Shown: one piece after another, positions 1-64,000 of the stretch
Layout of the letters: every line of letters begins with the position of its first letter
How positions within the stretch are numbered: position 1 is the stretch's first letter
Source of the DNA: Nitrospirota bacterium
GTDB taxonomy: Bacteria; Nitrospirota; JACRHJ01
Direction of reading: 5' to 3'
Length of the DNA stretch: 64,000 nt
NCBI GenBank assembly: GCA_016212105.1
Contig: JACRHJ010000006.1
Location: 1 to 64,000, forward strand
The notes under the pieces: model-generated
Databases searched by the model: none
What the model saw: only the letters and a program-made list of their open reading frames with translations
Told to the model about the DNA's origin: nothing
Translations under genes and position numbers: made by a program

Positions 1-27
1 ATTGCGTCACCCCGTGCATATATATCT

Positions 28-263
28 TGTCGCCCCGTGCTTGACACGGGGTCCAGGAAGTTGTAGTTGCCCGATTCATCGGGCGCTTTTCGAACAAGGG
101 CCGACACACGGGTCGGCCCCTGCATAAAATCAAAGTCACTGGGTTCCCGCTTTCGCGGGAATGACAACATAAGGTGCGGGCGCGGAATCCGCGCCCCTAC
201 AATTGGCAACAGTTTTAACTATTAGAAGTTTCTGGGCCGCCTCTTTTCAAAGAGGCGGGACTT
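28..263. repeat. Cluster of four palindromic intergenic repeats
   Basis: The 5' edge of the window holds no gene. It carries a CCCCGTGCTTGACACGGGG palindrome with a GTCCAGGAAGTT tail (about 31-64), a GGGCCGACACACGGGTCGGCCC palindrome (about 100-122), a TTCCCGCTTTCGCGGGAA palindrome (about 143-163), and a short-form hairpin GGGCCGCCTCTTTTCAAAGAGGCGGGACTT (about 233-262) just downstream of gnd. Each family recurs in other gaps of the window. Confidence 0.75.
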
Positions 264-268
264 TGTTC

Positions 269-1174
269 CTATTCTTCCTTCTTCACCGCATGCCCCCCGA
301 ACTCGTTCCGGAGCGCCGCGAGGAGCTTGTCCGAGAAGTCTCCGCCTCCGCGCGAGGCGAACCTCTGGAACAGCGCGGCCGCGATGACCGGCGCGGGCAC
401 GGCGGTGTCCACCGCCTGCTGGAGAGTCCAGCGTCCCTCTCCGGAGTCGTCCACGTAGGGCTTGAGTGTTGGCAGTCCCGGGTCGCGCCTGAACGCGTCC
501 TCGGCGAGCTCCAGGAGCCACGACCGGACGACGCTGCCCTGGTTCCAGAGGTGCGAGACCCTGGACATGTCGAGGCCCGCCCCGTAAGGCGATGCGTGCA
601 ATATGTTGAAGCCCTCTCCGTACGCGGCCATCATGCCGTACTCGATGCCGTTGTGCACCATCTTCACGAAGTGGCCGGCGCCGGCCGGGCCGCAGTAGAG
701 GTATCCGTCCCTGGGCGAGAGCGTCTCGAAGATCGGGACGTGCCGGTCGTAGACCTCCCTGTCTCCGCCCGCCATCAGGCAGTACCCGGCTGTGAGCCCC
801 CATACGCCGCCGCTCACGCCGACGTCCATGAAATATATGCCTTTGGCGTCCAGGACTTCCGTGTGGCGCAGTGCGTCCTTGTAAAAACTGTTGCCGCCGT
901 CGATGACCGTATCGCCGGGTTCGAGCAGTTCCGCGAGCCTTTCGACGGTCTCGTCCACCGGCCTGCCCGCGGGCAGCATCAGCCAGAGCGTCCTCGGAGC
1001 GGGCAGCCAGTCGGCGAGGCCCTCAAGGGTCGTCTCCCCTTTTATGCCCTCCGCGTCCGCCCTGTTGACCGCGTCGATGTCCCTGTCGAAAGCGGCGACG
1101 GTATGCTCGCCCTTCATTAGCCGGACGGCCATGTTCATCCCCATCCTGCCCAAGCCGACCATGCCGATATGCAT
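269..1174 (-). CDS. gnd: 6-phosphogluconate dehydrogenase, short NAD-type
   Basis: This enzyme oxidatively decarboxylates 6-phosphogluconate to ribulose 5-phosphate in the cytosolic pentose phosphate pathway. The N-terminal Rossmann fold has GLGRMG at residues 7-12. A GVSGG motif and the catalytic-lysine stretch HFVKMVHNGIEYG follow. At 301 aa it belongs to the short YqeC/GndA-like class rather than the roughly 470-aa dimeric class; members of the short class often prefer NAD, which is inferred here. I start at the ATG at 1174 because GGAAGGGGG precedes it at good spacing; the track's start at 1240 lies upstream of that site. It sits 72 bp downstream of tkt on the same strand, so the two are probably cotranscribed. 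Confidence 0.9.
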   Translation of the reverse strand: MHIGMVGLGRMGMNMAVRLMKGEHTVAAFDRDIDAVNRADAEGIKGETTLEGLADWLPAPRTLWLMLPAGRPVDETVERLAELLEPGDTVIDGGNSFYKDALRHTEVLDAKGIYFMDVGVSGGVWGLTAGYCLMAGGDREVYDRHVPIFETLSPRDGYLYCGPAGAGHFVKMVHNGIEYGMMAAYGEGFNILHASPYGAGLDMSRVSHLWNQGSVVRSWLLELAEDAFRRDPGLPTLKPYVDDSGEGRWTLQQAVDTAVPAPVIAAALFQRFASRGGGDFSDKLLAALRNEFGGHAVKKEE

Positions 1175-1246
1175 GATGTGTGCCCCCTTCCGGTTATTAC
1201 CCGGCCGCGTGGACTGGTAAACGTCCTGTGTCCGGGCCAAAGCGCG

Positions 1247-3304
1247 TTACAGCCCCAGAAGCCGCTTGACGGCCTTCACGATATTATCCGCCGTGAAGCC
1301 GAACTTCTCCATGTTTGCCTTGACCGGCGCGGACGCGCCGAACCTGTCTATGCCGAGCATGACGCCGCCGCTGCCGACGTAGCGCTCCCAGCCGAACGTC
1401 GCGCCAGCCTCGACCGAGACACGCGCGGTAACTTCCGGCGGCATGACGGACATCCTGTACCGTTCCGGCTGCTCCTCGAAAAGCTCCCACGACGGCATGG
1501 AGACGACGCGCGCCCTGATGCCCTCGGCGGACAGCGTCTCGTATGCGTCGAGCGCGATGCCGACCTCCGAGCCGGTCGCTATGATGATTGCGTCCGGTCG
1601 TCCCTTCTTGGGCCCAGCGAGGACGTACGCGCCCGAAGCTAAGCCGGAGGCAGGGGCGTACCTGGTCCGGTCGGTTATCTTTAAATCCTGCCGCGACATG
1701 ACGAGCGAGACCGGGCCGGCCTTCCGTGTCATGGCGGCCTTCCATGCCTCCGCGGTCTCGCTGGCGTCAGCGGGACGGATGACGGTCATCCCCGGCATCG
1801 CCCGGAGCGAGGCGACGTGCTCGACCGGCTGGTGTGTCGGGCCGTCCTCGCCGAGCGAGACAGAGTCGTGGGTGAAGACATACAGGACGTGCAGGCCGGC
1901 AAGCGCGGCGAGCCGCATCGACGGGCGCATGTAGTCCGAGAATACGAGGAAGGTGCTGCCGTATGGGATTAGCCCGCCGTGCGCGGCCATGCCGTTGAGG
2001 ATACCGCCCATGCCGTGCTCGCGCACGCCGAACGCGACGTTGGGCGAGCCGTAGCCCCACGGGCCTTTTTGCGAACCCTGGACGGTGTCGTCGCCCGTGC
2101 CGGGTGCCTGGAAGCTGCCCATGCCCTTGAGCGCGGTCTTCGTGGACGGGTCGAGGTCCGCCGAACCGCCGATTAAGTTCGGGACTCGTTTCGCCAAGGC
2201 GTTCATTATCTCGCCGCCCGCGGTGCGTGTTGCTACAGGCTTGTGGTCTGGGGTGTATACGGGGACGTCCGAGTCCCAGCCCTCGGGCAGCCTGCCGGAC
2301 ATGAAGCGCGACCACTCGGCGGCCTCGGCCGGGTATTTTTTCGCGTAACGCGCGAAGAGTTTTTCCCACGCCGCCTGCGCCTTCTCTCCGTGCTTCACCG
2401 AACTCCTGTAAACCTTCAGCGCCTCGGCGGGTATATGGAACTTCGCTTCGGCAGGCCAGCCGAGGTTCTTCTTCGTGGCGATGGTCTCGTCCGGGCCGAG
2501 CGGGGAGCCGTGCGCCTCGAAGGAGTCCTGCATGTGCGGGCTGCCGTATCCTATGTGCGTGTCCACGATGATGATCGACGGCTTCGCACCTTCTGCCTTG
2601 GCGGCTAGGAGGGCTTTTTCAACCGCGCCTGCATCGTTGCCTTTACGCACCCGCTGGACGTGCCAGCCGTATGCCGCAAACCGGCCCGCGACGTCCTCGG
2701 TGAAGGTCATCTTCGTGGATGCCGCGAGTGATACGCGGTTGTTGTCGTAGAGGCATATCAGCCGGCCGAGGCCCAGGTGCCCCGCGAGCGACGCGGCCTC
2801 GGAGGCGACGCCCTCCATCAGGTCGCCGTCCCCGCATAATGTGTAGGTGAAGTGGTCGACAATTTCGAAGCCGGGCCTGTTGAAACGCGCCGCGAGGGAC
2901 CGCTCGGCGACCGCGAGGCCGACAGCGTTCGCAAGGCCCTGGCCGAGCGGGCCGGTCGTCACCTCGACGCCCTTCGCCAGCTCGGACTCCGGGTGTCCGG
3001 GCGTTATGCTCCCCCACTGCCGGAAGGCCTTCAACTGCTCCATCGTCATGGACTCGTAACCGGTCAGGTGGAGGAGCGAGTACAGGAGCGCGGAGCCGTG
3101 TCCCGCGGACAGGACGAACCGGTCCCTGTCCGGCCAGGCCGGGTCTTTGGGGTTGTGTTTCATCACGCGCGTCCAGAGCGCGTAGGCCATGGGGGCCGCG
3201 CCCATGCATATGCCGGGGTGCCCGGAGTTGGCCTTCTCGACCATGTCCACCGCGAGCATGCGGAGCGTGTTTATGCAGAGGGTATCGAGGTCCTTTTCGG
3301 GCAT
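1247..3304 (-). CDS. tkt: Transketolase
   Basis: This thiamine-diphosphate enzyme moves two-carbon units between sugar phosphates in the non-oxidative pentose phosphate pathway. The 685-aa length is close to the full-length family. The N-terminal [16 protein letters not shown] segment, the GDGDLMEG cofactor motif followed by the DNNRVS metal-binding segment, and the central [18 protein letters not shown] stretch are all intact, as is the C-terminal transketolase domain. The start MPEKDLDTL fits the family N-terminus. It is the first gene of a probable tkt-gnd operon and is divergent from the DUF58 gene. The 168-bp divergent gap contains a GC-rich palindrome and no promoter I can call. Confidence 0.95.
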
Positions 3305-3472
3305 TGATATGTTCCTTTCGGGGTTGTTTGTATTTGCTGGAGAAACATGTTATGACATTTCAGCGGGCATTACAAGTATAACAGATGAAACCAGCCCTTC
3401 CCTCCTGTCCCCTCCCTTCACAGGGGGAGGGCTGGGGTGGGGGTTGGTTTTGCCCCCGCCTTGTGCTAAAAT

Positions 3473-4612
3473 ATGAATAACATGCCCAAGCACAAAAAAC
3501 CCAAAAAACCGTTCAGGCTTTCGATTGGAAGCCGGAGCCTGACCTTCACCCCGCTCGGGTGGCGGTTCATCCTGATAAGCCTCGGCGTCGGCCTCGCGGC
3601 CGTCAACAGCGGCAGCAACCTCCTGTACCTTGTCGTCGCCATGATGCTCTCGATGGTGCTCATCTCGGGAGTCCTGTCCGAGCAGGCCATCAGCGGCCTC
3701 CGGGTCACGAGGCGGCTGCCCGACGCCGTGTACGCGCTGACGCCCGTCCAGGTCCGCTACACCGTCGTCAACAGGAAGAAGTTCATGCCGTCTTTCGGCC
3801 TCGCGGTATCGGACTACTGGCCGGGCGGGCCTTCCGGGCCGGGGGCGTATGTCCTGAAGCTCGGGCCGGGCGAAGAGGGCAAAGCCGCCGCGTCCGTCGT
3901 GGCCCCCGCGCGCGGGCGGTGGTCCATAACCGGCACGGAGGTTACAACCAGTTTCCCGTTCGGTTTGTTCCGGAAGACGCAGAGGCTCGCCAGGGAAGAG
4001 GTCAAGCTCGTGTACCCGCGCATAAGGGAGCTTGGCGGGGACGAGCTGGATCCGCTGGCCGGAGGGCTGGGCGAGGAACCTGCGCCCCGTCGCGGACAGG
4101 GCGGCGGCCTCCACGGCCTGCGCGGGTACCAAAGGACGGACGACGCAAGGCACATACACTGGAAACGCTCCGCCGGGCGTGATACGCTGATGGTGAAGGA
4201 GTTCGAGGCGGAGGAGACGCGGGCGGTGCGGGTGGTGTTCGACAACCACGCCCCTGAACGGCCCGCGCCGGACTACGAGACAAGGTTTGAGGAGGCGGTG
4301 ACGCGCGCGGCCTCCGTGGTCCATCACCTGCTCACAGACCGGGACGTCCCGGTCTCCTTCGTCAGCCGGGACGCGTACATACCTCCGGGGAGCGGCCAGG
4401 CCCAGTACAGGCTCGTCATGGAGACGCTCGCGGGCATTACGCCGGTAAAGGACACCGGCCCGGACATGCTCTCCCTGCAAACGGACGACGCCCAGACGCT
4501 CATGATAGCAGTGGACAGCGGCACCGGACCGGCCACCGTGGATGCGTCCGCCGGACGCTCCGCCGGACGCACTGGCGGACGCCCCGGGCTGGCGCCGGAG
4601 GCGAAGCCATGA
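3473..4612 (+). CDS. DUF58-family membrane-anchored protein
   Basis: The N-terminus is basic and cytoplasmic and is followed by a hydrophobic hairpin (about residues 25-65, two membrane segments). The rest is soluble and ends in the hallmark DUF58 stretch LRGYQRTDDARHIHWKRSAG and a von-Willebrand-like fold. DUF58 genes commonly sit beside MoxR ATPases and transglutaminase-domain membrane proteins and are thought to take part in envelope protein assembly; the exact role is unknown. Its stop overlaps the start of the next gene (ATGA), so the two are translationally coupled. No moxR gene lies in the window, which is unusual for this pairing. Confidence 0.85.
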   Translation: MNNMPKHKKPKKPFRLSIGSRSLTFTPLGWRFILISLGVGLAAVNSGSNLLYLVVAMMLSMVLISGVLSEQAISGLRVTRRLPDAVYALTPVQVRYTVVNRKKFMPSFGLAVSDYWPGGPSGPGAYVLKLGPGEEGKAAASVVAPARGRWSITGTEVTTSFPFGLFRKTQRLAREEVKLVYPRIRELGGDELDPLAGGLGEEPAPRRGQGGGLHGLRGYQRTDDARHIHWKRSAGRDTLMVKEFEAEETRAVRVVFDNHAPERPAPDYETRFEEAVTRAASVVHHLLTDRDVPVSFVSRDAYIPPGSGQAQYRLVMETLAGITPVKDTGPDMLSLQTDDAQTLMIAVDSGTGPATVDASAGRSAGRTGGRPGLAPEAKP

Positions 4613-6657
4613 GGTTCTCGCGCGCATTCGGGATGTCGTACCGGCTCGCGGCGCTGTCTGGCCTGCTCGCCCTCGCCCTGACGTTCGAGGCGGCCTACTG
4701 GCTCATTGTCCCGGCGGCGGCCCTTGTCCTCGCGGGGTTCGCATACCCGGAGAGGCTCGGGCGGCCGGTCATCCCGGCGGGGGCGGTAGCCGCGCTCACG
4801 GCCGCCGCGTTCTTATTCTCCATAATAGACTTCTTCTACATCGGCGGCTCGCTCGTGATGGCGGGCGCGGACTTCCTCGTCATAATCCTCTGCATAAAGC
4901 TCCTCTCGCTCGCGGAGGAGAAGGACTACGTCCAGCTCTTCGCGGTCAGCTTCTTCCTGCTCCTCGCCTCGACCGGCCTGTCGACGGAGATTTACTTCCT
5001 CGCGGCCTTCTTCATGTTCTTCGTCTCGCTCACCTGGTCGCTGATGCTGCTCAACGTGAAGGGCGAGTCCGAGCGTGTCGCGGGCAGGCAGCCCAACTGG
5101 CGGGTCGGAAAAGGCTTCTTCGCCGGGTCGGCGTTCATGACGCTCGGCGCGGCGGCGGCGACCCTCGCCATATTCCTCGTGATACCGAGGGTCGGCATCG
5201 GGTTCTTCAGCAAGCGGGCGGGCGGGCTCCTCAAGACCTCCGGCTTCTCGGACACGGTGGACCTCGGCTCGATGGGCGGGGTAAAGCTCGACCCGACGAC
5301 GGTGATGCGCATCAGCCTGTCCGGGCCCGGGCTGAGGCCGGATGCGCCGATGTACTGGCGGGGCCGGTCGTTCGACCTGTACAGCGGCACGGGGTGGGAG
5401 GACACGCAGGGCGGCGGGCAGGAGACATACCAGGCCCGGATGGGCATGTTCTACCTTTCGGGCGGCAGGCCGGACGCGGCCAGGGCCGTAATCCAGGAGG
5501 TCTCGCTGGAGCCGCTCGACACGGCGGTCATCTTCGGACTGTCCCCGGCCTACGCGGTGACCGGTTCGTTCAGGGTCATGCGCGTGTCGCCCTCGGGCGT
5601 CCTGTCCCTGCCCTTCGCGCCGGGCAGCAGGCTTCACTACACCGTGTACTCCACCCCCGGCCCCGCCCCGGAGGGGCCGAAGGCGCTCATCCCCGGATAC
5701 TTGCGGATGCCGGATGGCTCCGGTGAACTCGCGCGTCTGGCGGCCGGGACCACTGCGGGGGCGGCAGGCCCGGAGGAAAAGGCCGCGCGTATAGAAGGAT
5801 ACCTGGAGAGAAACTACGCATACTCGCTCGACCCGCCGAGGGACAGCCGATACAGCCCCATAGACGACTTCCTTTTTCATGGGAAGTCCGGCTACTGCGA
5901 ACATTTCGCTACCGCGATGGCGCTGATGCTGCGCGCCTCGGGCGTGCCCGCGCGTATGGTATCCGGCTTCTCGGGCGGGGAGTGGAACGGGTACGGCGGC
6001 TACTACATCGTCCGGGAGAGGGACGCGCACACCTGGGTCGAGGCGCTTGTGCCGGGCAAGGGTTGGGTGGTGTACGACCCGACCCCGCAGTCCGCCGCGC
6101 AGGAGAGGCCGTCGGCCTTCTCGGCCGTTTCCGGCGCGCTCGACTACCTGAAGTACCGCTGGGACCGCTACGTCGTATACTACAACATCCGGGACCAGCT
6201 CGAGGGCATCGGCGCCCTGTCCGACGCGTACCGGAGCGTCAGGGACGGACTGTCCGGCGTTTCATCGTCCATCGGGGACAGCCTCGGCATGCCGGATACA
6301 GGCGGGCTCAGGATTAAACCCGGCAGGCTGCTGCTCGGCCTCGCGGCAATGTTTATTGTAGCGGCAATGGCATACGCCGTCTGGCGGGTCCGCAAGGGGC
6401 CGGGCGGCAGGGGCCGGTCTTCCGTCCGGTTCTACGAGGATATGGCGGCGGCCCTGGCGAAGAGGGGCGCGGTCAGAAACCCCGGCAACACGCCTCTCGA
6501 GTTCGCGGGTGTGGTAGAGCCGTCGGATACCGGCCGGTACAAAGGCGTCGTATACGTTACCCGGCTGTACAACCGCGTGCGATTCGGAGGCAGGCCGCTG
6601 GACGCCGCCGAGCGGGAGCGGGTTAAGGGCGTCATAGAGCGGATTGGGCGGGAGTGA
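4609..6657 (+). CDS. TgpA-like transglutaminase-domain membrane protein (DUF3488/DUF4129)
   Basis: This 682-aa protein has a run of about six membrane helices in the first 200 residues, then a large extracytoplasmic part with a transglutaminase-like core. The probable catalytic triad is Cys in GKSGYCEHF (about 430), His in RDAHTWVEAL (about 472) and Asp in VVYDPTP (about 490). One more helix lies near 570-590, followed by a cytoplasmic DUF4129-like tail (LYNRVRFGG). Homologues such as Pseudomonas TgpA are inner-membrane periplasmic transglutaminases or proteases. ATGA overlap with the DUF58 gene supports a functional pair in the envelope. The substrate cannot be told from sequence. Confidence 0.88.
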   Translation: MRFSRAFGMSYRLAALSGLLALALTFEAAYWLIVPAAALVLAGFAYPERLGRPVIPAGAVAALTAAAFLFSIIDFFYIGGSLVMAGADFLVIILCIKLLSLAEEKDYVQLFAVSFFLLLASTGLSTEIYFLAAFFMFFVSLTWSLMLLNVKGESERVAGRQPNWRVGKGFFAGSAFMTLGAAAATLAIFLVIPRVGIGFFSKRAGGLLKTSGFSDTVDLGSMGGVKLDPTTVMRISLSGPGLRPDAPMYWRGRSFDLYSGTGWEDTQGGGQETYQARMGMFYLSGGRPDAARAVIQEVSLEPLDTAVIFGLSPAYAVTGSFRVMRVSPSGVLSLPFAPGSRLHYTVYSTPGPAPEGPKALIPGYLRMPDGSGELARLAAGTTAGAAGPEEKAARIEGYLERNYAYSLDPPRDSRYSPIDDFLFHGKSGYCEHFATAMALMLRASGVPARMVSGFSGGEWNGYGGYYIVRERDAHTWVEALVPGKGWVVYDPTPQSAAQERPSAFSAVSGALDYLKYRWDRYVVYYNIRDQLEGIGALSDAYRSVRDGLSGVSSSIGDSLGMPDTGGLRIKPGRLLLGLAAMFIVAAMAYAVWRVRKGPGGRGRSSVRFYEDMAAALAKRGAVRNPGNTPLEFAGVVEPSDTGRYKGVVYVTRLYNRVRFGGRPLDAAERERVKGVIERIGRE

Positions 6658-6827
6658 GGAAACCATGAGACGTATTATACAGGCAACTAATCAGGGCCGA
6701 CACGCGTCCCAAAGTCGGGCCTTGGTACGGCCCCTGCAACTTCCTGACGTCATATCATAAAAATCACTTCCAATCCCGCGCGTTTTGTGTTAATTTTCAT
6801 TAATATACTGATAGGATGGGGGGCCAA
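6658..6827. other. Intergenic gap with one degenerate repeat
   Basis: The gap contains a degenerate copy of the GGGCCGACACGCG...GGCCC repeat (about 6693-6740) and then an AT-rich stretch (TTAATTTTCATTAATATACTGATAGG) that probably carries the promoter of the next gene. No convincing -35/-10 pair could be fixed. Confidence 0.5.
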
Positions 6828-9800
6828 ATGCCTAAGATACTGATAGCCTGTCCACACTGCGGGTTCAGCAAGGAATTAGCATCCGACGCAATACCCAGGG
6901 GCACGGTAAAGGTCAACTGCCCCAAGTGCAGGCAGGCCTTCCCGCTCGCAGGCAACGTACGCGATGCCGCGCCGACGCCCCCCTCCCCGCCCGCGCCTGT
7001 TACGCCGCGTCCCGAGCAGGAGCGTCCGGCACCGCAACCCCCTGTACAACCGCCAGCCCCACCCGCACCCGCGCCTCCGGCGGCTCCAGAGCCCCCGCGA
7101 CCGGCCCGCCCGTATTCCGTTGACATATCGGACATAGTCTCCGCCGCCGGTACAGGCGATGAGGGCATACCCGTGGCCGAGCCGGAGCCGGAGCCAGAAC
7201 CCGCGCCCCGGAAGCCTGCCCCGCCCCGCCACTCCTACTCCGTGGACCTGTCCGCTATCGAGGCCGAGCTTGAGGGGGTGCCGGACGATGAGCTTGAGGC
7301 CGGGCCCAAACCTGGCACGGGGCGGCAGACGGCCGGTGTGCGGCCGGCCGTGGCCTCCGCGTCCCGGCCGGAGACCGGCGCCGCCCCGCGGCCAGCGCCA
7401 AAGGCGAAGGGCACCGGCGGCGGGCTGTCCGGCATAAGCGAGATGTTCGACTCCGCCTGGGACATATACAAGGAACGGGCGGTCACGCTGCTCGTGCTCA
7501 CGCTTCTTATGACGCTTGTCCCGGCGCTGGTGATAGCCGCCGGGGCCGGGGCCGCTGCCCTTGCCGCGTCGCTGTCGCTCGCCGTCGCGGGCGTGGTCGC
7601 GCTCCTGGGCGTAGTCGCCGGGCTCGCGGGCGCGTTCTGGGTATTCGCGGGTGTCATCTCCGCCATCATGGACGACGGGCTCGGCATCAAGGACGCGCTG
7701 GACGTGGGCCGGTTCAAGCTTTGGCCGATGTTCTGGGTAATGGCACTCTCCGCCTTCATGGTCATCGGCGGCTACCTCTTCCTGATAATACCCGGCATAG
7801 TATTTTCCGTCTGGTTCTTCCTCGCCATATTCCTGCTCATGGACCAGGACGGGCGGGGCGTATCCGCCCTCCTCGCGAGCAGGGAGTACGTCCGCGGCAA
7901 CGGCTGGGGCGTCTTCGGCAGGCTCCTGCTTCTCTGGGGGCTGTCCACGTTCGCCGGCATGATACCCTTTGTCGGACCGCTGCTCTCGTTCCTCGTCTGG
8001 CCGTATACCATAATATGCGGCTACCTGATCTATTCCGACCTCAAGGCGTCCAAGGGCGAGGCCGAGTTCACATTCTCCACGGGCGAGAAGGCGAAGCTCA
8101 TCGCCACAGGCGCGTTCGGCTACGTCCTCATCCCGCTCCTGATAACGGCCTTCATATTCTCATATGCCGCGAAGCTCGGCGTCTCACCCAGGGACGTGCT
8201 CGCCCTCTCCGGCATCAGCCTGCCGTCTCTGTCCGGGTCCCTGTCCGGGCTGACCGGCGGCCTGTTCGAAAAAGACGCGGACGTGCGCCAGGCCTACGCC
8301 GAGTACAGGAAGGCGCTGGCGGAGGGCGACGCCGATACTCTCAAGGGGCATATTGCGAAGGACAAGGCGAAGGACCTCGAAGGGCCCATGGCGGAGGTGG
8401 GGCTCGCCATGCTGAAGGCGTTCGTGCCGGACAACGTCACGATAACCGACTCCTCCGTGGACGGTGATGTCGCAAAGCTGACGCTGTCCGCCGAGACTGA
8501 AGGCGGCGTCATGAAGGGCACCGCCACGATGGTGCGCGAGGACGGCGACTGGAAGCTCTCCGAGGAGAACTGGGAGATGAACGTCGGCCCGCCGTCCATG
8601 AAGCTCAAGGGCGGGAGGGGCGCGCCGGACGTCGAGCCGCTGGCCGACAACAACCTCGCGGCGCCGTCCATGTACGTGACGGGCCTGGCCCAGCAGTTCA
8701 TAAAGGACAAGGCCAACCCGCCCAGGGAGCTGATAACGCTCACGGGACACGAGGGCGAGGTGACCGGCCTGGAGTTCCTGCCGTCCGGACGGCTCGTGTC
8801 CGCGTCCTACGACGACTACACCGTCCGGATGTGGGACGTCGCCACGGGCGCGGAGCTTGCCTCGTACAAGATGGAGAACCGGCCGACCGGTATGGCGGTC
8901 ACGCCGGACGGGAACACCGTCATACTCGCGGACGCGTACCAGAACCTGACATTCCTCCCGGTCCTGGGGGATTTGTTCGGCGATGCGGCGGTCGAGGCCG
9001 CGGGCGTCGGCAGCACCGCGCAGGTCGCTGTCTCCCCGAACGGGCAGCTCCTCGCTGCCGCGTCATACGACAAGACGGTCACGCTCTGGGACGTCCCGCA
9101 CAGGGCGAAGCTCCGGACCATCGAGACGCCGGAGCCGATGCGCGCCGTGGACTTCTCGCCTTCGGGCGAGATACTCGCCGCGAGCGACAGTACCAACAAG
9201 TTCACGCTGTGGGACCTGCGGGGGGGCGAGGGCCGCACTTACGTCGTCTCCAAGGTCGACGGCCGCTCGGACGTCGGCTCCATAGACATCAGCCCGAACA
9301 GCAAGTACATCGCTACCGGCCACATGGACTCGAGCGTCACCATCTGGGACGCGAAGGAGTTCAAGGAACTCCAGAACTTCTACGTGACCGACGCGTCCAC
9401 ATGGAAGGTGCTCTTCAGCCCGGACAGCGGCCTGCTCGCCACCGCGCACGCGAACGGCGATGTATACCTCTGGAACCCTGCCACGGCGGTCAAGAAGGCG
9501 ACGCTCAAGGGAAACCCGGGCGGGGTCAGGAGCCTCGCATTCAACCAGGAAGGCAGCCTGCTCGCCACCGGCGGACCCGACTTCACGATCAAGATATGGG
9601 GCTACGACCTCGCGGCGGCAAGTTCCGGCATGGGGATGACGTCGGGCATGGGGGGCATGGGTGATATGGGCGGGACGATGTCCGTGACGCCCAAGGACGA
9701 GACGCCGTCCTCTCCGGACACCGTGACCGCCGCAGTCGGGCCGAACCGCTTCGGGCCCGGCTCGACCGGCTCCATGATGTCCGTGTACATCTACTCGATA

Positions 9801-10082
9801 AACTACAAGGGCATGGTGAGGCTGAACGGGAAGGACTTCTACGAGATTAAGGGCGAGCGCGACATGAACTACAACTACTCCGGCGGCGGGACCGACCTCC
9901 AGTACGGCAGGAACGTCTTCGACGTGGACTACCAGGCGCTGCCGGACGACCCGTGGACAACCGAGCTTAGGATCAAGGTATACGAGTACAACTTCGACAC
10001 GAACAAGGAGGTCGTCTTCGCCGACTGGAAGGTTACGGACAAGGGCGGGAAGAGGGAGTTTGTGCTGGAGCTTACGGAGTAG
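6828..10082 (+). CDS. Zinc-ribbon / multi-TM / seven-bladed WD40 chimeric protein
   Basis: Domains in order: an N-terminal MJ0042-type zinc ribbon (CPHCGF...CPKCRQAF, first 40 residues); a Pro/Ala-rich linker to about 210; a membrane region with roughly five to six helices (about 225-460); a DUF4878-like module (VRQAYAEYRKALAEGDADTL...DGDWKLSEENW); then seven WD40 blades (about 637-926, units ending VRMWDV, VTLWDV, FTLWDL, VTIWDA, VYLWNP, IKIWGY plus one degenerate blade). A Gly/Met linker leads to a beta-rich C-terminal domain. Seven blades suffice for a closed propeller. I prefer the ATG at 6828 to the one at 6816 because GGATGGGGGG precedes it. Function is unknown; a membrane scaffold is a guess. 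The gene converges on the restriction gene with only 5 bp between stops. Confidence 0.8.
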   Translation: MPKILIACPHCGFSKELASDAIPRGTVKVNCPKCRQAFPLAGNVRDAAPTPPSPPAPVTPRPEQERPAPQPPVQPPAPPAPAPPAAPEPPRPARPYSVDISDIVSAAGTGDEGIPVAEPEPEPEPAPRKPAPPRHSYSVDLSAIEAELEGVPDDELEAGPKPGTGRQTAGVRPAVASASRPETGAAPRPAPKAKGTGGGLSGISEMFDSAWDIYKERAVTLLVLTLLMTLVPALVIAAGAGAAALAASLSLAVAGVVALLGVVAGLAGAFWVFAGVISAIMDDGLGIKDALDVGRFKLWPMFWVMALSAFMVIGGYLFLIIPGIVFSVWFFLAIFLLMDQDGRGVSALLASREYVRGNGWGVFGRLLLLWGLSTFAGMIPFVGPLLSFLVWPYTIICGYLIYSDLKASKGEAEFTFSTGEKAKLIATGAFGYVLIPLLITAFIFSYAAKLGVSPRDVLALSGISLPSLSGSLSGLTGGLFEKDADVRQAYAEYRKALAEGDADTLKGHIAKDKAKDLEGPMAEVGLAMLKAFVPDNVTITDSSVDGDVAKLTLSAETEGGVMKGTATMVREDGDWKLSEENWEMNVGPPSMKLKGGRGAPDVEPLADNNLAAPSMYVTGLAQQFIKDKANPPRELITLTGHEGEVTGLEFLPSGRLVSASYDDYTVRMWDVATGAELASYKMENRPTGMAVTPDGNTVILADAYQNLTFLPVLGDLFGDAAVEAAGVGSTAQVAVSPNGQLLAAASYDKTVTLWDVPHRAKLRTIETPEPMRAVDFSPSGEILAASDSTNKFTLWDLRGGEGRTYVVSKVDGRSDVGSIDISPNSKYIATGHMDSSVTIWDAKEFKELQNFYVTDASTWKVLFSPDSGLLATAHANGDVYLWNPATAVKKATLKGNPGGVRSLAFNQEGSLLATGGPDFTIKIWGYDLAAASSGMGMTSGMGGMGDMGGTMSVTPKDETPSSPDTVTAAVGPNRFGPGSTGSMMSVYIYSINYKGMVRLNGKDFYEIKGERDMNYNYSGGGTDLQYGRNVFDVDYQALPDDPWTTELRIKVYEYNFDTNKEVVFADWKVTDKGGKREFVLELTE

Positions 10083-10087
10083 GGGGC

Positions 10088-11014
10088 TTAAAGCTCATTG
10101 TTTAATATGGCTTCCAATAAGCCCTTGCTCAACATATCAAGATTTAACGTATAGTTAATATGCCTGAAGGTTTCCTCAAGGGGACGCAATGTTGTTGCCC
10201 ATCCCTTTCCATCAGTTATCCATACAAAAGCATGGCCATCTTCAGAAAGGAAGTCGTATAGCGATTTATATTCACCTGCCGTTGCCTTTAGTTTGGAGCC
10301 GCCACCGCCATAATAGTTAGTTTCAATCAGGCAAAGTTTGCTTGATTTTCTTAGAGCAAAGTCAAAGCGTCTTGACGATTTGTCCACGCGCAAATTAAGG
10401 CCCCACTCGGCTCTAATACGTGCTGCGTCGGCTTGCACCATATATGAGATGCCGTTACGTTCACAAATAGGCTTGAGCAACTCTTCAACAATACGCTCCA
10501 TAGTAGAACCACCGCGGTTCTTTCTGCCGTTGCTGTCTAGCCCAACCTCAACACCCAAAACATAGTCAGGTATGCTTTTGACTTTCTTGGCTTGGAAAAT
10601 TTCTAAAATGCCAGCATTTTTTGCAAAGCGACAAGCTTTGTCTATTTCTATATCTGAAAGCTGCTCTTTGTTTTCAAAGTAGAAATCCTCGTATACAAAA
10701 TTACCGCCAATATAACTGTCAAGAATTGTGAAATTATTCTCTCTGGAAGCCAATAGTATCGGTATGAGCCTGGCTATCGTGCCGTGTCTCTTGAGCAAGA
10801 CTTTAAACTCTTCTTCGATGTTGTCTTTGCCGACCAAATAATTCAGCGTATTAAGGTCCATCTCTATAGCCTGGATATTTCCGAACACCTTTTCCCAATT
10901 AACAAAATAATCCCAATAAGTAATAGAACGGTTAATAGTTTTAACAAAATACTCGAAGGCCGTCTCAGCCGAGTTGCAGCCGATATTAGAACTATAATCC
11001 TTGAGCAGCTTCAT
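10088..11014 (-). CDS. DpnII/MboI-family restriction endonuclease
   Basis: Likely a type II endonuclease cutting at GATC. The C-terminal half carries family signatures: VGLDSNGRKNRGGSTMERI, then RRFDFALR, CLIETNYYGGGGSKLKATAGEY and FVWITDGKGW. The acidic residue, the E in IETNYY and the downstream lysine fit a PD-(D/E)XK-type nuclease core. The 308-aa length matches DpnII (about 290). It is the last gene of a controller-methylase-nuclease operon, with 27 bp between the methylase stop and its ATG, preceded by GGAG. It is far more AT-rich than flanking genes, which points to horizontal acquisition. GATC specificity is inferred from the family. Confidence 0.88.
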   Translation of the reverse strand: MKLLKDYSSNIGCNSAETAFEYFVKTINRSITYWDYFVNWEKVFGNIQAIEMDLNTLNYLVGKDNIEEEFKVLLKRHGTIARLIPILLASRENNFTILDSYIGGNFVYEDFYFENKEQLSDIEIDKACRFAKNAGILEIFQAKKVKSIPDYVLGVEVGLDSNGRKNRGGSTMERIVEELLKPICERNGISYMVQADAARIRAEWGLNLRVDKSSRRFDFALRKSSKLCLIETNYYGGGGSKLKATAGEYKSLYDFLSEDGHAFVWITDGKGWATTLRPLEETFRHINYTLNLDMLSKGLLEAILNNEL

Positions 11015-11041
11015 GTTGTCTCCAATAAAACGGCGTGACCG

Positions 11042-11971
11042 CTACAGGTTCAGTTTTTCCCTGAGCTTCTCGTCTTCGCGTAAGCAATCAAAAAGGTGCG
11101 GGTCTGCTATAATCTCCGAGATGCGCTTCTTTGAAATATCCAAGTAATCGCTCTCTTGGTCAATGCCAACATACTTCCGCTTTAGCATCATCGCGGCAAC
11201 ACCCGTAGAAGAGCTACCACAAAACGGATCGAGTACCAGGTCGTTCTGTTTGGTAGATGCCTGAAGGATCCGATAAAGAAGCTCAACAGGCTTTTGTGTC
11301 GGGTGCTTCCCGAAAGTTTTCTCAGCTCTTGATGGCGCGCCCATAGTCCATACATTGCGCATCTGCTTGCCGCCGTTAATCTCCTTCATGAGCGGGTAGT
11401 TGAAATAGTGCTTGCTCTTCCCATTCTTCGCGGCCCAAAGGACGGTCTCGGTCGAATGCGTGAAGTATCGGCAAGAAAGGTTGGGTGGAGCGTTACGCTT
11501 GTACCAGATTATGTCGTTCAAAATCTTGAAGCCGAGCAACTGCATAGCGTAGCCGACAGAATGAATAATATGAGAAGTGCCGGATACCCAAATGGTCCCG
11601 TTCGGCTTCAAAGCTTTCTGACAAGCTTCAAGCCAGGTCAGGTTAAAGACATGGTTCTCGTATGCGCCTTTGGACTTGTCCCACTTCCCCTTATTTACAG
11701 AAACCATTTTACCTGCATGGCAGGTAATGCCGTCATTGGACAAAAAGTAAGGAGGGTCTGCGAAGATCGTATCCACGCAACCTTCGGGGGCAACATCATG
11801 GACATACTTAAGGACTTTCAGGCAATCACCATGGAACAGCTTCACATGGTGCTTCGGGTCGGAGTAGTAAGGCTCGATAACACTTTTGTATTTAGCGGCA
11901 GTCTCGCGGACAGAGAAAGAAAAGGGGTTGTCCCTTTCTTCTCTGGTTGGGTACGTGCTAATTTTTGACAT
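11042..11971 (-). CDS. DNA adenine-N6 methyltransferase, beta class (DpnA-like)
   Basis: It probably protects GATC sites by methylating adenine. The catalytic motif DPPYFLSNDGITC lies near residue 70 and the AdoMet motif DPFCGSSSTGVAA near the C-terminus. This order (catalytic motif first) defines the beta class of M.HinfI and DpnA. The stretch GKMVSVNKGKWDKS is typical of that subgroup. It starts 6 bp after the controller gene stop and precedes the nuclease. The alpha-class DpnM partner of the classical DpnII system is absent, so this single enzyme must do all protection. Low GC like its neighbours. Confidence 0.9.
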   Translation of the reverse strand: MSKISTYPTREERDNPFSFSVRETAAKYKSVIEPYYSDPKHHVKLFHGDCLKVLKYVHDVAPEGCVDTIFADPPYFLSNDGITCHAGKMVSVNKGKWDKSKGAYENHVFNLTWLEACQKALKPNGTIWVSGTSHIIHSVGYAMQLLGFKILNDIIWYKRNAPPNLSCRYFTHSTETVLWAAKNGKSKHYFNYPLMKEINGGKQMRNVWTMGAPSRAEKTFGKHPTQKPVELLYRILQASTKQNDLVLDPFCGSSSTGVAAMMLKRKYVGIDQESDYLDISKKRISEIIADPHLFDCLREDEKLREKLNL

Positions 11972-11977
11972 GCTTAT

Positions 11978-12190
11978 TTAAAGCCCCTTGAATAATTCTT
12001 CTATGCTGACGTTAAGAGCCTTGGCGAGCTTACCGATGTTTTCGAGGCTGACGTTTCTTTTCCCACCCTCAATACCGCTAATGTACGTGCTGTGCAGGTT
12101 GGCGAGTTCGGCAAGTTTCTCTTGTGAAAGTTCGCGAGCTTTTCTTAGTTGCCTGATTCTATCGCCAAATATTTCAGGTAGGGATTTCAT
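11978..12190 (-). CDS. XRE-family controller protein of the R-M operon
   Basis: This 70-aa helix-turn-helix protein (FGDRIRQLRKARELSQEKLA, then HSTYISGIEGGKRNVSLENI) has the size and fold of restriction-modification C proteins. Such proteins bind C-boxes, repress or activate their own promoter, and so delay nuclease expression until methylation is complete. It is the first gene of the C-M-R operon, 6 bp ahead of the methylase. GGAG lies 10 nt before the ATG. A C-box-like sequence lies about 58 bp upstream. A generic XRE regulator cannot be excluded, but position and size argue for a controller. Confidence 0.82.
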   Translation of the reverse strand: MKSLPEIFGDRIRQLRKARELSQEKLAELANLHSTYISGIEGGKRNVSLENIGKLAKALNVSIEELFKGL

Positions 12191-12221
12191 GAGCGCACCA
12201 CTCCGAGATTCTGGTTATCTT

Positions 12222-12263
12222 ATTATCTAAGGCGGCGCATGGCCATAGACTATAAGTAAAGTC
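12222..12263 (-). promoter_or_regulatory. Candidate C-box and -10 of the R-M operon
   Basis: Reading the minus strand, TACTTATAGTC (12258-12248) differs by one base from the C-box core GACTTATAGTC as I remember it from other C-protein systems. It lies within GACTTTACTTATAGTC, a GACT/AGTC inverted repeat. A GATAAT -10-like hexamer follows at 12227-12222, which puts the box over the -35 region, as expected for C-protein control. The second half of a canonical double C-box is not evident. Confidence 0.45.
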
Positions 12264-12305
12264 CGTCGAAAGAAGTGAATGAGCGGAAGGGGAGTAATAG
12301 ACAAC

Positions 12306-12331
12306 AAAAAAGCCCCAGTAATAACTGGGGC
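12306..12331 (-). terminator. Rho-independent terminator after the coiled-coil genes
   Basis: On the minus strand GCCCCAG-TTATTA-CTGGGGC forms a perfect 7-bp stem with a 6-nt loop and is followed by TTTTTT. It ends the transcript of the two coiled-coil genes and isolates it from the R-M operon. Confidence 0.85.
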
Positions 12332-12391
12332 CTGCAATCAACGATTTCTAAATTATAATGTTTGCTAAATCACCAAATTAAATGAACCCCT

Positions 12392-12718
12392 TCACGCCCC
12401 CCTCAACCCCGCGTTGTGCACTTCGGTGTTCTTCCTGTGGTCGGACAGCTTCTGGTCCACGTCCTGCACGTATTCGAGGATGCCGTCGAACTTCTTCGTG
12501 AACTTCCTGTCCATCTTCTTTAAATCCTTGCTGACTTCCGCCAGCTCGTCCTTCGTCGCAAGGGTCGCCATCGTCGCCTTGACCTCGGCCAGCTCGTCCT
12601 TCGTCACCATAGTCGCCTTGACTTCGGCCAGCTCGGTTGCCAGAGAATCGACCTTGCCCGTCAGGTTGTCGATATTTCCGGACAGCTTTTCCAGGTAATC
12701 CTTCAGGTCCTTTTCCAT
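12392..12718 (-). CDS. Small coiled-coil protein, paralogue of the upstream gene
   Basis: 108 aa, almost entirely predicted coiled coil, with repeated AEVKATM...TKDEL units. It ends in DHRKNTEVHNAGLRGA, nearly identical to the tail of the upstream paralogue. The ATG at 12718 overlaps the upstream stop (TGATG) and is preceded by GAGGGGGG; the track's GTG at 12721 is less likely. Function is not recognised; oligomeric scaffold or structural roles are possible but unsupported. The gene pair looks like a recent tandem duplication with internal repeat expansion. Confidence 0.75.
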   Translation of the reverse strand: MEKDLKDYLEKLSGNIDNLTGKVDSLATELAEVKATMVTKDELAEVKATMATLATKDELAEVSKDLKKMDRKFTKKFDGILEYVQDVDQKLSDHRKNTEVHNAGLRGA

Positions 12719-13047
12719 CACGCCCCCCTCAGCCCCGCGTTGTGGGCCTCGGTGTTCTTCCTGTGGTCGCAGATTTCCTTGTCCAGAAACTTCGTGTACT
12801 CGATGTTGTCGTCAAGCTTCTTGGTGAGCTTCCTCTCAACCTTGCGTATTTCCTTGGTGAGGGAGCCTTTGACTTCAGCCAGACCACCGGCCAGCTCGTC
12901 CTTCGTCGCAAGGGTCGCCATCGTCGCCTTGACCTCGGCCAACTCGTCTTTCGTCGCCATCGTCGCCTTGACCTCTGTGAGGTCGGCAGCCATTGTTACC
13001 ATTGTTGAAGACAGCTTGTCCAGATATTCCTTGAGTTCTTTTTCCAT
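12718..13047 (-). CDS. Small coiled-coil protein with repeated KATMATKDEL units
   Basis: 109 aa counted from the ATG at 13047, which has AGGAGG at 5-6 nt; the track start at 13098 has no ribosome site. The sequence MEKELKEYLDKLSS leads into repeats of EVKATMATKDELA, then a charged helix and the conserved DHRKNTEAHNAGLRGA tail. It is probably cytoplasmic and oligomeric. It lies 63 bp downstream of the aspartase-like gene on the same strand. No function is known to me. Confidence 0.75.
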   Translation of the reverse strand: MEKELKEYLDKLSSTMVTMAADLTEVKATMATKDELAEVKATMATLATKDELAGGLAEVKGSLTKEIRKVERKLTKKLDDNIEYTKFLDKEICDHRKNTEAHNAGLRGA

Positions 13048-13110
13048 GGAAGCCTCCTTGAAACTGATGGTACTACTATAGCCGATTCGGCGCCGCAAGA
13101 GAAGTATTTT

Positions 13111-14493
13111 CTACGGCTCCGTCAGCTTCATCGGGTCAAGCGCCTTCTTCAGCTCGTCCTCGGTCATGTAGCCCTTTTCGAGGGCTATCTCGGCGACGGA
13201 GCGGCCGGTCTTGACCGCCTCCTTTGCGACCTCGGCCGCCTTCATGTACCCTATGTGCGGGTTGAGCGCGGTGGCTATCGCGGGCGAGGAGTCCACGTAG
13301 GAGCGGCAGCGCGCCCTGTCCGCGGTCAGGCCGTCCACGCATTTCGTGCGGAATGCGGACAAGGCGTTCTTCAGTATGGTAGAGGAGGTGAGCAGGTTGT
13401 GGGCCATGACCGGCATCATTACGTTGAGTTCGAGCTGGCCGGCCTGAGCCGCCATGGCGACGGTCAGGTCGTTGCCGACGACCTGGAAGCAGACCATGTC
13501 GAGCATCTCGGCCATGACAGGGTTGACCTTGCCGGGCATGATGGAGGAGCCGGGCTGTACGGCGGGCGGCGTTATCTCGGCGAGGCCCGTCAGCGGGCCG
13601 GAGGACAGGAGCCTTATGTCGTTGGCGATGCGGATGAGGTCGGTCGCAATCCCCCGGAGCGCGGCCGATGCGGAGAGTATCGCGGTCTGGCTCTGCATTG
13701 CGTAGAAGAGGTTCGGGGACGGGCGGAGGTCGAAGCCGGTGATGTCCCGGAGGTGCGAGACCGTGGCCGAGGCGTAGCCCTTTCCGGAGTTGATGCCGGT
13801 CCCGGCGGCTGTCCCGCCGATACCCAGCTCGCCCATCTCCGTAGCGGCGGAAATGAGCTTCGCCACGCCCTTTTCCGCCGCGACGGTGTAGCCGGAGAAC
13901 TCCTGTCCGAGTCGTATCGGCACCGCGTCCTGGAGGTGTGTGCGCGCGGACTTCAGGACGCCGTCGAACTCGGACGCCTTGTTCCGGAAGGACATGGCGA
14001 GCGTCTGCACCTCGTCGATAAGCTCGAAGAACGAGGCTATGCCCGCAACCCGCATAGCGGTCGGGAAGACGTCGTTCGTGGACTGGGACATGTTGACGTG
14101 GTCGTTGGGGTGGCATGCGGAGTACTCGCCCAAGGGTCTGCCCATGAGCAAGGCGACGCGGTTCGCAATGACCTCGTTCGCGTTCATGTTGTGCGAGGTG
14201 CCCGCGCCAGCCTGGTAGACGTCCACGACGAAGTGGGCGTCGAGGAGCCCGGTCATCACCTCGTCCGCCGCCTGTATGATGTAACCGGCAAGCACCGGGT
14301 CGAGCTTGCCCATGTCGCGGTTAGTCATCGCGGCCGCCTTCTTTACTGCGGCCGTAGCCCAGATCAACTTAGGGTGCGCCCGGAGCCCGGAGATTGGGAA
14401 GTTCTCCACAGCCCTCTGCGCCTGCACGCCCCAGAGCGCGTCCGCCGGGACCTTTACCTCGCCTAATGAGTCCGTCTCTGTCCTGTAGTCCAT
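13111..14493 (-). CDS. aspA: Aspartate ammonia-lyase (aspartase/fumarase superfamily)
   Basis: Probably interconverts aspartate with fumarate plus ammonia. The superfamily signature GSSIMPGKVNPVMAEML is intact and carries the catalytic-loop serine. AGTSHNMNANEVIANR and SQSTNDVFPTAMR are the other conserved regions. The stretch VGNDLTVAMAAQAGQLELNVMMPV and the ending NPHIGYMKAAEVAKEA read as aspartase rather than FumC, which usually has NPTQCEALTM after the signature. A fumarase role is still possible because the two enzymes are close and some lineages use such proteins as fumarase. The start at 14493 (MDYRTETDSLGEV) fits family alignments; the track's 20 extra residues do not. Confidence 0.82.
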   Translation of the reverse strand: MDYRTETDSLGEVKVPADALWGVQAQRAVENFPISGLRAHPKLIWATAAVKKAAAMTNRDMGKLDPVLAGYIIQAADEVMTGLLDAHFVVDVYQAGAGTSHNMNANEVIANRVALLMGRPLGEYSACHPNDHVNMSQSTNDVFPTAMRVAGIASFFELIDEVQTLAMSFRNKASEFDGVLKSARTHLQDAVPIRLGQEFSGYTVAAEKGVAKLISAATEMGELGIGGTAAGTGINSGKGYASATVSHLRDITGFDLRPSPNLFYAMQSQTAILSASAALRGIATDLIRIANDIRLLSSGPLTGLAEITPPAVQPGSSIMPGKVNPVMAEMLDMVCFQVVGNDLTVAMAAQAGQLELNVMMPVMAHNLLTSSTILKNALSAFRTKCVDGLTADRARCRSYVDSSPAIATALNPHIGYMKAAEVAKEAVKTGRSVAEIALEKGYMTEDELKKALDPMKLTEP

Positions 14494-14529
14494 TTGGGTT
14501 TCTTTTCCATTGGTGAAGAAAAAGCACGG

Positions 14530-14725
14530 GCGCAAATAAATTGCGCCCTGCAATAAACATGGTGGGCAATGCCCACCCTACAAGCTGTGCCGGTCCTATA
14601 TTGTCTTTGCGAGGAGCGAAGCGATGTGGCAATCTCCTCGTTCGACTGTCATTCCCGCGAAAGCGGGAATCCATTGTCCATCTTGACGATCAAAATGGCC
14701 CCCCGTTTTCACGGGGGTGACAAAC
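14530..14725. repeat. Palindromic repeat cluster
   Basis: The gap between aspA and the lipoprotein gene is filled with repeats: GTGGGCAATGCCCAC, a GCGAGGAGCGAAGCGATGTGGCAATCTCC element, TCATTCCCGCGAAAGCGGGAATCC, and CCCCCGTTTTCACGGGGGTGAC. No gene or promoter is visible. Confidence 0.65.
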
Positions 14726-14734
14726 AATGTTGCT

Positions 14735-15436
14735 CTACGGCAGCGTAAGTATCCAGACCGGGTTAAGGACATACGGTATGGCAATGAACACTCCCTTGAC
14801 GACCTCCTCGACCGCGCCGGCCCTCGCCCTAAGGTCGTTCTCGACGTCCTTGGCGCGCATGACCTTGGTCGGGTAGTCCCCGTTCGCGAACGCGGAGCCA
14901 GGCCTGAAGAGCGACTTGACCACACGCGCCTCGGAGACGTTGGACCTCCTGAGCCCGGACGCGAAATCCCTGTACTCGTCCTTCACGGTAAGCACGAACC
15001 TCGTCATGTCCCCTTTGGTAACCCCGGAAGGCGTCCCGTCGAGGACGACAGACCCGGCGTACGAGGCGTCGTGGCCGTCGGGGACAAAGAGCGTCAGTTC
15101 CTCGGGGGCCAAGGTATAGCCGGAGACCGCGACCCTGGCCACATGGTACTCGCCGGCGGGCAGGTACGCTCCGAACTCGCCGGTGTCGAGGCACCTCAAC
15201 TTGTATGTGTTGCCGGTATCCGTCTTGATTATGTACACGCTTGCGTCCTGTTCGGGCGAGGGCATCGGGGCACGCGCGACGAACTCTATAAGGCGTATCT
15301 TGCCGAAAACAGCGACCTCGCCATCCGCGTGTTCCGGGAGCTTGTCCAGCTCGGTGCTGACACGCGTGGCGGTCGTGGCGCACCCGGTGAGGGCCAGCAG
15401 CAGGGCCGCCGTAAGTATCAAAGCAAACTGACGCAT
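14735..15436 (-). CDS. Predicted lipoprotein of unknown function
   Basis: The N-terminus is a lipoprotein signal peptide ending in the lipobox LTGC (Cys near residue 19), so the mature 215-aa protein should be tethered to the envelope. The body is beta-rich (YKLRCLDTGEFGAYLPAGEYHVARV), like a carboxypeptidase-regulatory or transthyretin-type fold, and the C-terminal part is more helical. I choose the ATG at 15436, which sits 5 nt after GGAGG, over the ATG at 15439. No family is recognised. It is preceded by a second lipoprotein gene on the same strand. Confidence 0.75.
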   Translation of the reverse strand: MRQFALILTAALLLALTGCATTATRVSTELDKLPEHADGEVAVFGKIRLIEFVARAPMPSPEQDASVYIIKTDTGNTYKLRCLDTGEFGAYLPAGEYHVARVAVSGYTLAPEELTLFVPDGHDASYAGSVVLDGTPSGVTKGDMTRFVLTVKDEYRDFASGLRRSNVSEARVVKSLFRPGSAFANGDYPTKVMRAKDVENDLRARAGAVEEVVKGVFIAIPYVLNPVWILTLP

Positions 15437-15576
15437 CATTTCCTCCGTGTATGCGGTACAGGCTCTAAACTATCACTAAATACGGAGCGTTGTCAACGGT
15501 AAACGGCCTGGTTCGGACGGCATTTGGTTGTGACCGGTTGTGAGGCGGCCATCACGTCCGCCTGCCTGGATGCCCG

Positions 15577-15891
15577 CTACTTGACCTGTATGGTGTTCCT
15601 GACGCCCCTGACACCGCTTACCTCATACGCAAGCTGCCCGGCCCTGTCCTTTTCCTTGAAGGTGTTCACGAAGCCGCTCAGCTGCACCACGCCCTTGAAC
15701 GTCTCGACCGATATCTGGCGGGCCTTGGTGACGGGGTCGCCGACCAGCGCGGCCTTCACCTTCGTGGTTATGACGGAGTCGTCGACGTACTCGCCCGCAC
15801 TCTCCATCGTGCGGGTGGACGCGCATCCGGACAGGGCGAGCAGCATGGCAAGGCAGACGAGCAGCGCGGACAGCCTCATGGGATCTCTCAT
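15577..15891 (-). CDS. BON-domain lipoprotein
   Basis: This 104-aa protein has a signal peptide with lipobox LSGC (about residue 23) and one BON domain: DDSVITTKVKAALVGDP, then VETFKGVVQLSGFV and VRGVRNTIQV. BON domains of OsmY-type proteins bind membrane phospholipid surfaces and are linked to envelope or osmotic stress. OsmY has two BON domains; this has one, like many small periplasmic homologues. The ATG at 15891 has AGGAGG 7-8 nt upstream. A REP-like palindrome lies just upstream at about 15920-15948. Confidence 0.88.
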   Translation of the reverse strand: MRDPMRLSALLVCLAMLLALSGCASTRTMESAGEYVDDSVITTKVKAALVGDPVTKARQISVETFKGVVQLSGFVNTFKEKDRAGQLAYEVSGVRGVRNTIQVK

Positions 15892-15917
15892 GATACGGCC
15901 TCCTTGTTTTTCTTTAT

Positions 15918-15948
15918 CTTGTCATTCCCGTGAAAACGGGGGCCCAGT
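15918..15948. repeat. REP-like palindrome
   Basis: GTCATTCCCGTGAAAACGGGGGCCCAGTG is one copy of the ATTCCCGC-loop-GCGGGAAT family found throughout the window. It lies between the BON lipoprotein and the diguanylate cyclase gene. Confidence 0.7.
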
Positions 15949-16002
15949 GTCTATTGCATATTTTATTTCCGGAGCAATAGTAATATACCACAAGTCCGCT
16001 GG

Positions 16003-17598
16003 TTATAATAACGGAATTTCGCCTGTGCCGGATTCCCGGCCGCACAGGACGTACCTGTCGCGGCCCTGGTCCTTGGAAAGGTAAAGTGCCCTGTCCGCCT
16101 TCTTGAGGAGCGTCCCGGCATCCTCGCCGTCGTCGGGGTACATGGCGATCCCGATGCTCGCGGTGGATATGACCGGACGGCCTTCTATCGTGAACGTCCT
16201 GCGGAGCGAGTCGAGCACCCTGTCCGCGACCGTCTCAGCTCCGTCGCCGCCCGCGACGTCCGGGACGACCATCCCGAACTCGTCGCCTCCGAGACGGGCC
16301 ACGGTGTCGCACTCCCGCAGGCAGGCGCTTATCCTCCTGGACACGTCGACGAGCAGGCTGTCGCCTGCGGAATGACCGAACTCGTCGTTGACCGCCTTGA
16401 ACCGGTCGAGGTCGAGGAACATCACGGCCACGCGCTCCCTGTGCCTGTGCGCGTGGGCCAGGGCGACGTCCAGCCTGTCCGCGAACAGCAGGCGGTTCGG
16501 CAGGCCGGTGAGCGGGTCGTGGTGTGCGAGGTGATCGAGCCGGGCCTCGTGCTCCTTCATGCGTTCTTCCGCCAGTACACGCGTTGTCACGTCGCGTGAC
16601 GACACAACCGCGGCGTACATCGTTCCGTCCGTGGCGCGCAGCGGGGATGCGAGTATGTCAACAACGCATATCTGGCCACTCGATGTTGAATGTTCGTGTG
16701 TGACGGACACTGGGTGCCCCAGTCTCAGGGCCTCCCGCATAGGGCAGAGGTCCACGCCATGGCCCGTGCATGGACGTTCAAGGTTGTGGGCCAGCTTGTA
16801 GCACGGGACCGGGCTCCCGGGGCTCCATGAGCCGGGGTCCACCATATACGTCTCGCATGCGGCGCGGTTCATCATAGCTACCCTGTAGTCCGCCCCGATG
16901 ACCATGACAGGCTCCGACATCCCGTCCATAACGCTTTGCAGGTATGCCCGTGAGGCGTTCACCTCTGCCTCCGCCCGTTTGCGGGCGCTAATGTCCCTCA
17001 CCATCCCTACGATATGCCGCCTGCCGCCCGCAACGAACGAAGAAAGCGAGATCTCCACCGGGACTTCCGAGCCGTCCCGCCGGACCGCATCGAGTTCTGT
17101 AATCATCCCTACAAGAGGAGAGTCGCCCGTTTCCTCATAATACTTCAAGCCCCTCTCTATCCGGTCGCGGTACCTCGCGGGCGCGATGAGGCGGTGCAGG
17201 TCCAGGCCGACGGCATCGTGAACGGCGTAGCCGAACATCCTCTCCGCTGCGGGGTTCCAGTACGAGACCCTGCCCTCGGCGTCCATGATTATAACCGCGT
17301 CGGTCGCGGTCTCGGTAACGGCCCGCGCCTTTTCCTCGGATTCGAGGAAGGCGGACTCTGTCCGAACGAGCCTATTCAGGATTGCCCGCATATATAGGCT
17401 GAACGCGGTAAACGAGACGAGGACGAAAAGCCTTGTCCAGACCTCCACGGGCTCGGGGCGCAGCAGCTGGGAGACCAGGGTATGCTCCGCGAATACCACC
17501 GCGTCCACGAAGGAGTCCAAGAGCCAGTACAGGATGCCTATAGACACCCCGGCGGCCAGCACGAAGTTTTCGTTGAAGGTATGTGATTTACTGGCCAT
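16003..17598 (-). CDS. Membrane PAS-PAS-GGDEF diguanylate cyclase
   Basis: The protein likely makes cyclic di-GMP in response to a PAS-sensed signal. Two hydrophobic segments (about 14-33 and 53-72) anchor the N-terminus. PAS 1 (about 90-205) and PAS 2 (about 215-340) follow, then a GGDEF domain beginning LAHHDPLTGLPNR. The active motif is intact GGDEF near residue 439, and an inhibitory I-site RECD lies exactly five residues before it, so product feedback is expected. No EAL domain is present. PAS 2 carries a Cys cluster (PCYKLAHNLERPCTGHGVDLCP) also seen in other PAS proteins of this window, possibly a cofactor or redox site. It is divergent from the next histidine kinase gene. Confidence 0.92.
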   Translation of the reverse strand: MASKSHTFNENFVLAAGVSIGILYWLLDSFVDAVVFAEHTLVSQLLRPEPVEVWTRLFVLVSFTAFSLYMRAILNRLVRTESAFLESEEKARAVTETATDAVIIMDAEGRVSYWNPAAERMFGYAVHDAVGLDLHRLIAPARYRDRIERGLKYYEETGDSPLVGMITELDAVRRDGSEVPVEISLSSFVAGGRRHIVGMVRDISARKRAEAEVNASRAYLQSVMDGMSEPVMVIGADYRVAMMNRAACETYMVDPGSWSPGSPVPCYKLAHNLERPCTGHGVDLCPMREALRLGHPVSVTHEHSTSSGQICVVDILASPLRATDGTMYAAVVSSRDVTTRVLAEERMKEHEARLDHLAHHDPLTGLPNRLLFADRLDVALAHAHRHRERVAVMFLDLDRFKAVNDEFGHSAGDSLLVDVSRRISACLRECDTVARLGGDEFGMVVPDVAGGDGAETVADRVLDSLRRTFTIEGRPVISTASIGIAMYPDDGEDAGTLLKKADRALYLSKDQGRDRYVLCGRESGTGEIPLL

Positions 17599-17765
17599 GC
17601 CGTCACCACGCGTTATTGCTCATAATAATACACTAATAATGTACCACTCATAACCCGTATAGTCAAATCGCAATATTACGCAGGAGGCCTTGACTTTGCA
17701 TACGGCAGCAACTAAAATAACAACCAGTTGTACATGGTGCTTCCCGTAACCCGGACGCCGCAAAA

Positions 17766-19607
17766 ATGCATACCAGAAAACTCCTTCTCGTGGACGACAG
17801 CGCCGAGTTCAGCGACATGCTGAGGCGAAGGCTGAAAAACGACGCACCCCACTTCGACGTCACAATAGCCGGGGGCGGCGACGAATGCCTGCGGCTCTTG
17901 AAGGATGACCGGTACGGCTGCATCCTGTCCGACTTCCAGATGCCCGGCATGGACGGCCTCGAACTCCTGAAGAAGATACGGTCGAACGGGGACGACACGC
18001 CGTTCATATTCCTGACCGGGCAGGGCAACGAGGGGCTGGCGCGCGAGGCGTTCAAGGGCGGCGCATACGACTACTTCACGAAGGAGGTCGGTTTCGCCCA
18101 CTATGCGAGGATAATCAACTCGGTCGAGCAGGCGATAAACCACCGGCTCGCACAGAGGCTCGTCCGCAAGGCGGAACTCGAACTGCTGGACGAAAAGAAC
18201 AAGCTCGACGACGTCCTTTCCTGCATCGGCGACGCCATCAGCATACAGGACAGGGAGTACCGGGTGCTGTACCAGAACCCGGCGCACAGGGAGCTCGCGG
18301 GCGACCACGCGGGCGAGTTCTGCTACAGGGCCTATAACAGGAACGACGACATCTGCTCCGACTGCGCCGTGGCCCTCTGCTTCGCCGATGGGAAAGCCCA
18401 TACCGTCCAGAAGGCTGGACGGCTGGAAAAGGGCGACGTGTACGTGGAGATACACGCCTCGCCGCTGCGTGACTCCGCGGGCCAGATAATAGGCGGCATA
18501 GAGTCCGTCCGGGACATAACCGCAATCAGGAAGGCCGGCCTCGAGAACGAGCGCCTGTTCAAGGCGGTCTCCGCGAGCCACGAGGGGATAGCCTTCACGG
18601 ACAGGGCCGACAGGTTCGTCTACGTGAACGCGGCGCACGCCGGCATCTACGGCTACACCCCTGAGGAACTCATCGGAAGGACCTGGAGGGACATAACTCC
18701 GCCGGACGCCCTCGCCGAGGCCGAGGGCTTCATAGAGAAGACGCTCTACAACAGCGAGGTCGGTGAGTTCTCCGCGGAACTGCCGGGCCTCCGTAAGGAC
18801 GGGACGCTTGCCCAGACAGAGGTACACGCGACCTCGATATGGGACGAGGACGGCTCGTACCAGGGACATGTCTGCATCGTGAAGGACATAGCCGAGCGAA
18901 AGCGCCTTGAGCGGGAGAGGTCGGACTTCTACGCCATGGTCACGCACGACATCAAGTCGCCGCTCACCACCATAATGGGCTACACCGAACTCCTGGCGAT
19001 GCCGGGAAACCGCGTTGACGGCGATGACTCGAAGGAGATGCTGGGCGGCATCCACAAGAGCGCCAGGAAGGTCGTCAACCTCATAGAGGACTTCCTTACG
19101 GTGTCCAAGATGGAGTCCGGACGCCTCGTCCCGGAGCGCTCAATCCACGACATCGCGGAGATGCTTGCCGAGGCATGGGACGAGATGGAGTCTGCGTTCC
19201 GGAAGAAACTCATAGACTGCCGGTGCGAGGTCGCTCACGACCTGCCACCCGCATTTGTGGACAGGAAGCTCCTGCACCGCGCGGTGTCGAACCTCCTGGG
19301 GAACGCCGCCAGCTATACCCAGGCGGGCGGCGAGGTGACGCTCCGTGCGGGCCGCCTGGCCGGGGACGGCAGGGTCTGTGTCGTCATATCCGTGTCGGAC
19401 AACGGGTTCGGCATCCCGCCGGAGGAGCAGGGCAGGGTGTTCGAGATGTACTACCGCGCGAAGGGCTCGGCGGGCACAAAGGGCACAGGCCTCGGCCTCG
19501 CGATTGTCGCGGCGGCGGCCGCCGCCCACGGCGGCAGGGTCGAGCTCGAGAGCGAGCCCGGCAAGGGTTCCACATTCCGGCTTGTGATACCCGTCGTCCC
19601 CGAGTAG
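17766..19607 (+). CDS. REC-PAS-PAS histidine kinase
   Basis: This cytoplasmic hybrid kinase starts with a receiver domain (LLLVDDSAEF, phospho-acceptor Asp in CILSDFQMPGMDG, then FLTGQG and DYFTKE). PAS 1 (about 150-255) has a Cys-rich loop, FCYRAYNRNDDICSDCAVALC. PAS 2 (about 262-380) follows, then HisKA with the phospho-acceptor His394 in MVTHDIKSPLTTIMG, and an HATPase with N-box AVSNLLGNAA, SDNGFGIPPEE and GTGLGLAIV. There are no membrane helices, so its signal arrives through the receiver or is cytoplasmic. The receiver and PAS architecture closely parallels the REC-PAS gene at 62.3 kb, which suggests a shared partner or duplication. A weak terminator follows. Confidence 0.92.
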   Translation: MHTRKLLLVDDSAEFSDMLRRRLKNDAPHFDVTIAGGGDECLRLLKDDRYGCILSDFQMPGMDGLELLKKIRSNGDDTPFIFLTGQGNEGLAREAFKGGAYDYFTKEVGFAHYARIINSVEQAINHRLAQRLVRKAELELLDEKNKLDDVLSCIGDAISIQDREYRVLYQNPAHRELAGDHAGEFCYRAYNRNDDICSDCAVALCFADGKAHTVQKAGRLEKGDVYVEIHASPLRDSAGQIIGGIESVRDITAIRKAGLENERLFKAVSASHEGIAFTDRADRFVYVNAAHAGIYGYTPEELIGRTWRDITPPDALAEAEGFIEKTLYNSEVGEFSAELPGLRKDGTLAQTEVHATSIWDEDGSYQGHVCIVKDIAERKRLERERSDFYAMVTHDIKSPLTTIMGYTELLAMPGNRVDGDDSKEMLGGIHKSARKVVNLIEDFLTVSKMESGRLVPERSIHDIAEMLAEAWDEMESAFRKKLIDCRCEVAHDLPPAFVDRKLLHRAVSNLLGNAASYTQAGGEVTLRAGRLAGDGRVCVVISVSDNGFGIPPEEQGRVFEMYYRAKGSAGTKGTGLGLAIVAAAAAAHGGRVELESEPGKGSTFRLVIPVVPE

Positions 19608-19627
19608 CGCCCCTCCCCCGAAATCGG

Positions 19628-19650
19628 AAAACCCGCTGCCGGTTTTTCTT
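19628..19650 (+). terminator. Possible weak terminator after the histidine kinase gene
   Basis: AAAACC-CGCTGCC-GGTTTT makes a 6-bp stem followed by TTCTTG and TTTT further on. It is short but well placed, 20 bp after the kinase stop. Confidence 0.4.
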
Positions 19651-19796
19651 GCCTTTTGCCATTTCCGGTGATATAAAAGATATAGTTATCGCAAGGGACA
19701 GTTTTGCAGTTTTGGTTTTACATATAGTAAGGCCGGCTGTGGGGCTGTCCTTTTTTTATCGCGCGCGTGCCTGGTCTTTAAGAGGAGGCTAAAACG

Positions 19797-20339
19797 ATGC
19801 TCGTATTTGTGATGATAGCGTTGGCCGGACTTTTGTTCCTGCTTGTATCCGCTCTTTTCGGCGGACAGGACGACTTCGCCGAGCACGAGTTCAGCGCGGA
19901 GGCCGGGTACGAGGCCGGGGGCGACGTCGATGCGGGCCCCAGCCCGTTCTCCATCAGGATACTCTCGCTGTTCGCTACGGCCTTCGGCGCGGTCGGGGCG
20001 ATAACGCGGTACTACGGCCAGTCGTACCCGGTCAGCTCGGCGGCGGGCGTATTGAGCGGCCTGGTGTTCGGGTTCCTCGGCTGGCAGCTTATCAGGCTCT
20101 TCTGGAAGCAGCAGGCCTCCTCCACCGTGGAGAGCGGCGAGCTTATCGGCGCGACCGGCGTGGTCAAGACCGCGATACCCGCGTCCGGCACGGGCGAGAT
20201 CAGCGTCGAGCTGAAGCAGCAGAGGCTGTACATGCCCGCGCGGTCGAAGGACGGCGGCCCGGTCGCCGAGGGCGCGTTCGTCAGGATAACAGCCAACCCC
20301 GGCGGCGCGGCGGTGGTGGAGATGGTGGAGGAGAAGTAG
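19797..20339 (+). CDS. NfeD-like membrane protein
   Basis: 180 aa with an N-terminal membrane segment (about 1-20), then two more (about 55-75 and 82-102), and a C-terminal OB-fold-like domain (GELIGATGVVKTAIPASG...AFVRITANPG) typical of NfeD/YuaF proteins. NfeD proteins pair with flotillin-family SPFH proteins in membrane microdomains, and a flotillin gene is next on the same strand. GAGGAGG lies 8 nt before the ATG. It resembles the short YuaF form, without the ClpP-like protease half. Confidence 0.82.
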   Translation: MLVFVMIALAGLLFLLVSALFGGQDDFAEHEFSAEAGYEAGGDVDAGPSPFSIRILSLFATAFGAVGAITRYYGQSYPVSSAAGVLSGLVFGFLGWQLIRLFWKQQASSTVESGELIGATGVVKTAIPASGTGEISVELKQQRLYMPARSKDGGPVAEGAFVRITANPGGAAVVEMVEEK

Positions 20340-20796
20340 GGCAGGGGCTTAGGGACGAGGGCCGAGGGACGAGGGGCTGGCAGGAAAAGTCTGTGGAGTG
20401 CATCCCTGATAAATAGTTCGATGCCGAGCGCATGCCAATCATGTCACCCCCGTGAAAACGGGGGTCCATTTTGACTTTGCATTTTACAATGGATTCCCGC
20501 CTTCGCGGGAATGACAAGCATGAGGGCGGGCATCCCGCACGGTGTGCGGGACCCCTGCATTAGAACAAGAAGGGCCGACACGCGCTTCGCTTGGTACGGC
20601 CCCTACCTGAAGCAGGCCTAATCATTACCCGGTACGGCCTGCATTCCGGTACCTCATAGAAGTTTTTGGGCGACCGCCCCGCGCTAAGGCTCGGAACGAC
20701 CTCGCCCAAGCGGTGGGGACCCCCCTTTTCCAAAAAGGCGGGACTTGTCTTTATTGTATCGGCGGTTCTGCTTCGGTTCTCTAACAGGAGGCATTG
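20340..20796. repeat. 457-bp repeat-filled gap with long-form repeat copy 1
   Basis: There is no gene here. In order it holds a GGGACGAGGGCCGAGGGACGAGGGG purine-rich stretch, CCCCCGTGAAAACGGGGG, TTCCCGCCTTCGCGGGAA, a degraded GGGCCGACACG...GGCCC copy (about 20571-20605), and the long-form element at about 20655-20753. That element runs from AAGTTTTTGGG through CCCCGCGCTAAGGCTCG to AAAAAGGCGGGACTT. The array separates the NfeD-like gene from its flotillin partner. Confidence 0.75.
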
Positions 20797-22368
20797 ATGG
20801 TCATCTTCGGTCTGAACCTGCTTGTGCCGTTCATGGTGTTTACGCTCGTCGCGGCGGTACTCGCCATGATGAAGTTCATCTCGAACAACTACGTGAAGGT
20901 CCCGCCCAACAAGGTCGCTGTGTTCTACGGGCGGAAGCAGAGGACGCTCGACAACCGGGTGGTCGGGTACAAGGTCGTCACGGGCGGCGCGAAGTTCAGG
21001 GTGCCGCTGCTCGAAAGCGTGACCTACCTCGACCTGAACGTCTTCTCTATAGACCTGACCGTGACCGGCGCTCCGAACAAGGACGGCGTCCTTGTCATGG
21101 TGAGGGGCGTTGCGAACGTCAAGGTGCTCAGTGACGAGGCGTCCCTGATGGCGGCCTGCGAGCGGTTCCTCGGCAAGTCCCCGGACGAGATAAAGGACAT
21201 CGCATACAAGAACCTCGAAGGCCACCTGCGCTCGATCATCGGCAGGCTGACGATAGAGGAGATAGTCTCAGACCGCACGAAGTTCAACCAGGAGGTCCTG
21301 AAGGAGGCGGGCGAGGACCTGAAGAAGCTCGGCCTCGGCGTGGACGTCCTGACCATCCAGGAGATAGACGACCAGTACGGGTACATCAAGTCGCTGGGCC
21401 AGAAGCGTACCGCCGAGGTAAAGAGGGACGCGGACATCGGCCGGGCCGAGGCGGAGCGTGACGCGACGGTAAAGACGACCGACGCCATCCGTGAGGGCAA
21501 GACGCGGGAGAACGAGAACCTCGTAAAGGTGGCCGAGGCGGAGAAGATACGCCAGGTGCAGCAGGCGATATTCGAGGCCGAGGTGGCCAAGGAGAAGGCG
21601 AAGGCCGAGCAGGCCGGGCCTCTTGCACAGGCGCTCGCGCGCAGGGACGTCGTCGAGCGCGAGGTGGACGTCGAGAAGATTCGGACCCTGAAGGAGGCCG
21701 AGGTCGCCATAGCCGAGGCGGACAAGCGGGAGAAGGAGCTTATCGCCCAGGTCATAAAGCCTGCCGAGGCGGAGAAGCTTGCCGCCATAGCGCGCGCCGA
21801 GGGCGAGCGCGAGGCTGCCATCCGGCGGGCCGAGGCGGAGAAGCAGAAGAAGTCGCTCGAAGGCGAGGGCGCGGCGGCCGCGACCCGCGCGACCGGCCAG
21901 GCCGAGGCGGACATCATACGCGCGACCGGCCAGGCCGAGGCGGACATCACGAGGGCGAAACTCCTCGCGGAGGCCGAGGGTATCGAGAAGAAGGCCGAGG
22001 CATACAAGAAGCTGGACGAGGCGGGCAAGCTGCTCCAGGTGCTCGACGCGGTGGAGAGGATACTCCCCGCGGGCCTCGAGAAGCTCGCGCCGGTCATGGC
22101 CGAGATAGCCAAGCCGCTCGGCAACGTGGACCGCATCTCGCTCGTGGACTTCGGCGGGGGCGGGACGAATGGCGGGAGCGTGAACAAGTACGCGCAGATT
22201 GTGCCCGCGACTCTCGTGCAGTTCCTGGAGGGGATGAAGGCGCTCGGCCTCGACCCGTCGCAGATAGAGAAGCTCCTCCGTATAAAGTCCGAGGGGCAGT
22301 CCCTGACCGCCGAGGTTGTGGAGAAGGTACTGCACAAGGATGAGGCGGGGGAAGGGCCGAAGGCGTAA
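20797..22368 (+). CDS. Flotillin-family (SPFH) membrane scaffold protein
   Basis: One N-terminal membrane segment (about 6-25) precedes an SPFH/band 7 domain (YVKVPPNKVAVFYG through IGRLTIEEIVSDRTKF, about 30-190). A long coiled coil rich in AEAE/EAEK repeats (about 200-410) and a flotillin-like C-terminus follow. It would assemble large oligomers that organise membrane microdomains, like Bacillus YuaG/FloT. The ATG at 20797 sits 5 nt after AGGAGG; the track used the TTG at 20794. The upstream NfeD-like gene is the usual partner. The large antisense ORF opposite it is a codon-usage shadow. Confidence 0.92.
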   Translation: MVIFGLNLLVPFMVFTLVAAVLAMMKFISNNYVKVPPNKVAVFYGRKQRTLDNRVVGYKVVTGGAKFRVPLLESVTYLDLNVFSIDLTVTGAPNKDGVLVMVRGVANVKVLSDEASLMAACERFLGKSPDEIKDIAYKNLEGHLRSIIGRLTIEEIVSDRTKFNQEVLKEAGEDLKKLGLGVDVLTIQEIDDQYGYIKSLGQKRTAEVKRDADIGRAEAERDATVKTTDAIREGKTRENENLVKVAEAEKIRQVQQAIFEAEVAKEKAKAEQAGPLAQALARRDVVEREVDVEKIRTLKEAEVAIAEADKREKELIAQVIKPAEAEKLAAIARAEGEREAAIRRAEAEKQKKSLEGEGAAAATRATGQAEADIIRATGQAEADITRAKLLAEAEGIEKKAEAYKKLDEAGKLLQVLDAVERILPAGLEKLAPVMAEIAKPLGNVDRISLVDFGGGGTNGGSVNKYAQIVPATLVQFLEGMKALGLDPSQIEKLLRIKSEGQSLTAEVVEKVLHKDEAGEGPKA

Positions 22369-22399
22369 GGCTAATCATGGAACACCAGACCCTGGCGGA

Positions 22400-22535
22400 G
22401 ACCCCTCACCCCCAGCCCCCCGTTCGACTTCGCTCAGGGCAGGCTCTCTCCCGCGAGGAGAGGGGGATTAAGAGGTCGTCATTCCCGCCCCGGCTTCAGG
22501 CATACCGGGGCAGGCTCCGGCGGGAATCCAGGAAT
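22400..22535. repeat. Repeat cluster downstream of the flotillin gene
   Basis: This contains a CCCCTCACCCCCAGCCCCC/CTCTCCCGCGAGGAGAGGGGG palindrome and a GTCATTCCCGCC...GGCGGGAATCC palindrome with an enlarged loop carrying CAGGCTCCGG. No coding potential was seen. Confidence 0.6.
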
Positions 22536-22549
22536 TAGATTTTTCTGCT

Positions 22550-22583
22550 GGGGCCGGCGCGTTTGCCGGCCCCGCATTTTTCT
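22550..22583 (+). terminator. Rho-independent terminator
   Basis: GGGGCCGGC-GCGTTT-GCCGGCCCC is a perfect 9-bp GC stem followed by GCATTTTTCTG. It ends the flotillin transcript just before the next gene. Confidence 0.8.
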
Positions 22584-22598
22584 GTTGTCGAGGTTGTT

Positions 22599-23636
22599 AT
22601 GGGCCTGTTCACGCGTAAAGAAACCAGGGTGGCGACACCGGCCGCCGGGTACACGGAATATTGCGCGGGTATGCCTTTCACCGGCATGCGCCCGCTCGGG
22701 GCGGACGAGCTTGCCGCATTGAACAGGGAGAGAAAAGGATACCTGAAAAAAGCGCTGCTGTACCTTTCGGTCCTGTGTTTCTCTTTCTTCGGCGCATGCA
22801 TGTCCATTGCCTATGACCTGAATATCGACTTAGGTGCCTTCGATACGATATTTGTGATTCTGACATTGTTGGTCTCAATAATCGGGGTCCCGCTTCTAAT
22901 AGTGTATGCCAACGATAATTACAGGCACTATGGAACCCTTAAAGGTACTTGTTCAAGAGCATTTGTGAGGCACTACGAGGGGCGGGTCAATTTCGATGAC
23001 TGGACCGACCCCGTTGTCGAGATGCTCAACGACTCGGGGTTGTTAATACGCGAACCGGATACGGTAAACTCGGTCGAGCTGCTGTCTGACAGGGATACTT
23101 TATACAGGATTAACGGGCAAAGGGCCGTATCGTGGGGGGGAGTCGGACTGACAATCGCGGCTGGCGCTCCTGAAAAAACCGTTCTTTACGCATTGCCGAA
23201 GGAATGGGGGGCGCCAGACTCGCTATCGCTTCTAAGGAGACGGCTTTCCGATGATGAGAAGGTGGAGATTGAAGCGCATGTCCGGAACATACAAAGGAGA
23301 AGATGGTCGGATATGTTCTGGCTTTCATTACTGCTCGCTTATCTTGCCAAGGCTATTTCCCGCGTTTTCTTTAAACTGACACTTGAACAGGCGTCCCCTT
23401 ATATAGCAATACTTGTTGTGTCAGCTTGCGCGTTTATCTTCCTCAACTCAAGAAAGAAGGCCAACGAATTGCTTCTGGATTTGGAGGGCGGCTGGGTAGT
23501 GCAACTGGACCCTGATAAATCGGATTTGAAAGGGGCACCGATCATACCTGCCCAATTAACAGAATTGTTGCCGGTTTCCACTGCCGTCTGGCGTATCGGC
23601 GACAAGCCCGCAGGCTGGAGAAACGCGAAGGGATAG
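22599..23636 (+). CDS. Membrane protein of unknown function
   Basis: 345 aa from the ATG at 22599, with GAGG 5 nt upstream; the track's start at 22563 lies inside the terminator hairpin. Two hydrophobic helices lie near 53-73 and 83-107, and two more near 255-275 and 280-300. Between them is a soluble cytoplasmic domain (FDDWTDPVVEMLNDSGLLIREP). Base composition is lower in GC than the neighbours, especially in the second half, so it may be acquired. No family is recognised. A strong terminator follows, so it is probably monocistronic. Confidence 0.65.
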   Translation: MGLFTRKETRVATPAAGYTEYCAGMPFTGMRPLGADELAALNRERKGYLKKALLYLSVLCFSFFGACMSIAYDLNIDLGAFDTIFVILTLLVSIIGVPLLIVYANDNYRHYGTLKGTCSRAFVRHYEGRVNFDDWTDPVVEMLNDSGLLIREPDTVNSVELLSDRDTLYRINGQRAVSWGGVGLTIAAGAPEKTVLYALPKEWGAPDSLSLLRRRLSDDEKVEIEAHVRNIQRRRWSDMFWLSLLLAYLAKAISRVFFKLTLEQASPYIAILVVSACAFIFLNSRKKANELLLDLEGGWVVQLDPDKSDLKGAPIIPAQLTELLPVSTAVWRIGDKPAGWRNAKG

Positions 23637-23650
23637 GGTGGAATATATAT

Positions 23651-23685
23651 GGCCGCCCCGCTTAATCAGCGGGACGGCCTTTTTC
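23651..23685 (+). terminator. Rho-independent terminator
   Basis: GGCCGCCCCGC-TTAATCA-GCGGGACGGCC followed by TTTTT, 14 bp after the membrane-protein stop. Confidence 0.88.
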
Positions 23686-23706
23686 ATCTCACGCCTTGCG
23701 CGCGTC

Positions 23707-23823
23707 TCAGTCTATCTTCTTCATCGGCTTGCCGCAGCAGACCAGTCCGCCGCCGCCCGCCTTCGTGACCAGGACTTCGTTGCCGCATACGTCGCATAAG
23801 TAATGCTTTCCGAGATCAGCCAT
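23707..23823 (-). CDS. Desulforedoxin-like small iron protein
   Basis: This 38-aa ORF is too short for the ORF track. It reads MADLGKHYLCDVCGNEV and ends GLVCCGKPMKKID. The CDVCG...CCGKPM pattern (Cys-X2-Cys, then Cys-Cys) is that of desulforedoxin and of the N-terminal FeS4 domain of desulfoferrodoxin. It would bind one iron per chain as a homodimer. AGGAGG lies 6 nt before the ATG. It lies downstream of a rubredoxin gene in the oxygen-defence cluster, so an electron-carrier role is likely. There is no superoxide reductase catalytic domain attached. Confidence 0.85.
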   Translation of the reverse strand: MADLGKHYLCDVCGNEVLVTKAGGGGLVCCGKPMKKID

Positions 23824-23925
23824 GATTTCCTCCTGTTGATATTGTGCGCCGGTGGCGCGGTCATGTTTTCCGCCTCTATGCAATCCCCTATCCTCGCGGG
23901 AGAGGGGCTGGGGTGAGGGGTCTCC

Positions 23926-24057
23926 TTACCTAACCTTCTCGAACTCTTCCTTCCCGGCGAAGCAGACCGGGCACTTCCAGACGTCCGGCAGGTCCGCGAA
24001 CGGGGTGCCCTCTACCGCCTCGTCATACTCGTAGCCGCATACCGTGCATTTGTACAT
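23926..24057 (-). CDS. Rubredoxin
   Basis: A 43-aa ORF missing from the track. It reads [17 protein letters not shown], then [18 protein letters not shown]. The two knuckles CTVCG and CPVC supply the four cysteine ligands of one iron. Rubredoxin is the usual electron donor to flavodiiron proteins, and the flavodiiron gene lies 185 bp upstream on the same strand. AAAGGAG precedes the ATG. It is slightly shorter than the 52-aa clostridial forms, as in some deltaproteobacteria. Confidence 0.93.
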
Positions 24058-24107
24058 GTTGTGTGAATCTCCTTTCTATTAACGATATCGTCGTGCAATA
24101 TTTCCAG

Positions 24108-24232
24108 GAAGGGCCGACACGCGGGTCGGCCCCTACATAAAAGCAGGTCCCTCGGCTTCGCTCGGGACGACACGAAATATGTAACCTGTCGAAAGTTCTT
24201 GGGCCGCCTTCTTACAAGAAGGCGGGACTTTC
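24108..24232. repeat. GGGCCGACACGCGGGTCGGCCC palindrome and short-form hairpin
   Basis: Two repeats separate the flavodiiron and rubredoxin genes: AGGGCCGACACGCGGGTCGGCCCCTACATAAAA (about 24113-24142) and the short-form element AAGTTCTTGGGCCGCC-TTCTTACAAGAA-GGCGGGACTTT (about 24192-24232). The hairpins might act as attenuators. Confidence 0.75.
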
Positions 24233-24242
24233 GCCCTTGACG

Positions 24243-25457
24243 CTAAAACTTCGCGTGGTATTCCCTGAGCCTGACCGCGAACTCGCGGCCGAAGTTGTAG
24301 CAGGCAAGCTCGTCTTCGTGGGACGGCTTGTAGTTCACCTGCACGCCCGGCTCGAAGACCTCGAGGCCCATCTTCTTGAACTCGTCGTAGGCCTCCCTTA
24401 CAGCGCCCCCGCCCCAGCCGTAGCTGCCGAACGCGCCGACCATCCTGTTCTTTGGCCGGAGTCCCCTCAGGTGAGTCAGGAACTCGGCCACCGTCGGGTA
24501 CAGGATGTTGTTCAGCGTGGGCGAGCCGATGAGGCAGCCGCGCGCCTTCCAGAACTCCTTTATCGCCGCGCTCATCGGCGTTGCCCGGAGCTTTATGACC
24601 TTGCAGTCGAGCCCCTCGTCCTTGACGCCCTGCATGATGGCGAGCGCCATGTTGGCGGTGGACTTCCACATCGTGTCGTAGATGATGGGCACGGAAAGTT
24701 CGGCCGCGCCGTTTGCCAGGTCTAAGTACTTCTGCACGACCTTCTTCGAGTGGCTCCGCCAGATGATGCCGTGGTCCGGGGCTATCATGTCTATGTCGAG
24801 CCCGAGCCTGCCGACCTCGGCCAGCTTGTTCTTTATGATTGGCCCGAACGGCATCAGGATGTTCGCGTAGTAGTCGAGGACCGCGTCGTCCAGCTCGGAT
24901 ACGGACTGGCATGTCACGAACTCGTCGTCGAACCGGGAGGCCGAGGCTATGTGCTGGCCGAATCCGTCCTGCGAGATGAGGAGCTTCTTCTCCTGGACGT
25001 AGGTCATCATCGAGTCCGGCCAGTGGAGCATCGGGGTTTCGAGGAATGTCAGCGTGTGGTGGCCGGTGGACAGAGTGTCGCCTGTCTTGACCACGTTAAT
25101 CTTCCATTTGGAGGTGTCGAAGAACCTCTCCAGCCCCTTCCTGCCCTTCTCGGTGATGTAGATCGTCGCGTCCGGCGCGAGCGCCATGATACGGTCGAGC
25201 CCGGTGACGTGGTCGTCCTCTATATGGTTTACTACCATGTTCTTTATCTTGGACGGGTCCACCAAGCCCTTGATGCTCTTAATGGAGACGTCCACGAAGT
25301 CGAACTTGACGGTGTCCACGAGGGTTATGTCGTCGTCAATTATCAGGTAGTTGTTGTAGGTCGTGCCGCGCGGGGTCTCGTAGCCGTGGAAGTCCCTCAC
25401 CGCCCAGTCCACGGCGCCTACCCAGAAGATGTTCTCTTTTATCTCGACGGACATCAT
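24243..25457 (-). CDS. FprA-type flavodiiron protein (O2/NO reductase)
   Basis: This cytoplasmic enzyme reduces oxygen to water, or NO to N2O, with electrons from rubredoxin. The N-terminal metallo-beta-lactamase domain carries all diiron ligands: His78, Glu80, Asp82 and His83 in NHIEDDH, His in MLHWPDSM, Asp in SQDGFGQH, and His in APDHGIIW. The C-terminal flavodoxin domain begins PIIYDTMWKSTANMA and contains GSYGWGGG. At 404 aa it is the basic two-domain class A form, with no fused rubredoxin; separate rubredoxins are nearby. AAGGAGG precedes the ATG. It is upstream of, and probably linked with, the rubredoxin and desulforedoxin-like genes. Confidence 0.95.
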   Translation of the reverse strand: MMSVEIKENIFWVGAVDWAVRDFHGYETPRGTTYNNYLIIDDDITLVDTVKFDFVDVSIKSIKGLVDPSKIKNMVVNHIEDDHVTGLDRIMALAPDATIYITEKGRKGLERFFDTSKWKINVVKTGDTLSTGHHTLTFLETPMLHWPDSMMTYVQEKKLLISQDGFGQHIASASRFDDEFVTCQSVSELDDAVLDYYANILMPFGPIIKNKLAEVGRLGLDIDMIAPDHGIIWRSHSKKVVQKYLDLANGAAELSVPIIYDTMWKSTANMALAIMQGVKDEGLDCKVIKLRATPMSAAIKEFWKARGCLIGSPTLNNILYPTVAEFLTHLRGLRPKNRMVGAFGSYGWGGGAVREAYDEFKKMGLEVFEPGVQVNYKPSHEDELACYNFGREFAVRLREYHAKF

Positions 25458-25490
25458 GATGCAAGGACCTCCTTAATCCATGCCAGTAGC

Positions 25491-25518
25491 AGTATACCGC
25501 GTAATTAAATCCACGCAA
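25491..25518 (-). promoter_or_regulatory. Possible promoter of the flavodiiron gene
   Basis: On the minus strand TTGCGT and TATACT are separated by 16 bp, ending about 34 bp before the flavodiiron start. The -10 matches consensus at five of six bases; the -35 is weak. Confidence 0.35.
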
Positions 25519-25529
25519 GTCCTGCAAGG

Positions 25530-25622
25530 ATGTCATTCTGAGCGTAGCGAAGAATCCACGGTTGACTTTGGATGTAAAGAAAAGTCAAAGGTGGGTCCTT
25601 CGGCTTCGCTCAGGACGACAAG
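25530..25622. repeat. CATTCTGAGCGTAGCGAAGAATCC-type repeat
   Basis: GTCATTCTGAGCGTAGCGAAGAATCC and GGTCCTTCGGCTTCGCTCAGGACGACA are related inverted elements facing each other. The family recurs at 49.1 and 50.7 kb. No gene is visible. Confidence 0.6.
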
Positions 25623-25645
25623 CGATAACCTATTTCATCCTGATG

Positions 25646-26221
25646 TTACAGCCTTCCCTCGGCCGAGGCCCAGTCTATGTTCCTGAAGAACGCGCCGATA
25701 TAGTCCGCGCGCTTGATGCCGTAGTCCGTCATGTATGCGTGCTCGAAGACGTCCATGATGAGGAGCGGACGGCAGCCGGCCGGGTGGGCGGTGTCGTGCT
25801 CGTTGATCCAGAAGTTGACAAGCCTGCCGTCGGAGGAGTCCTCGTACAGCACCACCCAGCCGATGCCGCGCATCGCGCCGGTCGCGCGGAAGTCCTTCTC
25901 CCAGGCCTCGACGCTTCCGAACGAGGCCGCCATCTTCTTTGCCAGCTTGCCACCCGCGTCCAGCTTCCCGTCGCCGCCCAGGTTCCCGAAGTAAAGCTCG
26001 TGGAGGCGCATCCCGTTCCACTCCCAGCCGAGCCGGCGCTTCATCTCCGCGTACTCGTAGGCCGAGGCCTTGTCGTCCGCGAGCATCTGCGCGAGGGTGT
26101 TCAGCACCTTGTTGGTGTTGGTCACATAGCCCTGGTACAGGGTGAAGTGGTTCTTCAGAAGCGTCTCGGAAAAGCCTTCCATGCCGATGAGCTTGCTGTA
26201 ATCCTTGGCAGCGTAATCCAT
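25646..26221 (-). CDS. sodB: Fe/Mn superoxide dismutase family protein
   Basis: It probably dismutes superoxide in the cytoplasm. All four metal ligands are visible: His25 (KNHFTLYQGYV), His74 (MRLHELYF), Asp157 and His161 (IMDVFEHAY). The sequence diverges from classical enzymes: it lacks the usual N-terminal YALEPHI start and the second His of HHKHH. It belongs to the shorter anaerobe-type subgroup, which looks Fe-dependent. The gene lies 11 bp after a rubredoxin-domain gene in an operon read from the Fur-boxed promoter at 27.0 kb. Reduced electron-carrier partners nearby fit an oxidative stress role. The symbol is by family only. Confidence 0.87.
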   Translation of the reverse strand: MDYAAKDYSKLIGMEGFSETLLKNHFTLYQGYVTNTNKVLNTLAQMLADDKASAYEYAEMKRRLGWEWNGMRLHELYFGNLGGDGKLDAGGKLAKKMAASFGSVEAWEKDFRATGAMRGIGWVVLYEDSSDGRLVNFWINEHDTAHPAGCRPLLIMDVFEHAYMTDYGIKRADYIGAFFRNIDWASAEGRL

Positions 26222-26232
26222 TAATGCCTCCT

Positions 26233-26712
26233 TTAGCCGACTTTTTCAAATGCGTCCTTCCCCGCAAAGCAGACGGGGCATTTCCAGTCATCCGGCAGGG
26301 ATTCGAACGGCGTCGCCTGCTCCTTCTCCTTGTACAGCCATCTGCAGGCGGCACAGCGCCAGAGCCCGAAGTCCTCCCGTTCGACGCGTTTCTCGACAAG
26401 CTCCCAGCCCCTCGCGAGCCATTCCTCCAGGGCGGGCGGGTAAACCCCGGAGAAGATTACCTTGTCCCTGGCGTCTTCCATCGTCACTTCGACCGTGGTG
26501 CCGTCCTTCCTAACGGTGTAGCCCCACTCGAAGTTGTCCTTTGTGTCGGGAGCGGACGTCTTCCCGGTGTATGTGACGGTGTCGCCGGACTTCTTTACCT
26601 TCGACCAGCTGTGGCAGCAGGGCAGCACCGCGGTGCAGCCGCACTTGCCGTTGAACATCTCAAGCCCGTCCACAGACAACCCGCCCGGCACCTTCTCTAT
26701 GACTACTCCCAT
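26233..26712 (-). CDS. Protein with C-terminal rubredoxin domain
   Basis: 159 aa from the ATG at 26712 (AGGAGG 4-5 nt upstream); the track's longer start adds junk from a neighbouring gene's frame. Residues 1-115 form an unrecognised domain with CGCTAVLPCCHSW and an EWGYTVRKDGTTVEVTMEDA beta-rich stretch. The last 45 residues are a rubredoxin domain, WRCAACRWLYKEKEQA then [17 protein letters not shown]. It lies between the zinc-ribbon gene and sodB in one operon. A dedicated electron donor or peroxide/superoxide reductase-like function is plausible but not shown. Confidence 0.8.
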   Translation of the reverse strand: MGVVIEKVPGGLSVDGLEMFNGKCGCTAVLPCCHSWSKVKKSGDTVTYTGKTSAPDTKDNFEWGYTVRKDGTTVEVTMEDARDKVIFSGVYPPALEEWLARGWELVEKRVEREDFGLWRCAACRWLYKEKEQATPFESLPDDWKCPVCFAGKDAFEKVG

Positions 26713-26783
26713 GAAGCCTCCTGTAATTATACCGGAATATCCGGATTTTGTAAGAAATAATTCGCCACGCAAACGGCGGGCCG

Positions 26784-26942
26784 TCAGGGCTTGCGGACCT
26801 CCCTGCCGCAGGACGGGCATACGGCCGCGTCCTCGTCGGACCAGACCTCGACCTCCTCGCTGCAGCCAGGGCAGCCGAGTACCGTCGGCGAGGGTGAAAC
26901 GCTTACACTGCAATGGGGCTTTGTGAAGAAATCGTCCTGCAT
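26784..26942 (-). CDS. Small zinc-ribbon protein
   Basis: A 52-aa ORF not in the track, reading MQDDFFTKPHCSVSVS with two Cys pairs, GCPGCSEEVEVW and AVCPSCGREV. The knuckles could bind zinc or iron. GGGAGG lies 6 nt before the ATG. It is the first gene of the zinc ribbon - rubredoxin-domain - SOD operon, immediately downstream of a near-perfect promoter and a Fur-type box. Its function is unknown. Confidence 0.72.
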   Translation of the reverse strand: MQDDFFTKPHCSVSVSPSPTVLGCPGCSEEVEVWSDEDAAVCPSCGREVRKP

Positions 26943-26961
26943 TGTGTGCCTCCCTTGGATT

Positions 26962-27007
26962 TGATAGTAATTATCCCGATTATAGTATTGGAAGCGTTAC
27001 TTGTCAA
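26962..27007 (-). promoter_or_regulatory. Consensus sigma70 promoter overlapped by a Fur/PerR-type box
   Basis: On the minus strand TTGACA (27007-27002), a 17-bp spacer and TATAAT (26984-26979) match consensus at all twelve bases. TGATAGTAATTATCC at 26962-26976 matches the Fur 7-1-7 consensus TGATAATnATTATCA at 12 of 14 positions and covers the expected start of transcription. The arrangement suits simple repression of the SOD operon by the Fur-family protein encoded divergently. Confidence 0.75.
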
Positions 27008-27018
27008 GAAGAATTCCA

Positions 27019-27046
27019 TTGACATAGACTGAAACGTATGTTAATC
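27019..27046 (+). promoter_or_regulatory. Probable promoter of the Fur-family gene
   Basis: TTGACA (27019-27024), a 16-bp spacer and TTAATC (27041-27046) precede the ribosome site GAGGTG. The -35 is perfect, the -10 poor. The Fur-like box lies about 43 bp upstream. Confidence 0.45.
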
Positions 27047-27067
27047 TTACGCAATGAGGTGATGATT

Positions 27068-27472
27068 ATGGAAAAGAAGATAAAGATGACCCCGCAGAGG
27101 GCCGCTATAATGGAGTACCTCGATGGCAACATGTCCCACCCGTCCGCGGACGAGATATATACCGAGGTACACAAGATGTACCCGATGATGTCGTTTGCTA
27201 CGGTATACAACACGCTGGACGCGCTCAAGAAGCAGAACATGGTCTGGGAGCTGTCCGTAGACGGCGACAGGCGGCGGTACGACCCCAGGACAGAGCCGCA
27301 CGACCACCTGGTCTGCGTGGACTGCCGCAGCATCAAGGACATAGGACACAACGGCCACAAATGCCCGTCCGGCGACGAGCTGAAGGGTTACATGATACTG
27401 AGGGAGCACGTCGAGTACTTCGGGCTGTGCCCCAAATGCCAGAGGAAGAGGGGCATGGGCGGGGACGGCTGA
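27068..27472 (+). CDS. Fur-family regulator (PerR-like)
   Basis: 134 aa from the ATG at 27068, placed 8 nt after GAGGTG. The N-terminal winged helix reads MTPQRAAIMEYLDG, then SHPSADEIYTEV and MSFATVYNTLDALKK. The C-terminal dimer domain carries PHDHLVCVDCRS and GLCPKCQRKR, the two Cys-X2-Cys pairs of the structural zinc site. The regulatory metal ligands look like those of PerR-type peroxide sensors, and its divergent neighbours are oxidative defence genes, so PerR is more likely than Fur. Iron-uptake control cannot be excluded. A close paralogue sits at 44.9 kb. Confidence 0.88.
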   Translation: MEKKIKMTPQRAAIMEYLDGNMSHPSADEIYTEVHKMYPMMSFATVYNTLDALKKQNMVWELSVDGDRRRYDPRTEPHDHLVCVDCRSIKDIGHNGHKCPSGDELKGYMILREHVEYFGLCPKCQRKRGMGGDG

Positions 27473-27537
27473 CGGACGGGTTCATGTGCGCAATATGCGG
27501 CGCGGGCAGGGACACTTACGCGGAGCCGTGGGCGGCG

Positions 27538-28659
27538 TCAGGCCGTGTCCGGCTGAAGCTTCTTTTTGACTATGGAGAGGTTAATCTGGAGCGTCTTGTC
27601 CGCGGGGTTGGCCTTGTACGCCTCCTCCCAGTCGGCAAGGGCGCCCGCGTAGTCCTTGTCCCTGTACTTCTCGAAACCCGACTCGAAGAACCTGCTGAAC
27701 CGCGCGGAGACGGACTCGCCCGAAGACTCCTTCTTTTTTACAATCCCGCTTATCTTGTCCCGGACCTCGCCCTCCACGGCGGTATGCTGCTCCTCTATGA
27801 CACGCTCGAGCGCGGTCTTGTCCATGCCAGCCGGAGGCGGGACGGACTTCTTGAATACCACCTTCCCGTCGAGGATGACGATGGACAGGAGCTGGTCGGA
27901 CGGGTAGGTCACGAACTCGGTCTGTACCTGGAGGAGCCGGCCGTTGACGTCTATCCCGGAGAGCTTCCCCATCGGGATCTCGCGGTCCTTCCTGCCCTCC
28001 GCCGGGGCAGGTTTCGTAACAGCCGCGTCCCCAAGCTCGGAGAAGTCCACCGGGACGGCGTGTATGGAGAACCCGCCCTCCGTAAGGTCGTACAGCCGCT
28101 CTATGAGCGAGTCGGCGTCGTCCAGGCCGTCGAGGACGACGTTTCCCGCCTTGAACCCGAGCGTCGTCCGGAAGCCCGGCGCGGTAATCTCGACGGACCC
28201 GGTCAGCCCTTTAAGCTCGCAGAACTGCATCAGCTTGACGAACGGGTACCTGGCGAGGTCGCCGTGGAAGATGGGCGTGAGGCATGCGGCCTTGCGGCCG
28301 AGTATCGAGCGCACCTTGGCCTTCATGACCTCCGGGTGGACCGGCTTGACCAGGTAGTCTTCGGCGCCCGAGTCGAGGCCCTTTACCATGACGACCGGGT
28401 CCGTGAGAGACGACATGAAGACGAAGGGCGTCGCCCGGCCCGGGAAGGCCGCCCCGTACTGCTCCTTCAGGTCGAAGCCGCCCATCTCCGGCATCACGAT
28501 GTCCGAGATTACCAGCCGCGGCTCGTGCGACGCGGCGTACTCCAGGACGTCGGAGCCGGAGCCGAACGCGGCAACGTTGTAGCCCGCGCCCGCGAGCGTC
28601 TCCTTAAGACCGCCGAGTACCTCGTCGTCGTCGTCGACTATGATAATCAAGTCCGCCAT
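27538..28659 (-). CDS. Response regulator REC-PATAN (DUF4388)-TPR protein
   Basis: Residues 1-120 form a receiver (IIIVDDDDEV, phospho-Asp in LVISDIVMPEMGG, conserved Ser/Lys in FMSS and YLVKP). Residues 135-215 form a PATAN/DUF4388 module (HGDLARYPFVKLMQFCELKGLTGSVEI). A linker follows and the C-terminus is one TPR-like unit (FEKYRDKDYAGALADWEEAYKANP). PATAN regulators occur with roadblock, ParA-like and other scaffold proteins and seem to act through protein contacts, not DNA binding. It is the last gene of the 27.5-35.6 kb signalling locus, separated from the roadblock gene by a repeat. Confidence 0.85.
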   Translation of the reverse strand: MADLIIIVDDDDEVLGGLKETLAGAGYNVAAFGSGSDVLEYAASHEPRLVISDIVMPEMGGFDLKEQYGAAFPGRATPFVFMSSLTDPVVMVKGLDSGAEDYLVKPVHPEVMKAKVRSILGRKAACLTPIFHGDLARYPFVKLMQFCELKGLTGSVEITAPGFRTTLGFKAGNVVLDGLDDADSLIERLYDLTEGGFSIHAVPVDFSELGDAAVTKPAPAEGRKDREIPMGKLSGIDVNGRLLQVQTEFVTYPSDQLLSIVILDGKVVFKKSVPPPAGMDKTALERVIEEQHTAVEGEVRDKISGIVKKKESSGESVSARFSRFFESGFEKYRDKDYAGALADWEEAYKANPADKTLQINLSIVKKKLQPDTA

Positions 28660-28742
28660 CCGGCTCCCCCGTCAGTAAGACATGCAGGAATGGAATATAT
28701 AATTTTCCAGGGCGAGAGTCAACAGGAATCCATAATAGTCTA

Positions 28743-28776
28743 ACTTCCTGGACCCCGTGTCAAGCACGGGGCGACA
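28743..28776. repeat. CCCCGTGTCAAGCACGGGG palindrome
   Basis: AACTTCCTGGACCCCGTGTCAAGCACGGGGCGA is the reverse-oriented copy of the element at 31-64 and 60941-60972. Confidence 0.8.
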
Positions 28777-28799
28777 CGTAAGTGCCGGTCGGCCGGCCC

Positions 28800-29468
28800 T
28801 CAGCTCGCGGTCATGATGGACGCTATCTCGTCGATCGAGACCTCTATCTCGCTGCGCTCCTCGACCGTCTGCGGGCAGAGCACCATGAGGAAGTAGGGCC
28901 TGTTGTCTATGTTGAACCGCCGGAGCACCACCTTGTCCGTGTAGTTGATGTCCATCGAGATGTTCTCCGCGCCGGTCTGGCCGAGCATGGGGCCCGCCTT
29001 CTCCAGCGCGTCGCCGAGCACCGACGTGAACGCCGCGAGCAGGCCGCCGTCCACCGGGCTGTTGTACAGCGCGAGGGCGAGGCCGCTCCTGTCCGCGACG
29101 ACCGCGCCGGCAAAGCCAGCCCGCCTGCAAAGCGCGGAAAGCGCGTTCTCAAGGCGGTCGCCCCTGAACTCCGCCTCGGGCAGCGGAGCGGCCTGGACAT
29201 GGGCTGGTGCGGATGCGGGTGCGGGTGCGGGAGGCGCAGGAGCAGCCACGGCCGGAGGCGCGGATACGGGCATTTCCGGAACGGGCGGCGGCGAGGCGAC
29301 AGCCGGCGCGGGCGCCGCCTGTACAGGCGCGGGGCGCGGCGCCTCAGCCGCGGGCGCGGGCGCGGGCGCGGACGGGGCGGCCTCCGCCTGTGCGGGCTTC
29401 GCGCCGAGGAGGCCCGCGATAAGCCTCGCGGCCTCCTTTATCTCAGAAGAGTCCTGTAACAGGCTCAT
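28800..29468 (-). CDS. Roadblock/LC7-like protein with Pro/Ala-rich linker
   Basis: 222 aa from the ATG at 29468, where GGGAGG lies 8-9 nt upstream. Residues 1-25 form a short helix (MSLLQDSSEIKEAARLIAGL). Residues 26-100 are a low-complexity Ala/Pro linker. The C-terminal 120 residues look like a roadblock/LC7 domain (AGFAGAVVADRSGLALALY then NRPYFLMVLCPQT), the fold of MglB-type GTPase partners. It overlaps the ParA-like gene by 26 bp, so the two are coupled. The helix plus linker resembles tethering peptides that recruit ParA-type ATPases. Confidence 0.78.
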   Translation of the reverse strand: MSLLQDSSEIKEAARLIAGLLGAKPAQAEAAPSAPAPAPAAEAPRPAPVQAAPAPAVASPPPVPEMPVSAPPAVAAPAPPAPAPASAPAHVQAAPLPEAEFRGDRLENALSALCRRAGFAGAVVADRSGLALALYNSPVDGGLLAAFTSVLGDALEKAGPMLGQTGAENISMDINYTDKVVLRRFNIDNRPYFLMVLCPQTVEERSEIEVSIDEIASIMTAS

Positions 29469-30249
29469 CGTCCGCACCTCCCCCCTGGTTCAGCTCGCGC
29501 TGCTTCAGCTCCATCGCGAGGTCCATGTAATGCTTCGCCGCCTCATGGCCGGACTGGAGGAGCGCGACCGGCACCGAGCGCATGCTCGCCTTCTCGAACG
29601 ACTCGTCGTACGGGATGGTCGTCTTGAAGAATATCTCCTCCGGCAGGCTGTCCATCAGCTCGCCGAAAATCTGGGTCTCGGACTGGTTCCTGCCGTCGAT
29701 CATCGTCAGGGCGACACCTTCGAGCCGGAGCGCCGGGTTCATATTCTCCTTTACCCATCCGACGAGGTTCAGAAACGACGGCAGAGTCTTGAGCGACAGC
29801 GTCCTCGACACAACGACAAGTATCACGGAGTCGCTCGCCGAGAGGAACGAGGTGACGATGCCGCCAACTCCGGCCGGGGCGTCTATTATGACATAGTCGA
29901 ACGCGGACGCGGTCTCCCGCACCGCCCGGCCGAGCGCGCCGTTACGCGCCCAGTCCTCGAACATCAGCACCTCGTCCGGCGTCATCGTACCGACACCCGC
30001 GACCGCCAGCGTGTTGTCCCTGGTCTGCATCACGATTTGAGATGGCGGCACGCCGTCCTTCATCACGTCCTTCAGGCCCAGCTCCGTCCGCTTCCTGAGG
30101 TTCGTCGCGACCGTTATCCCGCCCTGCGGGTCCCCGTCCACAAGAAGCACCCTGTTGCCGAACCTGCTCAGGCTGTAGCCCAGGTTGAGCGCCGTGGTCG
30201 TCTTGCCGACTCCGCCCTTCTGGCTGGCTATCGTAATAACCTTGCCCAT
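29443..30249 (-). CDS. ParA/MinD-family ATPase
   Basis: 268 aa with the deviant Walker A motif KGGVGKT at residues 11-17, the switch-like DGDPQGG and Walker B DYVIIDAPAGVGG. Such ATPases dimerise with ATP on DNA or membrane and position cargo such as chemotaxis clusters, carboxysomes or plasmids. There is no ParB or parS here. Its cargo is likely one of the adjacent roadblock or PATAN proteins. The C-terminus lacks an obvious MinD-type amphipathic helix. The gene is inside the signalling locus, downstream of a long-form repeat and coupled to the roadblock gene. Confidence 0.9.
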   Translation of the reverse strand: MGKVITIASQKGGVGKTTTALNLGYSLSRFGNRVLLVDGDPQGGITVATNLRKRTELGLKDVMKDGVPPSQIVMQTRDNTLAVAGVGTMTPDEVLMFEDWARNGALGRAVRETASAFDYVIIDAPAGVGGIVTSFLSASDSVILVVVSRTLSLKTLPSFLNLVGWVKENMNPALRLEGVALTMIDGRNQSETQIFGELMDSLPEEIFFKTTIPYDESFEKASMRSVPVALLQSGHEAAKHYMDLAMELKQRELNQGGGADDEPVTGLF

Positions 30250-30283
30250 TAAATTAGTCTCCGTGTAAGAAAATCAAAATCGG

Positions 30284-30377
30284 AAATCCCGCCTTTTTGT
30301 AAAGGGGGTCCCCACCGCTTAGGTGAGGTCTTGTCGAGCCTTAGCGCGGGGCGGTCCGGCCCAGAAACTTTTGACAG
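30284..30377. repeat. Long-form repeat element, copy 2
   Basis: CCCGCCTTTTTGTAAAGG...CCACCGCTTAGG...GAGCCTTAGCGCGGGGCGG...CCCAGAAACTTT matches the elements at 20.7 and 41.1 kb in a reversed orientation relative to the first. It separates the ParA-like gene from the REC-PATAN gene. Confidence 0.8.
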
Positions 30378-30378
30378 G

Positions 30379-31278
30379 CTATGCCGCCAACTTTATCAGT
30401 CCGTCTCGGTACGCGTCCGCGAGAAGCGACGCGTTGTCCTTGAGGTCGCCCTCCATGAGCACCGCGACGTCGGCCAGCGGGGCGGGAAGCATCCCGGCCA
30501 GCGCGGCAAGCCCGGCGGGAAGCGACGCGCCCTTTACCGCCTCGACGACGGGGCTTCCGGGCGGGAAGACGGACAGGACGAGCTTCAGCTCGTCCACATA
30601 CGTCACCGCCCCCATCAGGAGCGACTGCACGGACTCGGGCCCGTCACCTCTCTCCGGGGGGGCGGTATCGAAAAACACGGCGAACGAGCCGGACTCGAGG
30701 TACAACAGGCGGTACATCGCCTGCGCCCCCCGGGACGCGCCCTGCCTCGCCCCGGCAAGCATGCCGTCCGCAAGGTAGACGTCGCCGTCCATGTCCTTCA
30801 GGTTAATCCTCGCGGTCTTCCTGCCCATCTCCAGCGTCTGGAGCAGCTCGGACAGGCTGATGTCCGACAGCCTGCCCTCCATCGCGCCCTCTATCCGCCT
30901 GTACCTCGAACTCCGCCTGAGCGCCGCCTTTACGCGGGCCATCAGCTCCGCCTTGTTGAACGGCTTCACGACGTAGTCCTCGGCCCCGAGCTCCAGCCCC
31001 TTCACCTTCAGGTTGTATCGGTCGAGGCTGGTCAGGAAGATGACCGGTATGTCCCTGAGCCCCTTGTCCCTGCGGATAAGCTCCATCGCCTGGAACCCGT
31101 CCATCTCCGGCATCTGGACGTCGAGCAGGACAAGGTCCGGCGGCGTCTCCTCCAGCATCGAAAGGCCCTCGAGCGCGTTCATCGCGTCCATGACGGAGTA
31201 GCCGGAGAGCCGCAGGTACTGGCCGAGCACCTCGTGGGTGGACTCGTCGTCGTCAATTATCATAACTCTGTAGCTCAT
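30379..31278 (-). CDS. Response regulator REC-PATAN (DUF4388) protein
   Basis: 299 aa from the ATG at 31278 (GGAGG 5 nt upstream); the track added 21 residues. Residues 1-120 form a receiver with MIIDDDE, phospho-Asp in LVLLDVQMPEMDG, and FLTSLDR and YVVKPF. Residues 130-220 form a PATAN module (EGRLSDISLSELLQTLEMGRKTA). A C-terminal helical domain with no recognised match follows. It begins 10 bp after the histidine kinase stop, so it is the obvious phosphoryl acceptor of that kinase. No DNA-binding domain is present. Confidence 0.87.
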   Translation of the reverse strand: MSYRVMIIDDDESTHEVLGQYLRLSGYSVMDAMNALEGLSMLEETPPDLVLLDVQMPEMDGFQAMELIRRDKGLRDIPVIFLTSLDRYNLKVKGLELGAEDYVVKPFNKAELMARVKAALRRSSRYRRIEGAMEGRLSDISLSELLQTLEMGRKTARINLKDMDGDVYLADGMLAGARQGASRGAQAMYRLLYLESGSFAVFFDTAPPERGDGPESVQSLLMGAVTYVDELKLVLSVFPPGSPVVEAVKGASLPAGLAALAGMLPAPLADVAVLMEGDLKDNASLLADAYRDGLIKLAA

Positions 31279-31288
31279 GGAGCCTCCG

Positions 31289-33100
31289 TCATAAGGCCGG
31301 GCCCGCCTGCACGTCCCGGAGTAGTTCGTAGACCTCGACATCAGCGACCGGGGCGGTGAGGGTCAGGTCGTAAATTGCATCCCCGGCGTGCCCTTCGCCG
31401 TCCGTGATGTTGACGACCACCGGCCGCCGGGCCGCCGCCATTACGCCGGACAGGAACCCGGCCATCTCGGGGCCGAGCGCCTCGTGCCGGACTATGACGA
31501 TGTCCGGCCTCTCGTACTCGAATACGCGCCTCGCCTCGTCCGGCGTCTTCGTGATGAAGCAGGACGCGCCCTTGCCCTTCAGCGGCCCCTCGACATAACC
31601 GAAGATGCATGCGTCAGGGTCGTGCACCATGACCGCGACGTCGCGGCCGGAGCTTACGGAGCACCTGGCCGGAAGCTCGACGGCGAACTCGCAGCCGCCG
31701 CCCTCCCTGTTCCGGGCGCTCACCGCCCCGCCGTGCAGTTCTACTATCTGCCTCACGATGCTGAGGCCGAGGCCGACGCCCGCGCCGAAGCCCCGCTTGG
31801 GGACGTTCGCGCCCTTCTTCGCCTGGTAGAACCTGTCGAATATCGCGCCCAGGTCCTCGTCCGGTATGCCCGGCCCCCGGTCTAGTATGGTGACGCGCAC
31901 GGAGCCGTCCTCGGACTGGTGGTACACCGCCTCGACCTCCGAGCCGGGCGGCGAGAACTTGAGCGCGTTCGAGAGCAGGTTCATGAACACCTGCTCCATC
32001 TTGACCGCGTCCGCGACGACCGGCCTCGGGCTGCCGGTGACACGCGTCCTGACCGCCACGCCCGCCGCCGCCGCGCTGGCCGACACCGTGTCGGCGCAGA
32101 GCGCGAGCGAGTAGTCGAGGTGCAGCCTCGACGTGTTGAGGCCGACGTTCCCGGACTCCAGCTTCTCCAGGTCGAGCAGGTCGTTTATGAATGCGGTCAT
32201 CCGCATCCCGGCCGCGACTATGCGCTCCAGGTGGTCCTTCAGCTCGCCGGGCGTCATCCGCCCGGCAAGGTCCAGCATTAAATTTGCCCGGCTTATCATC
32301 GAGTTCAGGGGGGCCTTCAGGTCGTGGCTGGTTATCGCCATCAGGTCGCTCTTCAGCCGGCTCATCTCGGACAGCTCAGCGTTGTACGAGAGTATCTCCG
32401 CCTCGAGCCGCTTCTGCCGGGAGATGTCGGTCGCGCTCGCTATGTACCCGATGAACTCGCCGCCCCACCGCCTGACGGCGGATATGGTCAGGAGCACCGT
32501 CACCTCGGTCCCGTCCTTCTTCCGGTTGACGACCTCGCCGGTCCAGCTGCCCACGGCGGGGTCGGAAATCATCTCCCACATGTCCCGGTAGACCTCAGGC
32601 GACTGGCGGCCGGACTTGAGTATCCTCGGGTTCCTGCCCCTGACCTCGTCCATGGCATAGCCGTAGAAGTCGAGGAAGGCGCGGTTCGCCTCCAGGATGT
32701 TGCCGTCCCTGTCTGTGTAGCACATGGCGGTCGGGGTGGTGAGGAAGTTCCTGTAGAAGAGCGCGAGGCTCTCCAGCGAGCGGACCCTGCCCTCCATCGA
32801 ACGGAAGAAGACGTCGTGCCCGCCCTCGCGCCCGGCGATAAGCACCTCTATCGGGACGCCGGAGGCGGATATGTACGCGCCGGTCGATACCCCGGACACG
32901 CCAGTCTCGGCCGCGTCCGCCTCGAACTGCGCGCGCGCGCCGTCTTCCAGGCAGTCGAGGATACAGGCCGGGGACGCGCACCCGAACACTGACGCGACCG
33001 CCTCGGCCCCGGACGTCACGGCGTATCCCGGCCCGAGCGAGGCCCTCCCCCAGCCTTCGAGCTCCAGGAGCAGAAGCCCCAGGTCTTTTCTGTTACCCAT
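31289..33100 (-). CDS. PAS histidine kinase with C-terminal receiver-like domain
   Basis: 603 aa from the ATG at 33100, with GGAGG 4 nt upstream; the track's 937-aa version is an out-of-frame read into the HD-GYP gene. Residues 1-105 form an unknown N-terminal domain with a GCASPACILDC cysteine cluster. A PAS domain spans 115-225. HisKA carries His259 (MAITSHDLKAPLNSM), and the HATPase has FMNLLSNALKFSPPG, LDRGPGIPDED and GVGLGLSIVRQI. The last 90 residues resemble a receiver, but the acceptor Asp position reads IVIVRHEALG, so it is probably a pseudo-receiver. The kinase is soluble and sits between the HD-GYP and REC-PATAN genes. Confidence 0.88.
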   Translation of the reverse strand: MGNRKDLGLLLLELEGWGRASLGPGYAVTSGAEAVASVFGCASPACILDCLEDGARAQFEADAAETGVSGVSTGAYISASGVPIEVLIAGREGGHDVFFRSMEGRVRSLESLALFYRNFLTTPTAMCYTDRDGNILEANRAFLDFYGYAMDEVRGRNPRILKSGRQSPEVYRDMWEMISDPAVGSWTGEVVNRKKDGTEVTVLLTISAVRRWGGEFIGYIASATDISRQKRLEAEILSYNAELSEMSRLKSDLMAITSHDLKAPLNSMISRANLMLDLAGRMTPGELKDHLERIVAAGMRMTAFINDLLDLEKLESGNVGLNTSRLHLDYSLALCADTVSASAAAAGVAVRTRVTGSPRPVVADAVKMEQVFMNLLSNALKFSPPGSEVEAVYHQSEDGSVRVTILDRGPGIPDEDLGAIFDRFYQAKKGANVPKRGFGAGVGLGLSIVRQIVELHGGAVSARNREGGGCEFAVELPARCSVSSGRDVAVMVHDPDACIFGYVEGPLKGKGASCFITKTPDEARRVFEYERPDIVIVRHEALGPEMAGFLSGVMAAARRPVVVNITDGEGHAGDAIYDLTLTAPVADVEVYELLRDVQAGPAL

Positions 33101-33120
33101 CTGTCCTCCCGCGGCCTGGG

Positions 33121-34422
33121 TCAGGCGGCGCCCGCGGCCCTCGTGCCCGCGGCCTCCGCCCTCACGTCGTCGAACTCCCTGTGCGCGGAGGCCTCGGCCT
33201 TCCGGCATGCGTTGTACAGCCTGTCGTACTCCCTCTCGACCAGACCGACCAGGTGCCGGTCCAGCTTCCTGACGGACGACATCCTCGACATAAGGTCGTG
33301 CGCGTCGCCGCGCGGCATCGCCGGCCGGTAGGGCCTGTCCTGCATCAGCGCGGAGAACACGTCCGCGACCGCGAGTATCCTTGAGCCGAGCGGTATGACG
33401 TCGCCCACGTGGTGGAACGGGTAGCCCGTGCCGTCGAGGCACTCGTGGTGGAAAGACGCCCAGGCGTTGACGGCCTCCATCACCGGGTCCATCCCGCTTA
33501 TCGTGCTCAGGACCCTGTGCGTATGGTAGACGTGGCACTTCATTATGTCGCGCTCCTGCTTGTCCAGCGGGCCCGGCTTGTCGAGCACCTCGACCGGCAC
33601 CGCGAGCTTGCCCAGGTCGTGGAGGTTGCCCGCCGTCCTTATCATCCGGCACTCGTACTCGGAGAAGCCCGTCATCCGCGCAAGCTCCTCCGAGACCGCC
33701 GCGACGCTCTTGGAGTGAGCGGCCGTGTGCGTGCTCCTGAAGTCTATTATCTTCCTGAACATCTCCGAGAACTTGAGCAGCATCCCGAGGTCGAGTTCCT
33801 CGTTCCATGCCACGCCGCCGCTCTTTATGTCGAGTATGCCGTCCTCCATGTACATCGAGTCGAGCCAGAAGAACTCCCTGGCCGAGACCCGCATGAACGC
33901 GTCCACCACGTCCGGGTGGAACATGTTGCCCTTCTCCCGCAGTATCGCGTCGCGCACGCCGTCCACCTGCGTCAGGACGTGGCCCCGGTTGTCCAGCAGG
34001 ACGGCCGCCCTGTCCGCAAGGTGTATTATGTGGCCGCCGAGTGGCACCGGCTTCCCCTTGTACTCGCTCCCGTTGCCGTGGTCCCAGGGGATGTGGTGGC
34101 ACCTTATCATCCGGGCCGCCTGCCGGAAAGGCGTGAAGTCTTTAAGGAGCAGGTACCCGAGTTCCGCGTGCTTCTGAAGGCCGGTGGCGTTGAACGTCAT
34201 CTCGAATCGCTCGTTGAACGAGACCGCGCCGATGTCGTGCAGGGCGGAGGCTATGGCCAGGTCGCTCATCTCGCTGTCGGGCAGGCCCATCTCGTCGGCT
34301 ATCTTCCCGGCGAAGCCCGTTACCTGCCTGTGGTGGTTGACCACGAACTGGTTCACCAGGTCGAGCGCGGACGAAAGGCCCATGATGACCCGCGAGAGCT
34401 TTATGTGGGGGTGCGCTATCAT
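33121..34422 (-). CDS. Tandem HD / HD-GYP protein
   Basis: 433 aa from the ATG at 34422; the track's extra 22 residues lie upstream of the ribosome site. There are two HD modules. The first (about 15-165) keeps His and the ALHDIG pair but has HHIPWDHGNG where HD-GYP enzymes have HHExxDGxGYP, so it is degenerate. The second (about 215-400) is intact: THTAAHSKSVA, NLHDLGKLAVP, HHECLDGTGYP and RILAVADVFSAL. It probably degrades cyclic di-GMP, with the first module acting as a regulator. It lies between the ODP-like gene and the kinase with 20-bp gaps. Confidence 0.88.
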   Translation of the reverse strand: MIAHPHIKLSRVIMGLSSALDLVNQFVVNHHRQVTGFAGKIADEMGLPDSEMSDLAIASALHDIGAVSFNERFEMTFNATGLQKHAELGYLLLKDFTPFRQAARMIRCHHIPWDHGNGSEYKGKPVPLGGHIIHLADRAAVLLDNRGHVLTQVDGVRDAILREKGNMFHPDVVDAFMRVSAREFFWLDSMYMEDGILDIKSGGVAWNEELDLGMLLKFSEMFRKIIDFRSTHTAAHSKSVAAVSEELARMTGFSEYECRMIRTAGNLHDLGKLAVPVEVLDKPGPLDKQERDIMKCHVYHTHRVLSTISGMDPVMEAVNAWASFHHECLDGTGYPFHHVGDVIPLGSRILAVADVFSALMQDRPYRPAMPRGDAHDLMSRMSSVRKLDRHLVGLVEREYDRLYNACRKAEASAHREFDDVRAEAAGTRAAGAA

Positions 34423-34442
34423 AGTGCCGCCTGCTTTCTTGC

Positions 34443-35192
34443 TTACGCGGGCACCGGGAACGAGTCTCCCATGATGTCCACGCCGCATTCAAGGCCGTCT
34501 ATCCAGTCTATGAACCTCACGGACAGCTCCCGCGTCGGGAAGACCGCGCCGTGCTGCGGGGCTATCATCTCGATGTCGAGCGTCCGGGCGGTCTTCGCCC
34601 ACATCTTCAGCGCCTTGGTCGCAGGCATGTACCTCTTGTGGAAGCCCTCCATGTACTGGACGTGCGAGTCGAAGTCCTCGACCTTCGAGTAGGTCTGGCC
34701 GAGCGAGGCCCCGAGGTCGCCCGTGTAAAATATCTTAGAGACCGGGTCGTAGACGTGGAAGTTCCCGCAGGAGTGCAGGAAGTGGGCCGGTATGAACTTC
34801 AGCGGCGAGCCGCCGAGCGAGATGGTCAGCCCCTCGTCCGGTATCGGCTTAATGCGTTCGGTCACCTTCTCGTCCACGCCGAAGTGCGGTATGAACCGCA
34901 TCCAGAGCGCGGACAGGTATGCCTGCGCGTCCGTGACCATCAGCCAGCCGTTCGCGGCGGCGATGATGTCCGGGTCCTGGTGGCTGAAGAAGACGTGCTT
35001 CAGGTCGTTTATCTTCATCACGCCGGGAAGCTGGGAGAAGAGCTTCGTGTAGACCTTGTGGCCGCCCGGGTCGAGTACGATGCCCTCGTTTCCGTGGAAT
35101 ATTACGTGCTGGTTGGCCTGCACCATCTGGCCCGAGGTGAGGTCGTCGAAGAAGACGTTCTTGTGCTCACCTTTGTCGTATAGGGAAATCAT
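34443..35192 (-). CDS. ODP-like metallo-beta-lactamase-fold diiron protein
   Basis: 249 aa with only the metallo-beta-lactamase half of a flavodiiron protein. The ligand motif is FFSHQDPDIIAA (His71, Asp73, Asp75), followed by His in LHSCGNFHVYDP, Asp in YTGDLGAS and His in APQHGAVF. This matches my memory of the oxygen-binding diiron protein (ODP) family, reported in spirochaete chemotaxis as an oxygen sensor rather than a reductase; the first motif has changed from HxExDH. It lies between a roadblock gene and the HD-GYP gene, so oxygen sensing for cyclic-di-GMP signalling is the natural inference. No flavodoxin domain is present. Confidence 0.85.
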   Translation of the reverse strand: MISLYDKGEHKNVFFDDLTSGQMVQANQHVIFHGNEGIVLDPGGHKVYTKLFSQLPGVMKINDLKHVFFSHQDPDIIAAANGWLMVTDAQAYLSALWMRFIPHFGVDEKVTERIKPIPDEGLTISLGGSPLKFIPAHFLHSCGNFHVYDPVSKIFYTGDLGASLGQTYSKVEDFDSHVQYMEGFHKRYMPATKALKMWAKTARTLDIEMIAPQHGAVFPTRELSVRFIDWIDGLECGVDIMGDSFPVPA

Positions 35193-35221
35193 TTAAACAC
35201 CTCGTCTTGTTGGGGGGTAGG

Positions 35222-35590
35222 TCATGACAACAGGTTCTTCGTCTCCTCCGCGGCCTTGCCGAGGTCGAAGAATATAAGCCCGAGCTTCGCGTCCTTCCGG
35301 GCCATCGCGATGAGCACCGCATGCGGGCCCGCGTGCATGGACAGGAAGTAGCCGTTGTCGCCCTTGACGTAGAGCTGCTCGAGGTTGCCCCTCTTCAGCT
35401 CGACCGATATGCGCTCGCCCATGGACAGCATCGCCGCGCTCATCGCGGCTATCATGCCCTCCTCGACCGACTGCGGGAGCGAGCTTGCTATGATAAGCCC
35501 GTCCTCGGATACCACGGCGCACGCCTCTATGTCGCTGGAGCTTGCCTGAAGCCGCGCCAGCGTCTTGTTCAGCTCTTCAATCCTTGACAT
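35222..35590 (-). CDS. Roadblock/LC7-domain protein (MglB-like)
   Basis: 122 aa consisting of a single roadblock/LC7 domain: a first helix MSRIEELNKTLARL, the strand IEACAVVSEDGLIIASSLP, the hairpin LEQLYVKGDNGYFLSMHAG, and the strand AVLIAMARKDAKLG. Homologues such as MglB regulate small GTPases; others act as dimeric platforms. No Ras-like GTPase gene lies in the window, so its partner is probably the ParA-like protein or another member of this locus. It is the first gene of the operon, with the ODP-like gene 29 bp downstream. Confidence 0.88.
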   Translation of the reverse strand: MSRIEELNKTLARLQASSSDIEACAVVSEDGLIIASSLPQSVEEGMIAAMSAAMLSMGERISVELKRGNLEQLYVKGDNGYFLSMHAGPHAVLIAMARKDAKLGLIFFDLGKAAEETKNLLS

Positions 35591-35791
35591 TGTCGTCCTC
35601 CTTGTGGATGTGGAACACTGACTTCTTCATGGTGTCCTGGCAATCGGAGCCTGCCGTACCGGCGGCCTCCATATCGGATTATAGTCGTCCTGTTAACGAC
35701 AGATGATAACCGCATGAAGCCCTATTGTCAATAGGTTTAATAAGTTATTCGCAAACTGTCAAGTCACAACATCAGGCCAACCGCCGGCTGG
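35591..35791. other. Intergenic region upstream of the signalling operon
   Basis: This 201-bp gap between the cbb3 assembly genes and the roadblock gene is moderately AT-rich and must hold the operon's promoter. CCTCCTTG near 35596 is the ribosome site of the roadblock gene. No confident -35/-10 pair, operator or repeat was found. Confidence 0.45.
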
Positions 35792-36490
35792 CTACCAGAA
35801 TATCCAGTGCGGTACGATGCCGCTGGATGCCAGCCCGCGCAGGAACGCCTGCACGCCAAGGAGTATGACCATCGCCGCCGCGAGCCTGTATATCCTGTCC
35901 TTCAGGCGGCCTGTCAGGTACGATGAGAAGAACCCGAAGCCCGCCATCGCGGGCACTGTGCCGAGCCCGAATACGGTCATAAGCGTGAACCCCTGCCAGA
36001 AGCCGCCGGACGAGGCCGCCTTTATCTCCATCGTGTACGACAGGCCGCAGGGCACAAGGCCTAGTAGCAGGCCGAGAGGGAGCATGGACAGCGGCCCGCC
36101 CGAGCCGACGAGGCTCCTGAACGCGGACCGGAACGCGCCAAGCCCGGTAAGCCCCGAGGAGTCGAGCGCGTCCCGACGCCCGAGCACGCCCATGAGGTTC
36201 AGGCCCATCAGCACCATGAAGAAACCCGCGACGATGAGCGCGAGCCCCTGCACGCCTTTTATGCGGCCCGCCGCCTCGACGAACGAGCCCACCCAGCCCA
36301 TGAATCCGCCGACCAGGCTGTAGGTCAGGATGCGGCCCATGTTGTACGTCAGGTGCGCATACCAGTTGGACGTCCCGCCGGAGGCCTCGACCGAGTACAT
36401 CAGGACGAAGCCGCCGCACATGCCGATGCAGTGCGCGCCGCCGAGGAACCCGGTGGTCAGGACGGCCAGGTATTCGGTCACGGGCGGCAT
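35792..36490 (-). CDS. TauE/SafE-UreH-like membrane protein of the cbb3 assembly cluster
   Basis: 232 aa and about six membrane helices. The N-terminal motif GGAHCIGMCGG is typical of the UreH-like (DsbD-type transmembrane) family found beside ccoGHIS genes. Such proteins are thought to help copper or haem delivery to cbb3 oxidase. The start abuts the stop of the upstream lipoprotein gene with no gap (TAGATG), so the two are coupled. It is the distal gene of the cbb3 assembly block. Substrate unknown. Confidence 0.82.
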   Translation of the reverse strand: MPPVTEYLAVLTTGFLGGAHCIGMCGGFVLMYSVEASGGTSNWYAHLTYNMGRILTYSLVGGFMGWVGSFVEAAGRIKGVQGLALIVAGFFMVLMGLNLMGVLGRRDALDSSGLTGLGAFRSAFRSLVGSGGPLSMLPLGLLLGLVPCGLSYTMEIKAASSGGFWQGFTLMTVFGLGTVPAMAGFGFFSSYLTGRLKDRIYRLAAAMVILLGVQAFLRGLASSGIVPHWIFW

Positions 36491-36931
36491 CTACTTGTCT
36501 ACCGCGTCGAACCTGAACTCGCTGGCAGCGGTCGAGCATTCGTGCGTGACCTCGACCTTCGCGAGCCAGCCGCCGCCCATCGTGAGAATGCCCTTGCCCT
36601 CGTAGACGCCCGGCGCGGTCTCCGCGAGGACAGGCCTGTTCTCGCCGTGGTACATGCCCGGCATAGAGAGGTCGAGCATTACTGTCGCGCCGGGCAACGG
36701 CTTGCCGTCCGCGCCGGTTACGTTTATGGTGAACGCGGTGTCCTTGAGCGCGACCGGCGGGTCCGGGGCGTACTTGAGGGCTATAGTGGCCGCAAGCGGC
36801 GCCGAGGCGGGCGCCGGGGCCTCGGCCGCCGCCGGGGCCGCCTGCTCGGGCTCCTTGGCCTTGCAGCCTGTGAATGCGAGAGTCAGCGTGAGTATGGCCG
36901 CGAGCGCGGCCGATGCGGCTGTCTTTTTCAT
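36491..36931 (-). CDS. FixH/YtkA-like lipoprotein of the cbb3 cluster
   Basis: 146 aa with a signal peptide and lipobox LAFTGC (Cys about 23), an Ala/Pro-rich linker, and a beta-sandwich domain (FTINVTGADGKPLPGATV...DLSMPGMYHGENRP then GVYEGKGILTMGGGWLAKVEV). The domain matches YtkA/FixH-type proteins and contains Met and His that could hold copper. Classical CcoH has an N-terminal membrane helix; here it is replaced by a lipid anchor. It lies between ccoS and the UreH-like gene, where ccoH is often found. A role in cbb3 maturation is inferred. Confidence 0.78.
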   Translation of the reverse strand: MKKTAASAALAAILTLTLAFTGCKAKEPEQAAPAAAEAPAPASAPLAATIALKYAPDPPVALKDTAFTINVTGADGKPLPGATVMLDLSMPGMYHGENRPVLAETAPGVYEGKGILTMGGGWLAKVEVTHECSTAASEFRFDAVDK

Positions 36932-36944
36932 CTGGTTACCTCTT

Positions 36945-37086
36945 CTCTTATGTAGGGGCGGGTCCCTGTGCCCGCCCTTCTTAAAATGCGCCCGATGAAT
37001 CGGGCAGCTACAACCGACAAACAGATTCTTCGCTTCGCTCAGAATACCAAGGCAAAGAGGGCGGGCACGGGGACCCGCCCCTACAT
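36945..37086. repeat. Nested repeat: GGGCGGGTCCC arms enclosing CTTCGCTCAGAAT
   Basis: GTAGGGGCGGGTCCCTGTGCCCGCCC and its inverse GGGCGGGCACGGGGACCCGCCCCTAC flank GATGAATCGGGCAGCTACAAC and GATTCTTCGCTTCGCTCAGAAT. This makes a long imperfect inverted repeat, about 140 bp overall, downstream of ccoS. Confidence 0.65.
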
Positions 37087-37089
37087 TAA

Positions 37090-37284
37090 CTACTTATCGT
37101 CCTTATCCTCCTTCTTCCCCCCGCCGCCATCCCGCCGCACCTCGTCGTCGTCGTCCAGCATGCGGTGCTTGGGCCCCTCGATGTCGTCGAACTGGCCGGT
37201 CTTTACCGCCCACATGAATATGAGCCAGGCGGCCAGGCCGAACGCGAGGGATATGATTATCAGCGGGACCATCGAGTCGAGCAT
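37090..37284 (-). CDS. ccoS: CcoS-like cbb3 oxidase assembly protein
   Basis: 64 aa, visible at the end of a longer shadow ORF in the track. It reads MLDSMVPLIIISLAFGLAAW, one membrane helix, then VKTGQFDDIEGPKHRML, the classic CcoS motif, and an acidic/basic tail. CcoS is needed to insert haems into CcoN. Its ATG overlaps the ccoI stop (TGATG), as in many cco operons. Confidence 0.92.
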   Translation of the reverse strand: MLDSMVPLIIISLAFGLAAWLIFMWAVKTGQFDDIEGPKHRMLDDDDEVRRDGGGGKKEDKDDK

Positions 37285-39764
37285 CAGAGTGGTATCCTTT
37301 TTATCCTGAGTGAGTTGCCGACGACGCTCACGGACGACAGCGCCATCGCCGCCGCCGCGACGATGGGAGAGACTATCCCCGCCGCCGCGAGCGGGAGCGA
37401 CATGACGTTGTAGAAGAACGCCCAGAACAGGTTCTGGTATATGATGCGGAAGCCGCGCTTCGCGAGCGTCAGGGCGGCCGCCACGCCGAGCGGGCTGTCG
37501 CCGAGCAGCACGACGTCCGCCGACTCTATGGCGATGTCCGAGCCGCGCCCGACGGCGAAGCCGACGTCGGCCGCCGAAAGCGCGGGTGCGTCGTTGATGC
37601 CGTCTCCTACGACAGCCACCGAGCGGCGCCCGGCTTTCAGGCGCTTCACCAATGCGGCCTTGTCCGCGGGGGACTGTCCTGAGTACACCTCGTCCACGCC
37701 GCATAAGTCCGCTATCGCCTTTGCCGTGCGTTCGTTGTCACCGGTAACGAGGAGGGTGCGCACCCCCATCGCCCTGAGCCGCCTCACCGACTCCGGAGAG
37801 TCCGCGCGCACCTCGTCCGCGATCGCGATTATGCCGATGCAGACGCCCGCGTGCGAGGCGAACACCACTGTGTTGCCAGCCGCCTCCAGCCGCTCCGCCT
37901 CGCCGGTTAAAAAGTCCGGGACGGCTACACCGCACGAGACAAGGAGCGGCCGCTTCCCGACGACCGCGACCTCGCCCCCGACGGATGACGAGCAGCCCTC
38001 GCCGGGGAACGCGGTATAGCCGATGCGGGCCGGGAGCGGAAGCCCTCCCGACACGGCTGCGTTGTATATAGCCCTGCCCACCGGGTGCTCGGAGGCCTCC
38101 TCGGCGGATGCCGCGACGGACAGCACGCGGGCGGAGTCCGCGCCATCCGCCGGGACGACGTCCTGTACCGTCATCCGGCCGTGCGTAAGCGTCCCGGTCT
38201 TGTCGAAGATGACCGTGTCCACGCGCTTCATCCGTTCGAGGACGTCGCCGCCTTTTACGAGTATCCCACGCGAGGCCGCGACCCCGGTGCAGACCAGGAC
38301 CGCGGTCGGAGTCGCCAGGCCGAGTGCGCACGGGCATGCGATTACAAGCACAGTGATGGCGTTCACCAGCGCGGGCGTGAAGCCTCCGGCTGCGGCAAAC
38401 CAGTACCAGTAGGAAAACGTAGCCGCGCCCATTATCAGGACGAGCGGCACGAAGACAGAGGATACCCTGTCCGCGAGCCTCTGCACCGGCGCGCGGTTCG
38501 CCTGGGCGTCGTCCACGAGCCGGATAATCTGGGACAGGACGGACTCGGCCCCGACGGCAGTGACCGCGAATATAATACCGCCCTCGATGTTCATCGTCGC
38601 CCCGGTGACGGCGTCGCCCGGGGCCTTGCCGGCAGGCTTCGACTCGCCGGTTATCATCGACTCGTCCACGGAGGTGACGCCCTCGGTCACGTAACCGTCG
38701 GCGGGAATGCGCTCGCCGGGCCGGACCTCGACCAGGTCTCCGCGCACGACCTCCGAAAGCGCGACCATGGTACGCACGCCGTCCCGGACGACCCGCGCCT
38801 CCTTGGGCGCGAGGCTGTACAGCCGGGCGACCGCGTCCGAGGCCCGCCGCCTCGCCTGGTTCTCGAATATCCGGCCGAGCAGGATGAGCGTTATGATCAT
38901 CGACGAGGTGTCGAAGTAGACCTCGCCGGACGTAAGCACGGCGTAGATGCTGTAGAAGTACGCGCTGCCCGCGCCCATAGTGATGAGCGCGTCCATGCCC
39001 GGCGCGCCCGCGCGTATGCTCCGTACCGCCCCGGAGACGAACGGCCAGCCGCAGTAAAACAGCACCGGCGTCGCCATCGCCCAGGACAGGAGGCCGAGCA
39101 GGAACTTGGGCCCGGGCTCGATGCCCTGGAAGTAGCCCGCGTAAAGCGCCGTCGTGTAAAGCATAAGGTTCATCGAGAAGAAGGCGGCCGTGCCGAACCT
39201 CAGGAGCAGGTCGCGGCCCTCCCTCGCCGCGAGCGCCTCGGACTCCTTCTGCTCGTAAGGCCTGGCGAGGTAGCCTATCGAGCGCACCCTCGCCATTATG
39301 TCCTTAGCCGAGGTTACGGCCGGGTCCCACGATACGGCCGCCCGGTGCGTGCCGTAGTTGACGCGCGCGGACACGACGCCTGGCGTCCTCTCCAGCGTCT
39401 TCTCGTTAAGCCAGACGCAGGAGGCGCAGCGTATGCCCTCTATGAAGAACGTCTCCTCGGCGAGGCCGTCCTCGGAGAGGACCGGCCTTGCGTCCGGCTC
39501 CGCATGCTCGCCCGTGTCGAATACGCCCTTGGGGACTCCGGGGGAACACCACTGCCTGTTCCTGTAGAAGTCGCCGAGGCCGGACTCGACTATCATGCTG
39601 TAAATCCCCTTGCACCCGCCGCAACAAAAGACGCGGGGCGTCCCGTCCACGGTGTCGTACACCTCCTCGCCCTTCCGGACCGGGAGGCCGCAGTGGTCGC
39701 AGTGGTCGCAGACGAGCGCGGCCGGGGCCGCGGTTGTGTCTATATGCTGTTCTAAAGTAGCCAT
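37284..39764 (-). CDS. ccoI: CcoI copper-transporting P1B-type ATPase
   Basis: 826 aa from the ATG at 39764. The N-terminus has a CDHCDHCGLPV/FCCGGCKGIY metal-binding module and an HMA-like domain with IRCASCVWLNEKTL. A set of about eight membrane helices includes the CPC translocation motif (VIACPCALGLATPTA). Phosphorylation DKTGTLT and hinge GDGINDAPALSAAD are intact. It supplies copper for CuB of the cbb3 oxidase; homologues are called CtpA, CopA2 or FixI. It is coupled to ccoS and lies about 107 bp downstream of ccoG, with a repeat between them. Confidence 0.95.
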   Translation of the reverse strand: MATLEQHIDTTAAPAALVCDHCDHCGLPVRKGEEVYDTVDGTPRVFCCGGCKGIYSMIVESGLGDFYRNRQWCSPGVPKGVFDTGEHAEPDARPVLSEDGLAEETFFIEGIRCASCVWLNEKTLERTPGVVSARVNYGTHRAAVSWDPAVTSAKDIMARVRSIGYLARPYEQKESEALAAREGRDLLLRFGTAAFFSMNLMLYTTALYAGYFQGIEPGPKFLLGLLSWAMATPVLFYCGWPFVSGAVRSIRAGAPGMDALITMGAGSAYFYSIYAVLTSGEVYFDTSSMIITLILLGRIFENQARRRASDAVARLYSLAPKEARVVRDGVRTMVALSEVVRGDLVEVRPGERIPADGYVTEGVTSVDESMITGESKPAGKAPGDAVTGATMNIEGGIIFAVTAVGAESVLSQIIRLVDDAQANRAPVQRLADRVSSVFVPLVLIMGAATFSYWYWFAAAGGFTPALVNAITVLVIACPCALGLATPTAVLVCTGVAASRGILVKGGDVLERMKRVDTVIFDKTGTLTHGRMTVQDVVPADGADSARVLSVAASAEEASEHPVGRAIYNAAVSGGLPLPARIGYTAFPGEGCSSSVGGEVAVVGKRPLLVSCGVAVPDFLTGEAERLEAAGNTVVFASHAGVCIGIIAIADEVRADSPESVRRLRAMGVRTLLVTGDNERTAKAIADLCGVDEVYSGQSPADKAALVKRLKAGRRSVAVVGDGINDAPALSAADVGFAVGRGSDIAIESADVVLLGDSPLGVAAALTLAKRGFRIIYQNLFWAFFYNVMSLPLAAAGIVSPIVAAAAMALSSVSVVGNSLRIKRIPL

Positions 39765-39782
39765 TGAACCTCTGGACCAGAA

Positions 39783-39863
39783 GCAAGTCCCGCTTTCTTG
39801 TAAGAAAGCGGCCAAAGAACTTTTAAAAGTTTTTGGGCCGCCTTTTTACAAAAAGGCGGGGGT
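39783..39863. repeat. Two short-form hairpin repeats back to back
   Basis: GTCCCGCTTTCTTGTAAGAAAGCGGCCAAAGAACTT and AAGTTTTTGGGCCGCCTTTTTACAAAAAGGCGGGGG are adjacent short-form copies in opposite orientation. They fill the gap between ccoG and ccoI and could form two hairpins or one cruciform. Confidence 0.75.
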
Positions 39864-39871
39864 ATATGTTC

Positions 39872-41101
39872 TTACGGACAGAAGAAGCTCGTCCGCGCCT
39901 CGGCCGCCGCGCCGGACTTCGGGTCCGTCGCGGAGATAACTATCCTGACCGGTGTCTTTCCGGTGACTCCGGCCGGTGCTTTTACGAACACGGCCATCGT
40001 CCTTCGCCCGTTGCCGGCGACCGTTACCGGGTTCTCCGGCGCGGCAAGTATCGCGCCGTCCATCCCGGATACGGAGAGCGAGAGCGAGACGTCCGCGCCG
40101 CCCCTGTTTGCCAGCTCCAGGCGGTACGGAGCGACCCTGCCCCCGTCCGGCGCGACGCGGCATGCGGCGCCGGAGAGCCTGACCGCGCTTACCTCGACGT
40201 CCGGACTGCCCGAGTACACAGCCGCGGTCAGGACGCCGACGCCGGCGATGACCGCCGTGAGCGCGATCGACTTGAACGTCAGCGCGTCCCGGAAACGCCC
40301 CGTGGGCGTCCCGAACATGTAGCCAACCAGCGAGGTCCCGCCCTTCCTCGACTTGACCTTCACGCAGGCGTCTATGCAGCGCGCGCACCCTACGCACTGC
40401 ACCTGCGGCCCCGCCTTGATGTCTATACCTGTCGGGCACGCCCTGACGCAGAGGTCGCAGCCCATGCAGTCGTCCCTGCGGGACGTATCGAACCCGATAG
40501 TCAGGCTGTGGCTGTCCATCAGGACGTCCTGCATCTTCGCGTAGGGGCATATGGTAGCGCAGAACCTCCGCCCGAGCAGCTCGAACTGGAGCATCAGCGC
40601 CGCCCAGAATACGCCGACACACCAGACGGTCAGCCGCCCAACCTCGCCCCGCATCAGACCCGGCAACATCTCGTATGGCGAGACGAAGTACCAGGTCAGG
40701 TTGACCGATACGAGCAGCGCGAGCGCCGCGAGGAACAGGTGGTACACAGCCCTGCGCGCATACCCGGAAGCGGAAGGGGCCTTGCCACCGACTGACAAGG
40801 CCCCCTTTACTATGTCTACTATCTCCATCAGCGCGGTCTGCGGGCAAAGCCAGCCGCACCAGACCCTGCCGAATACCAGCGTTACGGTTATCACGCCGAG
40901 CAGGAACAGGAGCGAGCCGACCAGAAGTATGAAGTACTCCCCGGCCGCGAGCGTGGCCCCGAAGAAGAACAGCCTGAACGTCGGGACGTCGAACCGGAGC
41001 GCGCTCTCCCCGCCGAGCCTGACGAAAGGCAGGCCGACAACGAGCGCGGCCTGGACCGCCACCGCCGCCTTCCGCCACCTCTGGATGCCGGGGGATCTCA
41101 T
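39872..41101 (-). CDS. ccoG: CcoG iron-sulfur membrane protein (cbb3 assembly)
   Basis: 409 aa with about five membrane helices (CGWLCPQTALMEIVDIVKG in the second loop) and two ferredoxin-like clusters, DDCMGCDLCVRACPTGIDI and VQCVGCARCIDACVKVKS. A C-terminal Ig-like FixG domain (about 290-409) lies outside. CcoG is a cupric reductase that provides Cu(I) to the oxidase assembly path. The position between ccoP and ccoI is standard. The longer frame on the same strand in the track is a shadow. Confidence 0.94.
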   Translation of the reverse strand: MRSPGIQRWRKAAVAVQAALVVGLPFVRLGGESALRFDVPTFRLFFFGATLAAGEYFILLVGSLLFLLGVITVTLVFGRVWCGWLCPQTALMEIVDIVKGALSVGGKAPSASGYARRAVYHLFLAALALLVSVNLTWYFVSPYEMLPGLMRGEVGRLTVWCVGVFWAALMLQFELLGRRFCATICPYAKMQDVLMDSHSLTIGFDTSRRDDCMGCDLCVRACPTGIDIKAGPQVQCVGCARCIDACVKVKSRKGGTSLVGYMFGTPTGRFRDALTFKSIALTAVIAGVGVLTAAVYSGSPDVEVSAVRLSGAACRVAPDGGRVAPYRLELANRGGADVSLSLSVSGMDGAILAAPENPVTVAGNGRRTMAVFVKAPAGVTGKTPVRIVISATDPKSGAAAEARTSFFCP

Positions 41102-41196
41102 AAAGTCCCGCCTTCTTGTAAGGGTGGCCCCACCGCTTAGGCGAGGTCGTATCGAGCCTTAGCGCGGGGCGGTACGGCCCAAGAACTTCTATTCCA
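41102..41196. repeat. Long-form repeat element, copy 3
   Basis: AAGTCCCGCCTTCTTGTAAGGG...CCACCGCTTAGGCGAGG...GAGCCTTAGCGCGGGGCGG...CCCAAGAACTTC has the same ends and core as the copies at 20.7 and 30.3 kb. It lies between ccoP and ccoG. Confidence 0.8.
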
Positions 41197-41240
41197 TTTA
41201 ACTCCCCTCCCCTCGCGGGAGGGGCTGGGGGAGGGGGATA

Positions 41241-41726
41241 TTATTTCTTCAGGCTCTCCACGTACGCCAGCGTCTCCCACGTCTTCTTTTCGCCGAGGGA
41301 GTCTTTGAACGGGGGCATCCCGCCGGGCCTGCCGTCCATGACCGACGTGTACAGCTCGCCGTCGCCGCCGCCGTAGACGTACTGCGGGCCGACGATGCCC
41401 GGGCCCATTCCGCCCTTTCCGTCCTCGCCGTGGCAGGAGGCGCACATCTCGGAGTAATGCTTCCTGCCCTCTGCTATCTCCTCCACCTGGCCCTTGAACG
41501 GGTTGGCGGCCGGCGGTATGTTTATGGTCGCCGATGCCGTCATGGCGGGCGCGGCCGCGCCTGCCTCCTCGTCGTATGCCTGGTACTGCGACCAGGTCCC
41601 GATCGGGACGTGGACGAAGGTGTAGTAGACACCCCAGGCGATGACGCCTATGAAGAACAGGAGCCAGCCCGCTGGGAGCCTCCTGCTCGTGTCCTGCCTT
41701 TCCTGTATGCCGTCGTAATCTTCCAT
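41241..41726 (-). CDS. ccoP: CcoP-like mono-haem cytochrome c subunit
   Basis: 161 aa. The N-terminal DYDGIQERQDTSRRLPAGWLL segment and one membrane helix (about 18-38) are the CcoP N-terminal domain. A single cytochrome c domain follows with CASCH and the distal GRPGGMPPFKD methionine loop. Classical CcoP has two haem domains in about 300 aa; here only one remains, and a close relative of this domain is fused to CcoO. The gene sits in the expected place after ccoQ. It receives electrons from periplasmic carriers and passes them to CcoO. Confidence 0.88.
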   Translation of the reverse strand: MEDYDGIQERQDTSRRLPAGWLLFFIGVIAWGVYYTFVHVPIGTWSQYQAYDEEAGAAAPAMTASATINIPPAANPFKGQVEEIAEGRKHYSEMCASCHGEDGKGGMGPGIVGPQYVYGGGDGELYTSVMDGRPGGMPPFKDSLGEKKTWETLAYVESLKK

Positions 41727-41869
41727 TTATCTTCCCTCCGTGCGGGTGTAATATCCGGTTCAAGTACCATCTCATACCCCCTCTTAAGATAAGAGGGGGC
41801 AGGGGGCGTTATGTGCTTTTTGCCCTCACCTCCCATTAAACAGGCAGGGGGAGAGGGAGCGCCGCTCCC

Positions 41870-42019
41870 TCAGTCCTCGTCTTCCATCATCGCGTGCGCG
41901 GGGTCCTCGCTGGTCTCCTTGCCGGAGCCGACGTAGTAGTAGTAAGCCATCCCGGCTATCACAGCCGCCATCGCCACCGTAAACCCAACGTATGCTATCG
42001 CCTGCCAGGTCGCTTCCAT
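41870..42019 (-). CDS. CcoQ-like small subunit
   Basis: A 49-aa ORF missing from the track. It reads MEATWQAIAYVGFTVAMAAV, with a single helix to about residue 30, then an acidic cytoplasmic tail (ETSEDPAHAMMEDED). Size, topology and position between ccoO and ccoP match CcoQ, which stabilises the complex. AAGGAG lies 9 nt before the ATG. Confidence 0.75.
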   Translation of the reverse strand: MEATWQAIAYVGFTVAMAAVIAGMAYYYYVGSGKETSEDPAHAMMEDED

Positions 42020-42034
42020 ATCAGTATCTCCTTG

Positions 42035-42141
42035 TCGCTGTCATTGCGAGGAGCCCCTTCAGCTACGCTCAGGGCAGGCTCCGGCGACGCGGCAATCTCC
42101 TCCAAATTGAGGAGATTGCTTCGCTTCGCTCGCAAAGACAT
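42035..42141. repeat. GCGAGGAGCCC/GCAATCTCCTC-type repeat
   Basis: GTCATTGCGAGGAGCCCCTTCAGCTACGCTCAGGGCAGG...GCGGCAATCTCCTCC followed by GGAGATTGCTTCGCTTCGCTCGCAAAGAC. It forms a long inverted pair between ccoQ and ccoO and recurs in part at 14.6 kb. Confidence 0.65.
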
Positions 42142-42143
42142 AA

Positions 42144-43070
42144 TTAGTGGTGCCCGCCGTGCCCGGCCTCTTTGGCCTCTTCACCGCCGCCCCGTACGTA
42201 CTGTATGAAGCTCACGACCCGCCATACCTTGTCGTCTCCGAGCGCGTCCTTGAACGGGGGCATCCCGCCCGGACGGCCGCCCGTTATGCTCGCATAGAGG
42301 TCCGCGTCCGTGCCGCCGAACTTGAGCGAGGCCGCGGTCAGGTCCGCGCCTATGCCGCCCTTGAGGTCCTTGCCGTGGCACGAGGCGCAGTTGACTTCGA
42401 AGATGTCGTCGCCCTCCTCGATGGCCGACTTGTTGCCAGCGTAGGGGTTGGACAGTGCCGAGGCGGGCATTGCCGCCTGCGCGTTCTTCGCGGCCATTAT
42501 CTCCTTGAAGTCGCGGCCGAGCTTCTGCATGTACGCGACCATCGCGTCCATCTCCGTCTTGCCGTTAAGCGCGGTTATCTCGTCCGCGGTATACGGGAAG
42601 CCGAGCGCCGCCATCTTCTTCTCGGCCACGGCCGGGTCGACCTGCGTGTCCTCCAGCCAGCCGTAGGCAGGCATGTTCGAGTCCGGGACGAGGGCGCGCG
42701 GGTCCTTGAAGTGCTGGTAATGCCATGCGTCCGGGTACCTACCGCCTTCTCTCGCCAGGTCCGGGCCGGTCCTCTTGGAGCCCCAGAGGAACGGCCTGTC
42801 GTACACGAACTCGCCGCCCCTCGAGTAGTCGCCGTAGCGGTCGGTCTCGAACTTCAGCGGACGGACGGTCTGGGTGTGGCAGTTGTTGCAGCCCTCGCGG
42901 ACGTAGATGTCGCGCCCGGCAAGCTCCAGCGCGGTGTAAGGCTTGATGCCGTCTATCGGCGTCGAGGTCGTCTTCGCGAACAGCGGAATGAATGTGGTGA
43001 CGAGAGTACCGACCGAGATCACTACTATCGCCAGGACGAGAAACACTATGGGTCTTGAATATACGTTCAT
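42144..43070 (-). CDS. ccoO: CcoO fused to an extra cytochrome c domain
   Basis: 308 aa versus about 200 for ordinary CcoO. An N-terminal membrane helix (about 8-28) is followed by the CcoO core with REGCNNCHTQTVRPL and DLAREGGRYPDAWHYQHF. A linker leads to a second haem domain (VNCASCHGKDLKGG, Met loop GRPGGMPPFKDALG) and a His-rich tail GHGGHH. The appended domain is closely similar to CcoP of this locus (both have GRPGGMPPFKD). The total of three c-haems across CcoO plus CcoP equals that of canonical cbb3. It lies between ccoN and ccoQ. Confidence 0.93.
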   Translation of the reverse strand: MNVYSRPIVFLVLAIVVISVGTLVTTFIPLFAKTTSTPIDGIKPYTALELAGRDIYVREGCNNCHTQTVRPLKFETDRYGDYSRGGEFVYDRPFLWGSKRTGPDLAREGGRYPDAWHYQHFKDPRALVPDSNMPAYGWLEDTQVDPAVAEKKMAALGFPYTADEITALNGKTEMDAMVAYMQKLGRDFKEIMAAKNAQAAMPASALSNPYAGNKSAIEEGDDIFEVNCASCHGKDLKGGIGADLTAASLKFGGTDADLYASITGGRPGGMPPFKDALGDDKVWRVVSFIQYVRGGGEEAKEAGHGGHH

Positions 43071-43099
43071 TGGCTTTCTCCTCTCAAGGGTAATCGGTC

Positions 43100-44500
43100 T
43101 CAGGCGGCCGCGGCCCCAAGCCTCTTGCCCTTCTGTATGGTCATGAGGATGTTATAGACGAATATGGCGAAGCCAAGGAAGAATATCACCCCTCCGACTC
43201 CCCTCATAATCCAGAACGGGTAGTTGAGCTTGAGCGCCTCCATGAAGGTGTGCGCGAGCGTCCCGTCCGCGTTCCTCTGCATCATCATCAGGCCCTGCTG
43301 AAGGCCGGTGAACCACATCGTCACCGAGAATATCAGCTGGCCGATGAGCGCGAGCCAGAAGTGCGCGTTCGCCAGCGGCACGCTGTATACCTCGGTCTTG
43401 TAGACCCTCTCGATGACATAGTAGATTGCGGCCGAGGCGGTCAGCGCGACCCAGCCCATCGTCCCCATGTGGACGTGGCCGGGCAGGTAGTCGGTGTAGT
43501 GCATCACCTGCGACACCGCGCGTATCGCCTGGGACGGGCCCTGTATCGTCTGGAGTCCGTAGAACGTGATTCCGAGTATCAGGAACTTTATGAGGTAGTT
43601 GCTCCTCATCTGGTCCCAGCGGCCGTTCATCGTGTAGTAGCCGTTGACGACCGAGGCCCAGGACGGGGCGATGAGGAATATCGAGAAGACTATCGCGGTG
43701 GTCTGGATCCAGTCCGGCACCGGGGTGTATACGAGGTGGTGCGCGCCCGTCCAGAGGTACCCGAATATGAGCGCCCAGAAGCCGATGATCGAGAGCCTGT
43801 GCGAGAATATCGGGGCGCCGGTGGCCTTGGGCAGGACGTAGTAGAACATCGCGAGGATGGGCGTGGTGAAGACGAAGCCGACCGCGTTGTGGCCGTACCA
43901 CCACTGGACGTTCGCGTCGTCCACGCCCGCGTAGACCGAGTAGGACTTGAGAAGCCCGACCGGTATCGCGAGGTTGTTGAGGATGTAGAGCACCGCGACG
44001 GTGACGATGGTAGCGAGGATGTACCAGAGCGAGACGTACATCTGCTTTTCCTTGCGGTTCAGTATCGTCCCGATAATGTTCACCGCGAACATCACCCAGA
44101 TTACGACGACGCCGATGTCGAGCGGCCACTCAAGCTCCGCGTACTCCTTCGCCTGCGAGTACCCGAGGAGCAGCGTGACCGCTGCGGCCGCGATGGCGGC
44201 GTTGAACAGCCACAGGTGTACCCGGGCGAGCTTGGGGAAAGGCAGCGGCGCCTTTGCGAGCCTCTGCGTTATGTAGTAGAACATCCCGAATATCGCCCCG
44301 AGGCCGAACCCGAAGGCAAGGCCGTTGGTGTGCACCACCCTGAGCCGCCCGTAGGTCAGCCACGGCGCGAAGTTAAGCTCCGGGTAGACCAGCTGGAAGG
44401 ATATGAGGATGCCGATTAGCACCCCGATTACCCCCCAGAACAGCGCCGAGAGTGCAAACCCCTGCACCACCCCGTACTCGTAATTGACTTCCTTTTCCAT
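43100..44500 (-). CDS. ccoN: CcoN catalytic subunit of cbb3 cytochrome oxidase
   Basis: 466 aa and about 12 helices. Copper/haem ligands are visible: VHTNGLAFGFG, WWYGHNAVGF (CuB His) and TGAHHLVYTP (CuB His pair). Forty-four residues after the first CuB His is the Tyr in IFGYLWTGAHH; the same spacing separates the cross-linked His and Tyr in the structurally known cbb3 enzyme, as I recall. HYTDYLPGHVHMG holds haem-binding histidines. The enzyme reduces oxygen with high affinity and pumps protons. The gene is preceded by a rubredoxin-like gene and followed by ccoO at 29 bp. Confidence 0.96.
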   Translation of the reverse strand: MEKEVNYEYGVVQGFALSALFWGVIGVLIGILISFQLVYPELNFAPWLTYGRLRVVHTNGLAFGFGLGAIFGMFYYITQRLAKAPLPFPKLARVHLWLFNAAIAAAAVTLLLGYSQAKEYAELEWPLDIGVVVIWVMFAVNIIGTILNRKEKQMYVSLWYILATIVTVAVLYILNNLAIPVGLLKSYSVYAGVDDANVQWWYGHNAVGFVFTTPILAMFYYVLPKATGAPIFSHRLSIIGFWALIFGYLWTGAHHLVYTPVPDWIQTTAIVFSIFLIAPSWASVVNGYYTMNGRWDQMRSNYLIKFLILGITFYGLQTIQGPSQAIRAVSQVMHYTDYLPGHVHMGTMGWVALTASAAIYYVIERVYKTEVYSVPLANAHFWLALIGQLIFSVTMWFTGLQQGLMMMQRNADGTLAHTFMEALKLNYPFWIMRGVGGVIFFLGFAIFVYNILMTIQKGKRLGAAAA

Positions 44501-44593
44501 CTCTCCTCCTCTTGAAAGGGTCCTAAACTTTCAGTTACCCTGCCATACCCGCCGGATTTCATCACACAACCCGGCCCCTGACAACATGTCGCC

Positions 44594-44764
44594 CTAAGCG
44601 TGCCCCGCCGGCAGCTGTACCGGCTTCCCGCCGAAGCTGGCCTGCGCGAACGCGCCCTTCGCGGCGCCGCATAGCGGGCACCTGTACTCCTCGCCAAGTT
44701 CCGAAAAGCTCTTGTTTGCCGAAGTCTCGTGGTAGGTAAAACCACACAGCCTGCATTCGTACAT
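44594..44764 (-). CDS. Small rubredoxin-like protein upstream of ccoN
   Basis: A 56-aa ORF not in the track: MYECRLCGFTYHETSANK, then EEYRCPLCGAAKGAFAQ and a 16-residue tail ending LPAGHA. The two Cys-X2-Cys knuckles are those of rubredoxin, but the tyrosine/tryptophan core is changed, so the redox potential may differ. AAGGAGGG lies 10 nt before the ATG. It is the first gene on the cbb3 transcript. Confidence 0.8.
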   Translation of the reverse strand: MYECRLCGFTYHETSANKSFSELGEEYRCPLCGAAKGAFAQASFGGKPVQLPAGHA

Positions 44765-44866
44765 TTTTATTATACCCTCCTTGCCCGAATCCCGCCAGTT
44801 TCCCCATACTTACGCATACCTGTCAAGTACATCCATTACCTCCCTGTCGTGTACCTGACCATCATA

Positions 44867-44885
44867 CAGGATTAATATTGTCCTG
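44867..44885. promoter_or_regulatory. CAGGA-N9-TCCTG inverted repeat upstream of the cbb3 operon
   Basis: CAGGATTAATATTGTCCTG is a perfect 5-bp inverted repeat with an AT-rich centre, 103 bp upstream of the rubredoxin-like gene. It could be an operator for the cbb3 operon or for the Fur-family gene beyond. It does not match an FNR box. Confidence 0.3.
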
Positions 44886-44895
44886 ATTGGCCCCC

Positions 44896-44924
44896 GAAAA
44901 AACCGCCGGGCGGACCAGGCGGTT
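44896..44924 (-). terminator. Rho-independent terminator after the second Fur-family gene
   Basis: On the minus strand AACCGCC-TGGTCCGCCC-GGCGGTT is followed by TTTTCGGG. It separates this gene from the cbb3 operon. Confidence 0.8.
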
Positions 44925-44945
44925 CTGTTGTGTGTCTTGTTGAAG

Positions 44946-45338
44946 TCAACCGTTCTTGGCGCAGTCCGGGCAGAGGCCGTAGAACTCGACGTGCTTGCCG
45001 GTTATCATGAAGCCCTGGGCTATATCCGCCGGGACGGTCAGGTCGAAATCCTTGAAGATGTCCACTACCGCGCGGCATTTCTCGCAGATGAGGTGGTGGT
45101 GGAGCTTGGTGTTCGGGTCGTAGCGTTTCCTCTGGTCGTCTATGTTCAGCTCCCAGAGCATGCCCTTCGCCTTCAACGCCTCGAGCGTGTTGTAGACGGT
45201 GGCGAAAGACATCATCGGGTACTTCTTCTGGATGGCCGAGTATATGTCCTCGGCCGAAGGGTGGGAGGTGTTGCCGTCCAGGTATTCGAGGATGGCTGCC
45301 CTCTGCGGTGTCATCTTGAAAACTGTCTTGCCTTCCAT
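44946..45338 (-). CDS. Fur-family regulator (second PerR-like paralogue)
   Basis: 130 aa from the ATG at 45338, which sits 4 nt after GGAGGG. The winged helix reads MTPQRAAILEYLDG, then SHPSAEDIY and MSFATVYNTLEALKA. The dimer domain carries KLHHHLICEKC and GLCPDC, the two Cys pairs of the structural zinc. It is closely similar to the regulator at 27.1 kb (same TPQRAAI and YPMMSFATVYNTL stretches), so the two are paralogues. Its neighbours are the cbb3 operon (downstream) and a glycerate kinase gene, so oxygen or peroxide control of respiration is plausible. Confidence 0.88.
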   Translation of the reverse strand: MEGKTVFKMTPQRAAILEYLDGNTSHPSAEDIYSAIQKKYPMMSFATVYNTLEALKAKGMLWELNIDDQRKRYDPNTKLHHHLICEKCRAVVDIFKDFDLTVPADIAQGFMITGKHVEFYGLCPDCAKNG

Positions 45339-45370
45339 TGAACCCTCCAAAGACTTTGTTCAAACTCTTG

Positions 45371-45405
45371 TTAGAAACATTCTCATATTGGAATTGATTT
45401 GTCAA
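45371..45405 (-). promoter_or_regulatory. Candidate promoter and operator of the second Fur-family gene
   Basis: A perfect minus-strand -35 TTGACA (45405-45400) is followed at the -10 region by the imperfect inverted repeat TTAGAAACATTCTCA (45371-45385). This matches the Fur/PerR 7-1-7 pattern at about 10 of 14 positions. It suggests autoregulation; the -10 is poor. Confidence 0.35.
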
Positions 45406-45508
45406 GGGTAAAAATACAGTTCAGCTAAAAATAGTGTAGTTTTCTTTATAGGCGTGGTTATCAGGCAGGTTGTAGTGAGTGAGGTTGGCATCAGAAGGTC
45501 AAGCACTG

Positions 45509-46828
45509 TCACCTTATCAGAATCACCCCAATATCCATGACGTTCGTCCCGGTCGGCCCGGTGACGAAGAGGTCGCCGGTCATCTCGAAGAAGTGGTACG
45601 AGTCGTTGTCCAGCAGGTTGGCCTCCGCGCGCAGCCCCATCCGCCAGCCCCGCTCGACGGCCGAACCGTCCGCGAATGCGCCTGCCGCGTCCGTCGGCCC
45701 GTCCGTGCCGTCCGTCCCCGCGAAGAGCGCGGCTATGCCGTCCTCGCCGCGCACCTTCATGGCGAAGGCGAGCGCCTGTTCCTGGTTCCTGCCGCCCTTG
45801 CCCGCGCCCCGGACTGTGACCGTCGTCTCGCCGCCTACAATGATGCAGGCGGGCCGGTCTATACCCTGGCCCCTGAGCTTCAGCGCGTCCTCCGCGAGCC
45901 GCCAGGCGACCTCGCGCGCCTCGCCGTGTACTTCGGAGTCGAGGATGTATGCGTCGTAGCCGAGGTAGCCCGCGACCTCCTCCGCCTTCCGGAGCGCGGC
46001 GAGGTTGGACGCGGCGACGACGTTCCGGACGCGCGCGAAGGTCTCGGCCTCCGGCTTGGGCGTCTCCGGCAGGTCGCCTCGTACGCCCTTGTCGAGCAGT
46101 TCCTTCACGCCATCCGGAAGACGTCCGTACACGCCGCGTATCTGGAGTATCTCTTTCGCCTGGAGGTACGTCGTCTCGTCAGGCGCGGTCGGCCCGGATG
46201 CGATCACGCCGATGTCGTCGCCGAGCACGTCGGATATGATGAGGCTCGCCACCTGAGCCGGGTAGGCCGCGACCGCGAGCCTGCCGCCCTTAATAGCCGA
46301 GAGGTGTTTCCTGACACAGTTGATTTCGCCGATGTCCGCGCCGGAGGCGAGCAGGAGCCGTGTCACGGCCTGCTTGTCCTTCAAGGATATGCCCTGCACG
46401 GGGAGCGCCATCAGCGCGGATGCGCCACCGGAGAGAAGGCACAGGACGAGGTCGTCCTCGCCCGCCCTGGAAATTATCTCGATGATGCGCTTCGCGGCGA
46501 CGAGGCCGCGCCCGTCCGGGACGGGGTGTGACGCCTCGTACAGCTCGACGCGCTCAAGCAGGCCGCCGTGCCCGTCCTTTGTGACGACCGCGCCTTCGTT
46601 GATGAGTTCGCCAAGGACCTCTTCCGCCGCCTTCGCCATGCCGTACGCGGCCTTACCCGCGCCGACGACGTATATCCTGCTTATGTCCGGGAGCGCGTAA
46701 CCTTCGTTTCCGACGAATAGCGTGCTGCCGGAGATGCGCAGGTGCTCCTTGACCGCGGCGTACGGGTCGACTGCCGCGATTGCGGAGTTGAAGATCTGGG
46801 TGAGGTTATGACGGGTATCGTGGTCCAT
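45509..46828 (-). CDS. Glycerate 2-kinase (GckA/TtuD, DUF4147-MOFRL)
   Basis: 439 aa. The N-terminal DUF4147 domain has YVVGAGKAAYGMAKAAEEVL and LCLLSGGASALM; the C-terminal MOFRL domain has SEVHGEAREVAW, GGETTVTVRGAGKGGRNQEQ and GTDGTDGPTDAAGAF. The enzyme phosphorylates D-glycerate to 2-phosphoglycerate. There is no obvious glycerate or serine pathway partner nearby. The start has a weak ribosome site. It lies on the minus strand upstream of the second Fur-family gene and ends about 170 bp before it. Confidence 0.9.
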   Translation of the reverse strand: MDHDTRHNLTQIFNSAIAAVDPYAAVKEHLRISGSTLFVGNEGYALPDISRIYVVGAGKAAYGMAKAAEEVLGELINEGAVVTKDGHGGLLERVELYEASHPVPDGRGLVAAKRIIEIISRAGEDDLVLCLLSGGASALMALPVQGISLKDKQAVTRLLLASGADIGEINCVRKHLSAIKGGRLAVAAYPAQVASLIISDVLGDDIGVIASGPTAPDETTYLQAKEILQIRGVYGRLPDGVKELLDKGVRGDLPETPKPEAETFARVRNVVAASNLAALRKAEEVAGYLGYDAYILDSEVHGEAREVAWRLAEDALKLRGQGIDRPACIIVGGETTVTVRGAGKGGRNQEQALAFAMKVRGEDGIAALFAGTDGTDGPTDAAGAFADGSAVERGWRMGLRAEANLLDNDSYHFFEMTGDLFVTGPTGTNVMDIGVILIR

Positions 46829-46867
46829 AGTTTAGAGGGAACGCCCTGCCGGAATGCAGTTGATTAC

Positions 46868-46925
46868 GCCCGTCATTCCCGCCCGTTCAGCTTCGCTCAG
46901 GGCAGGCTCCGGCGGGAATCCAGGG
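46868..46925. repeat. GTCATTCCCGCC...GGCGGGAATCC repeat with inserted loop
   Basis: The outer palindrome GTCATTCCCGCC/GGCGGGAATCC encloses CGTTCAGCTTCGCTCAGGGCAGGCTCC, a second repeat type. It lies just upstream of the glycerate kinase gene. Confidence 0.7.
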
Positions 46926-46957
46926 ACTTTATAAATTGTGGACCGATAACGCAATGT

Positions 46958-47341
46958 TCATAATATCCCAAGCATGCATACAATAAAAATCACTGCGTTC
47001 ACCAGAGCAATTATCTTAATCGCGATACTCTCTTTAGTTCCAGCCCAGAGAACCTTGAAAAATTTCATATCCATCTGGACTGTAATTAACGTAGGTTTGA
47101 CATGAATGTACTTCTGGATTTTTATTGTATATATAGAACTCATAATTACCCCTGCCGCCATCAATAAATATTCGACGTGAGCAAACATGAATACGTCGAG
47201 ATTGACGATGGTCATAGAACCTGGTCTACTCAGATAATAACATCCATCTCTCTCATCAGGGAAACCAATCAAGAAAGGTAGCAACATTAGCGTACAAGAT
47301 ATTTCCAGCAAGAGGATACGATTTCTAAGATAACTATCCAT
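46958..47341 (-). CDS. AT-rich membrane protein, unknown
   Basis: 127 aa with three to four hydrophobic segments (about 8-26, 50-72, 100-125). It reads MDSYLRNRILLLEISCTLML and ends IIALVNAVIFIVCMLGIL. GC content is clearly lower than the surroundings, and the gene sits isolated between two repeat clusters, which suggests a recent acquisition. No family is recognised. Confidence 0.5.
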   Translation of the reverse strand: MDSYLRNRILLLEISCTLMLLPFLIGFPDERDGCYYLSRPGSMTIVNLDVFMFAHVEYLLMAAGVIMSSIYTIKIQKYIHVKPTLITVQMDMKFFKVLWAGTKESIAIKIIALVNAVIFIVCMLGIL

Positions 47342-47355
47342 AAGCTGTACCGGGG

Positions 47356-47660
47356 GTGAGGGGTCTCCACCTGTAGGGGCCGACCGGAGCCTGTCCTGAG
47401 CGCAGTCGAAGGATGTCGGCCCTTCCTATAAAAACGCCCGATGAATCGGGCAGCTACAACTTCCTGGATTCCCGCCTTCGCGGGAATGACGACAAAAGGC
47501 AAATCCCCCCTGTAGTCCCCCCTTTTTCAAAGTGGGGACAATGCGTTTACCTCCCCCTTTGTAAAAGGGGGAATGAGGGGGATTTGGCTTTCTCCCCTCT
47601 CCCCGAAGTGGGAGAGAGCCTGCCCTGAGCGAAGCCGAAGGGGGCCGGGGGTGAGGGTTC
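47356..47660. repeat. Repeat cluster between argH and the AT-rich gene
   Basis: Repeats fill most of this 328-bp gap: GTAGGGGCCGACCGG...TGTCGGCCCTTCC (about 47376-47427), GATTCCCGCCTTCGCGGGAATGAC, CCCCCTTTTTCAAAGTGGGG, CCCCCTTTGTAAAAGGGGG, and a CTCTCCCCGAAGTGGGAGAG element with CTGCCCTGAGCGAAGCCGAAGGGGG inside. No gene was seen. Confidence 0.7.
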
Positions 47661-47669
47661 CGCCTGGCC

Positions 47670-49058
47670 TTACCCCTCCGTCTTCTTCCTCAACTCCTTC
47701 ACAAGCTGTATATGCTCCATTACCGCCGCCCTGGCAGTTCCGCCGATATGGTTGCGCGAGTTGACCGAGCTTTCGACGGTAAGCCGGCGGAGGCCCTCCT
47801 CGTCCGCGCCGGGATAAACCCCCTGAAGCTCCTCAAGGGTCAGTTCCTCCATCTCGCGCCCGGACTCGGTAAGCATCCTGACGACCTTGCCCACGACCTC
47901 GTGCGCCTCTCGGAAGGGCAGCCCCTTGCCGACCAGGTAGTCTGCTAAGTCGGTCGCGGTAGAGTACCCGCCCTTCGCCGCGGCAAGCATCCTGTCCACG
48001 CGCGGCGTCATCCCCGCCATGATGTCCTTCATAGCGCGGAGCGAGCCGCGCACGGTGTCCGCGGCGTCGAAGACCGGCTCCTTGTCCTCCTGCATGTCCT
48101 TGTTGTACGCGAGCGGCAGACCCTTCATGACAGTCAGGAGCGCGACGAGGTCGCCGTATACCCTGCCGGTCTTCCCGCGCACAAGCTCCGGGACGTCCGG
48201 GTTCTTCTTCTGCGGCATGATGGACGAGCCGGTGCAGTACGCGTCCGGCAGGTCTATGAAACCGAACTCGCCGGTGGACCAGAGTATAAGTTCCTCGGAC
48301 AGCCGCGAGAGGTGCATCATCAGCGCGGAGCAGCAGAACAGGAACTCGAGGTTCGTGTCCCGGTCGGAGACGGAGTCAATAGAGTTCGCGGTCGGCCTCT
48401 CGAACCGGAGCAGCATGGCGACGAAGCCCCGGTCTATCGGGAAGTCCGTGCCCGCGAGTGCGCCCGCGCCGAGCGGCATCCGGTCGGCCCTCTTCGCGCA
48501 GTCGAGGAACCTGCCCCGGTCACGTTCCAGCATCTCGAAGTATGCCATCAGGTGGTGCGAGAAGAGGACGGGTTGCGCGCGCTGGAGGTGCGTGTAGCCG
48601 GGCATGATGACGTCTATCTCCTTCTCGGCCCTGTCGAGTATAACCTCCTGCATCTCGTATATGGCCTTCGAGATAGCGGCCATCTCGTCCCTGAGGTAGA
48701 GCTTCACGTCGAGCGCGACCTGGTCGTTCCGGCTCCTCGCCGTGTGCAGCCTCTTGCCCGCATCGCCGACCTTCTCGGTCAGCCGCGACTCGATGTTCAT
48801 GTGGACGTCTTCGAGGTCCACGCGCCATTCGAAGCGGCCCTCCTCGATGTCGTCGAGGATCTCCTCCAGCCCGGCCATTATCTTCTTCGCGTCCTCAGCC
48901 GATATTATCCCCTGACGCGCGAGCATCCGGCAGTGCACGATGCTGCCCGCTATGTCGTACCTGTACAGCCTCTTGTCGAACGGGACGGAGGCGGTGAACT
49001 CCTCGACGAACTTGTCGGTCGGCTCACTGAACCGCCCGCCCCATGGTTTGTCTGCCAT
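47670..49058 (-). CDS. argH: Argininosuccinate lyase
   Basis: 462 aa. It cleaves argininosuccinate to arginine and fumarate, the last step of arginine synthesis. The superfamily signature [16 protein letters not shown] is intact, as are [17 protein letters not shown] and [23 protein letters not shown] lies 8 nt before the ATG. It is downstream of argG, across a 315-bp repeat array, so it may need its own promoter. Confidence 0.97.
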
Positions 49059-49083
49059 GTCTGTATCTCCGAAATTGGTTACG

Positions 49084-49340
49084 TTGTCATTCTGAGCGAA
49101 GCGAAGAATCCGCCTGTATCTGAAAACTTGTAGGGGCGCAGTTCACTGCGCCCGCACGTTAATCCTTATGATGTCACCCCCGCGAAAGCGGAGGCCCAGT
49201 GACTTGGTAATACTTTGTTGCACACGCAACGACAGTCACTGGATTCCCGCTTTCGCGGGAATGACGGGATACTGTAACCGGGCCGGGGGTGAGGGTTCTT
49301 TAACAAAAAGGGCCGACACACGGGTCGGCCCCTTACATAA
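49084..49340. repeat. Repeat array between argG and argH
   Basis: This array holds CATTCTGAGCGAAGCGAAGAATCC, GTAGGGGCGCAGTTCACTGCGCCCGCAC, CACCCCCGCGAAAGCGGAGGCCC, GATTCCCGCTTTCGCGGGAATGACG and AGGGCCGACACACGGGTCGGCCCCTTACATAAAA. No gene or clear promoter was found in the array. Confidence 0.7.
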
Positions 49341-49373
49341 AAGCCTGATGCAAGGCCGAGTCTCGTACGCGCG

Positions 49374-50603
49374 CTAAACCTTGCCCCCGCGCCATTCGCA
49401 GCCTTCGCCCAACAGCGCGCTGATTCGCATCCTGAGCGCGTTCAGCTTTATGAAGCCTGCAGCGTCCTGCTGGTTGTACACGCCCTCCTCGCCGAACGTG
49501 GCGAACTCGGGGTGGTAGAGTGAGCACTTGGACTGCCTGCCCACAACGTCGCAGTTGCCCTTGTACAGCTTTACGCGGGCCAGGCCGGTGACGTTTCTCT
49601 GGGTGTCGTCCACGAGCCTCTGGAGGAGCACCCGCTCCGGCGCGTACCAGAAGCCGTAGTACACAAGCTCGGCGTACTTTGGCATGACAGAGTCGCGTAT
49701 GTGCATCACCTCGCGGTCCATCGTTATGGACTCGACCGCCCTGTGCGCCGCGTGCAGGAGCGTCCCGCCGGGTGTCTCGTAGACCCCGCGCGACTTCATC
49801 CCGACGAAACGGTTCTCGACCAGGTCCACACGGCCCACGCCGTTTTCGCCCGCGAGCCGGTTGGCCTCGGTGAGGATTTCCGCCGGGGTCATCCGAACGC
49901 CGTTTATCGCAACCGGGTTGCCGGACTCGTACTCGACCTCGACGTATGTGGCCTTGTCCGGGGCCTGCTCGACCGGCACCGCCATCGTGTACATGTCGGC
50001 GGTGGACTCCATCCACGGGTCTTCGAGGATGCCGCCCTCGTAGCTTATGTGCAGGAGGTTCCTGTCGGTCGAGAACGGCTTGGAGCGGGTCGCGGTGACG
50101 GGTATGCCGTGCTTCTCCGCGTAGTCCATCAAATCTTCGCGCGACTTCATGTCCCACTCGCGCCAGGGCGCGATGACCTTTATGTTGGGCTGGAGGGCGT
50201 AGCAGGTCATCTCGAACCGGACCTGGTCGTTGCCCTTGCCGGTCGCGCCGTGTGATACAGCGTCCGCGCCCTCAATTTCCGCGATCTCCACCTGACGCTT
50301 CGCTATGAGCGGACGCGCGATGGAGGTGCCGAGGAGGTACCGGCCCTCGTAGACGGCGTTCGCACGCAGCATCGGGAAGACGAAGTCGCGGGTGAACTCC
50401 TCCCTCAGGTCCTCGATGTATATCTTGGATGCGCCGGTCTTGATCGCCTTCTCTTTGAGAGGGGCAAGCTCCTCGCCCTGGCCGAGGTCGGCGGAGAACG
50501 CTATTACCTCGCAGCCGTAGTTCTCGATGAGCCACGTTATGATAACCGAGGTGTCCAGCCCCCCGGAGTACGCCAGCACTACCTTCTTTACGGACTTGTC
50601 CAT
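49374..50603 (-). CDS. argG: Argininosuccinate synthase
   Basis: 409 aa. It joins citrulline and aspartate with ATP. The P-loop-like [15 protein letters not shown] is at residues 11-25, and [15 protein letters not shown] and [13 protein letters not shown] are intact. It is read after the secreted-protein gene and argF, in pathway order with argH following. The start [15 protein letters not shown] is standard. Confidence 0.97.
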
Positions 50604-50636
50604 TACAGTATTATGAATCCTTTCCGCGTTCTTAAA

Positions 50637-50755
50637 TGTAGGGGCCGACCCGTGTGTCGGCCCTTCTTGTCTTCAATAGTGTTGTCGTCCCGACCGGAGT
50701 GGAGGGACCTTTTTTTTACAGCAGATTCCTCGACTACGCTCGGAATGACAATAGA
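50637..50755. repeat. Two palindromic repeats upstream of argG
   Basis: GTAGGGGCCGACCCGTGTGTCGGCCC (about 50639-50664) and the GTCGTCCCGACCGGAGTGGAGGGAC...CCTCGACTACGCTCGGAATGAC element. No gene or clear promoter was found in the gap. Confidence 0.65.
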
Positions 50756-50764
50756 AGAGGCAAG

Positions 50765-51526
50765 TTACCTGGCCCACCCCGGAGGCGCTCCGGCCTTCCT
50801 GGCCTCGTCCGGGAGCACCTCGTTCAGCATCTTGTCCGCCTCTTCCATGGCTTCCTTGTACTTGTCCATGTCCACCCTGGACGCGCCGCGCAGGTCCTGG
50901 TAGCGTATGACGTCGTACTGCGAGGCGTCGCCACCGGATACCAGGCTGTTCACGGTACCGTCGTAGTTGTTCCAGTCCTGACGGGCCTTCTCGTACTTCG
51001 CTTCCGCCTCGGACTTCTTCTTCTTCCATTCCTCGACCCTTTTCTTCCACCACAGCTGGTCGTGTCCGTTGTTGTCGGTTATCTCGACCGGCCCGGGTTG
51101 GGTCGTCTCGGACGGGCCGTTGCCCCTTTGCCCCTGGGACTGCAGCTTCGGCGGGCCGGACGCACGGTCCGCCGAAGGGCGGTCGATGGGGGTCATCTGG
51201 ATAGTCTCGTCCTCTGGGCCGGAGACCTCCTCTATGCTCTTTATCATACCCTTGTCGAGGTATATGAAGCCCGACGACAATGAGACTTTCACTGAATCCT
51301 TCTGGACCTCATAGTTGTCGGTCTCGAGCTTGCCGCCGTTCTTGAAATGGATGAGGTACTTGCCCTTCTTTTCGCCAGGGGCATCTTCGGACGTGCCAAT
51401 CCCGGATGCTCCCTGCCCGAGGAGCTTGTCCGCCGTCTCCTTGAGGGTGTCGATTATCCCCTGCTCGGCGCGAGCGGAAACGGGTAGAAGCAGTAAAGCC
51501 ATGAGCAACACCGTAGCCCTCTTCAT
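50765..51526 (-). CDS. Secreted protein of unknown function within the arg cluster
   Basis: 253 aa with a cleavable signal peptide (MKRATVLLMALLLLPVSARA, cut near residue 20). It has a small beta domain (KYLIHFKNGGKLETDNYEV...GFIYLDKGMIKSIEEV), a Gln/Pro/Gly-rich linker, and a charged helical tail (KKRVEEWKKKKSEAEAKYEKAR). The beta part resembles short periplasmic domains that read a KxGxxL pattern. It lies between argF and argG on the same strand with no obvious link to arginine. A periplasmic structural role is only a guess. Confidence 0.75.
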   Translation of the reverse strand: MKRATVLLMALLLLPVSARAEQGIIDTLKETADKLLGQGASGIGTSEDAPGEKKGKYLIHFKNGGKLETDNYEVQKDSVKVSLSSGFIYLDKGMIKSIEEVSGPEDETIQMTPIDRPSADRASGPPKLQSQGQRGNGPSETTQPGPVEITDNNGHDQLWWKKRVEEWKKKKSEAEAKYEKARQDWNNYDGTVNSLVSGGDASQYDVIRYQDLRGASRVDMDKYKEAMEEADKMLNEVLPDEARKAGAPPGWAR

Positions 51527-51586
51527 ATCAGCCCCCCCTGTTTGGGTGAGCGGCGCTTAACGGGACGGACCACCCGTCCCCGGCCG

Positions 51587-52513
51587 CTACCCCGCGATTA
51601 ACATCTCAAGAAGCGCCTTCTGTACGTGCAGCCTGTTCTCCGCCTGGTCGAAGACCGCGGAATGGCTGCCCTCCATCACGTCGTCGGTAATCTCCTCGCC
51701 CCTGTGGGCGGGCAGGCAGTGCATGACCAGCGCGTCCGGACGCGCGACGTCGAGGAGCGCCTGGTTCACCTGGTACCCCTTGAAGGCCTTGGCGCGCTCG
51801 GCGTTCTCGCCCTCCTGGCCCATGCTCACCCATACGTCCGTGTATATGACGTTCGCGCCCTTTGCCGCCTCCAGCGGGTCCGTCACAAGCTCGACCCTGC
51901 TCATGCCGTGCCGGTTGGTGGAGTCCATGTGTCTGGCGAGTACGTCCTTGTCTGGCTCGAACCCCTTGGGACATGCGAGCGATATGTTCATCTCCGCCCT
52001 TACCGCGCCCTCGATGAGCGTGTTGGCCATGTTGTTGCCGTCGCCGATATATGCTATCTTGAGGCACTTGAGTGCGCCGAGGGTCTCCTGTATCGTGAAG
52101 AGGTCCGCGAGCACCTGGCACGGGTGGAACTTGTCCGTCAGGCCGTTGATGACCGGCACGCTAGCGTAACGCGCCATCTCCTCGACCGTCTCCTGCCTGA
52201 ACGTGCGGACCATGATGGCGTCCACATAACGGGACAGGACGCGGGCGGTGTCCCGGACCTCCTCGCCGCGCGAGATCTGCGTGTCGGACGGAGACAGGAA
52301 GAGCGCGTGTCCGCCGAGCTGGAACATCCCGGCCTCGAACGAGACACGGGTGCGCGTGGACGACTTCTCGAAGACCATCGCGAGCGTCTTGCCGAGGAGA
52401 GGCTGGTAGACCTGGCCCTTCTGGCGTCTTTGCTTGATGGTCCTGGTCCTGTCCATCAGGTCCCAGAACTCCCTCTCGGACAGCTGCCCGAGCGTCAGAA
52501 AATCCTTTTTCAT
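51587..52513 (-). CDS. argF: Ornithine carbamoyltransferase
   Basis: 308 aa from the ATG at 52513, which overlaps the argD stop (ATGA); the track's 98-residue extension is an argD shadow. The carbamoyl-phosphate site FEKSSTRTRVSFE, the HPCQVLADL loop and the ornithine motif VMHCLPAHRGEEI are intact. It forms citrulline from ornithine and carbamoyl phosphate. Translationally coupled to argD, as in many bacterial argDF pairs. Confidence 0.97.
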   Translation of the reverse strand: MKKDFLTLGQLSEREFWDLMDRTRTIKQRRQKGQVYQPLLGKTLAMVFEKSSTRTRVSFEAGMFQLGGHALFLSPSDTQISRGEEVRDTARVLSRYVDAIMVRTFRQETVEEMARYASVPVINGLTDKFHPCQVLADLFTIQETLGALKCLKIAYIGDGNNMANTLIEGAVRAEMNISLACPKGFEPDKDVLARHMDSTNRHGMSRVELVTDPLEAAKGANVIYTDVWVSMGQEGENAERAKAFKGYQVNQALLDVARPDALVMHCLPAHRGEEITDDVMEGSHSAVFDQAENRLHVQKALLEMLIAG

Positions 52514-53715
52514 CCCGGCTGCCTCTTTTCGAAGATTTTGTCCAGGGTTTCGAGCAGCCCGTCCACCTCGTCCTCTGTGACGATAAGCGGCGGCACGAAC
52601 CTGAGCACGTTGCCCATGGTGCAGTTTATGACGTATCCGGCCTTGAGCGCCTCTTTTACTATGTCCGCGCCCTCGTCCTCCAGTTCCATTCCAATGAGCA
52701 GGCCCTTGCCGCGCACTTCCTTTATGGCGGCCGGGTACTTCCTCTTCAGGTTCATCAGGCCTTTCTTGAAATACTCGCCCATACGGACGGTCGCGCCGAT
52801 AAGCCATCCGTCCTCGAGTATCGCTTCGAGCGTAGCCACGCCCGCCGCGCAGGCAAGCGGGTTGCCGCCGAATGTCGAGGCGTGGTCGCCGGGCGAGAAC
52901 GACTCGGCCACCTTCTCGGCCGCGAGCATGCAGCCGATGGGAGCGCCGCCTCCGAGCGCCTTGGCGAGCGTCATGATGTCCGGCTCGATGCCGTAGTGCT
53001 CGTACGCGAAGAGCTTGCCCGTCCTGCCCATGCCGGTCTGGACCTCGTCCAGTATCAGCAGCAGCCCCTTCTCGTTCAGGAGCGCGCGCAGCTCCTTCAG
53101 GTATCCCTCGGGCGGGACCCTCACGCCGCCCTCGGCCTGTATGGGTTCCAGCATCACCGCGCAGGTCTCGGAGGTTATCGCCTTCGCTACCGCGTCTACG
53201 TCGCCGAACGGGACGTATTTAAAACCCGGAAGGAGTGGCGTGAACGACTTCCGGTACTTCTCCTGCCCGGTCGCGGTCACGGTCGCCATAGTCCGGCCGT
53301 GGAAAGAGCCCTCGGCCGTGATTATCTCGTAGCGCTCGCCGGTCATGTTCTCCTTCGCGTACTTGCGCGCGAGCTTTATCGCGGCCTCGTTCGCCTCCGC
53401 TCCGGAGTTGCAGAAGAACGCCCTGTCCGCGAACGAGTTCTGGCAGAGCATCTTGGCGAGCTTTATCTGCGGCTCGATGTGGAAGAAGTTCGAGACGTGC
53501 ATCAGCTTCTGGGCCTGCTTCTGGAGCGCGACGACGACCTTCTGGTGGCAGTGCCCCAGGTTGTTCACGGATATGCCCGCGAGGAAGTCCGTGTACTCCC
53601 TTCCGTCGGAGTCGTAGAGCTTCATGCCCTTGCCCTTCACGAACACCACCGGGAACCGCCCGTAGGTGTTCATGATGTACTTCTTCGAGTCCTCTATCAT
53701 CTTGTCGGTAGACAC
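52510..53715 (-). CDS. argD: Acetylornithine aminotransferase
   Basis: 401 aa. A class III PLP aminotransferase that makes N-acetylornithine. The stretches FLAGISVNNLGHCHQKVV, FFCNSGAEANEAAIKLAR, ILDEVQTGMGRTGKLFAYE and MTLAKALGGGAPIGCML (Lys that holds PLP) are intact. It is the first gene of the argD-argF-unknown-argG-argH run. It may also serve lysine synthesis as a succinyl-DAP aminotransferase. Confidence 0.94.
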   Translation of the reverse strand: MSTDKMIEDSKKYIMNTYGRFPVVFVKGKGMKLYDSDGREYTDFLAGISVNNLGHCHQKVVVALQKQAQKLMHVSNFFHIEPQIKLAKMLCQNSFADRAFFCNSGAEANEAAIKLARKYAKENMTGERYEIITAEGSFHGRTMATVTATGQEKYRKSFTPLLPGFKYVPFGDVDAVAKAITSETCAVMLEPIQAEGGVRVPPEGYLKELRALLNEKGLLLILDEVQTGMGRTGKLFAYEHYGIEPDIMTLAKALGGGAPIGCMLAAEKVAESFSPGDHASTFGGNPLACAAGVATLEAILEDGWLIGATVRMGEYFKKGLMNLKRKYPAAIKEVRGKGLLIGMELEDEGADIVKEALKAGYVINCTMGNVLRFVPPLIVTEDEVDGLLETLDKIFEKRQPG

Positions 53716-53995
53716 GTCAGTAGTCCTTTTATTATGATGCCGTCACGGGGCACGTCCGCCCCGTCCGGCTTTTAATTCTACCACATTAATCCGAGAAAAT
53801 TAACAAGTATCACAATGGCTTGGGAAAATCAATGGAAAAATGGCGGGACGGCCGCGCGGACGGCCTGCGCTACCACATTCGTGAGTCAACGCTCGCATCC
53901 GAAATCGCCCCCTCTCCCCTCGCGGGAGAGGGCTGGGGAGAGGGGGATTGAACATGTGCTACAATTGGTGTATTCGCTGATACTGGAGGCACATA
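53716..53995. other. Divergent gap between argD and the TfoX-N gene
   Basis: The 280-bp divergent gap contains an AT-rich stretch (TTTTAATTCTACCACATTAATCC) near argD that may hold its promoter, a GGACGGCCGCGCGGACGGCC repeat, and a CCCCTCTCCCCTCGCGGGAGAGGGCTGGGGAGAGGGGG palindrome. No ARG-box was identified. Confidence 0.45.
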
Positions 53996-54388
53996 ATGGG
54001 CAAGGCAAAAAAACTGGTTACCGCTGAGCAGTTCCGGGACGCGTTCGACTCGGAAGTCCTGGGCTGGCCGGACGTGACGACGCGGAAGATGTTCGGCTGC
54101 CCGTGCTATCTGGCGAGGGGGAAGATGTTCTCGTTCTTCGTAACGGACGGGCTCGTCCTGACGAACCTGTCCGCCGACGCATGGAACGATTTGGCCGAAG
54201 TCGCGGCGATGGCCCCGTTCAAGTACGGCGGCAAGGTCATCACGGGCTGGGCGCATGTGGACATATCCGGGATGCCCGGCCCGCTTATGGAGTCCGTGCG
54301 GGCGAGCTATGAGGGGGCGCTGAAGAAGGCGGATGCTGAGGTTGTGAAGAAGGCAGCAAAGGGCAAGCGGCGTCTATCGTCTTCTTAA
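53996..54388 (+). CDS. TfoX N-terminal-domain-like protein
   Basis: 130 aa. The core VTTRKMFGCPCYLARGKMFSFFVTDGLVL is typical of the TfoX N-domain, found alone in many small proteins of unknown role. A basic C-terminal tail follows (KKADAEVVKKAAKGKRR). It lacks the TfoX C-terminal domain, so a competence role is not implied. GGAGG lies 7 nt before the ATG. The last 15 bp overlap hicA in convergent orientation. Confidence 0.83.
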   Translation: MGKAKKLVTAEQFRDAFDSEVLGWPDVTTRKMFGCPCYLARGKMFSFFVTDGLVLTNLSADAWNDLAEVAAMAPFKYGGKVITGWAHVDISGMPGPLMESVRASYEGALKKADAEVVKKAAKGKRRLSSS

Positions 54389-54613
54389 TTCGTCGAACTC
54401 CTCGACAGTAATCCCTGCGCAGTCCATTATTGATTTGAGTGTGCGCCTCTTTATAATCTTGCCTGAATGGACGGGTACGTTCACCCTTTTCTTGTCGGAG
54501 GCCCGTTTAAAGATGGCGTGACTTGTCCCCGACTGCCTAAGCAACTCGAACCCGATTTTCCTCAACACCTTGACGACCTCGTCCGAGGTAACGGCGGGAA
54601 AGTGCGGTGTCAT
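54374..54613 (-). CDS. hicA: HicA-family toxin (mRNA interferase)
   Basis: 79 aa with the dsRBD-like HicA fold. The catalytic His32 sits in RQSGTSHAIFKRA, then VNVPVHSGKIIKRRTLKSIM. It would cut mRNA and slow growth when free of antitoxin. Its ATG overlaps the hicB stop by one base (TGATG). The usual order is hicA first; here hicB is upstream. The 3' end overlaps the TfoX-N gene. Confidence 0.9.
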   Translation of the reverse strand: MTPHFPAVTSDEVVKVLRKIGFELLRQSGTSHAIFKRASDKKRVNVPVHSGKIIKRRTLKSIMDCAGITVEEFDELRRR

Positions 54614-54843
54614 CAGACCGCGACCTTGAGCGAGGTCACTGTAACCTCGTCGTCCGGGATGGGCTCGCCCTCCGCGATGTAGTCCTCAAGGAAGGCGTCG
54701 ATAGAGTGGCGCATCTCGGCGAGCGTCTCCTCGTAGGTCTCGCCCTCGACATGGCAGCCCGGCAGCGCGGGGCAGTATGCGAAGAACCCGCCTTCCTCGC
54801 AGGGCTCCACAACTATCGTAAAACGGTATTCTTTCTTCTGCAT
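54613..54843 (-). CDS. hicB: HicB-family antitoxin
   Basis: 76 aa, one RNase-H-like HicB domain: YRFTIVVEPCEEGGFFAYCPALPGCHVEGETYEETL. The C-terminus has no clear helix-turn-helix or ribbon-helix-helix, so autoregulation may need other elements. It is upstream of and coupled to hicA. Confidence 0.9.
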   Translation of the reverse strand: MQKKEYRFTIVVEPCEEGGFFAYCPALPGCHVEGETYEETLAEMRHSIDAFLEDYIAEGEPIPDDEVTVTSLKVAV

Positions 54844-54927
54844 GTCAAACCTCTTTATTCATACCCGTATACTACATACTACTTAGATACCACATTTGCA
54901 CCCGTCAGGCAACAACATTGTTGCCCC

Positions 54928-55668
54928 TCAACTTCCCATCATCTTCACCGCAATCACTATCGTGGCGACCAGATACCCGAACCCGAAGAACCCGCCCGCC
55001 AGTATGCCTATCCAGGCATGTACGATGCCTTTCCGCTCAGGGTTGTCGATGGCATTCCGCCTGCCCTTCAGTCCGAGGACAAACGCGGCGATGCCGAGGA
55101 ATATACCCAGCACCGGGATAATGGAGAACACGCCCAGATAGTAGGCCACAAGCGCGGGCTTGTTCCTGTAAGGTATAACGGTGCTGACCCCGTCGTACTG
55201 CCCCGCCGCCTGACCGGTACACTCCGGGTGGTACAGGACAGTGCCGCAGTCCGTGCATCTGAAGCTGTTCGGGTCGTTCTTGAAGCCGCACTTGTGGCAG
55301 AACAGCACTCCGTTTTCCTGGGCCGGCATCGGCTTAGGCTCGCACCAAATGTACAGGTACCAGTAGAACGGGAAGACCAACAGGTTTCCGAGAAGAAGCA
55401 GGACCGCCCACAGCGCCTTCTTTCCGTCCGGCAGCAGCTTGCTCGTGAACAGGTGTACGACGTAATATATCGTCAGGCCGAAGCTGAGCAGCACCATCAG
55501 GAAGTGGACGCCAAATAGTACAAAGAACTTCCCGTCGGGCGGTTGTTGTGCTCCTCCACCACCTGCATGGTGTGGGACCATTGACATCATGACTATAAAG
55601 AATACTGGGATATAGACGAACGGCAGCACGTTCAATATGCCGAGCGTTACTTTGGTGGACTTTTTCAT
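54928..55668 (-). CDS. Membrane protein with zinc ribbon and DUF4190-like region
   Basis: 246 aa. Three membrane helices (about 8-28, 48-72, 82-105) precede a zinc ribbon (FCHKCGFKNDPNSFRCTDCGTVL). A DUF4190-like helical hairpin follows (YLGVFSIIPVLGIFLGIAAFVLGLKGRR then GIVHAWIGILAGGFFGFGY). Function is unknown. It is read on the same strand as the next two genes. Confidence 0.72.
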   Translation of the reverse strand: MKKSTKVTLGILNVLPFVYIPVFFIVMMSMVPHHAGGGGAQQPPDGKFFVLFGVHFLMVLLSFGLTIYYVVHLFTSKLLPDGKKALWAVLLLLGNLLVFPFYWYLYIWCEPKPMPAQENGVLFCHKCGFKNDPNSFRCTDCGTVLYHPECTGQAAGQYDGVSTVIPYRNKPALVAYYLGVFSIIPVLGIFLGIAAFVLGLKGRRNAIDNPERKGIVHAWIGILAGGFFGFGYLVATIVIAVKMMGS

Positions 55669-55697
55669 TCCGCCTCCCGTAGTTGGAAATCCATCCG

Positions 55698-56522
55698 TTA
55701 TTTTGTCCCGCCCAGAAAATCAAACCCCTCGACGTTGTACCCGCAGGACGGGTTCCTGAAGACCGCCGCGTCCCTGACGCCGGAATCGCCCGCCCGCGTC
55801 CACGTCCCGAACATCACCGCCGCGACGTGCGCGTTGTCCTCGCCGGCGAAGAATGCGCCGGTTGCCGCGCTGAGAACGCCGGATGACTCAGGCCCCTCCA
55901 TACCGGCCTGCCCGTCGATATAACAGGCGATAAGCCCCGGCCTGAACCGGCCCCGCATCCGCTCCGACGCGTCGTCGAGGCAGCCGCGTATTGTGTCCTG
56001 CTGAGCGTCCCGGACACTCCCGCACGCGACGTCGAAATCGAGGCTCCCGGTATCTACTGAAAAGCCGGGGCCGTCGTCGCCTTCGCCCCACGATATCGCA
56101 TGGTCGCGCCTGAAGTACCGCCACGCGGTGGCCAGCTCGTAGAGCGTCCCGTTCGCGGTCGTGTAGTCCGTAAGACCCGCGGCGAGCCGTGTACGCACCC
56201 CGGCGGGCATGCCCTTCCTCATGCGGTTGACCATCAGGGCGTCCGCTGCCAGAAGCTCAAGCTCGGGCGTGAGGTTGTCCGAGATGGTCTTGCAGGCGTG
56301 GTCGAGCTCCACGAAGTACTCGAGGGTCTCCCACCACGGGTGTCTCTTCTTGAGGCAGCTCTCGACGTACTCGGGCGCGTGGCCGCCGGACTCCAGCGAC
56401 TCCTTGTACGTCAGGAGCAGCGCCTCGACCTTCGCCGGGCCGCCCAGGAAAAGTATCAGCCTGTGTATCAGGCCGCGTATCTCGCCGACCAGTATCTGTT
56501 CCAGACCGCCGCCAGGTGTCAA
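55698..56522 (-). CDS. Unknown protein coupled to apbE
   Basis: 274 aa with a TTG start that overlaps the apbE stop (TTGA). It reads TPGGGLEQILVGEIRGL, a helical N-terminal part, then a less conserved C-terminal part with GFSVDTGSLDFDVACGS and IACYIDGQAGM. No signal peptide or membrane segment was seen. The coupling suggests a shared role with the flavin transferase, but the family is not recognised. Confidence 0.62.
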   Translation of the reverse strand: MTPGGGLEQILVGEIRGLIHRLILFLGGPAKVEALLLTYKESLESGGHAPEYVESCLKKRHPWWETLEYFVELDHACKTISDNLTPELELLAADALMVNRMRKGMPAGVRTRLAAGLTDYTTANGTLYELATAWRYFRRDHAISWGEGDDGPGFSVDTGSLDFDVACGSVRDAQQDTIRGCLDDASERMRGRFRPGLIACYIDGQAGMEGPESSGVLSAATGAFFAGEDNAHVAAVMFGTWTRAGDSGVRDAAVFRNPSCGYNVEGFDFLGGTK

Positions 56523-57535
56523 TTGTCCGCCTCCACAGCCTCAATGTCCATTCCGGAAAAACGCCCGGTAGCGAGGACTCTCCCCTCGGACGTGACCATA
56601 AGCGCCTCGACCTCCGGGTGCGCCCGCGCGAAGGCAAGCGCCCGGACCGGCCCCATGACGAACAGGGCGGTGGACAGGCCGTCGGCAAGATACGACTCCT
56701 TGGAAAGGACTGTGACGCTGATGAGCCCCCTCGCGGGAAGGCCCGTGGCCGGGTCGATGATGTGGTGGTAGCGCACGCCGTCCTTCATGAAGTACCGCTC
56801 GTAGTCTCCGGACGTGGAAATCGCGGCGTCCCCGGGCTCAAGCCTTGCGAGCAGGCCACCCTCCCGCCTCGGGTGCTGTATGCCGGCCTTCCAGGGCCTG
56901 CCGCCGTCCCTCGTCCCGAAGAACTTTATGTCGCCCGCGACGGCGACGATGCCGCCGGTCAGTCCGCGCTTCCTGAGCAAAGAGACGGCGAGGTCGGAGG
57001 CGTAACCCTTGGCTATCCCGCCCAGGTCGAGGGCCATGCCCTTCTTCTTAATGTATACCGTGGAGGCGGGCTCGTCCACGACTACCTGCCTGTAGTCCAC
57101 AAGCTCCTTCGCCTTCTCTATCTCGGCGGACGTGGGCAGCCGTGCCTCTTCCGAGCCTATCTTCCAGAGTCTTATCAGCGGGCCGACGGTCGGGTCGAAT
57201 GCGCCGTCCGTCCTGCGCGCGACGTCGAGCGCGTCCCGCACCGTCTCCAGGACCTCCGGGTCCACCTTGACCGGCGCAATACCCGCCTGGCGGTTTATCT
57301 CGCTCAACTGGGACTCCGGCTTGTACGTGCTCATCAGCCTGTCGACGCGCTCAATCTCCTCGAAGGCGTCACGGACCGCGCCGCGCACGACCATCTCCGG
57401 CAGCTCCCCGCGCGCCACTGTGATGGTCACGTACGTGCCCATTATCTCGCGCGTCTTCCTGTACTCTTCACCGCCGCCGCAGGAGGGCAGGAGGAAGGCC
57501 AGTATGAGGGCGGCTATGAAATATTTCTTGCGCAA
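56519..57535 (-). CDS. apbE: ApbE-family FAD:protein FMN transferase lipoprotein
   Basis: 338 aa with a TTG start. The signal peptide ends with a lipobox (LLPSC, about residue 19). The body has IMGTYVTITVA, FDPTVGPLIRLWKIGS, ALDLGGIAKGYASDLA and YHHIIDPATGLPARG, all family signatures. It attaches FMN to Thr in periplasmic redox proteins such as RnfG/NqrC. No target gene is in the window. CAGG lies about 6 nt before the TTG. Confidence 0.93.
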   Translation of the reverse strand: MRKKYFIAALILAFLLPSCGGGEEYRKTREIMGTYVTITVARGELPEMVVRGAVRDAFEEIERVDRLMSTYKPESQLSEINRQAGIAPVKVDPEVLETVRDALDVARRTDGAFDPTVGPLIRLWKIGSEEARLPTSAEIEKAKELVDYRQVVVDEPASTVYIKKKGMALDLGGIAKGYASDLAVSLLRKRGLTGGIVAVAGDIKFFGTRDGGRPWKAGIQHPRREGGLLARLEPGDAAISTSGDYERYFMKDGVRYHHIIDPATGLPARGLISVTVLSKESYLADGLSTALFVMGPVRALAFARAHPEVEALMVTSEGRVLATGRFSGMDIEAVEADN

Positions 57536-57589
57536 TTTGTACCTGAGGGGTTTCCTTGGACGGACCTTATTAAACTGGCGGCTGAATAT

Positions 57590-57790
57590 TTGGATTCATC
57601 GCCGATACTTCATAACGCCCCCCGGCCCCCTCTTATCTTAAGAGGGGGAGTTATAGGTGGGGGCCAGAATGTTATAAACCCGGCGGGCGAAGCTCGCCAT
57701 AATTTGGCTTCCATCCTTATAGTATCGAGGGGATGCAAGGGGGAACGCTTCCCCCTTGTCCGGGGGTGCAAGGGGGAAGCGCCCCCTTGA
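57590..57790. repeat. Repeat-rich gap between apbE and the H1-like gene
   Basis: CGGCCCCCTCTTATCTTAAGAGGGGGAG is a clear palindrome (about 57622-57649). GCAAGGGGGAACGCTTCCCCCTTG and GCAAGGGGGAAGCGCCCCCTTG follow as related hairpins. No coding potential was seen; the gap is about 366 bp. Confidence 0.65.
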
Positions 57791-57836
57791 ACGCGTGCGA
57801 TACTGTTGAGGATGTCCGGATCTATATCCGCCGGCT

Positions 57837-57875
57837 TAATAAAACAAAGAAAGGGTTACGCCGTCCCGTAACCCT
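57837..57875 (-). terminator. Rho-independent terminator of the H1-like gene
   Basis: On the minus strand AGGGTTACG-GGACGG-CGTAACCCT is a perfect 9-bp stem followed by TTCTTTGTTTTATT. Confidence 0.87.
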
Positions 57876-57901
57876 CCCTTGAAACGCGATATATTTTCCT
57901 G

Positions 57902-58456
57902 CTATGCCTTGGCTGCCTTCTTTGCGGGCGCGGCCTTCTTCGCAGCAGGCTTCTTCGCCGCCGTGGCAGGCTTGGCCTTGGCGGCCGCCGTGGGCTTCGC
58001 GGCCGCTTTTTTGGCAGGGGCCTTCTTTGCGGGCGCGGCCTTGGCGGCCTTGATGCCTGCCTTTACGCCGGCCTTCGCAATCTTCACCGCGTCGCTCGCG
58101 GGCTTCGCCACGTCGTCGGCCAGCTTCACCATCTTGTCGGCGTACTGGGAGGCCTTGTCGGCGGCCTTGTGTGCGGATGTGGCTGCGGACTTGAGCGCCT
58201 TGTCGGCGGCGTCTATGGCGGTGACCTCCGCGAGCTTCAGCGCCTTGTTGAAGGCGTTCTTCGCGGCTAACGCCGCTACCTTGGCGGCCTTTACCGCGAG
58301 GTCGGCGGAGTCTTTCGCGGCCTTCGCCTCGGCGTGGTGCGGCGGGGACTTCTTGACCGCTGCCTTCTTGACGGGCTTCTTCGCGGCTGGCTTGACATCC
58401 GGCTTTACTGCGGACTTCACTGCGGGCTTTGCTGCTGGTTTTTTTGCGGTAGCCAT
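57902..58456 (-). CDS. Histone H1-like Lys/Ala-rich nucleoid protein
   Basis: 184 aa. Both ends are PAKK/AAK repeats (MATAKKPAAKPAVKSAVKP and KPAAKKAAPAKKAAKA). The middle (about 40-130) is an Ala-rich amphipathic helical region. Strong positive charge suggests DNA or RNA binding in the nucleoid, like H1-like and AlgP-type proteins. It is monocistronic with its own terminator. Low complexity makes family assignment weak. Confidence 0.75.
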   Translation of the reverse strand: MATAKKPAAKPAVKSAVKPDVKPAAKKPVKKAAVKKSPPHHAEAKAAKDSADLAVKAAKVAALAAKNAFNKALKLAEVTAIDAADKALKSAATSAHKAADKASQYADKMVKLADDVAKPASDAVKIAKAGVKAGIKAAKAAPAKKAPAKKAAAKPTAAAKAKPATAAKKPAAKKAAPAKKAAKA

Positions 58457-58657
58457 CTTACCCCCATGTCTTTCGGTTATGAAAAATCGGACGGTGTGTG
58501 AAGCTTACCCGGTACTTCCCTTGCAAAAGCCGTGCGTTCTGTTGATTGTATATGCAAATGCGGTGGAATGTCAAGCAAATGAAGAGGATATGAGGAGAGG
58601 GGGTTGAGGGTGATGGGCCTCCCTGTGGATACAAGACCATCCCGGTAAAGTTTTCCC

Positions 58658-58788
58658 TTGACAACCACGTTAAAATATGAAATAGTTCTTATATAATAAC
58701 CGTTCGACTTGGAAAGGAGGCGAGCAGCATAAGGCCTACAGGCTTTCAGGGGACGGCAACGAAATCATAAACAACCGGGAGGGACATA
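58658..58788 (+). promoter_or_regulatory. Promoter and long leader of the Cys-rich gene
   Basis: TTGACA (58658-58663), a 17-bp spacer and AATAGT (58681-58686) form a plausible promoter; a TATAAT lies at 58692-58697. About 100 nt of leader follow with an AAAGGAGG (58713-58720) that serves no start codon in view, then the used GGGAGGG ribosome site. The unused site and the AAGGCCTACAGGCTT segment suggest an RNA structure, but no known riboswitch family matches. Confidence 0.4.
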
Positions 58789-58971
58789 ATGACAGCTACC
58801 CAAACAATATCGCAGTCCAAGGCGACCTTGAAGAAGAAGGGCTTTCCGGTCGGCAGGCTCGGTGCGCACATCAAGCAGGGCATAGGCGCGAGCGCGTTCG
58901 ACTACTGGGAGGACCGCGCCAAATGCTGCCAGCCCGGCGGCTGCGGCGTCGGCTGCAATACCGGGAAGTGA
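58789..58971 (+). CDS. Small Cys/Gly-rich protein of unknown function
   Basis: 60 aa: a polar helix, then KKGFPVGRLGAHIKQG and the C-terminal RAKCCQPGGCGVGCNTGK. Four cysteines lie in a 10-residue Gly-rich stretch. No signal peptide is evident. GGGAGGG lies 5-6 nt before the ATG, and a strong terminator follows, so it is an independent and probably well expressed unit. The pattern could bind metal, but it is unlike any family I recognise. Confidence 0.62.
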   Translation: MTATQTISQSKATLKKKGFPVGRLGAHIKQGIGASAFDYWEDRAKCCQPGGCGVGCNTGK

Positions 58972-59014
58972 GTCTGGTTCCGGGCCTTTTGACTGCCCGG
59001 CTATACTGAAATGA

Positions 59015-59058
59015 ACAGGGGCACAGGCGAAGGCCGGTGCCCCTGTTGTTATTGTCTT
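59015..59058 (+). terminator. Rho-independent terminator
   Basis: ACAGGGGCAC...GTGCCCCTGT is a perfect 10-bp stem with an inner GGC-GAAG-GCC hairpin, followed by TGTTATTGTCTT. It ends the Cys-rich gene transcript. Confidence 0.85.
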
Positions 59059-59109
59059 CATGCAGGGGCAGGGCCCCGTGCCTGGCCATCTTGTCATTGC
59101 CGACAATGA

Positions 59110-59222
59110 ATAATTCCTGGATTCCCGCCTTCGCGGGAATGACGGAAAAGACCGGGCGGCCACAGAGGGCCGCCCCTACACGAGGAAAAGAAGGGCCGAC
59201 ACACGGGTCGGCCCCTACATAA
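59110..59222. repeat. REP-like palindromes
   Basis: GATTCCCGCCTTCGCGGGAATGACGG (about 59119-59144), a CGGGCGGCCACAGAGGGCCGCCC copy, and AAGGGCCGACACACGGGTCGGCCCCTACATAAAA (about 59190-59224). The 378-bp gap from the Cys-rich gene to the hemerythrin gene holds no CDS that I can see. Confidence 0.7.
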
Positions 59223-59303
59223 AATCATTCACGAACACGAAACGCGTCCTTCAACGCCCCTACATAAAATCCCTCACGAACACGAAGCAAGCCCTTTTCC
59301 TGC

Positions 59304-59346
59304 TAGTCCCTAGCCCCTAGCCCCTAGCCCCTAGCCCCTAGCCCCT
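59304..59346. repeat. Tandem heptamer repeat (TAGCCCC)5
   Basis: One TAGTCCC and five exact TAGCCCC units in a row lie next to the 3' end of the hemerythrin-PAS gene. Such arrays vary by slippage. Confidence 0.85.
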
Positions 59347-59349
59347 GCC

Positions 59350-60741
59350 TTACTCCCAGTCCAGAAGCCTCTTGTCGCCTTCAAGCGCGCGAAGCTCGGT
59401 CAGGTCCTGGCTGACTTCCAGTATCCCGCGATACCTGCCCGCATCGTCCCGCACCGCGAAGTAGCGGATGTATATAAACCGGCCCTTCATCTGTATCCAG
59501 AACTCGGCGGTGTCTTTTTCCCCTTTTTTGAACGCGTCGATAATCTTCTCGACGGTGTGCACGCTCTTGGGCGGGTGGCAGTTCTGGACGCGCCTGCCGA
59601 TTACCGCCGGGCTCCGCGGGAATATCCTGTCTGCCGTCGCCGAGTAGTACACGACCTCGTCGTTTTCGTCCACGAAGGAGATGTCCACCGGCAGGTGTTT
59701 CAGCATCAGGTTTACCTGCTCGGCGGTCAGGCGGCCCGTGTCGAGGTTCAGGCTCCCGGCCTGCCCGCCGGGCATGCCAGCCGCCCCGGACGGCGCCATC
59801 GGCCCCGGCCCGTTCACCCACGCGAAGCCTATCTCCTCCTCGCCCCGCTTCACCTTCAGCCAGTCCTCCTCGGACAGGGTCTCGAGCGCCATCGGGTAAA
59901 GTATATGCTCCTCCTTGTATATCATGTCCTCGAACATGGCAACCAGGCCGTCCACCCAGACCTTGTCGAACTCGCCCGCGGCGGCCTTCGCAATGCCCGC
60001 CTTGAGGTTCGCGCGTATGTCGTCGTGCAGCGCCCACATAACCTTGGAAGGGCCGGATATTCCCTTCGCTTCGAGTATCGGGAAAAGCTGGTTCTCTTTG
60101 CGGAGATAATGCTTCTCGACCGGCGCGATGCGCTCGTACATCCGGGCGAGCCCGGCCGCGTCCTTCTGCTCGACGATGTCGTGGAGTATGGACTCCAGGT
60201 GCCTGTTCTCGAGCATCAGGGTATGCACCGGGTGTCCGTCCGGCAGGCCCGGCATCGTCTTCTTGTCGAGCGACTCCTTGAAGACCTCGACGTGCACCGA
60301 GCAGAGCCTCTTTACCTCGGACTCCGGCATGCCGCCCGCGATGAGCGTCTGCTCCATATGTGCTATCTCAGAAGGAGAGACGTCCTTTATCAGGTCGAGG
60401 AACCGCTTCTTGAGTATGCCAAGCTCCACGCCCTTGTGCAGGTCCTCTATGATTACCTTGAGGATAGACGCGCGCTCCTCCTGGCTCAGTTCGGCGGACG
60501 TCACCGCGACCGCCTGCCCGGTGGACTTCATGATTTCGAGCGCGACCTTCTCGATGAGCCTGTCCGGCTCCATGCCGCCTACCATCGCAACCTGGCCGAG
60601 CGTGGCGACGCGGCCGAGCGTCCTCATCATCACCGGGTTGTCGAGCGACCTGAAGCTCGGGTTCAGGCCTATGAGGAACTCCTTTAGGAAGGGGTACGTC
60701 GCAAGCACCGCCGAGAGTTTCGTGTTCGCGTTAATCTCCAT
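59350..60741 (-). CDS. DUF1858-DUF438-hemerythrin-PAS protein
   Basis: 463 aa, no membrane helix. An N-terminal DUF1858-like part (INANTKLSAVLATYPFLKEFL) is followed by a DUF438-like helical part. A hemerythrin/HHE domain follows, with His in GHPVHTLMLENRHLESIL, EKHYLRKENQLFPIL, ALHDDIRANL and MIYKEEHILYPMAL. A C-terminal PAS domain (LPVDISFVDENDEVVYYS...GRRVQNCHPPKSVHTVEKI) ends it. The diiron site can bind oxygen or NO, so this is likely a cytoplasmic oxygen/NO sensor or carrier. No output domain is present, so a partner is needed. It shares no operon. Confidence 0.88.
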   Translation of the reverse strand: MEINANTKLSAVLATYPFLKEFLIGLNPSFRSLDNPVMMRTLGRVATLGQVAMVGGMEPDRLIEKVALEIMKSTGQAVAVTSAELSQEERASILKVIIEDLHKGVELGILKKRFLDLIKDVSPSEIAHMEQTLIAGGMPESEVKRLCSVHVEVFKESLDKKTMPGLPDGHPVHTLMLENRHLESILHDIVEQKDAAGLARMYERIAPVEKHYLRKENQLFPILEAKGISGPSKVMWALHDDIRANLKAGIAKAAAGEFDKVWVDGLVAMFEDMIYKEEHILYPMALETLSEEDWLKVKRGEEEIGFAWVNGPGPMAPSGAAGMPGGQAGSLNLDTGRLTAEQVNLMLKHLPVDISFVDENDEVVYYSATADRIFPRSPAVIGRRVQNCHPPKSVHTVEKIIDAFKKGEKDTAEFWIQMKGRFIYIRYFAVRDDAGRYRGILEVSQDLTELRALEGDKRLLDWE

Positions 60742-61076
60742 CTGAGCCTCCGTGTGAATGGAATGGGTTATGAGTGCATGGATAATAATATAGCAGGAAA
60801 GGCGGGATAGGGCCGGGAAATATGTCGGAGAAACAAAAACTGCCCGGATGATATTAATCCGGCAACTTTATATGCAAACCATGCAAACAAGAAAAGTCAC
60901 TGGATTCCCGCTTTCGCGGGAATGACGCGTGCTTGTTCGTCGCCCCGTGCTTGACACGGGGTCCAGGAAGTTTGCCTATATAATTGCCGGATTAATAATT
61001 GAATCCCCCTCTCCTCGCGGGAGAGAGCCTGCCCTGAGCGAAGCCGAAGGGGGGTTGGGGGTGAGGGGCCTCCTAA
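60742..61076. repeat. Repeat array between the hemerythrin and cytochrome genes
   Basis: After an AT-rich stretch come GATTCCCGCTTTCGCGGGAATGACG (60902-60927), TCGCCCCGTGCTTGACACGGGGTCCAGGAAGTTT (60939-60972) and CCCCTCTCCTCGCGGGAGAGAGCCTGCCC...GAAGGGGGGTTGGGGGTGAGGGG. No CDS was seen in 335 bp. Confidence 0.7.
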
Positions 61077-62027
61077 TTACCGTATATGACACCCCTGGCA
61101 CAGCTCCTGCCAGAACCTGCGCTCGCCGATGCGCAGGCCGACACCGCCGCCGACTGCGTACGGGTCGTGGCATGTGCAGCAGCCAAGCTTCCCGTCGAAG
61201 AGCGGCAGGCGCGGGTCGCTCTCGGTCTTCAGCTCCTTGTTCGCCCAGGCGGCCTCGCCGTAGTCTATGCCGATGGGGTGGGACAGGCCGTTGTCAGGGC
61301 CGTGCCTGTAAGAGCTCGCGATTGAGCTGGTATACGCCGGCGTCCCCGGCGTGGTATGGCAGTTCATGCAGAAGACGGACAGGTCGTCGAGCGCGGGCCG
61401 CGTGTCGCGGATGTCGAGGTCACGGTCGCCGTACTCCATCCGCACCGTGGTAAGCACTACGAACTTCGCCACGCCGTGCGCCCTGTCCATGACGTGCCTG
61501 CGTGTCTCGACACCCTGGGGCGTCAGGTCGTCCGAATGACATGCCATGCAGCCGAGCCGCCCCGGCACGCCCGCCCGGAGCAGGTACGTCCTCTTGCCGG
61601 TGGCAGGTTGCATGGTCTGCATGTGCGGGTCGTGGCATGTGGCGCAGGTGAGTGTCACGGAACTCCTGACCGGGAACCGGTGGTCGTAGCTGAGCCTTGT
61701 CGTCGTGTTCACAAAATGGGAGACCGGGCTCAGTCCCTTGTGGCATACGAGGCAGAGGTCGTTCACGGCGGAGACGAACCTGTACGGCCTGGGGTCTCCG
61801 GACTGCGGCACGGTAAAGTGGCAGTTGAAGCAGTCGGAAGAGGTAAACCCGTGCGGAGACTGAGAGGTGTCCACCGCGCCCAGGTAAAGGAGAGCGGCCG
61901 GTATGGCTATGAGCGCGGCGCCGATGACGTGTTTCTTTGCCTTCTGCCTGTGGAGCTTCAGGGAGAGGTCCAGCTCCCAGTCGAACAGCTTAATCCTTAA
62001 AGTACGTTTTAAGATGCGGCGTAACAT
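61077..62027 (-). CDS. Membrane-anchored heptahaem cytochrome c
   Basis: 316 aa from the ATG at 62027, which follows GGAGG at 7 nt. A basic N-terminus and one membrane helix (about 33-52) are followed by a periplasmic part with seven CXXCH sites: CFNCH, CLVCH, CATCH, CMACH, CMNCH, CCTCH and CQGCH. It resembles NrfB/NapC-type and doubled-CXXCH electron-transfer cytochromes. It probably moves electrons between the quinone pool and a periplasmic partner not encoded here. Confidence 0.9.
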   Translation of the reverse strand: MLRRILKRTLRIKLFDWELDLSLKLHRQKAKKHVIGAALIAIPAALLYLGAVDTSQSPHGFTSSDCFNCHFTVPQSGDPRPYRFVSAVNDLCLVCHKGLSPVSHFVNTTTRLSYDHRFPVRSSVTLTCATCHDPHMQTMQPATGKRTYLLRAGVPGRLGCMACHSDDLTPQGVETRRHVMDRAHGVAKFVVLTTVRMEYGDRDLDIRDTRPALDDLSVFCMNCHTTPGTPAYTSSIASSYRHGPDNGLSHPIGIDYGEAAWANKELKTESDPRLPLFDGKLGCCTCHDPYAVGGGVGLRIGERRFWQELCQGCHIR

Positions 62028-62250
62028 GGCGACACCTCCACACGATGCGGAAGGCGTTAACTGCACAAGGCTTGTCAGCCTGTACCATGCTGTCTGGCCC
62101 GCGTAAGACTCGATGACGGCCGGAACGCCCGTCTAATAATAAGTATACACCCGGGTGCGGATTATGCAACACGCGGTGGACATGCTATAATTAATTTTAT
62201 ACGGCCGGGCACGACAAACCGGGGTTATCCGGGGCGCGGGGAGGTGGAAC

Positions 62251-63411
62251 ATGGCTTCGCTGAAAATACTGCACGTGGACGACGACCCGGAGATAACGAC
62301 GATAACCAAGCTGCTCCTGTCCAGGCAGGCGCCTGGCGTCAAGATAGCCACCGCCAGCAGCGGCCAGGAGGTCCTCGAATATCTCGGCAGGGAGCAGGTG
62401 GACTGCATACTGTCCGACTACCAGATGCCGGGCATGGACGGGATGGAGCTTCTGGACCGCGTCAGGGAGAGGACCCCCCGCCTGCCGTTCATATTCCTTA
62501 CCGGACAGGGCAACGAGGAGGTGGCGAGCGAGGCCTTCAAGCACGGCGCGAACGACTACTTCACGAAGGACGTCGGGTTCGCCCACTTCACGAGGCTTAT
62601 CAACTCCATCGAGCAGGCAGTGAAGCAGAGCGCCGCCGTCGAGGCCAGGGCCAGGGCCGAGAAGGAGTGGGAAGACACCTTCAACGCCATCAGCGAGTCG
62701 ATAACCATACAGAGCACCGACTTCACGGTGCTCCGGGCGAACCGCTCGACTTGCGAGATGCTCGGCATGTCCCAGGATGAGATAGTCGGCAGGAAATGCC
62801 ACCAGCTCTTCCACGGCCTGGGCTACCCCATGGAGGGCTGCCCGGCGGTCGAGATGATGCGGTGCGACGCCGGCATACTGGCGGCGTCCGTTACCGGGAA
62901 GGGGAGCAGCCTGATGTTCACGGGCGAGTTCCCGGCCGGCGGCAGGGTGTACGAGTTCGACGTCTGCCCCCTGGTGAAGGACGGGAAACTGAGGGCGTTC
63001 GTCCACCTGGCCAAAGACGTCACCGGGCGGAAGATGGCCGAGGCTGCGGTCGTGAAGTCCAACGAGATGCTCGCGGCCGTCGTGAACTCCATCCAGTTCG
63101 GCGTGATGCTCATCGGCACGGACCGGCGGATAAGGCACGCGAACCCGGCCGCGCTCAGGATGCTCGGAGTCGAGGACATGGGCGACATCGTCGGTAATAT
63201 CTGCCACAAGACCATCTGCCCCGCCGAGACAAACAAATGCCCCGTCCTCGACCTCGGGATGAAGGTGGACATGTCTGAGAAGACGCTCATAGACGCGCGT
63301 GGCGGCATGATACCCATCATCAAGTCGGTGGGCATTATCAACATATCCGGAGAGGACGTCCTGCTCGAGACGTTCTTCCGGGCGCGGGATGCGGACAGGC
63401 AGGCCGCCTGA
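62251..63411 (+). CDS. REC-PAS-PAS response regulator without output domain
   Basis: 386 aa. The receiver reads ILHVDDDPEITT, with the acceptor Asp in CILSDYQMPGMDG, then FLTGQGN and DYFTKDV. Two PAS domains follow (about 145-270 and 275-386). Both carry Cys/His sets: GRKCHQLFHGLGYPMEGCP, and GNICHKTICPAETNKCPVL. There is no kinase, GGDEF or DNA-binding domain. The receiver closely resembles that of the REC-PAS-kinase at 17.8 kb (SDxQMPGMDG, FIFLTGQGNE, AxDYFTK, VGFAHxxRxINS). It may act as a phosphate sink or signal adaptor for related kinases. Confidence 0.88.
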   Translation: MASLKILHVDDDPEITTITKLLLSRQAPGVKIATASSGQEVLEYLGREQVDCILSDYQMPGMDGMELLDRVRERTPRLPFIFLTGQGNEEVASEAFKHGANDYFTKDVGFAHFTRLINSIEQAVKQSAAVEARARAEKEWEDTFNAISESITIQSTDFTVLRANRSTCEMLGMSQDEIVGRKCHQLFHGLGYPMEGCPAVEMMRCDAGILAASVTGKGSSLMFTGEFPAGGRVYEFDVCPLVKDGKLRAFVHLAKDVTGRKMAEAAVVKSNEMLAAVVNSIQFGVMLIGTDRRIRHANPAALRMLGVEDMGDIVGNICHKTICPAETNKCPVLDLGMKVDMSEKTLIDARGGMIPIIKSVGIINISGEDVLLETFFRARDADRQAA

Positions 63412-63436
63412 AGCCACCGCCTCCCGGGGTCCGGGC

Positions 63437-63796
63437 TCAGTGCTCCCCGCAGTCTCCGCAGGTGGCCTTGGACGTCCCGGCCAGCTCGCCGCGCATGAAC
63501 GCAAGGACCGCCGCGTCCGGGTCCGTCTGGCTTGTGATGACAGGCTGGATGCCCGCCTGCATCAGCCCGTTCAGCATGCCCCCGCCCATCCCCTGCGTGA
63601 TTACCGCGTGGCAGCCGGCGAACGGGCTTACGTTGTGCTGCCCGTCCCCGCCGTGGCTCGGGCAGGCGCCGGCGGTGCCGGTCACGGTCTTGCCGGTCAC
63701 CTTGTCCCCGTCCGTCTCGTAGATTATAAAGCTCCTGCACTTGCCCAGGTGGCCGCAGATTGTCACACCGTCCGCCGTCGATACCGCTATCCTCAT
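63437..63796 (-). CDS. NifX/NifB-like dinitrogenase cofactor-family protein
   Basis: 119 aa from the ATG at 63796 (GGAGG 6 nt upstream). MRIAVSTADGVTICGHLGKCRSFIIYE is the start of the dinitrogenase iron-molybdenum cofactor family. GMGGGMLNGLMQAGI and the Cys tail ATCGDCGEH follow. Stand-alone members are common in anaerobes and may bind Fe-S or Fe-Mo clusters. No nitrogenase genes are present. It starts one base after the LemA stop (TAAGATG). Confidence 0.9.
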   Translation of the reverse strand: MRIAVSTADGVTICGHLGKCRSFIIYETDGDKVTGKTVTGTAGACPSHGGDGQHNVSPFAGCHAVITQGMGGGMLNGLMQAGIQPVITSQTDPDAAVLAFMRGELAGTSKATCGDCGEH

Positions 63797-63797
63797 C

Positions 63798-64000
63798 TTA
63801 TCCTCCATTTGCCTGCTGTGTCTGTGAATATGCCGGCACAACCTTCTTGTGTCCCGGTACTTCGAGGAGCCTGTGCCGGTTGAAGCCGAACATGGCCGCG
63901 AAGACGTTCTCGGGGAACCGCTCGACCCTGATGTTGTAAATCGTCACGCTGTCGTTGAAGAACTCGCGCCTGTCGGAGATGGAAGACTCCAGGAACGTCA
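63798..64000 (-). CDS. LemA-family protein, 5' part cut by window edge
   Basis: The reading frame runs from 63998 to the TAA at 63798. It reads TFLESSISDRREFFNDSVTI, then IRVERFPENVFAAMFGF, the conserved C-terminal helix pair of LemA proteins (membrane-anchored, function unknown). The N-terminal anchor lies outside the window. Confidence 0.88.
   Translation of the reverse strand, partial: TFLESSISDRREFFNDSVTIYNIRVERFPENVFAAMFGFNRHRLLEVPGHKKVVPAYSQTQQANGG

Follow-up and report, generated by a model that had tools for sequence, protein, structure and literature searches.

An uncultured Nitrospirota genome carries a gene string for the detoxification of oxygen and reactive oxygen species behind a full-consensus sigma-70 promoter, with a Fur-family-type box over the expected transcription start and a divergent gene for a PerR-type regulator. 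The locus lies in a 64-kb window, meaning the whole stretch of DNA that was analysed (table 1). That a PerR-type protein acts at the box, here called O1, is in our estimate slightly better than an even prospect. A repressible strong promoter in front of such an operon would be an ordinary kind of stress switch, a view to which we give the same narrow preference.

Table 1. Features of the operon, its control region and the two PerR-type genes, in window coordinates.
Feature	Position	Strand	Remark
-35 hexamer TTGACA, operon promoter	27002..27007	(-)	read from sequence
-10 hexamer TATAAT, operon promoter	26979..26984	(-)	17-nt spacer from -35; read from sequence
Candidate operator O1, GGATAATTACTATCA	26962..26976	(-)	12/14 to TGATAATNATTATCA; expected over +1
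Zinc-ribbon protein, 52 aa	26784..26942	(-)	operon's first gene; orthologues in place in relatives
Weak terminator-like hairpin	26763..26778	(-)	behind zinc-ribbon gene; consensus match only
Second promoter-like site CTTACA-N17-TATAAT	26726..26754	(-)	10/12; in zinc ribbon/fusion gap; consensus match only
Rubredoxin fusion, 160 aa	26233..26715	(-)	conserved unnamed N-terminal domain (CGCT...CC) and C-terminal rubredoxin
Fe/Mn superoxide dismutase (SOD)	25646..26221	(-)
Flavodiiron protein (FprA/Roo type)	24243..25457	(-)
Rubredoxin	23926..24057	(-)
Desulforedoxin-like (desulfoferrodoxin N-terminal domain)	23707..23826	(-)
Weak PerR-type candidate O2, CAAGAAGAATTCCAT	27005..27019	(+)	5.4 bits; P 0.06 in shuffles, not significant alone
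-35 TTGACA, perR1 promoter	27019..27024	(+)	read by eye
-10 TAATCT, perR1 promoter	about 27042-27047	(+)	poor; read by eye
PerR1, Fur-family protein	27068..27472	(+)	PerR-type sensing residues; divergent from operon
PerR2	44946..45338	(-)	slowly evolving PerR1 paralogue
PerR box TGAGAATGTTTCTAA	45371..45385	(-)	over -10 region of perR2 promoter

The operon promoter and the O1 box

In minus-strand order the control region reads TTGACA AGTAACGCTTCCAATAC TATAAT CG GGATAATTACTATCA AATCCAAGGGAGGCACACA ATG, with GGGAGG between the box and the start codon of the zinc-ribbon gene (ATG, 26942). The initial annotation had described a minus-strand TTGACA-N17-TATAAT agreeing with consensus at 12 of 12 positions, and the sequence bears this out (27007-26979; consensus taken as TTGACA, 16-18 nt, TATAAT). 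It is the sole TTGACA-N15-19-TATAAT in the window, and 100 dinucleotide shuffles of the window produced none. Pattern searches of the 3.05-Mb genome returned 16 perfect promoters with spacers of 16-18 nt, this one included, and no instance of the reversed pattern. The evidence supports a real and strong promoter. The expected transcription start, some 7 nt past the -10 and thus near 26972, would fall inside O1.

O1 begins 2 nt past the -10. The annotated match to the Fur 7-1-7 consensus, 12 of 14 positions immediately below the -10, was recovered (26976-26962), and no other site in the window matches TGATAATNATTATCA as well. In shuffles of the 125-bp intergenic region, which preserve base composition only, 12/14 was reached with P = 0.003, this being one of five consensuses tried. 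A genome scan for the same box, suggested in the annotation, located 10 places within two mismatches; matches within one mismatch are mostly intragenic. The best match near any of the other 15 perfect promoters (-60 to +90) is 9/14, which makes a chance origin of O1 unlikely. The sequence data thus support a non-chance box, placed where a repressor would block initiation.

Its type is a separate matter. The description 'Fur-type box' holds by the E. coli/B. subtilis consensus but fits the operators of the lineage poorly. A palindromic Gibbs search of 47 relatives' perR upstream regions gave the PerR operator TTAGAATNATTCTAA, and the same search of 17 fur promoters of the phylum gave the Fur operator TGAAAATNATTTTCA; both matrices are small. 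The PerR matrix gives O1 a score of -7.9 bits; the Fur matrix gives it 2.0 bits (rank 97 in the window). It starts 31 nt from the -35, and the common registers in relatives' perR promoters are 4, 22-23 and 37-39 nt. It therefore neither fits TTAGAATNATTCTAA nor occupies a common register, and it agrees with the textbook Fur consensus but not with the box of the phylum's own fur promoters. Given these scores, both 'PerR box' and 'Fur box' were rejected as plain labels. Nor was the G/C at position two of the half-site accepted as a reason to exclude PerR, since TGATAAT-type halves occur in the genome's rubrerythrin promoter and in seven of the 47 perR promoters. With this poor fit to both lineage operators, any of the genome's four Fur-family proteins may be the reader of O1.

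The best PerR-type site of the intergenic region is O2, which spans the gap between the back-to-back -35 hexamers of the two divergent promoters.

The gene string

The annotation spoke of a zinc ribbon-rubredoxin-SOD operon. The genes are as named, but they are only the front of a six-gene string that contains an internal promoter-like site and a hairpin. The internal site, which precedes the fusion gene, may split the operon, and the genes past the zinc ribbon may not depend on the perfect promoter alone. The gaps flanking the flavodiiron gene (188 and 185 bp) contain two types of dispersed repeat, 'GAGCGAAGC' and 'GGGCCGACACNCGGGTCGGCCC', found at 25500-25640 and 24105-24180 and also elsewhere in the window. 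These repeats may cut the operon or form hairpins.

The N-terminal 110 or so residues of the fusion protein form a conserved domain with CGCT...CC and an invariant W and Y in the window and 26 relatives (alignment A1). Searches of Pfam and NCBIfam gave no match to this domain. AlphaFold models the protein as predominantly beta (pLDDT 85); a fold search of the PDB matched the rubredoxin part only.

Fur-family regulators

The divergent gene had been annotated as Fur-family. Family and orientation stand; judged by its ligands, the protein is PerR-type, not Fur. The Fur-family fold is evident (Pfam FUR, 8.6e-27), and the best NCBIfam match is PerR, at a score under its equivalog cut-off. Ligands H24, D72, H78, H80 and D91 and the Cys pairs 83/86 and 121/124 are invariant in PerR1 and 14 relatives. 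This is the PerR set of His, Asp, His, His and Asp with a structural Cys4; the last ligand is Asp, not Glu, and Glu occupies that position in the Fur of this genome.

Four Fur-family proteins are encoded in the genome: Fur, C14, PerR1 and PerR2. The fur gene lies on contig C57 in front of feoB and has its own box, TGACAACGGTTATCA. PerR1 and PerR2 pair in the tree (94/48), within a clade that also contains the sister genus (98/80), and the branch of PerR1 is ten times longer than that of PerR2 (1.65 vs 0.16). On this phylogeny, PerR1 is a copy of PerR2 specific to the lineage, on a long branch. Within-lineage duplication fits the DNA, which is still 74% alike over 246 nt between perR1 (27083-27328) and perR2 (45072-45317). 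The two stretches are inverted and lie 18 kb apart.

In the alignment the recognition helix reads VYN in PerR1 and PerR2, and VYR in Fur and C14; we take this position to be the residue of the Asn-to-Arg switch described for PerR. That change is reported to switch PerR to the Fur box (PMC8638967). Together with VYR it favours Fur or C14 at O1, but the TGATAAT halves present in perR promoters keep this argument from being strong.

The cluster and its operators in relatives

Complete or almost complete copies of the fusion protein occur in 27 genomes of the phylum, and the relatives are 49-73% identical. Most of the named relatives are Nitrospirota MAGs. Two others, L156 and L160, bear the label Thermoleophilia (Actinomycetota) and carry a fusion gene 63% identical, by horizontal transfer or in mis-binned contigs. 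With gene calls made mechanically, perR adjoins zinc-ribbon, rubredoxin-fusion, SOD or flavodiiron genes at 20 of the 26 loci examined. The usual order is perR first, on the same strand, then a cysteine-rich protein, the zinc ribbon and the fusion protein, followed by varying sets of SOD, flavodiiron, rubredoxin or desulforedoxin-like genes; unlike this arrangement, the regulator here is divergent. A perR-cluster link throughout the phylum is supported by these gene neighbourhoods, and the linkage and the conserved PerR ligands together make PerR control of the cluster well supported. On the short contig of L074 no perR was detected, and a PerR box lies in a TTGACA promoter 655 nt upstream of the cluster. 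A conserved protein of about 145 residues (MCxDHxMxCKC...), with no Pfam match, is encoded between perR and the zinc ribbon in several relatives (L086:3503-3940, L075:3676-4113 and others); the window cluster showed no such gene. In the sister genus, within the same family, fprA adjoins a tRNA gene, apart from any such cluster. The SOD of that genus is only 41% identical, and on both counts the genus offers no footprint partner.

An exact TTGACA is present in 46 of the 47 relatives' perR upstream regions, where 2.1 would be expected. Counted from the first base of the -35, the best PerR box mostly begins at a distance of 4, 22-23 or 37-39 nt, that is, in the spacer, over the -10 or in the position 37-39 nt away. 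In this group, then, strong promoters overlapped by a PerR box are the rule. Boxes of the TGATAAT type matching at 12-13 of 14 positions occur in seven of the 47 promoters (0.18 expected from shuffles, largest 2). In the window genome itself, a PerR-like box, TGATAATAATTCTAA, lies over the -10 of a TTGACA promoter of the rubrerythrin gene (C25:41769-41783, L113), in the same register as the perR2 box. At C10:41706-41720 (L037), TGATAATCAATATCT lies between the hexamers of TTGACA-N17-CATAAT; the gene behind it encodes a 161-residue protein that has no Pfam match and resembles its preceding gene. Judged by sequence, this gene could be the regulon's second member.

Proposed mechanism and alternative readings

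From the promoter, the box, the gene identities, the intact PerR ligands and the perR linkage we infer a scheme for binding, repression, inducer, acting paralogue and transcript extent. (i) A metal-loaded PerR-type repressor, the divergent PerR1 and possibly PerR2 with overlapping function, would bind O1 over +1. (ii) The dimer at +1 would exclude RNA polymerase. (iii) Peroxide would oxidize the metal-site histidines, and the repressor would leave. (iv) The freed near-consensus promoter would fire the zinc-ribbon, rubredoxin-fusion and SOD genes. (v) The transcript might reach the flavodiiron, rubredoxin and desulforedoxin-like genes. The tight repression and sharp induction proposed in the initial annotation would be consequences of such an arrangement. 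PerR action at O1 is favoured by the non-chance promoter and box, the invariant PerR ligands, the linkage to perR, the L074 box, the recurrent TTGACA/PerR-box design, the TGATAAT-type boxes among perR promoters and the rubrerythrin box. The score of O1 with the PerR matrix, its uncommon register and the long branch of PerR1 speak against it. A more specific version is improbable: PerR1, a fast-diverging duplicate of PerR2 with a private operator (of the GGATAATTACTATCA type vs TTAGAATNATTCTAA), would insulate the SOD/flavodiiron operon from the PerR2/rubrerythrin circuit of the same cell. If true, this would be natural operator drift between PerR paralogues with an unchanged recognition-helix core.

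The strongest competitor, itself improbable, is that O1 arose by chance in AT-rich sequence and that the promoter is constitutive or controlled through O2. No lineage-specific matrix fits O1, O2 is symmetric over both -35 hexamers, and in Desulfovibrio gigas the rubredoxin/roo unit is reported to have a constitutive sigma-70 promoter (PMC545781). The rarity of 12/14 matches in 3 Mb and the weaker matches at the other perfect promoters argue against chance, and the shuffle test of O2 argues against control through that site. Less probable than this, and the least probable of the readings, is that true Fur or the fourth paralogue C14 reads O1, in which case the operon would answer mainly to iron supply and not directly to peroxide. 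The textbook match, the VYR helices and the Fur-type G/C where PerR boxes have T/A suggest such a reader. Against it, the phylum's Fur boxes read TGAAAATNATTTTCA and rank O1 low, the cluster is linked to perR and not to fur, and TGATAAT-type boxes occur in perR promoters too. A further alternative concerns the transcript and is compatible with PerR, Fur/C14 or chance at O1: the perfect promoter might mainly serve the zinc-ribbon gene, and the rubredoxin-fusion and SOD genes might run from the internal promoter. We consider this unlikely. The internal site (26754-26726), with the hairpin before it, suggests such a break, but both are consensus matches, the hairpin is short, and the zinc-ribbon and fusion genes stay same-strand neighbours in relatives.

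Comparison with known systems

The analysis extends PerR-linked control of flavodiiron, rubredoxin and SOD defence to uncultured Nitrospirota, and yields an operator matrix for the phylum: TTAGAATNATTCTAA, located within the spacer of promoters with a TTGACA -35. Since this one genome holds two PerR paralogues whose boxes differ, what sets the choice between PerR and Fur operators can be tested with small purified proteins and short pieces of DNA. A search of the literature on Nitrospirota PerR found nothing relevant.

In Geobacter, perR-rbr-roo operons with sites overlapping the -10 have been predicted, and the PerR motifs of delta-proteobacteria differ from that of B. subtilis and among themselves (Rodionov et al. 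2004, PMC545781). The locus described here is a PerR-linked system of this kind in another phylum, with a different gene order and box. As in Geobacter, a PerR-type gene lies beside flavodiiron (roo) and other oxygen-defence genes, and the operator overlaps the promoter core with a motif that departs from the B. subtilis PerR box and varies between lineages. Here, however, perR is divergent, the gene set takes in a zinc ribbon, a rubredoxin fusion and an SOD, the promoter agrees with consensus at all 12 positions, and the box follows closely after the -10. B. subtilis PerR, whose box is TTATAATNATTATAA, shares the metal and sensing ligands, the 7-1-7 layout and a site over the promoter. Position two of each O1 half, by contrast, is the Fur-type G/C, and the targets here are of anaerobe type (flavodiiron, rubredoxin). 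The Fur 7-1-7 box is matched by O1 at 12 of 14 positions, yet the Fur promoters of this genome and its relatives use TGA(A/C)AA-type boxes, and the context here is oxidative stress, not iron uptake.
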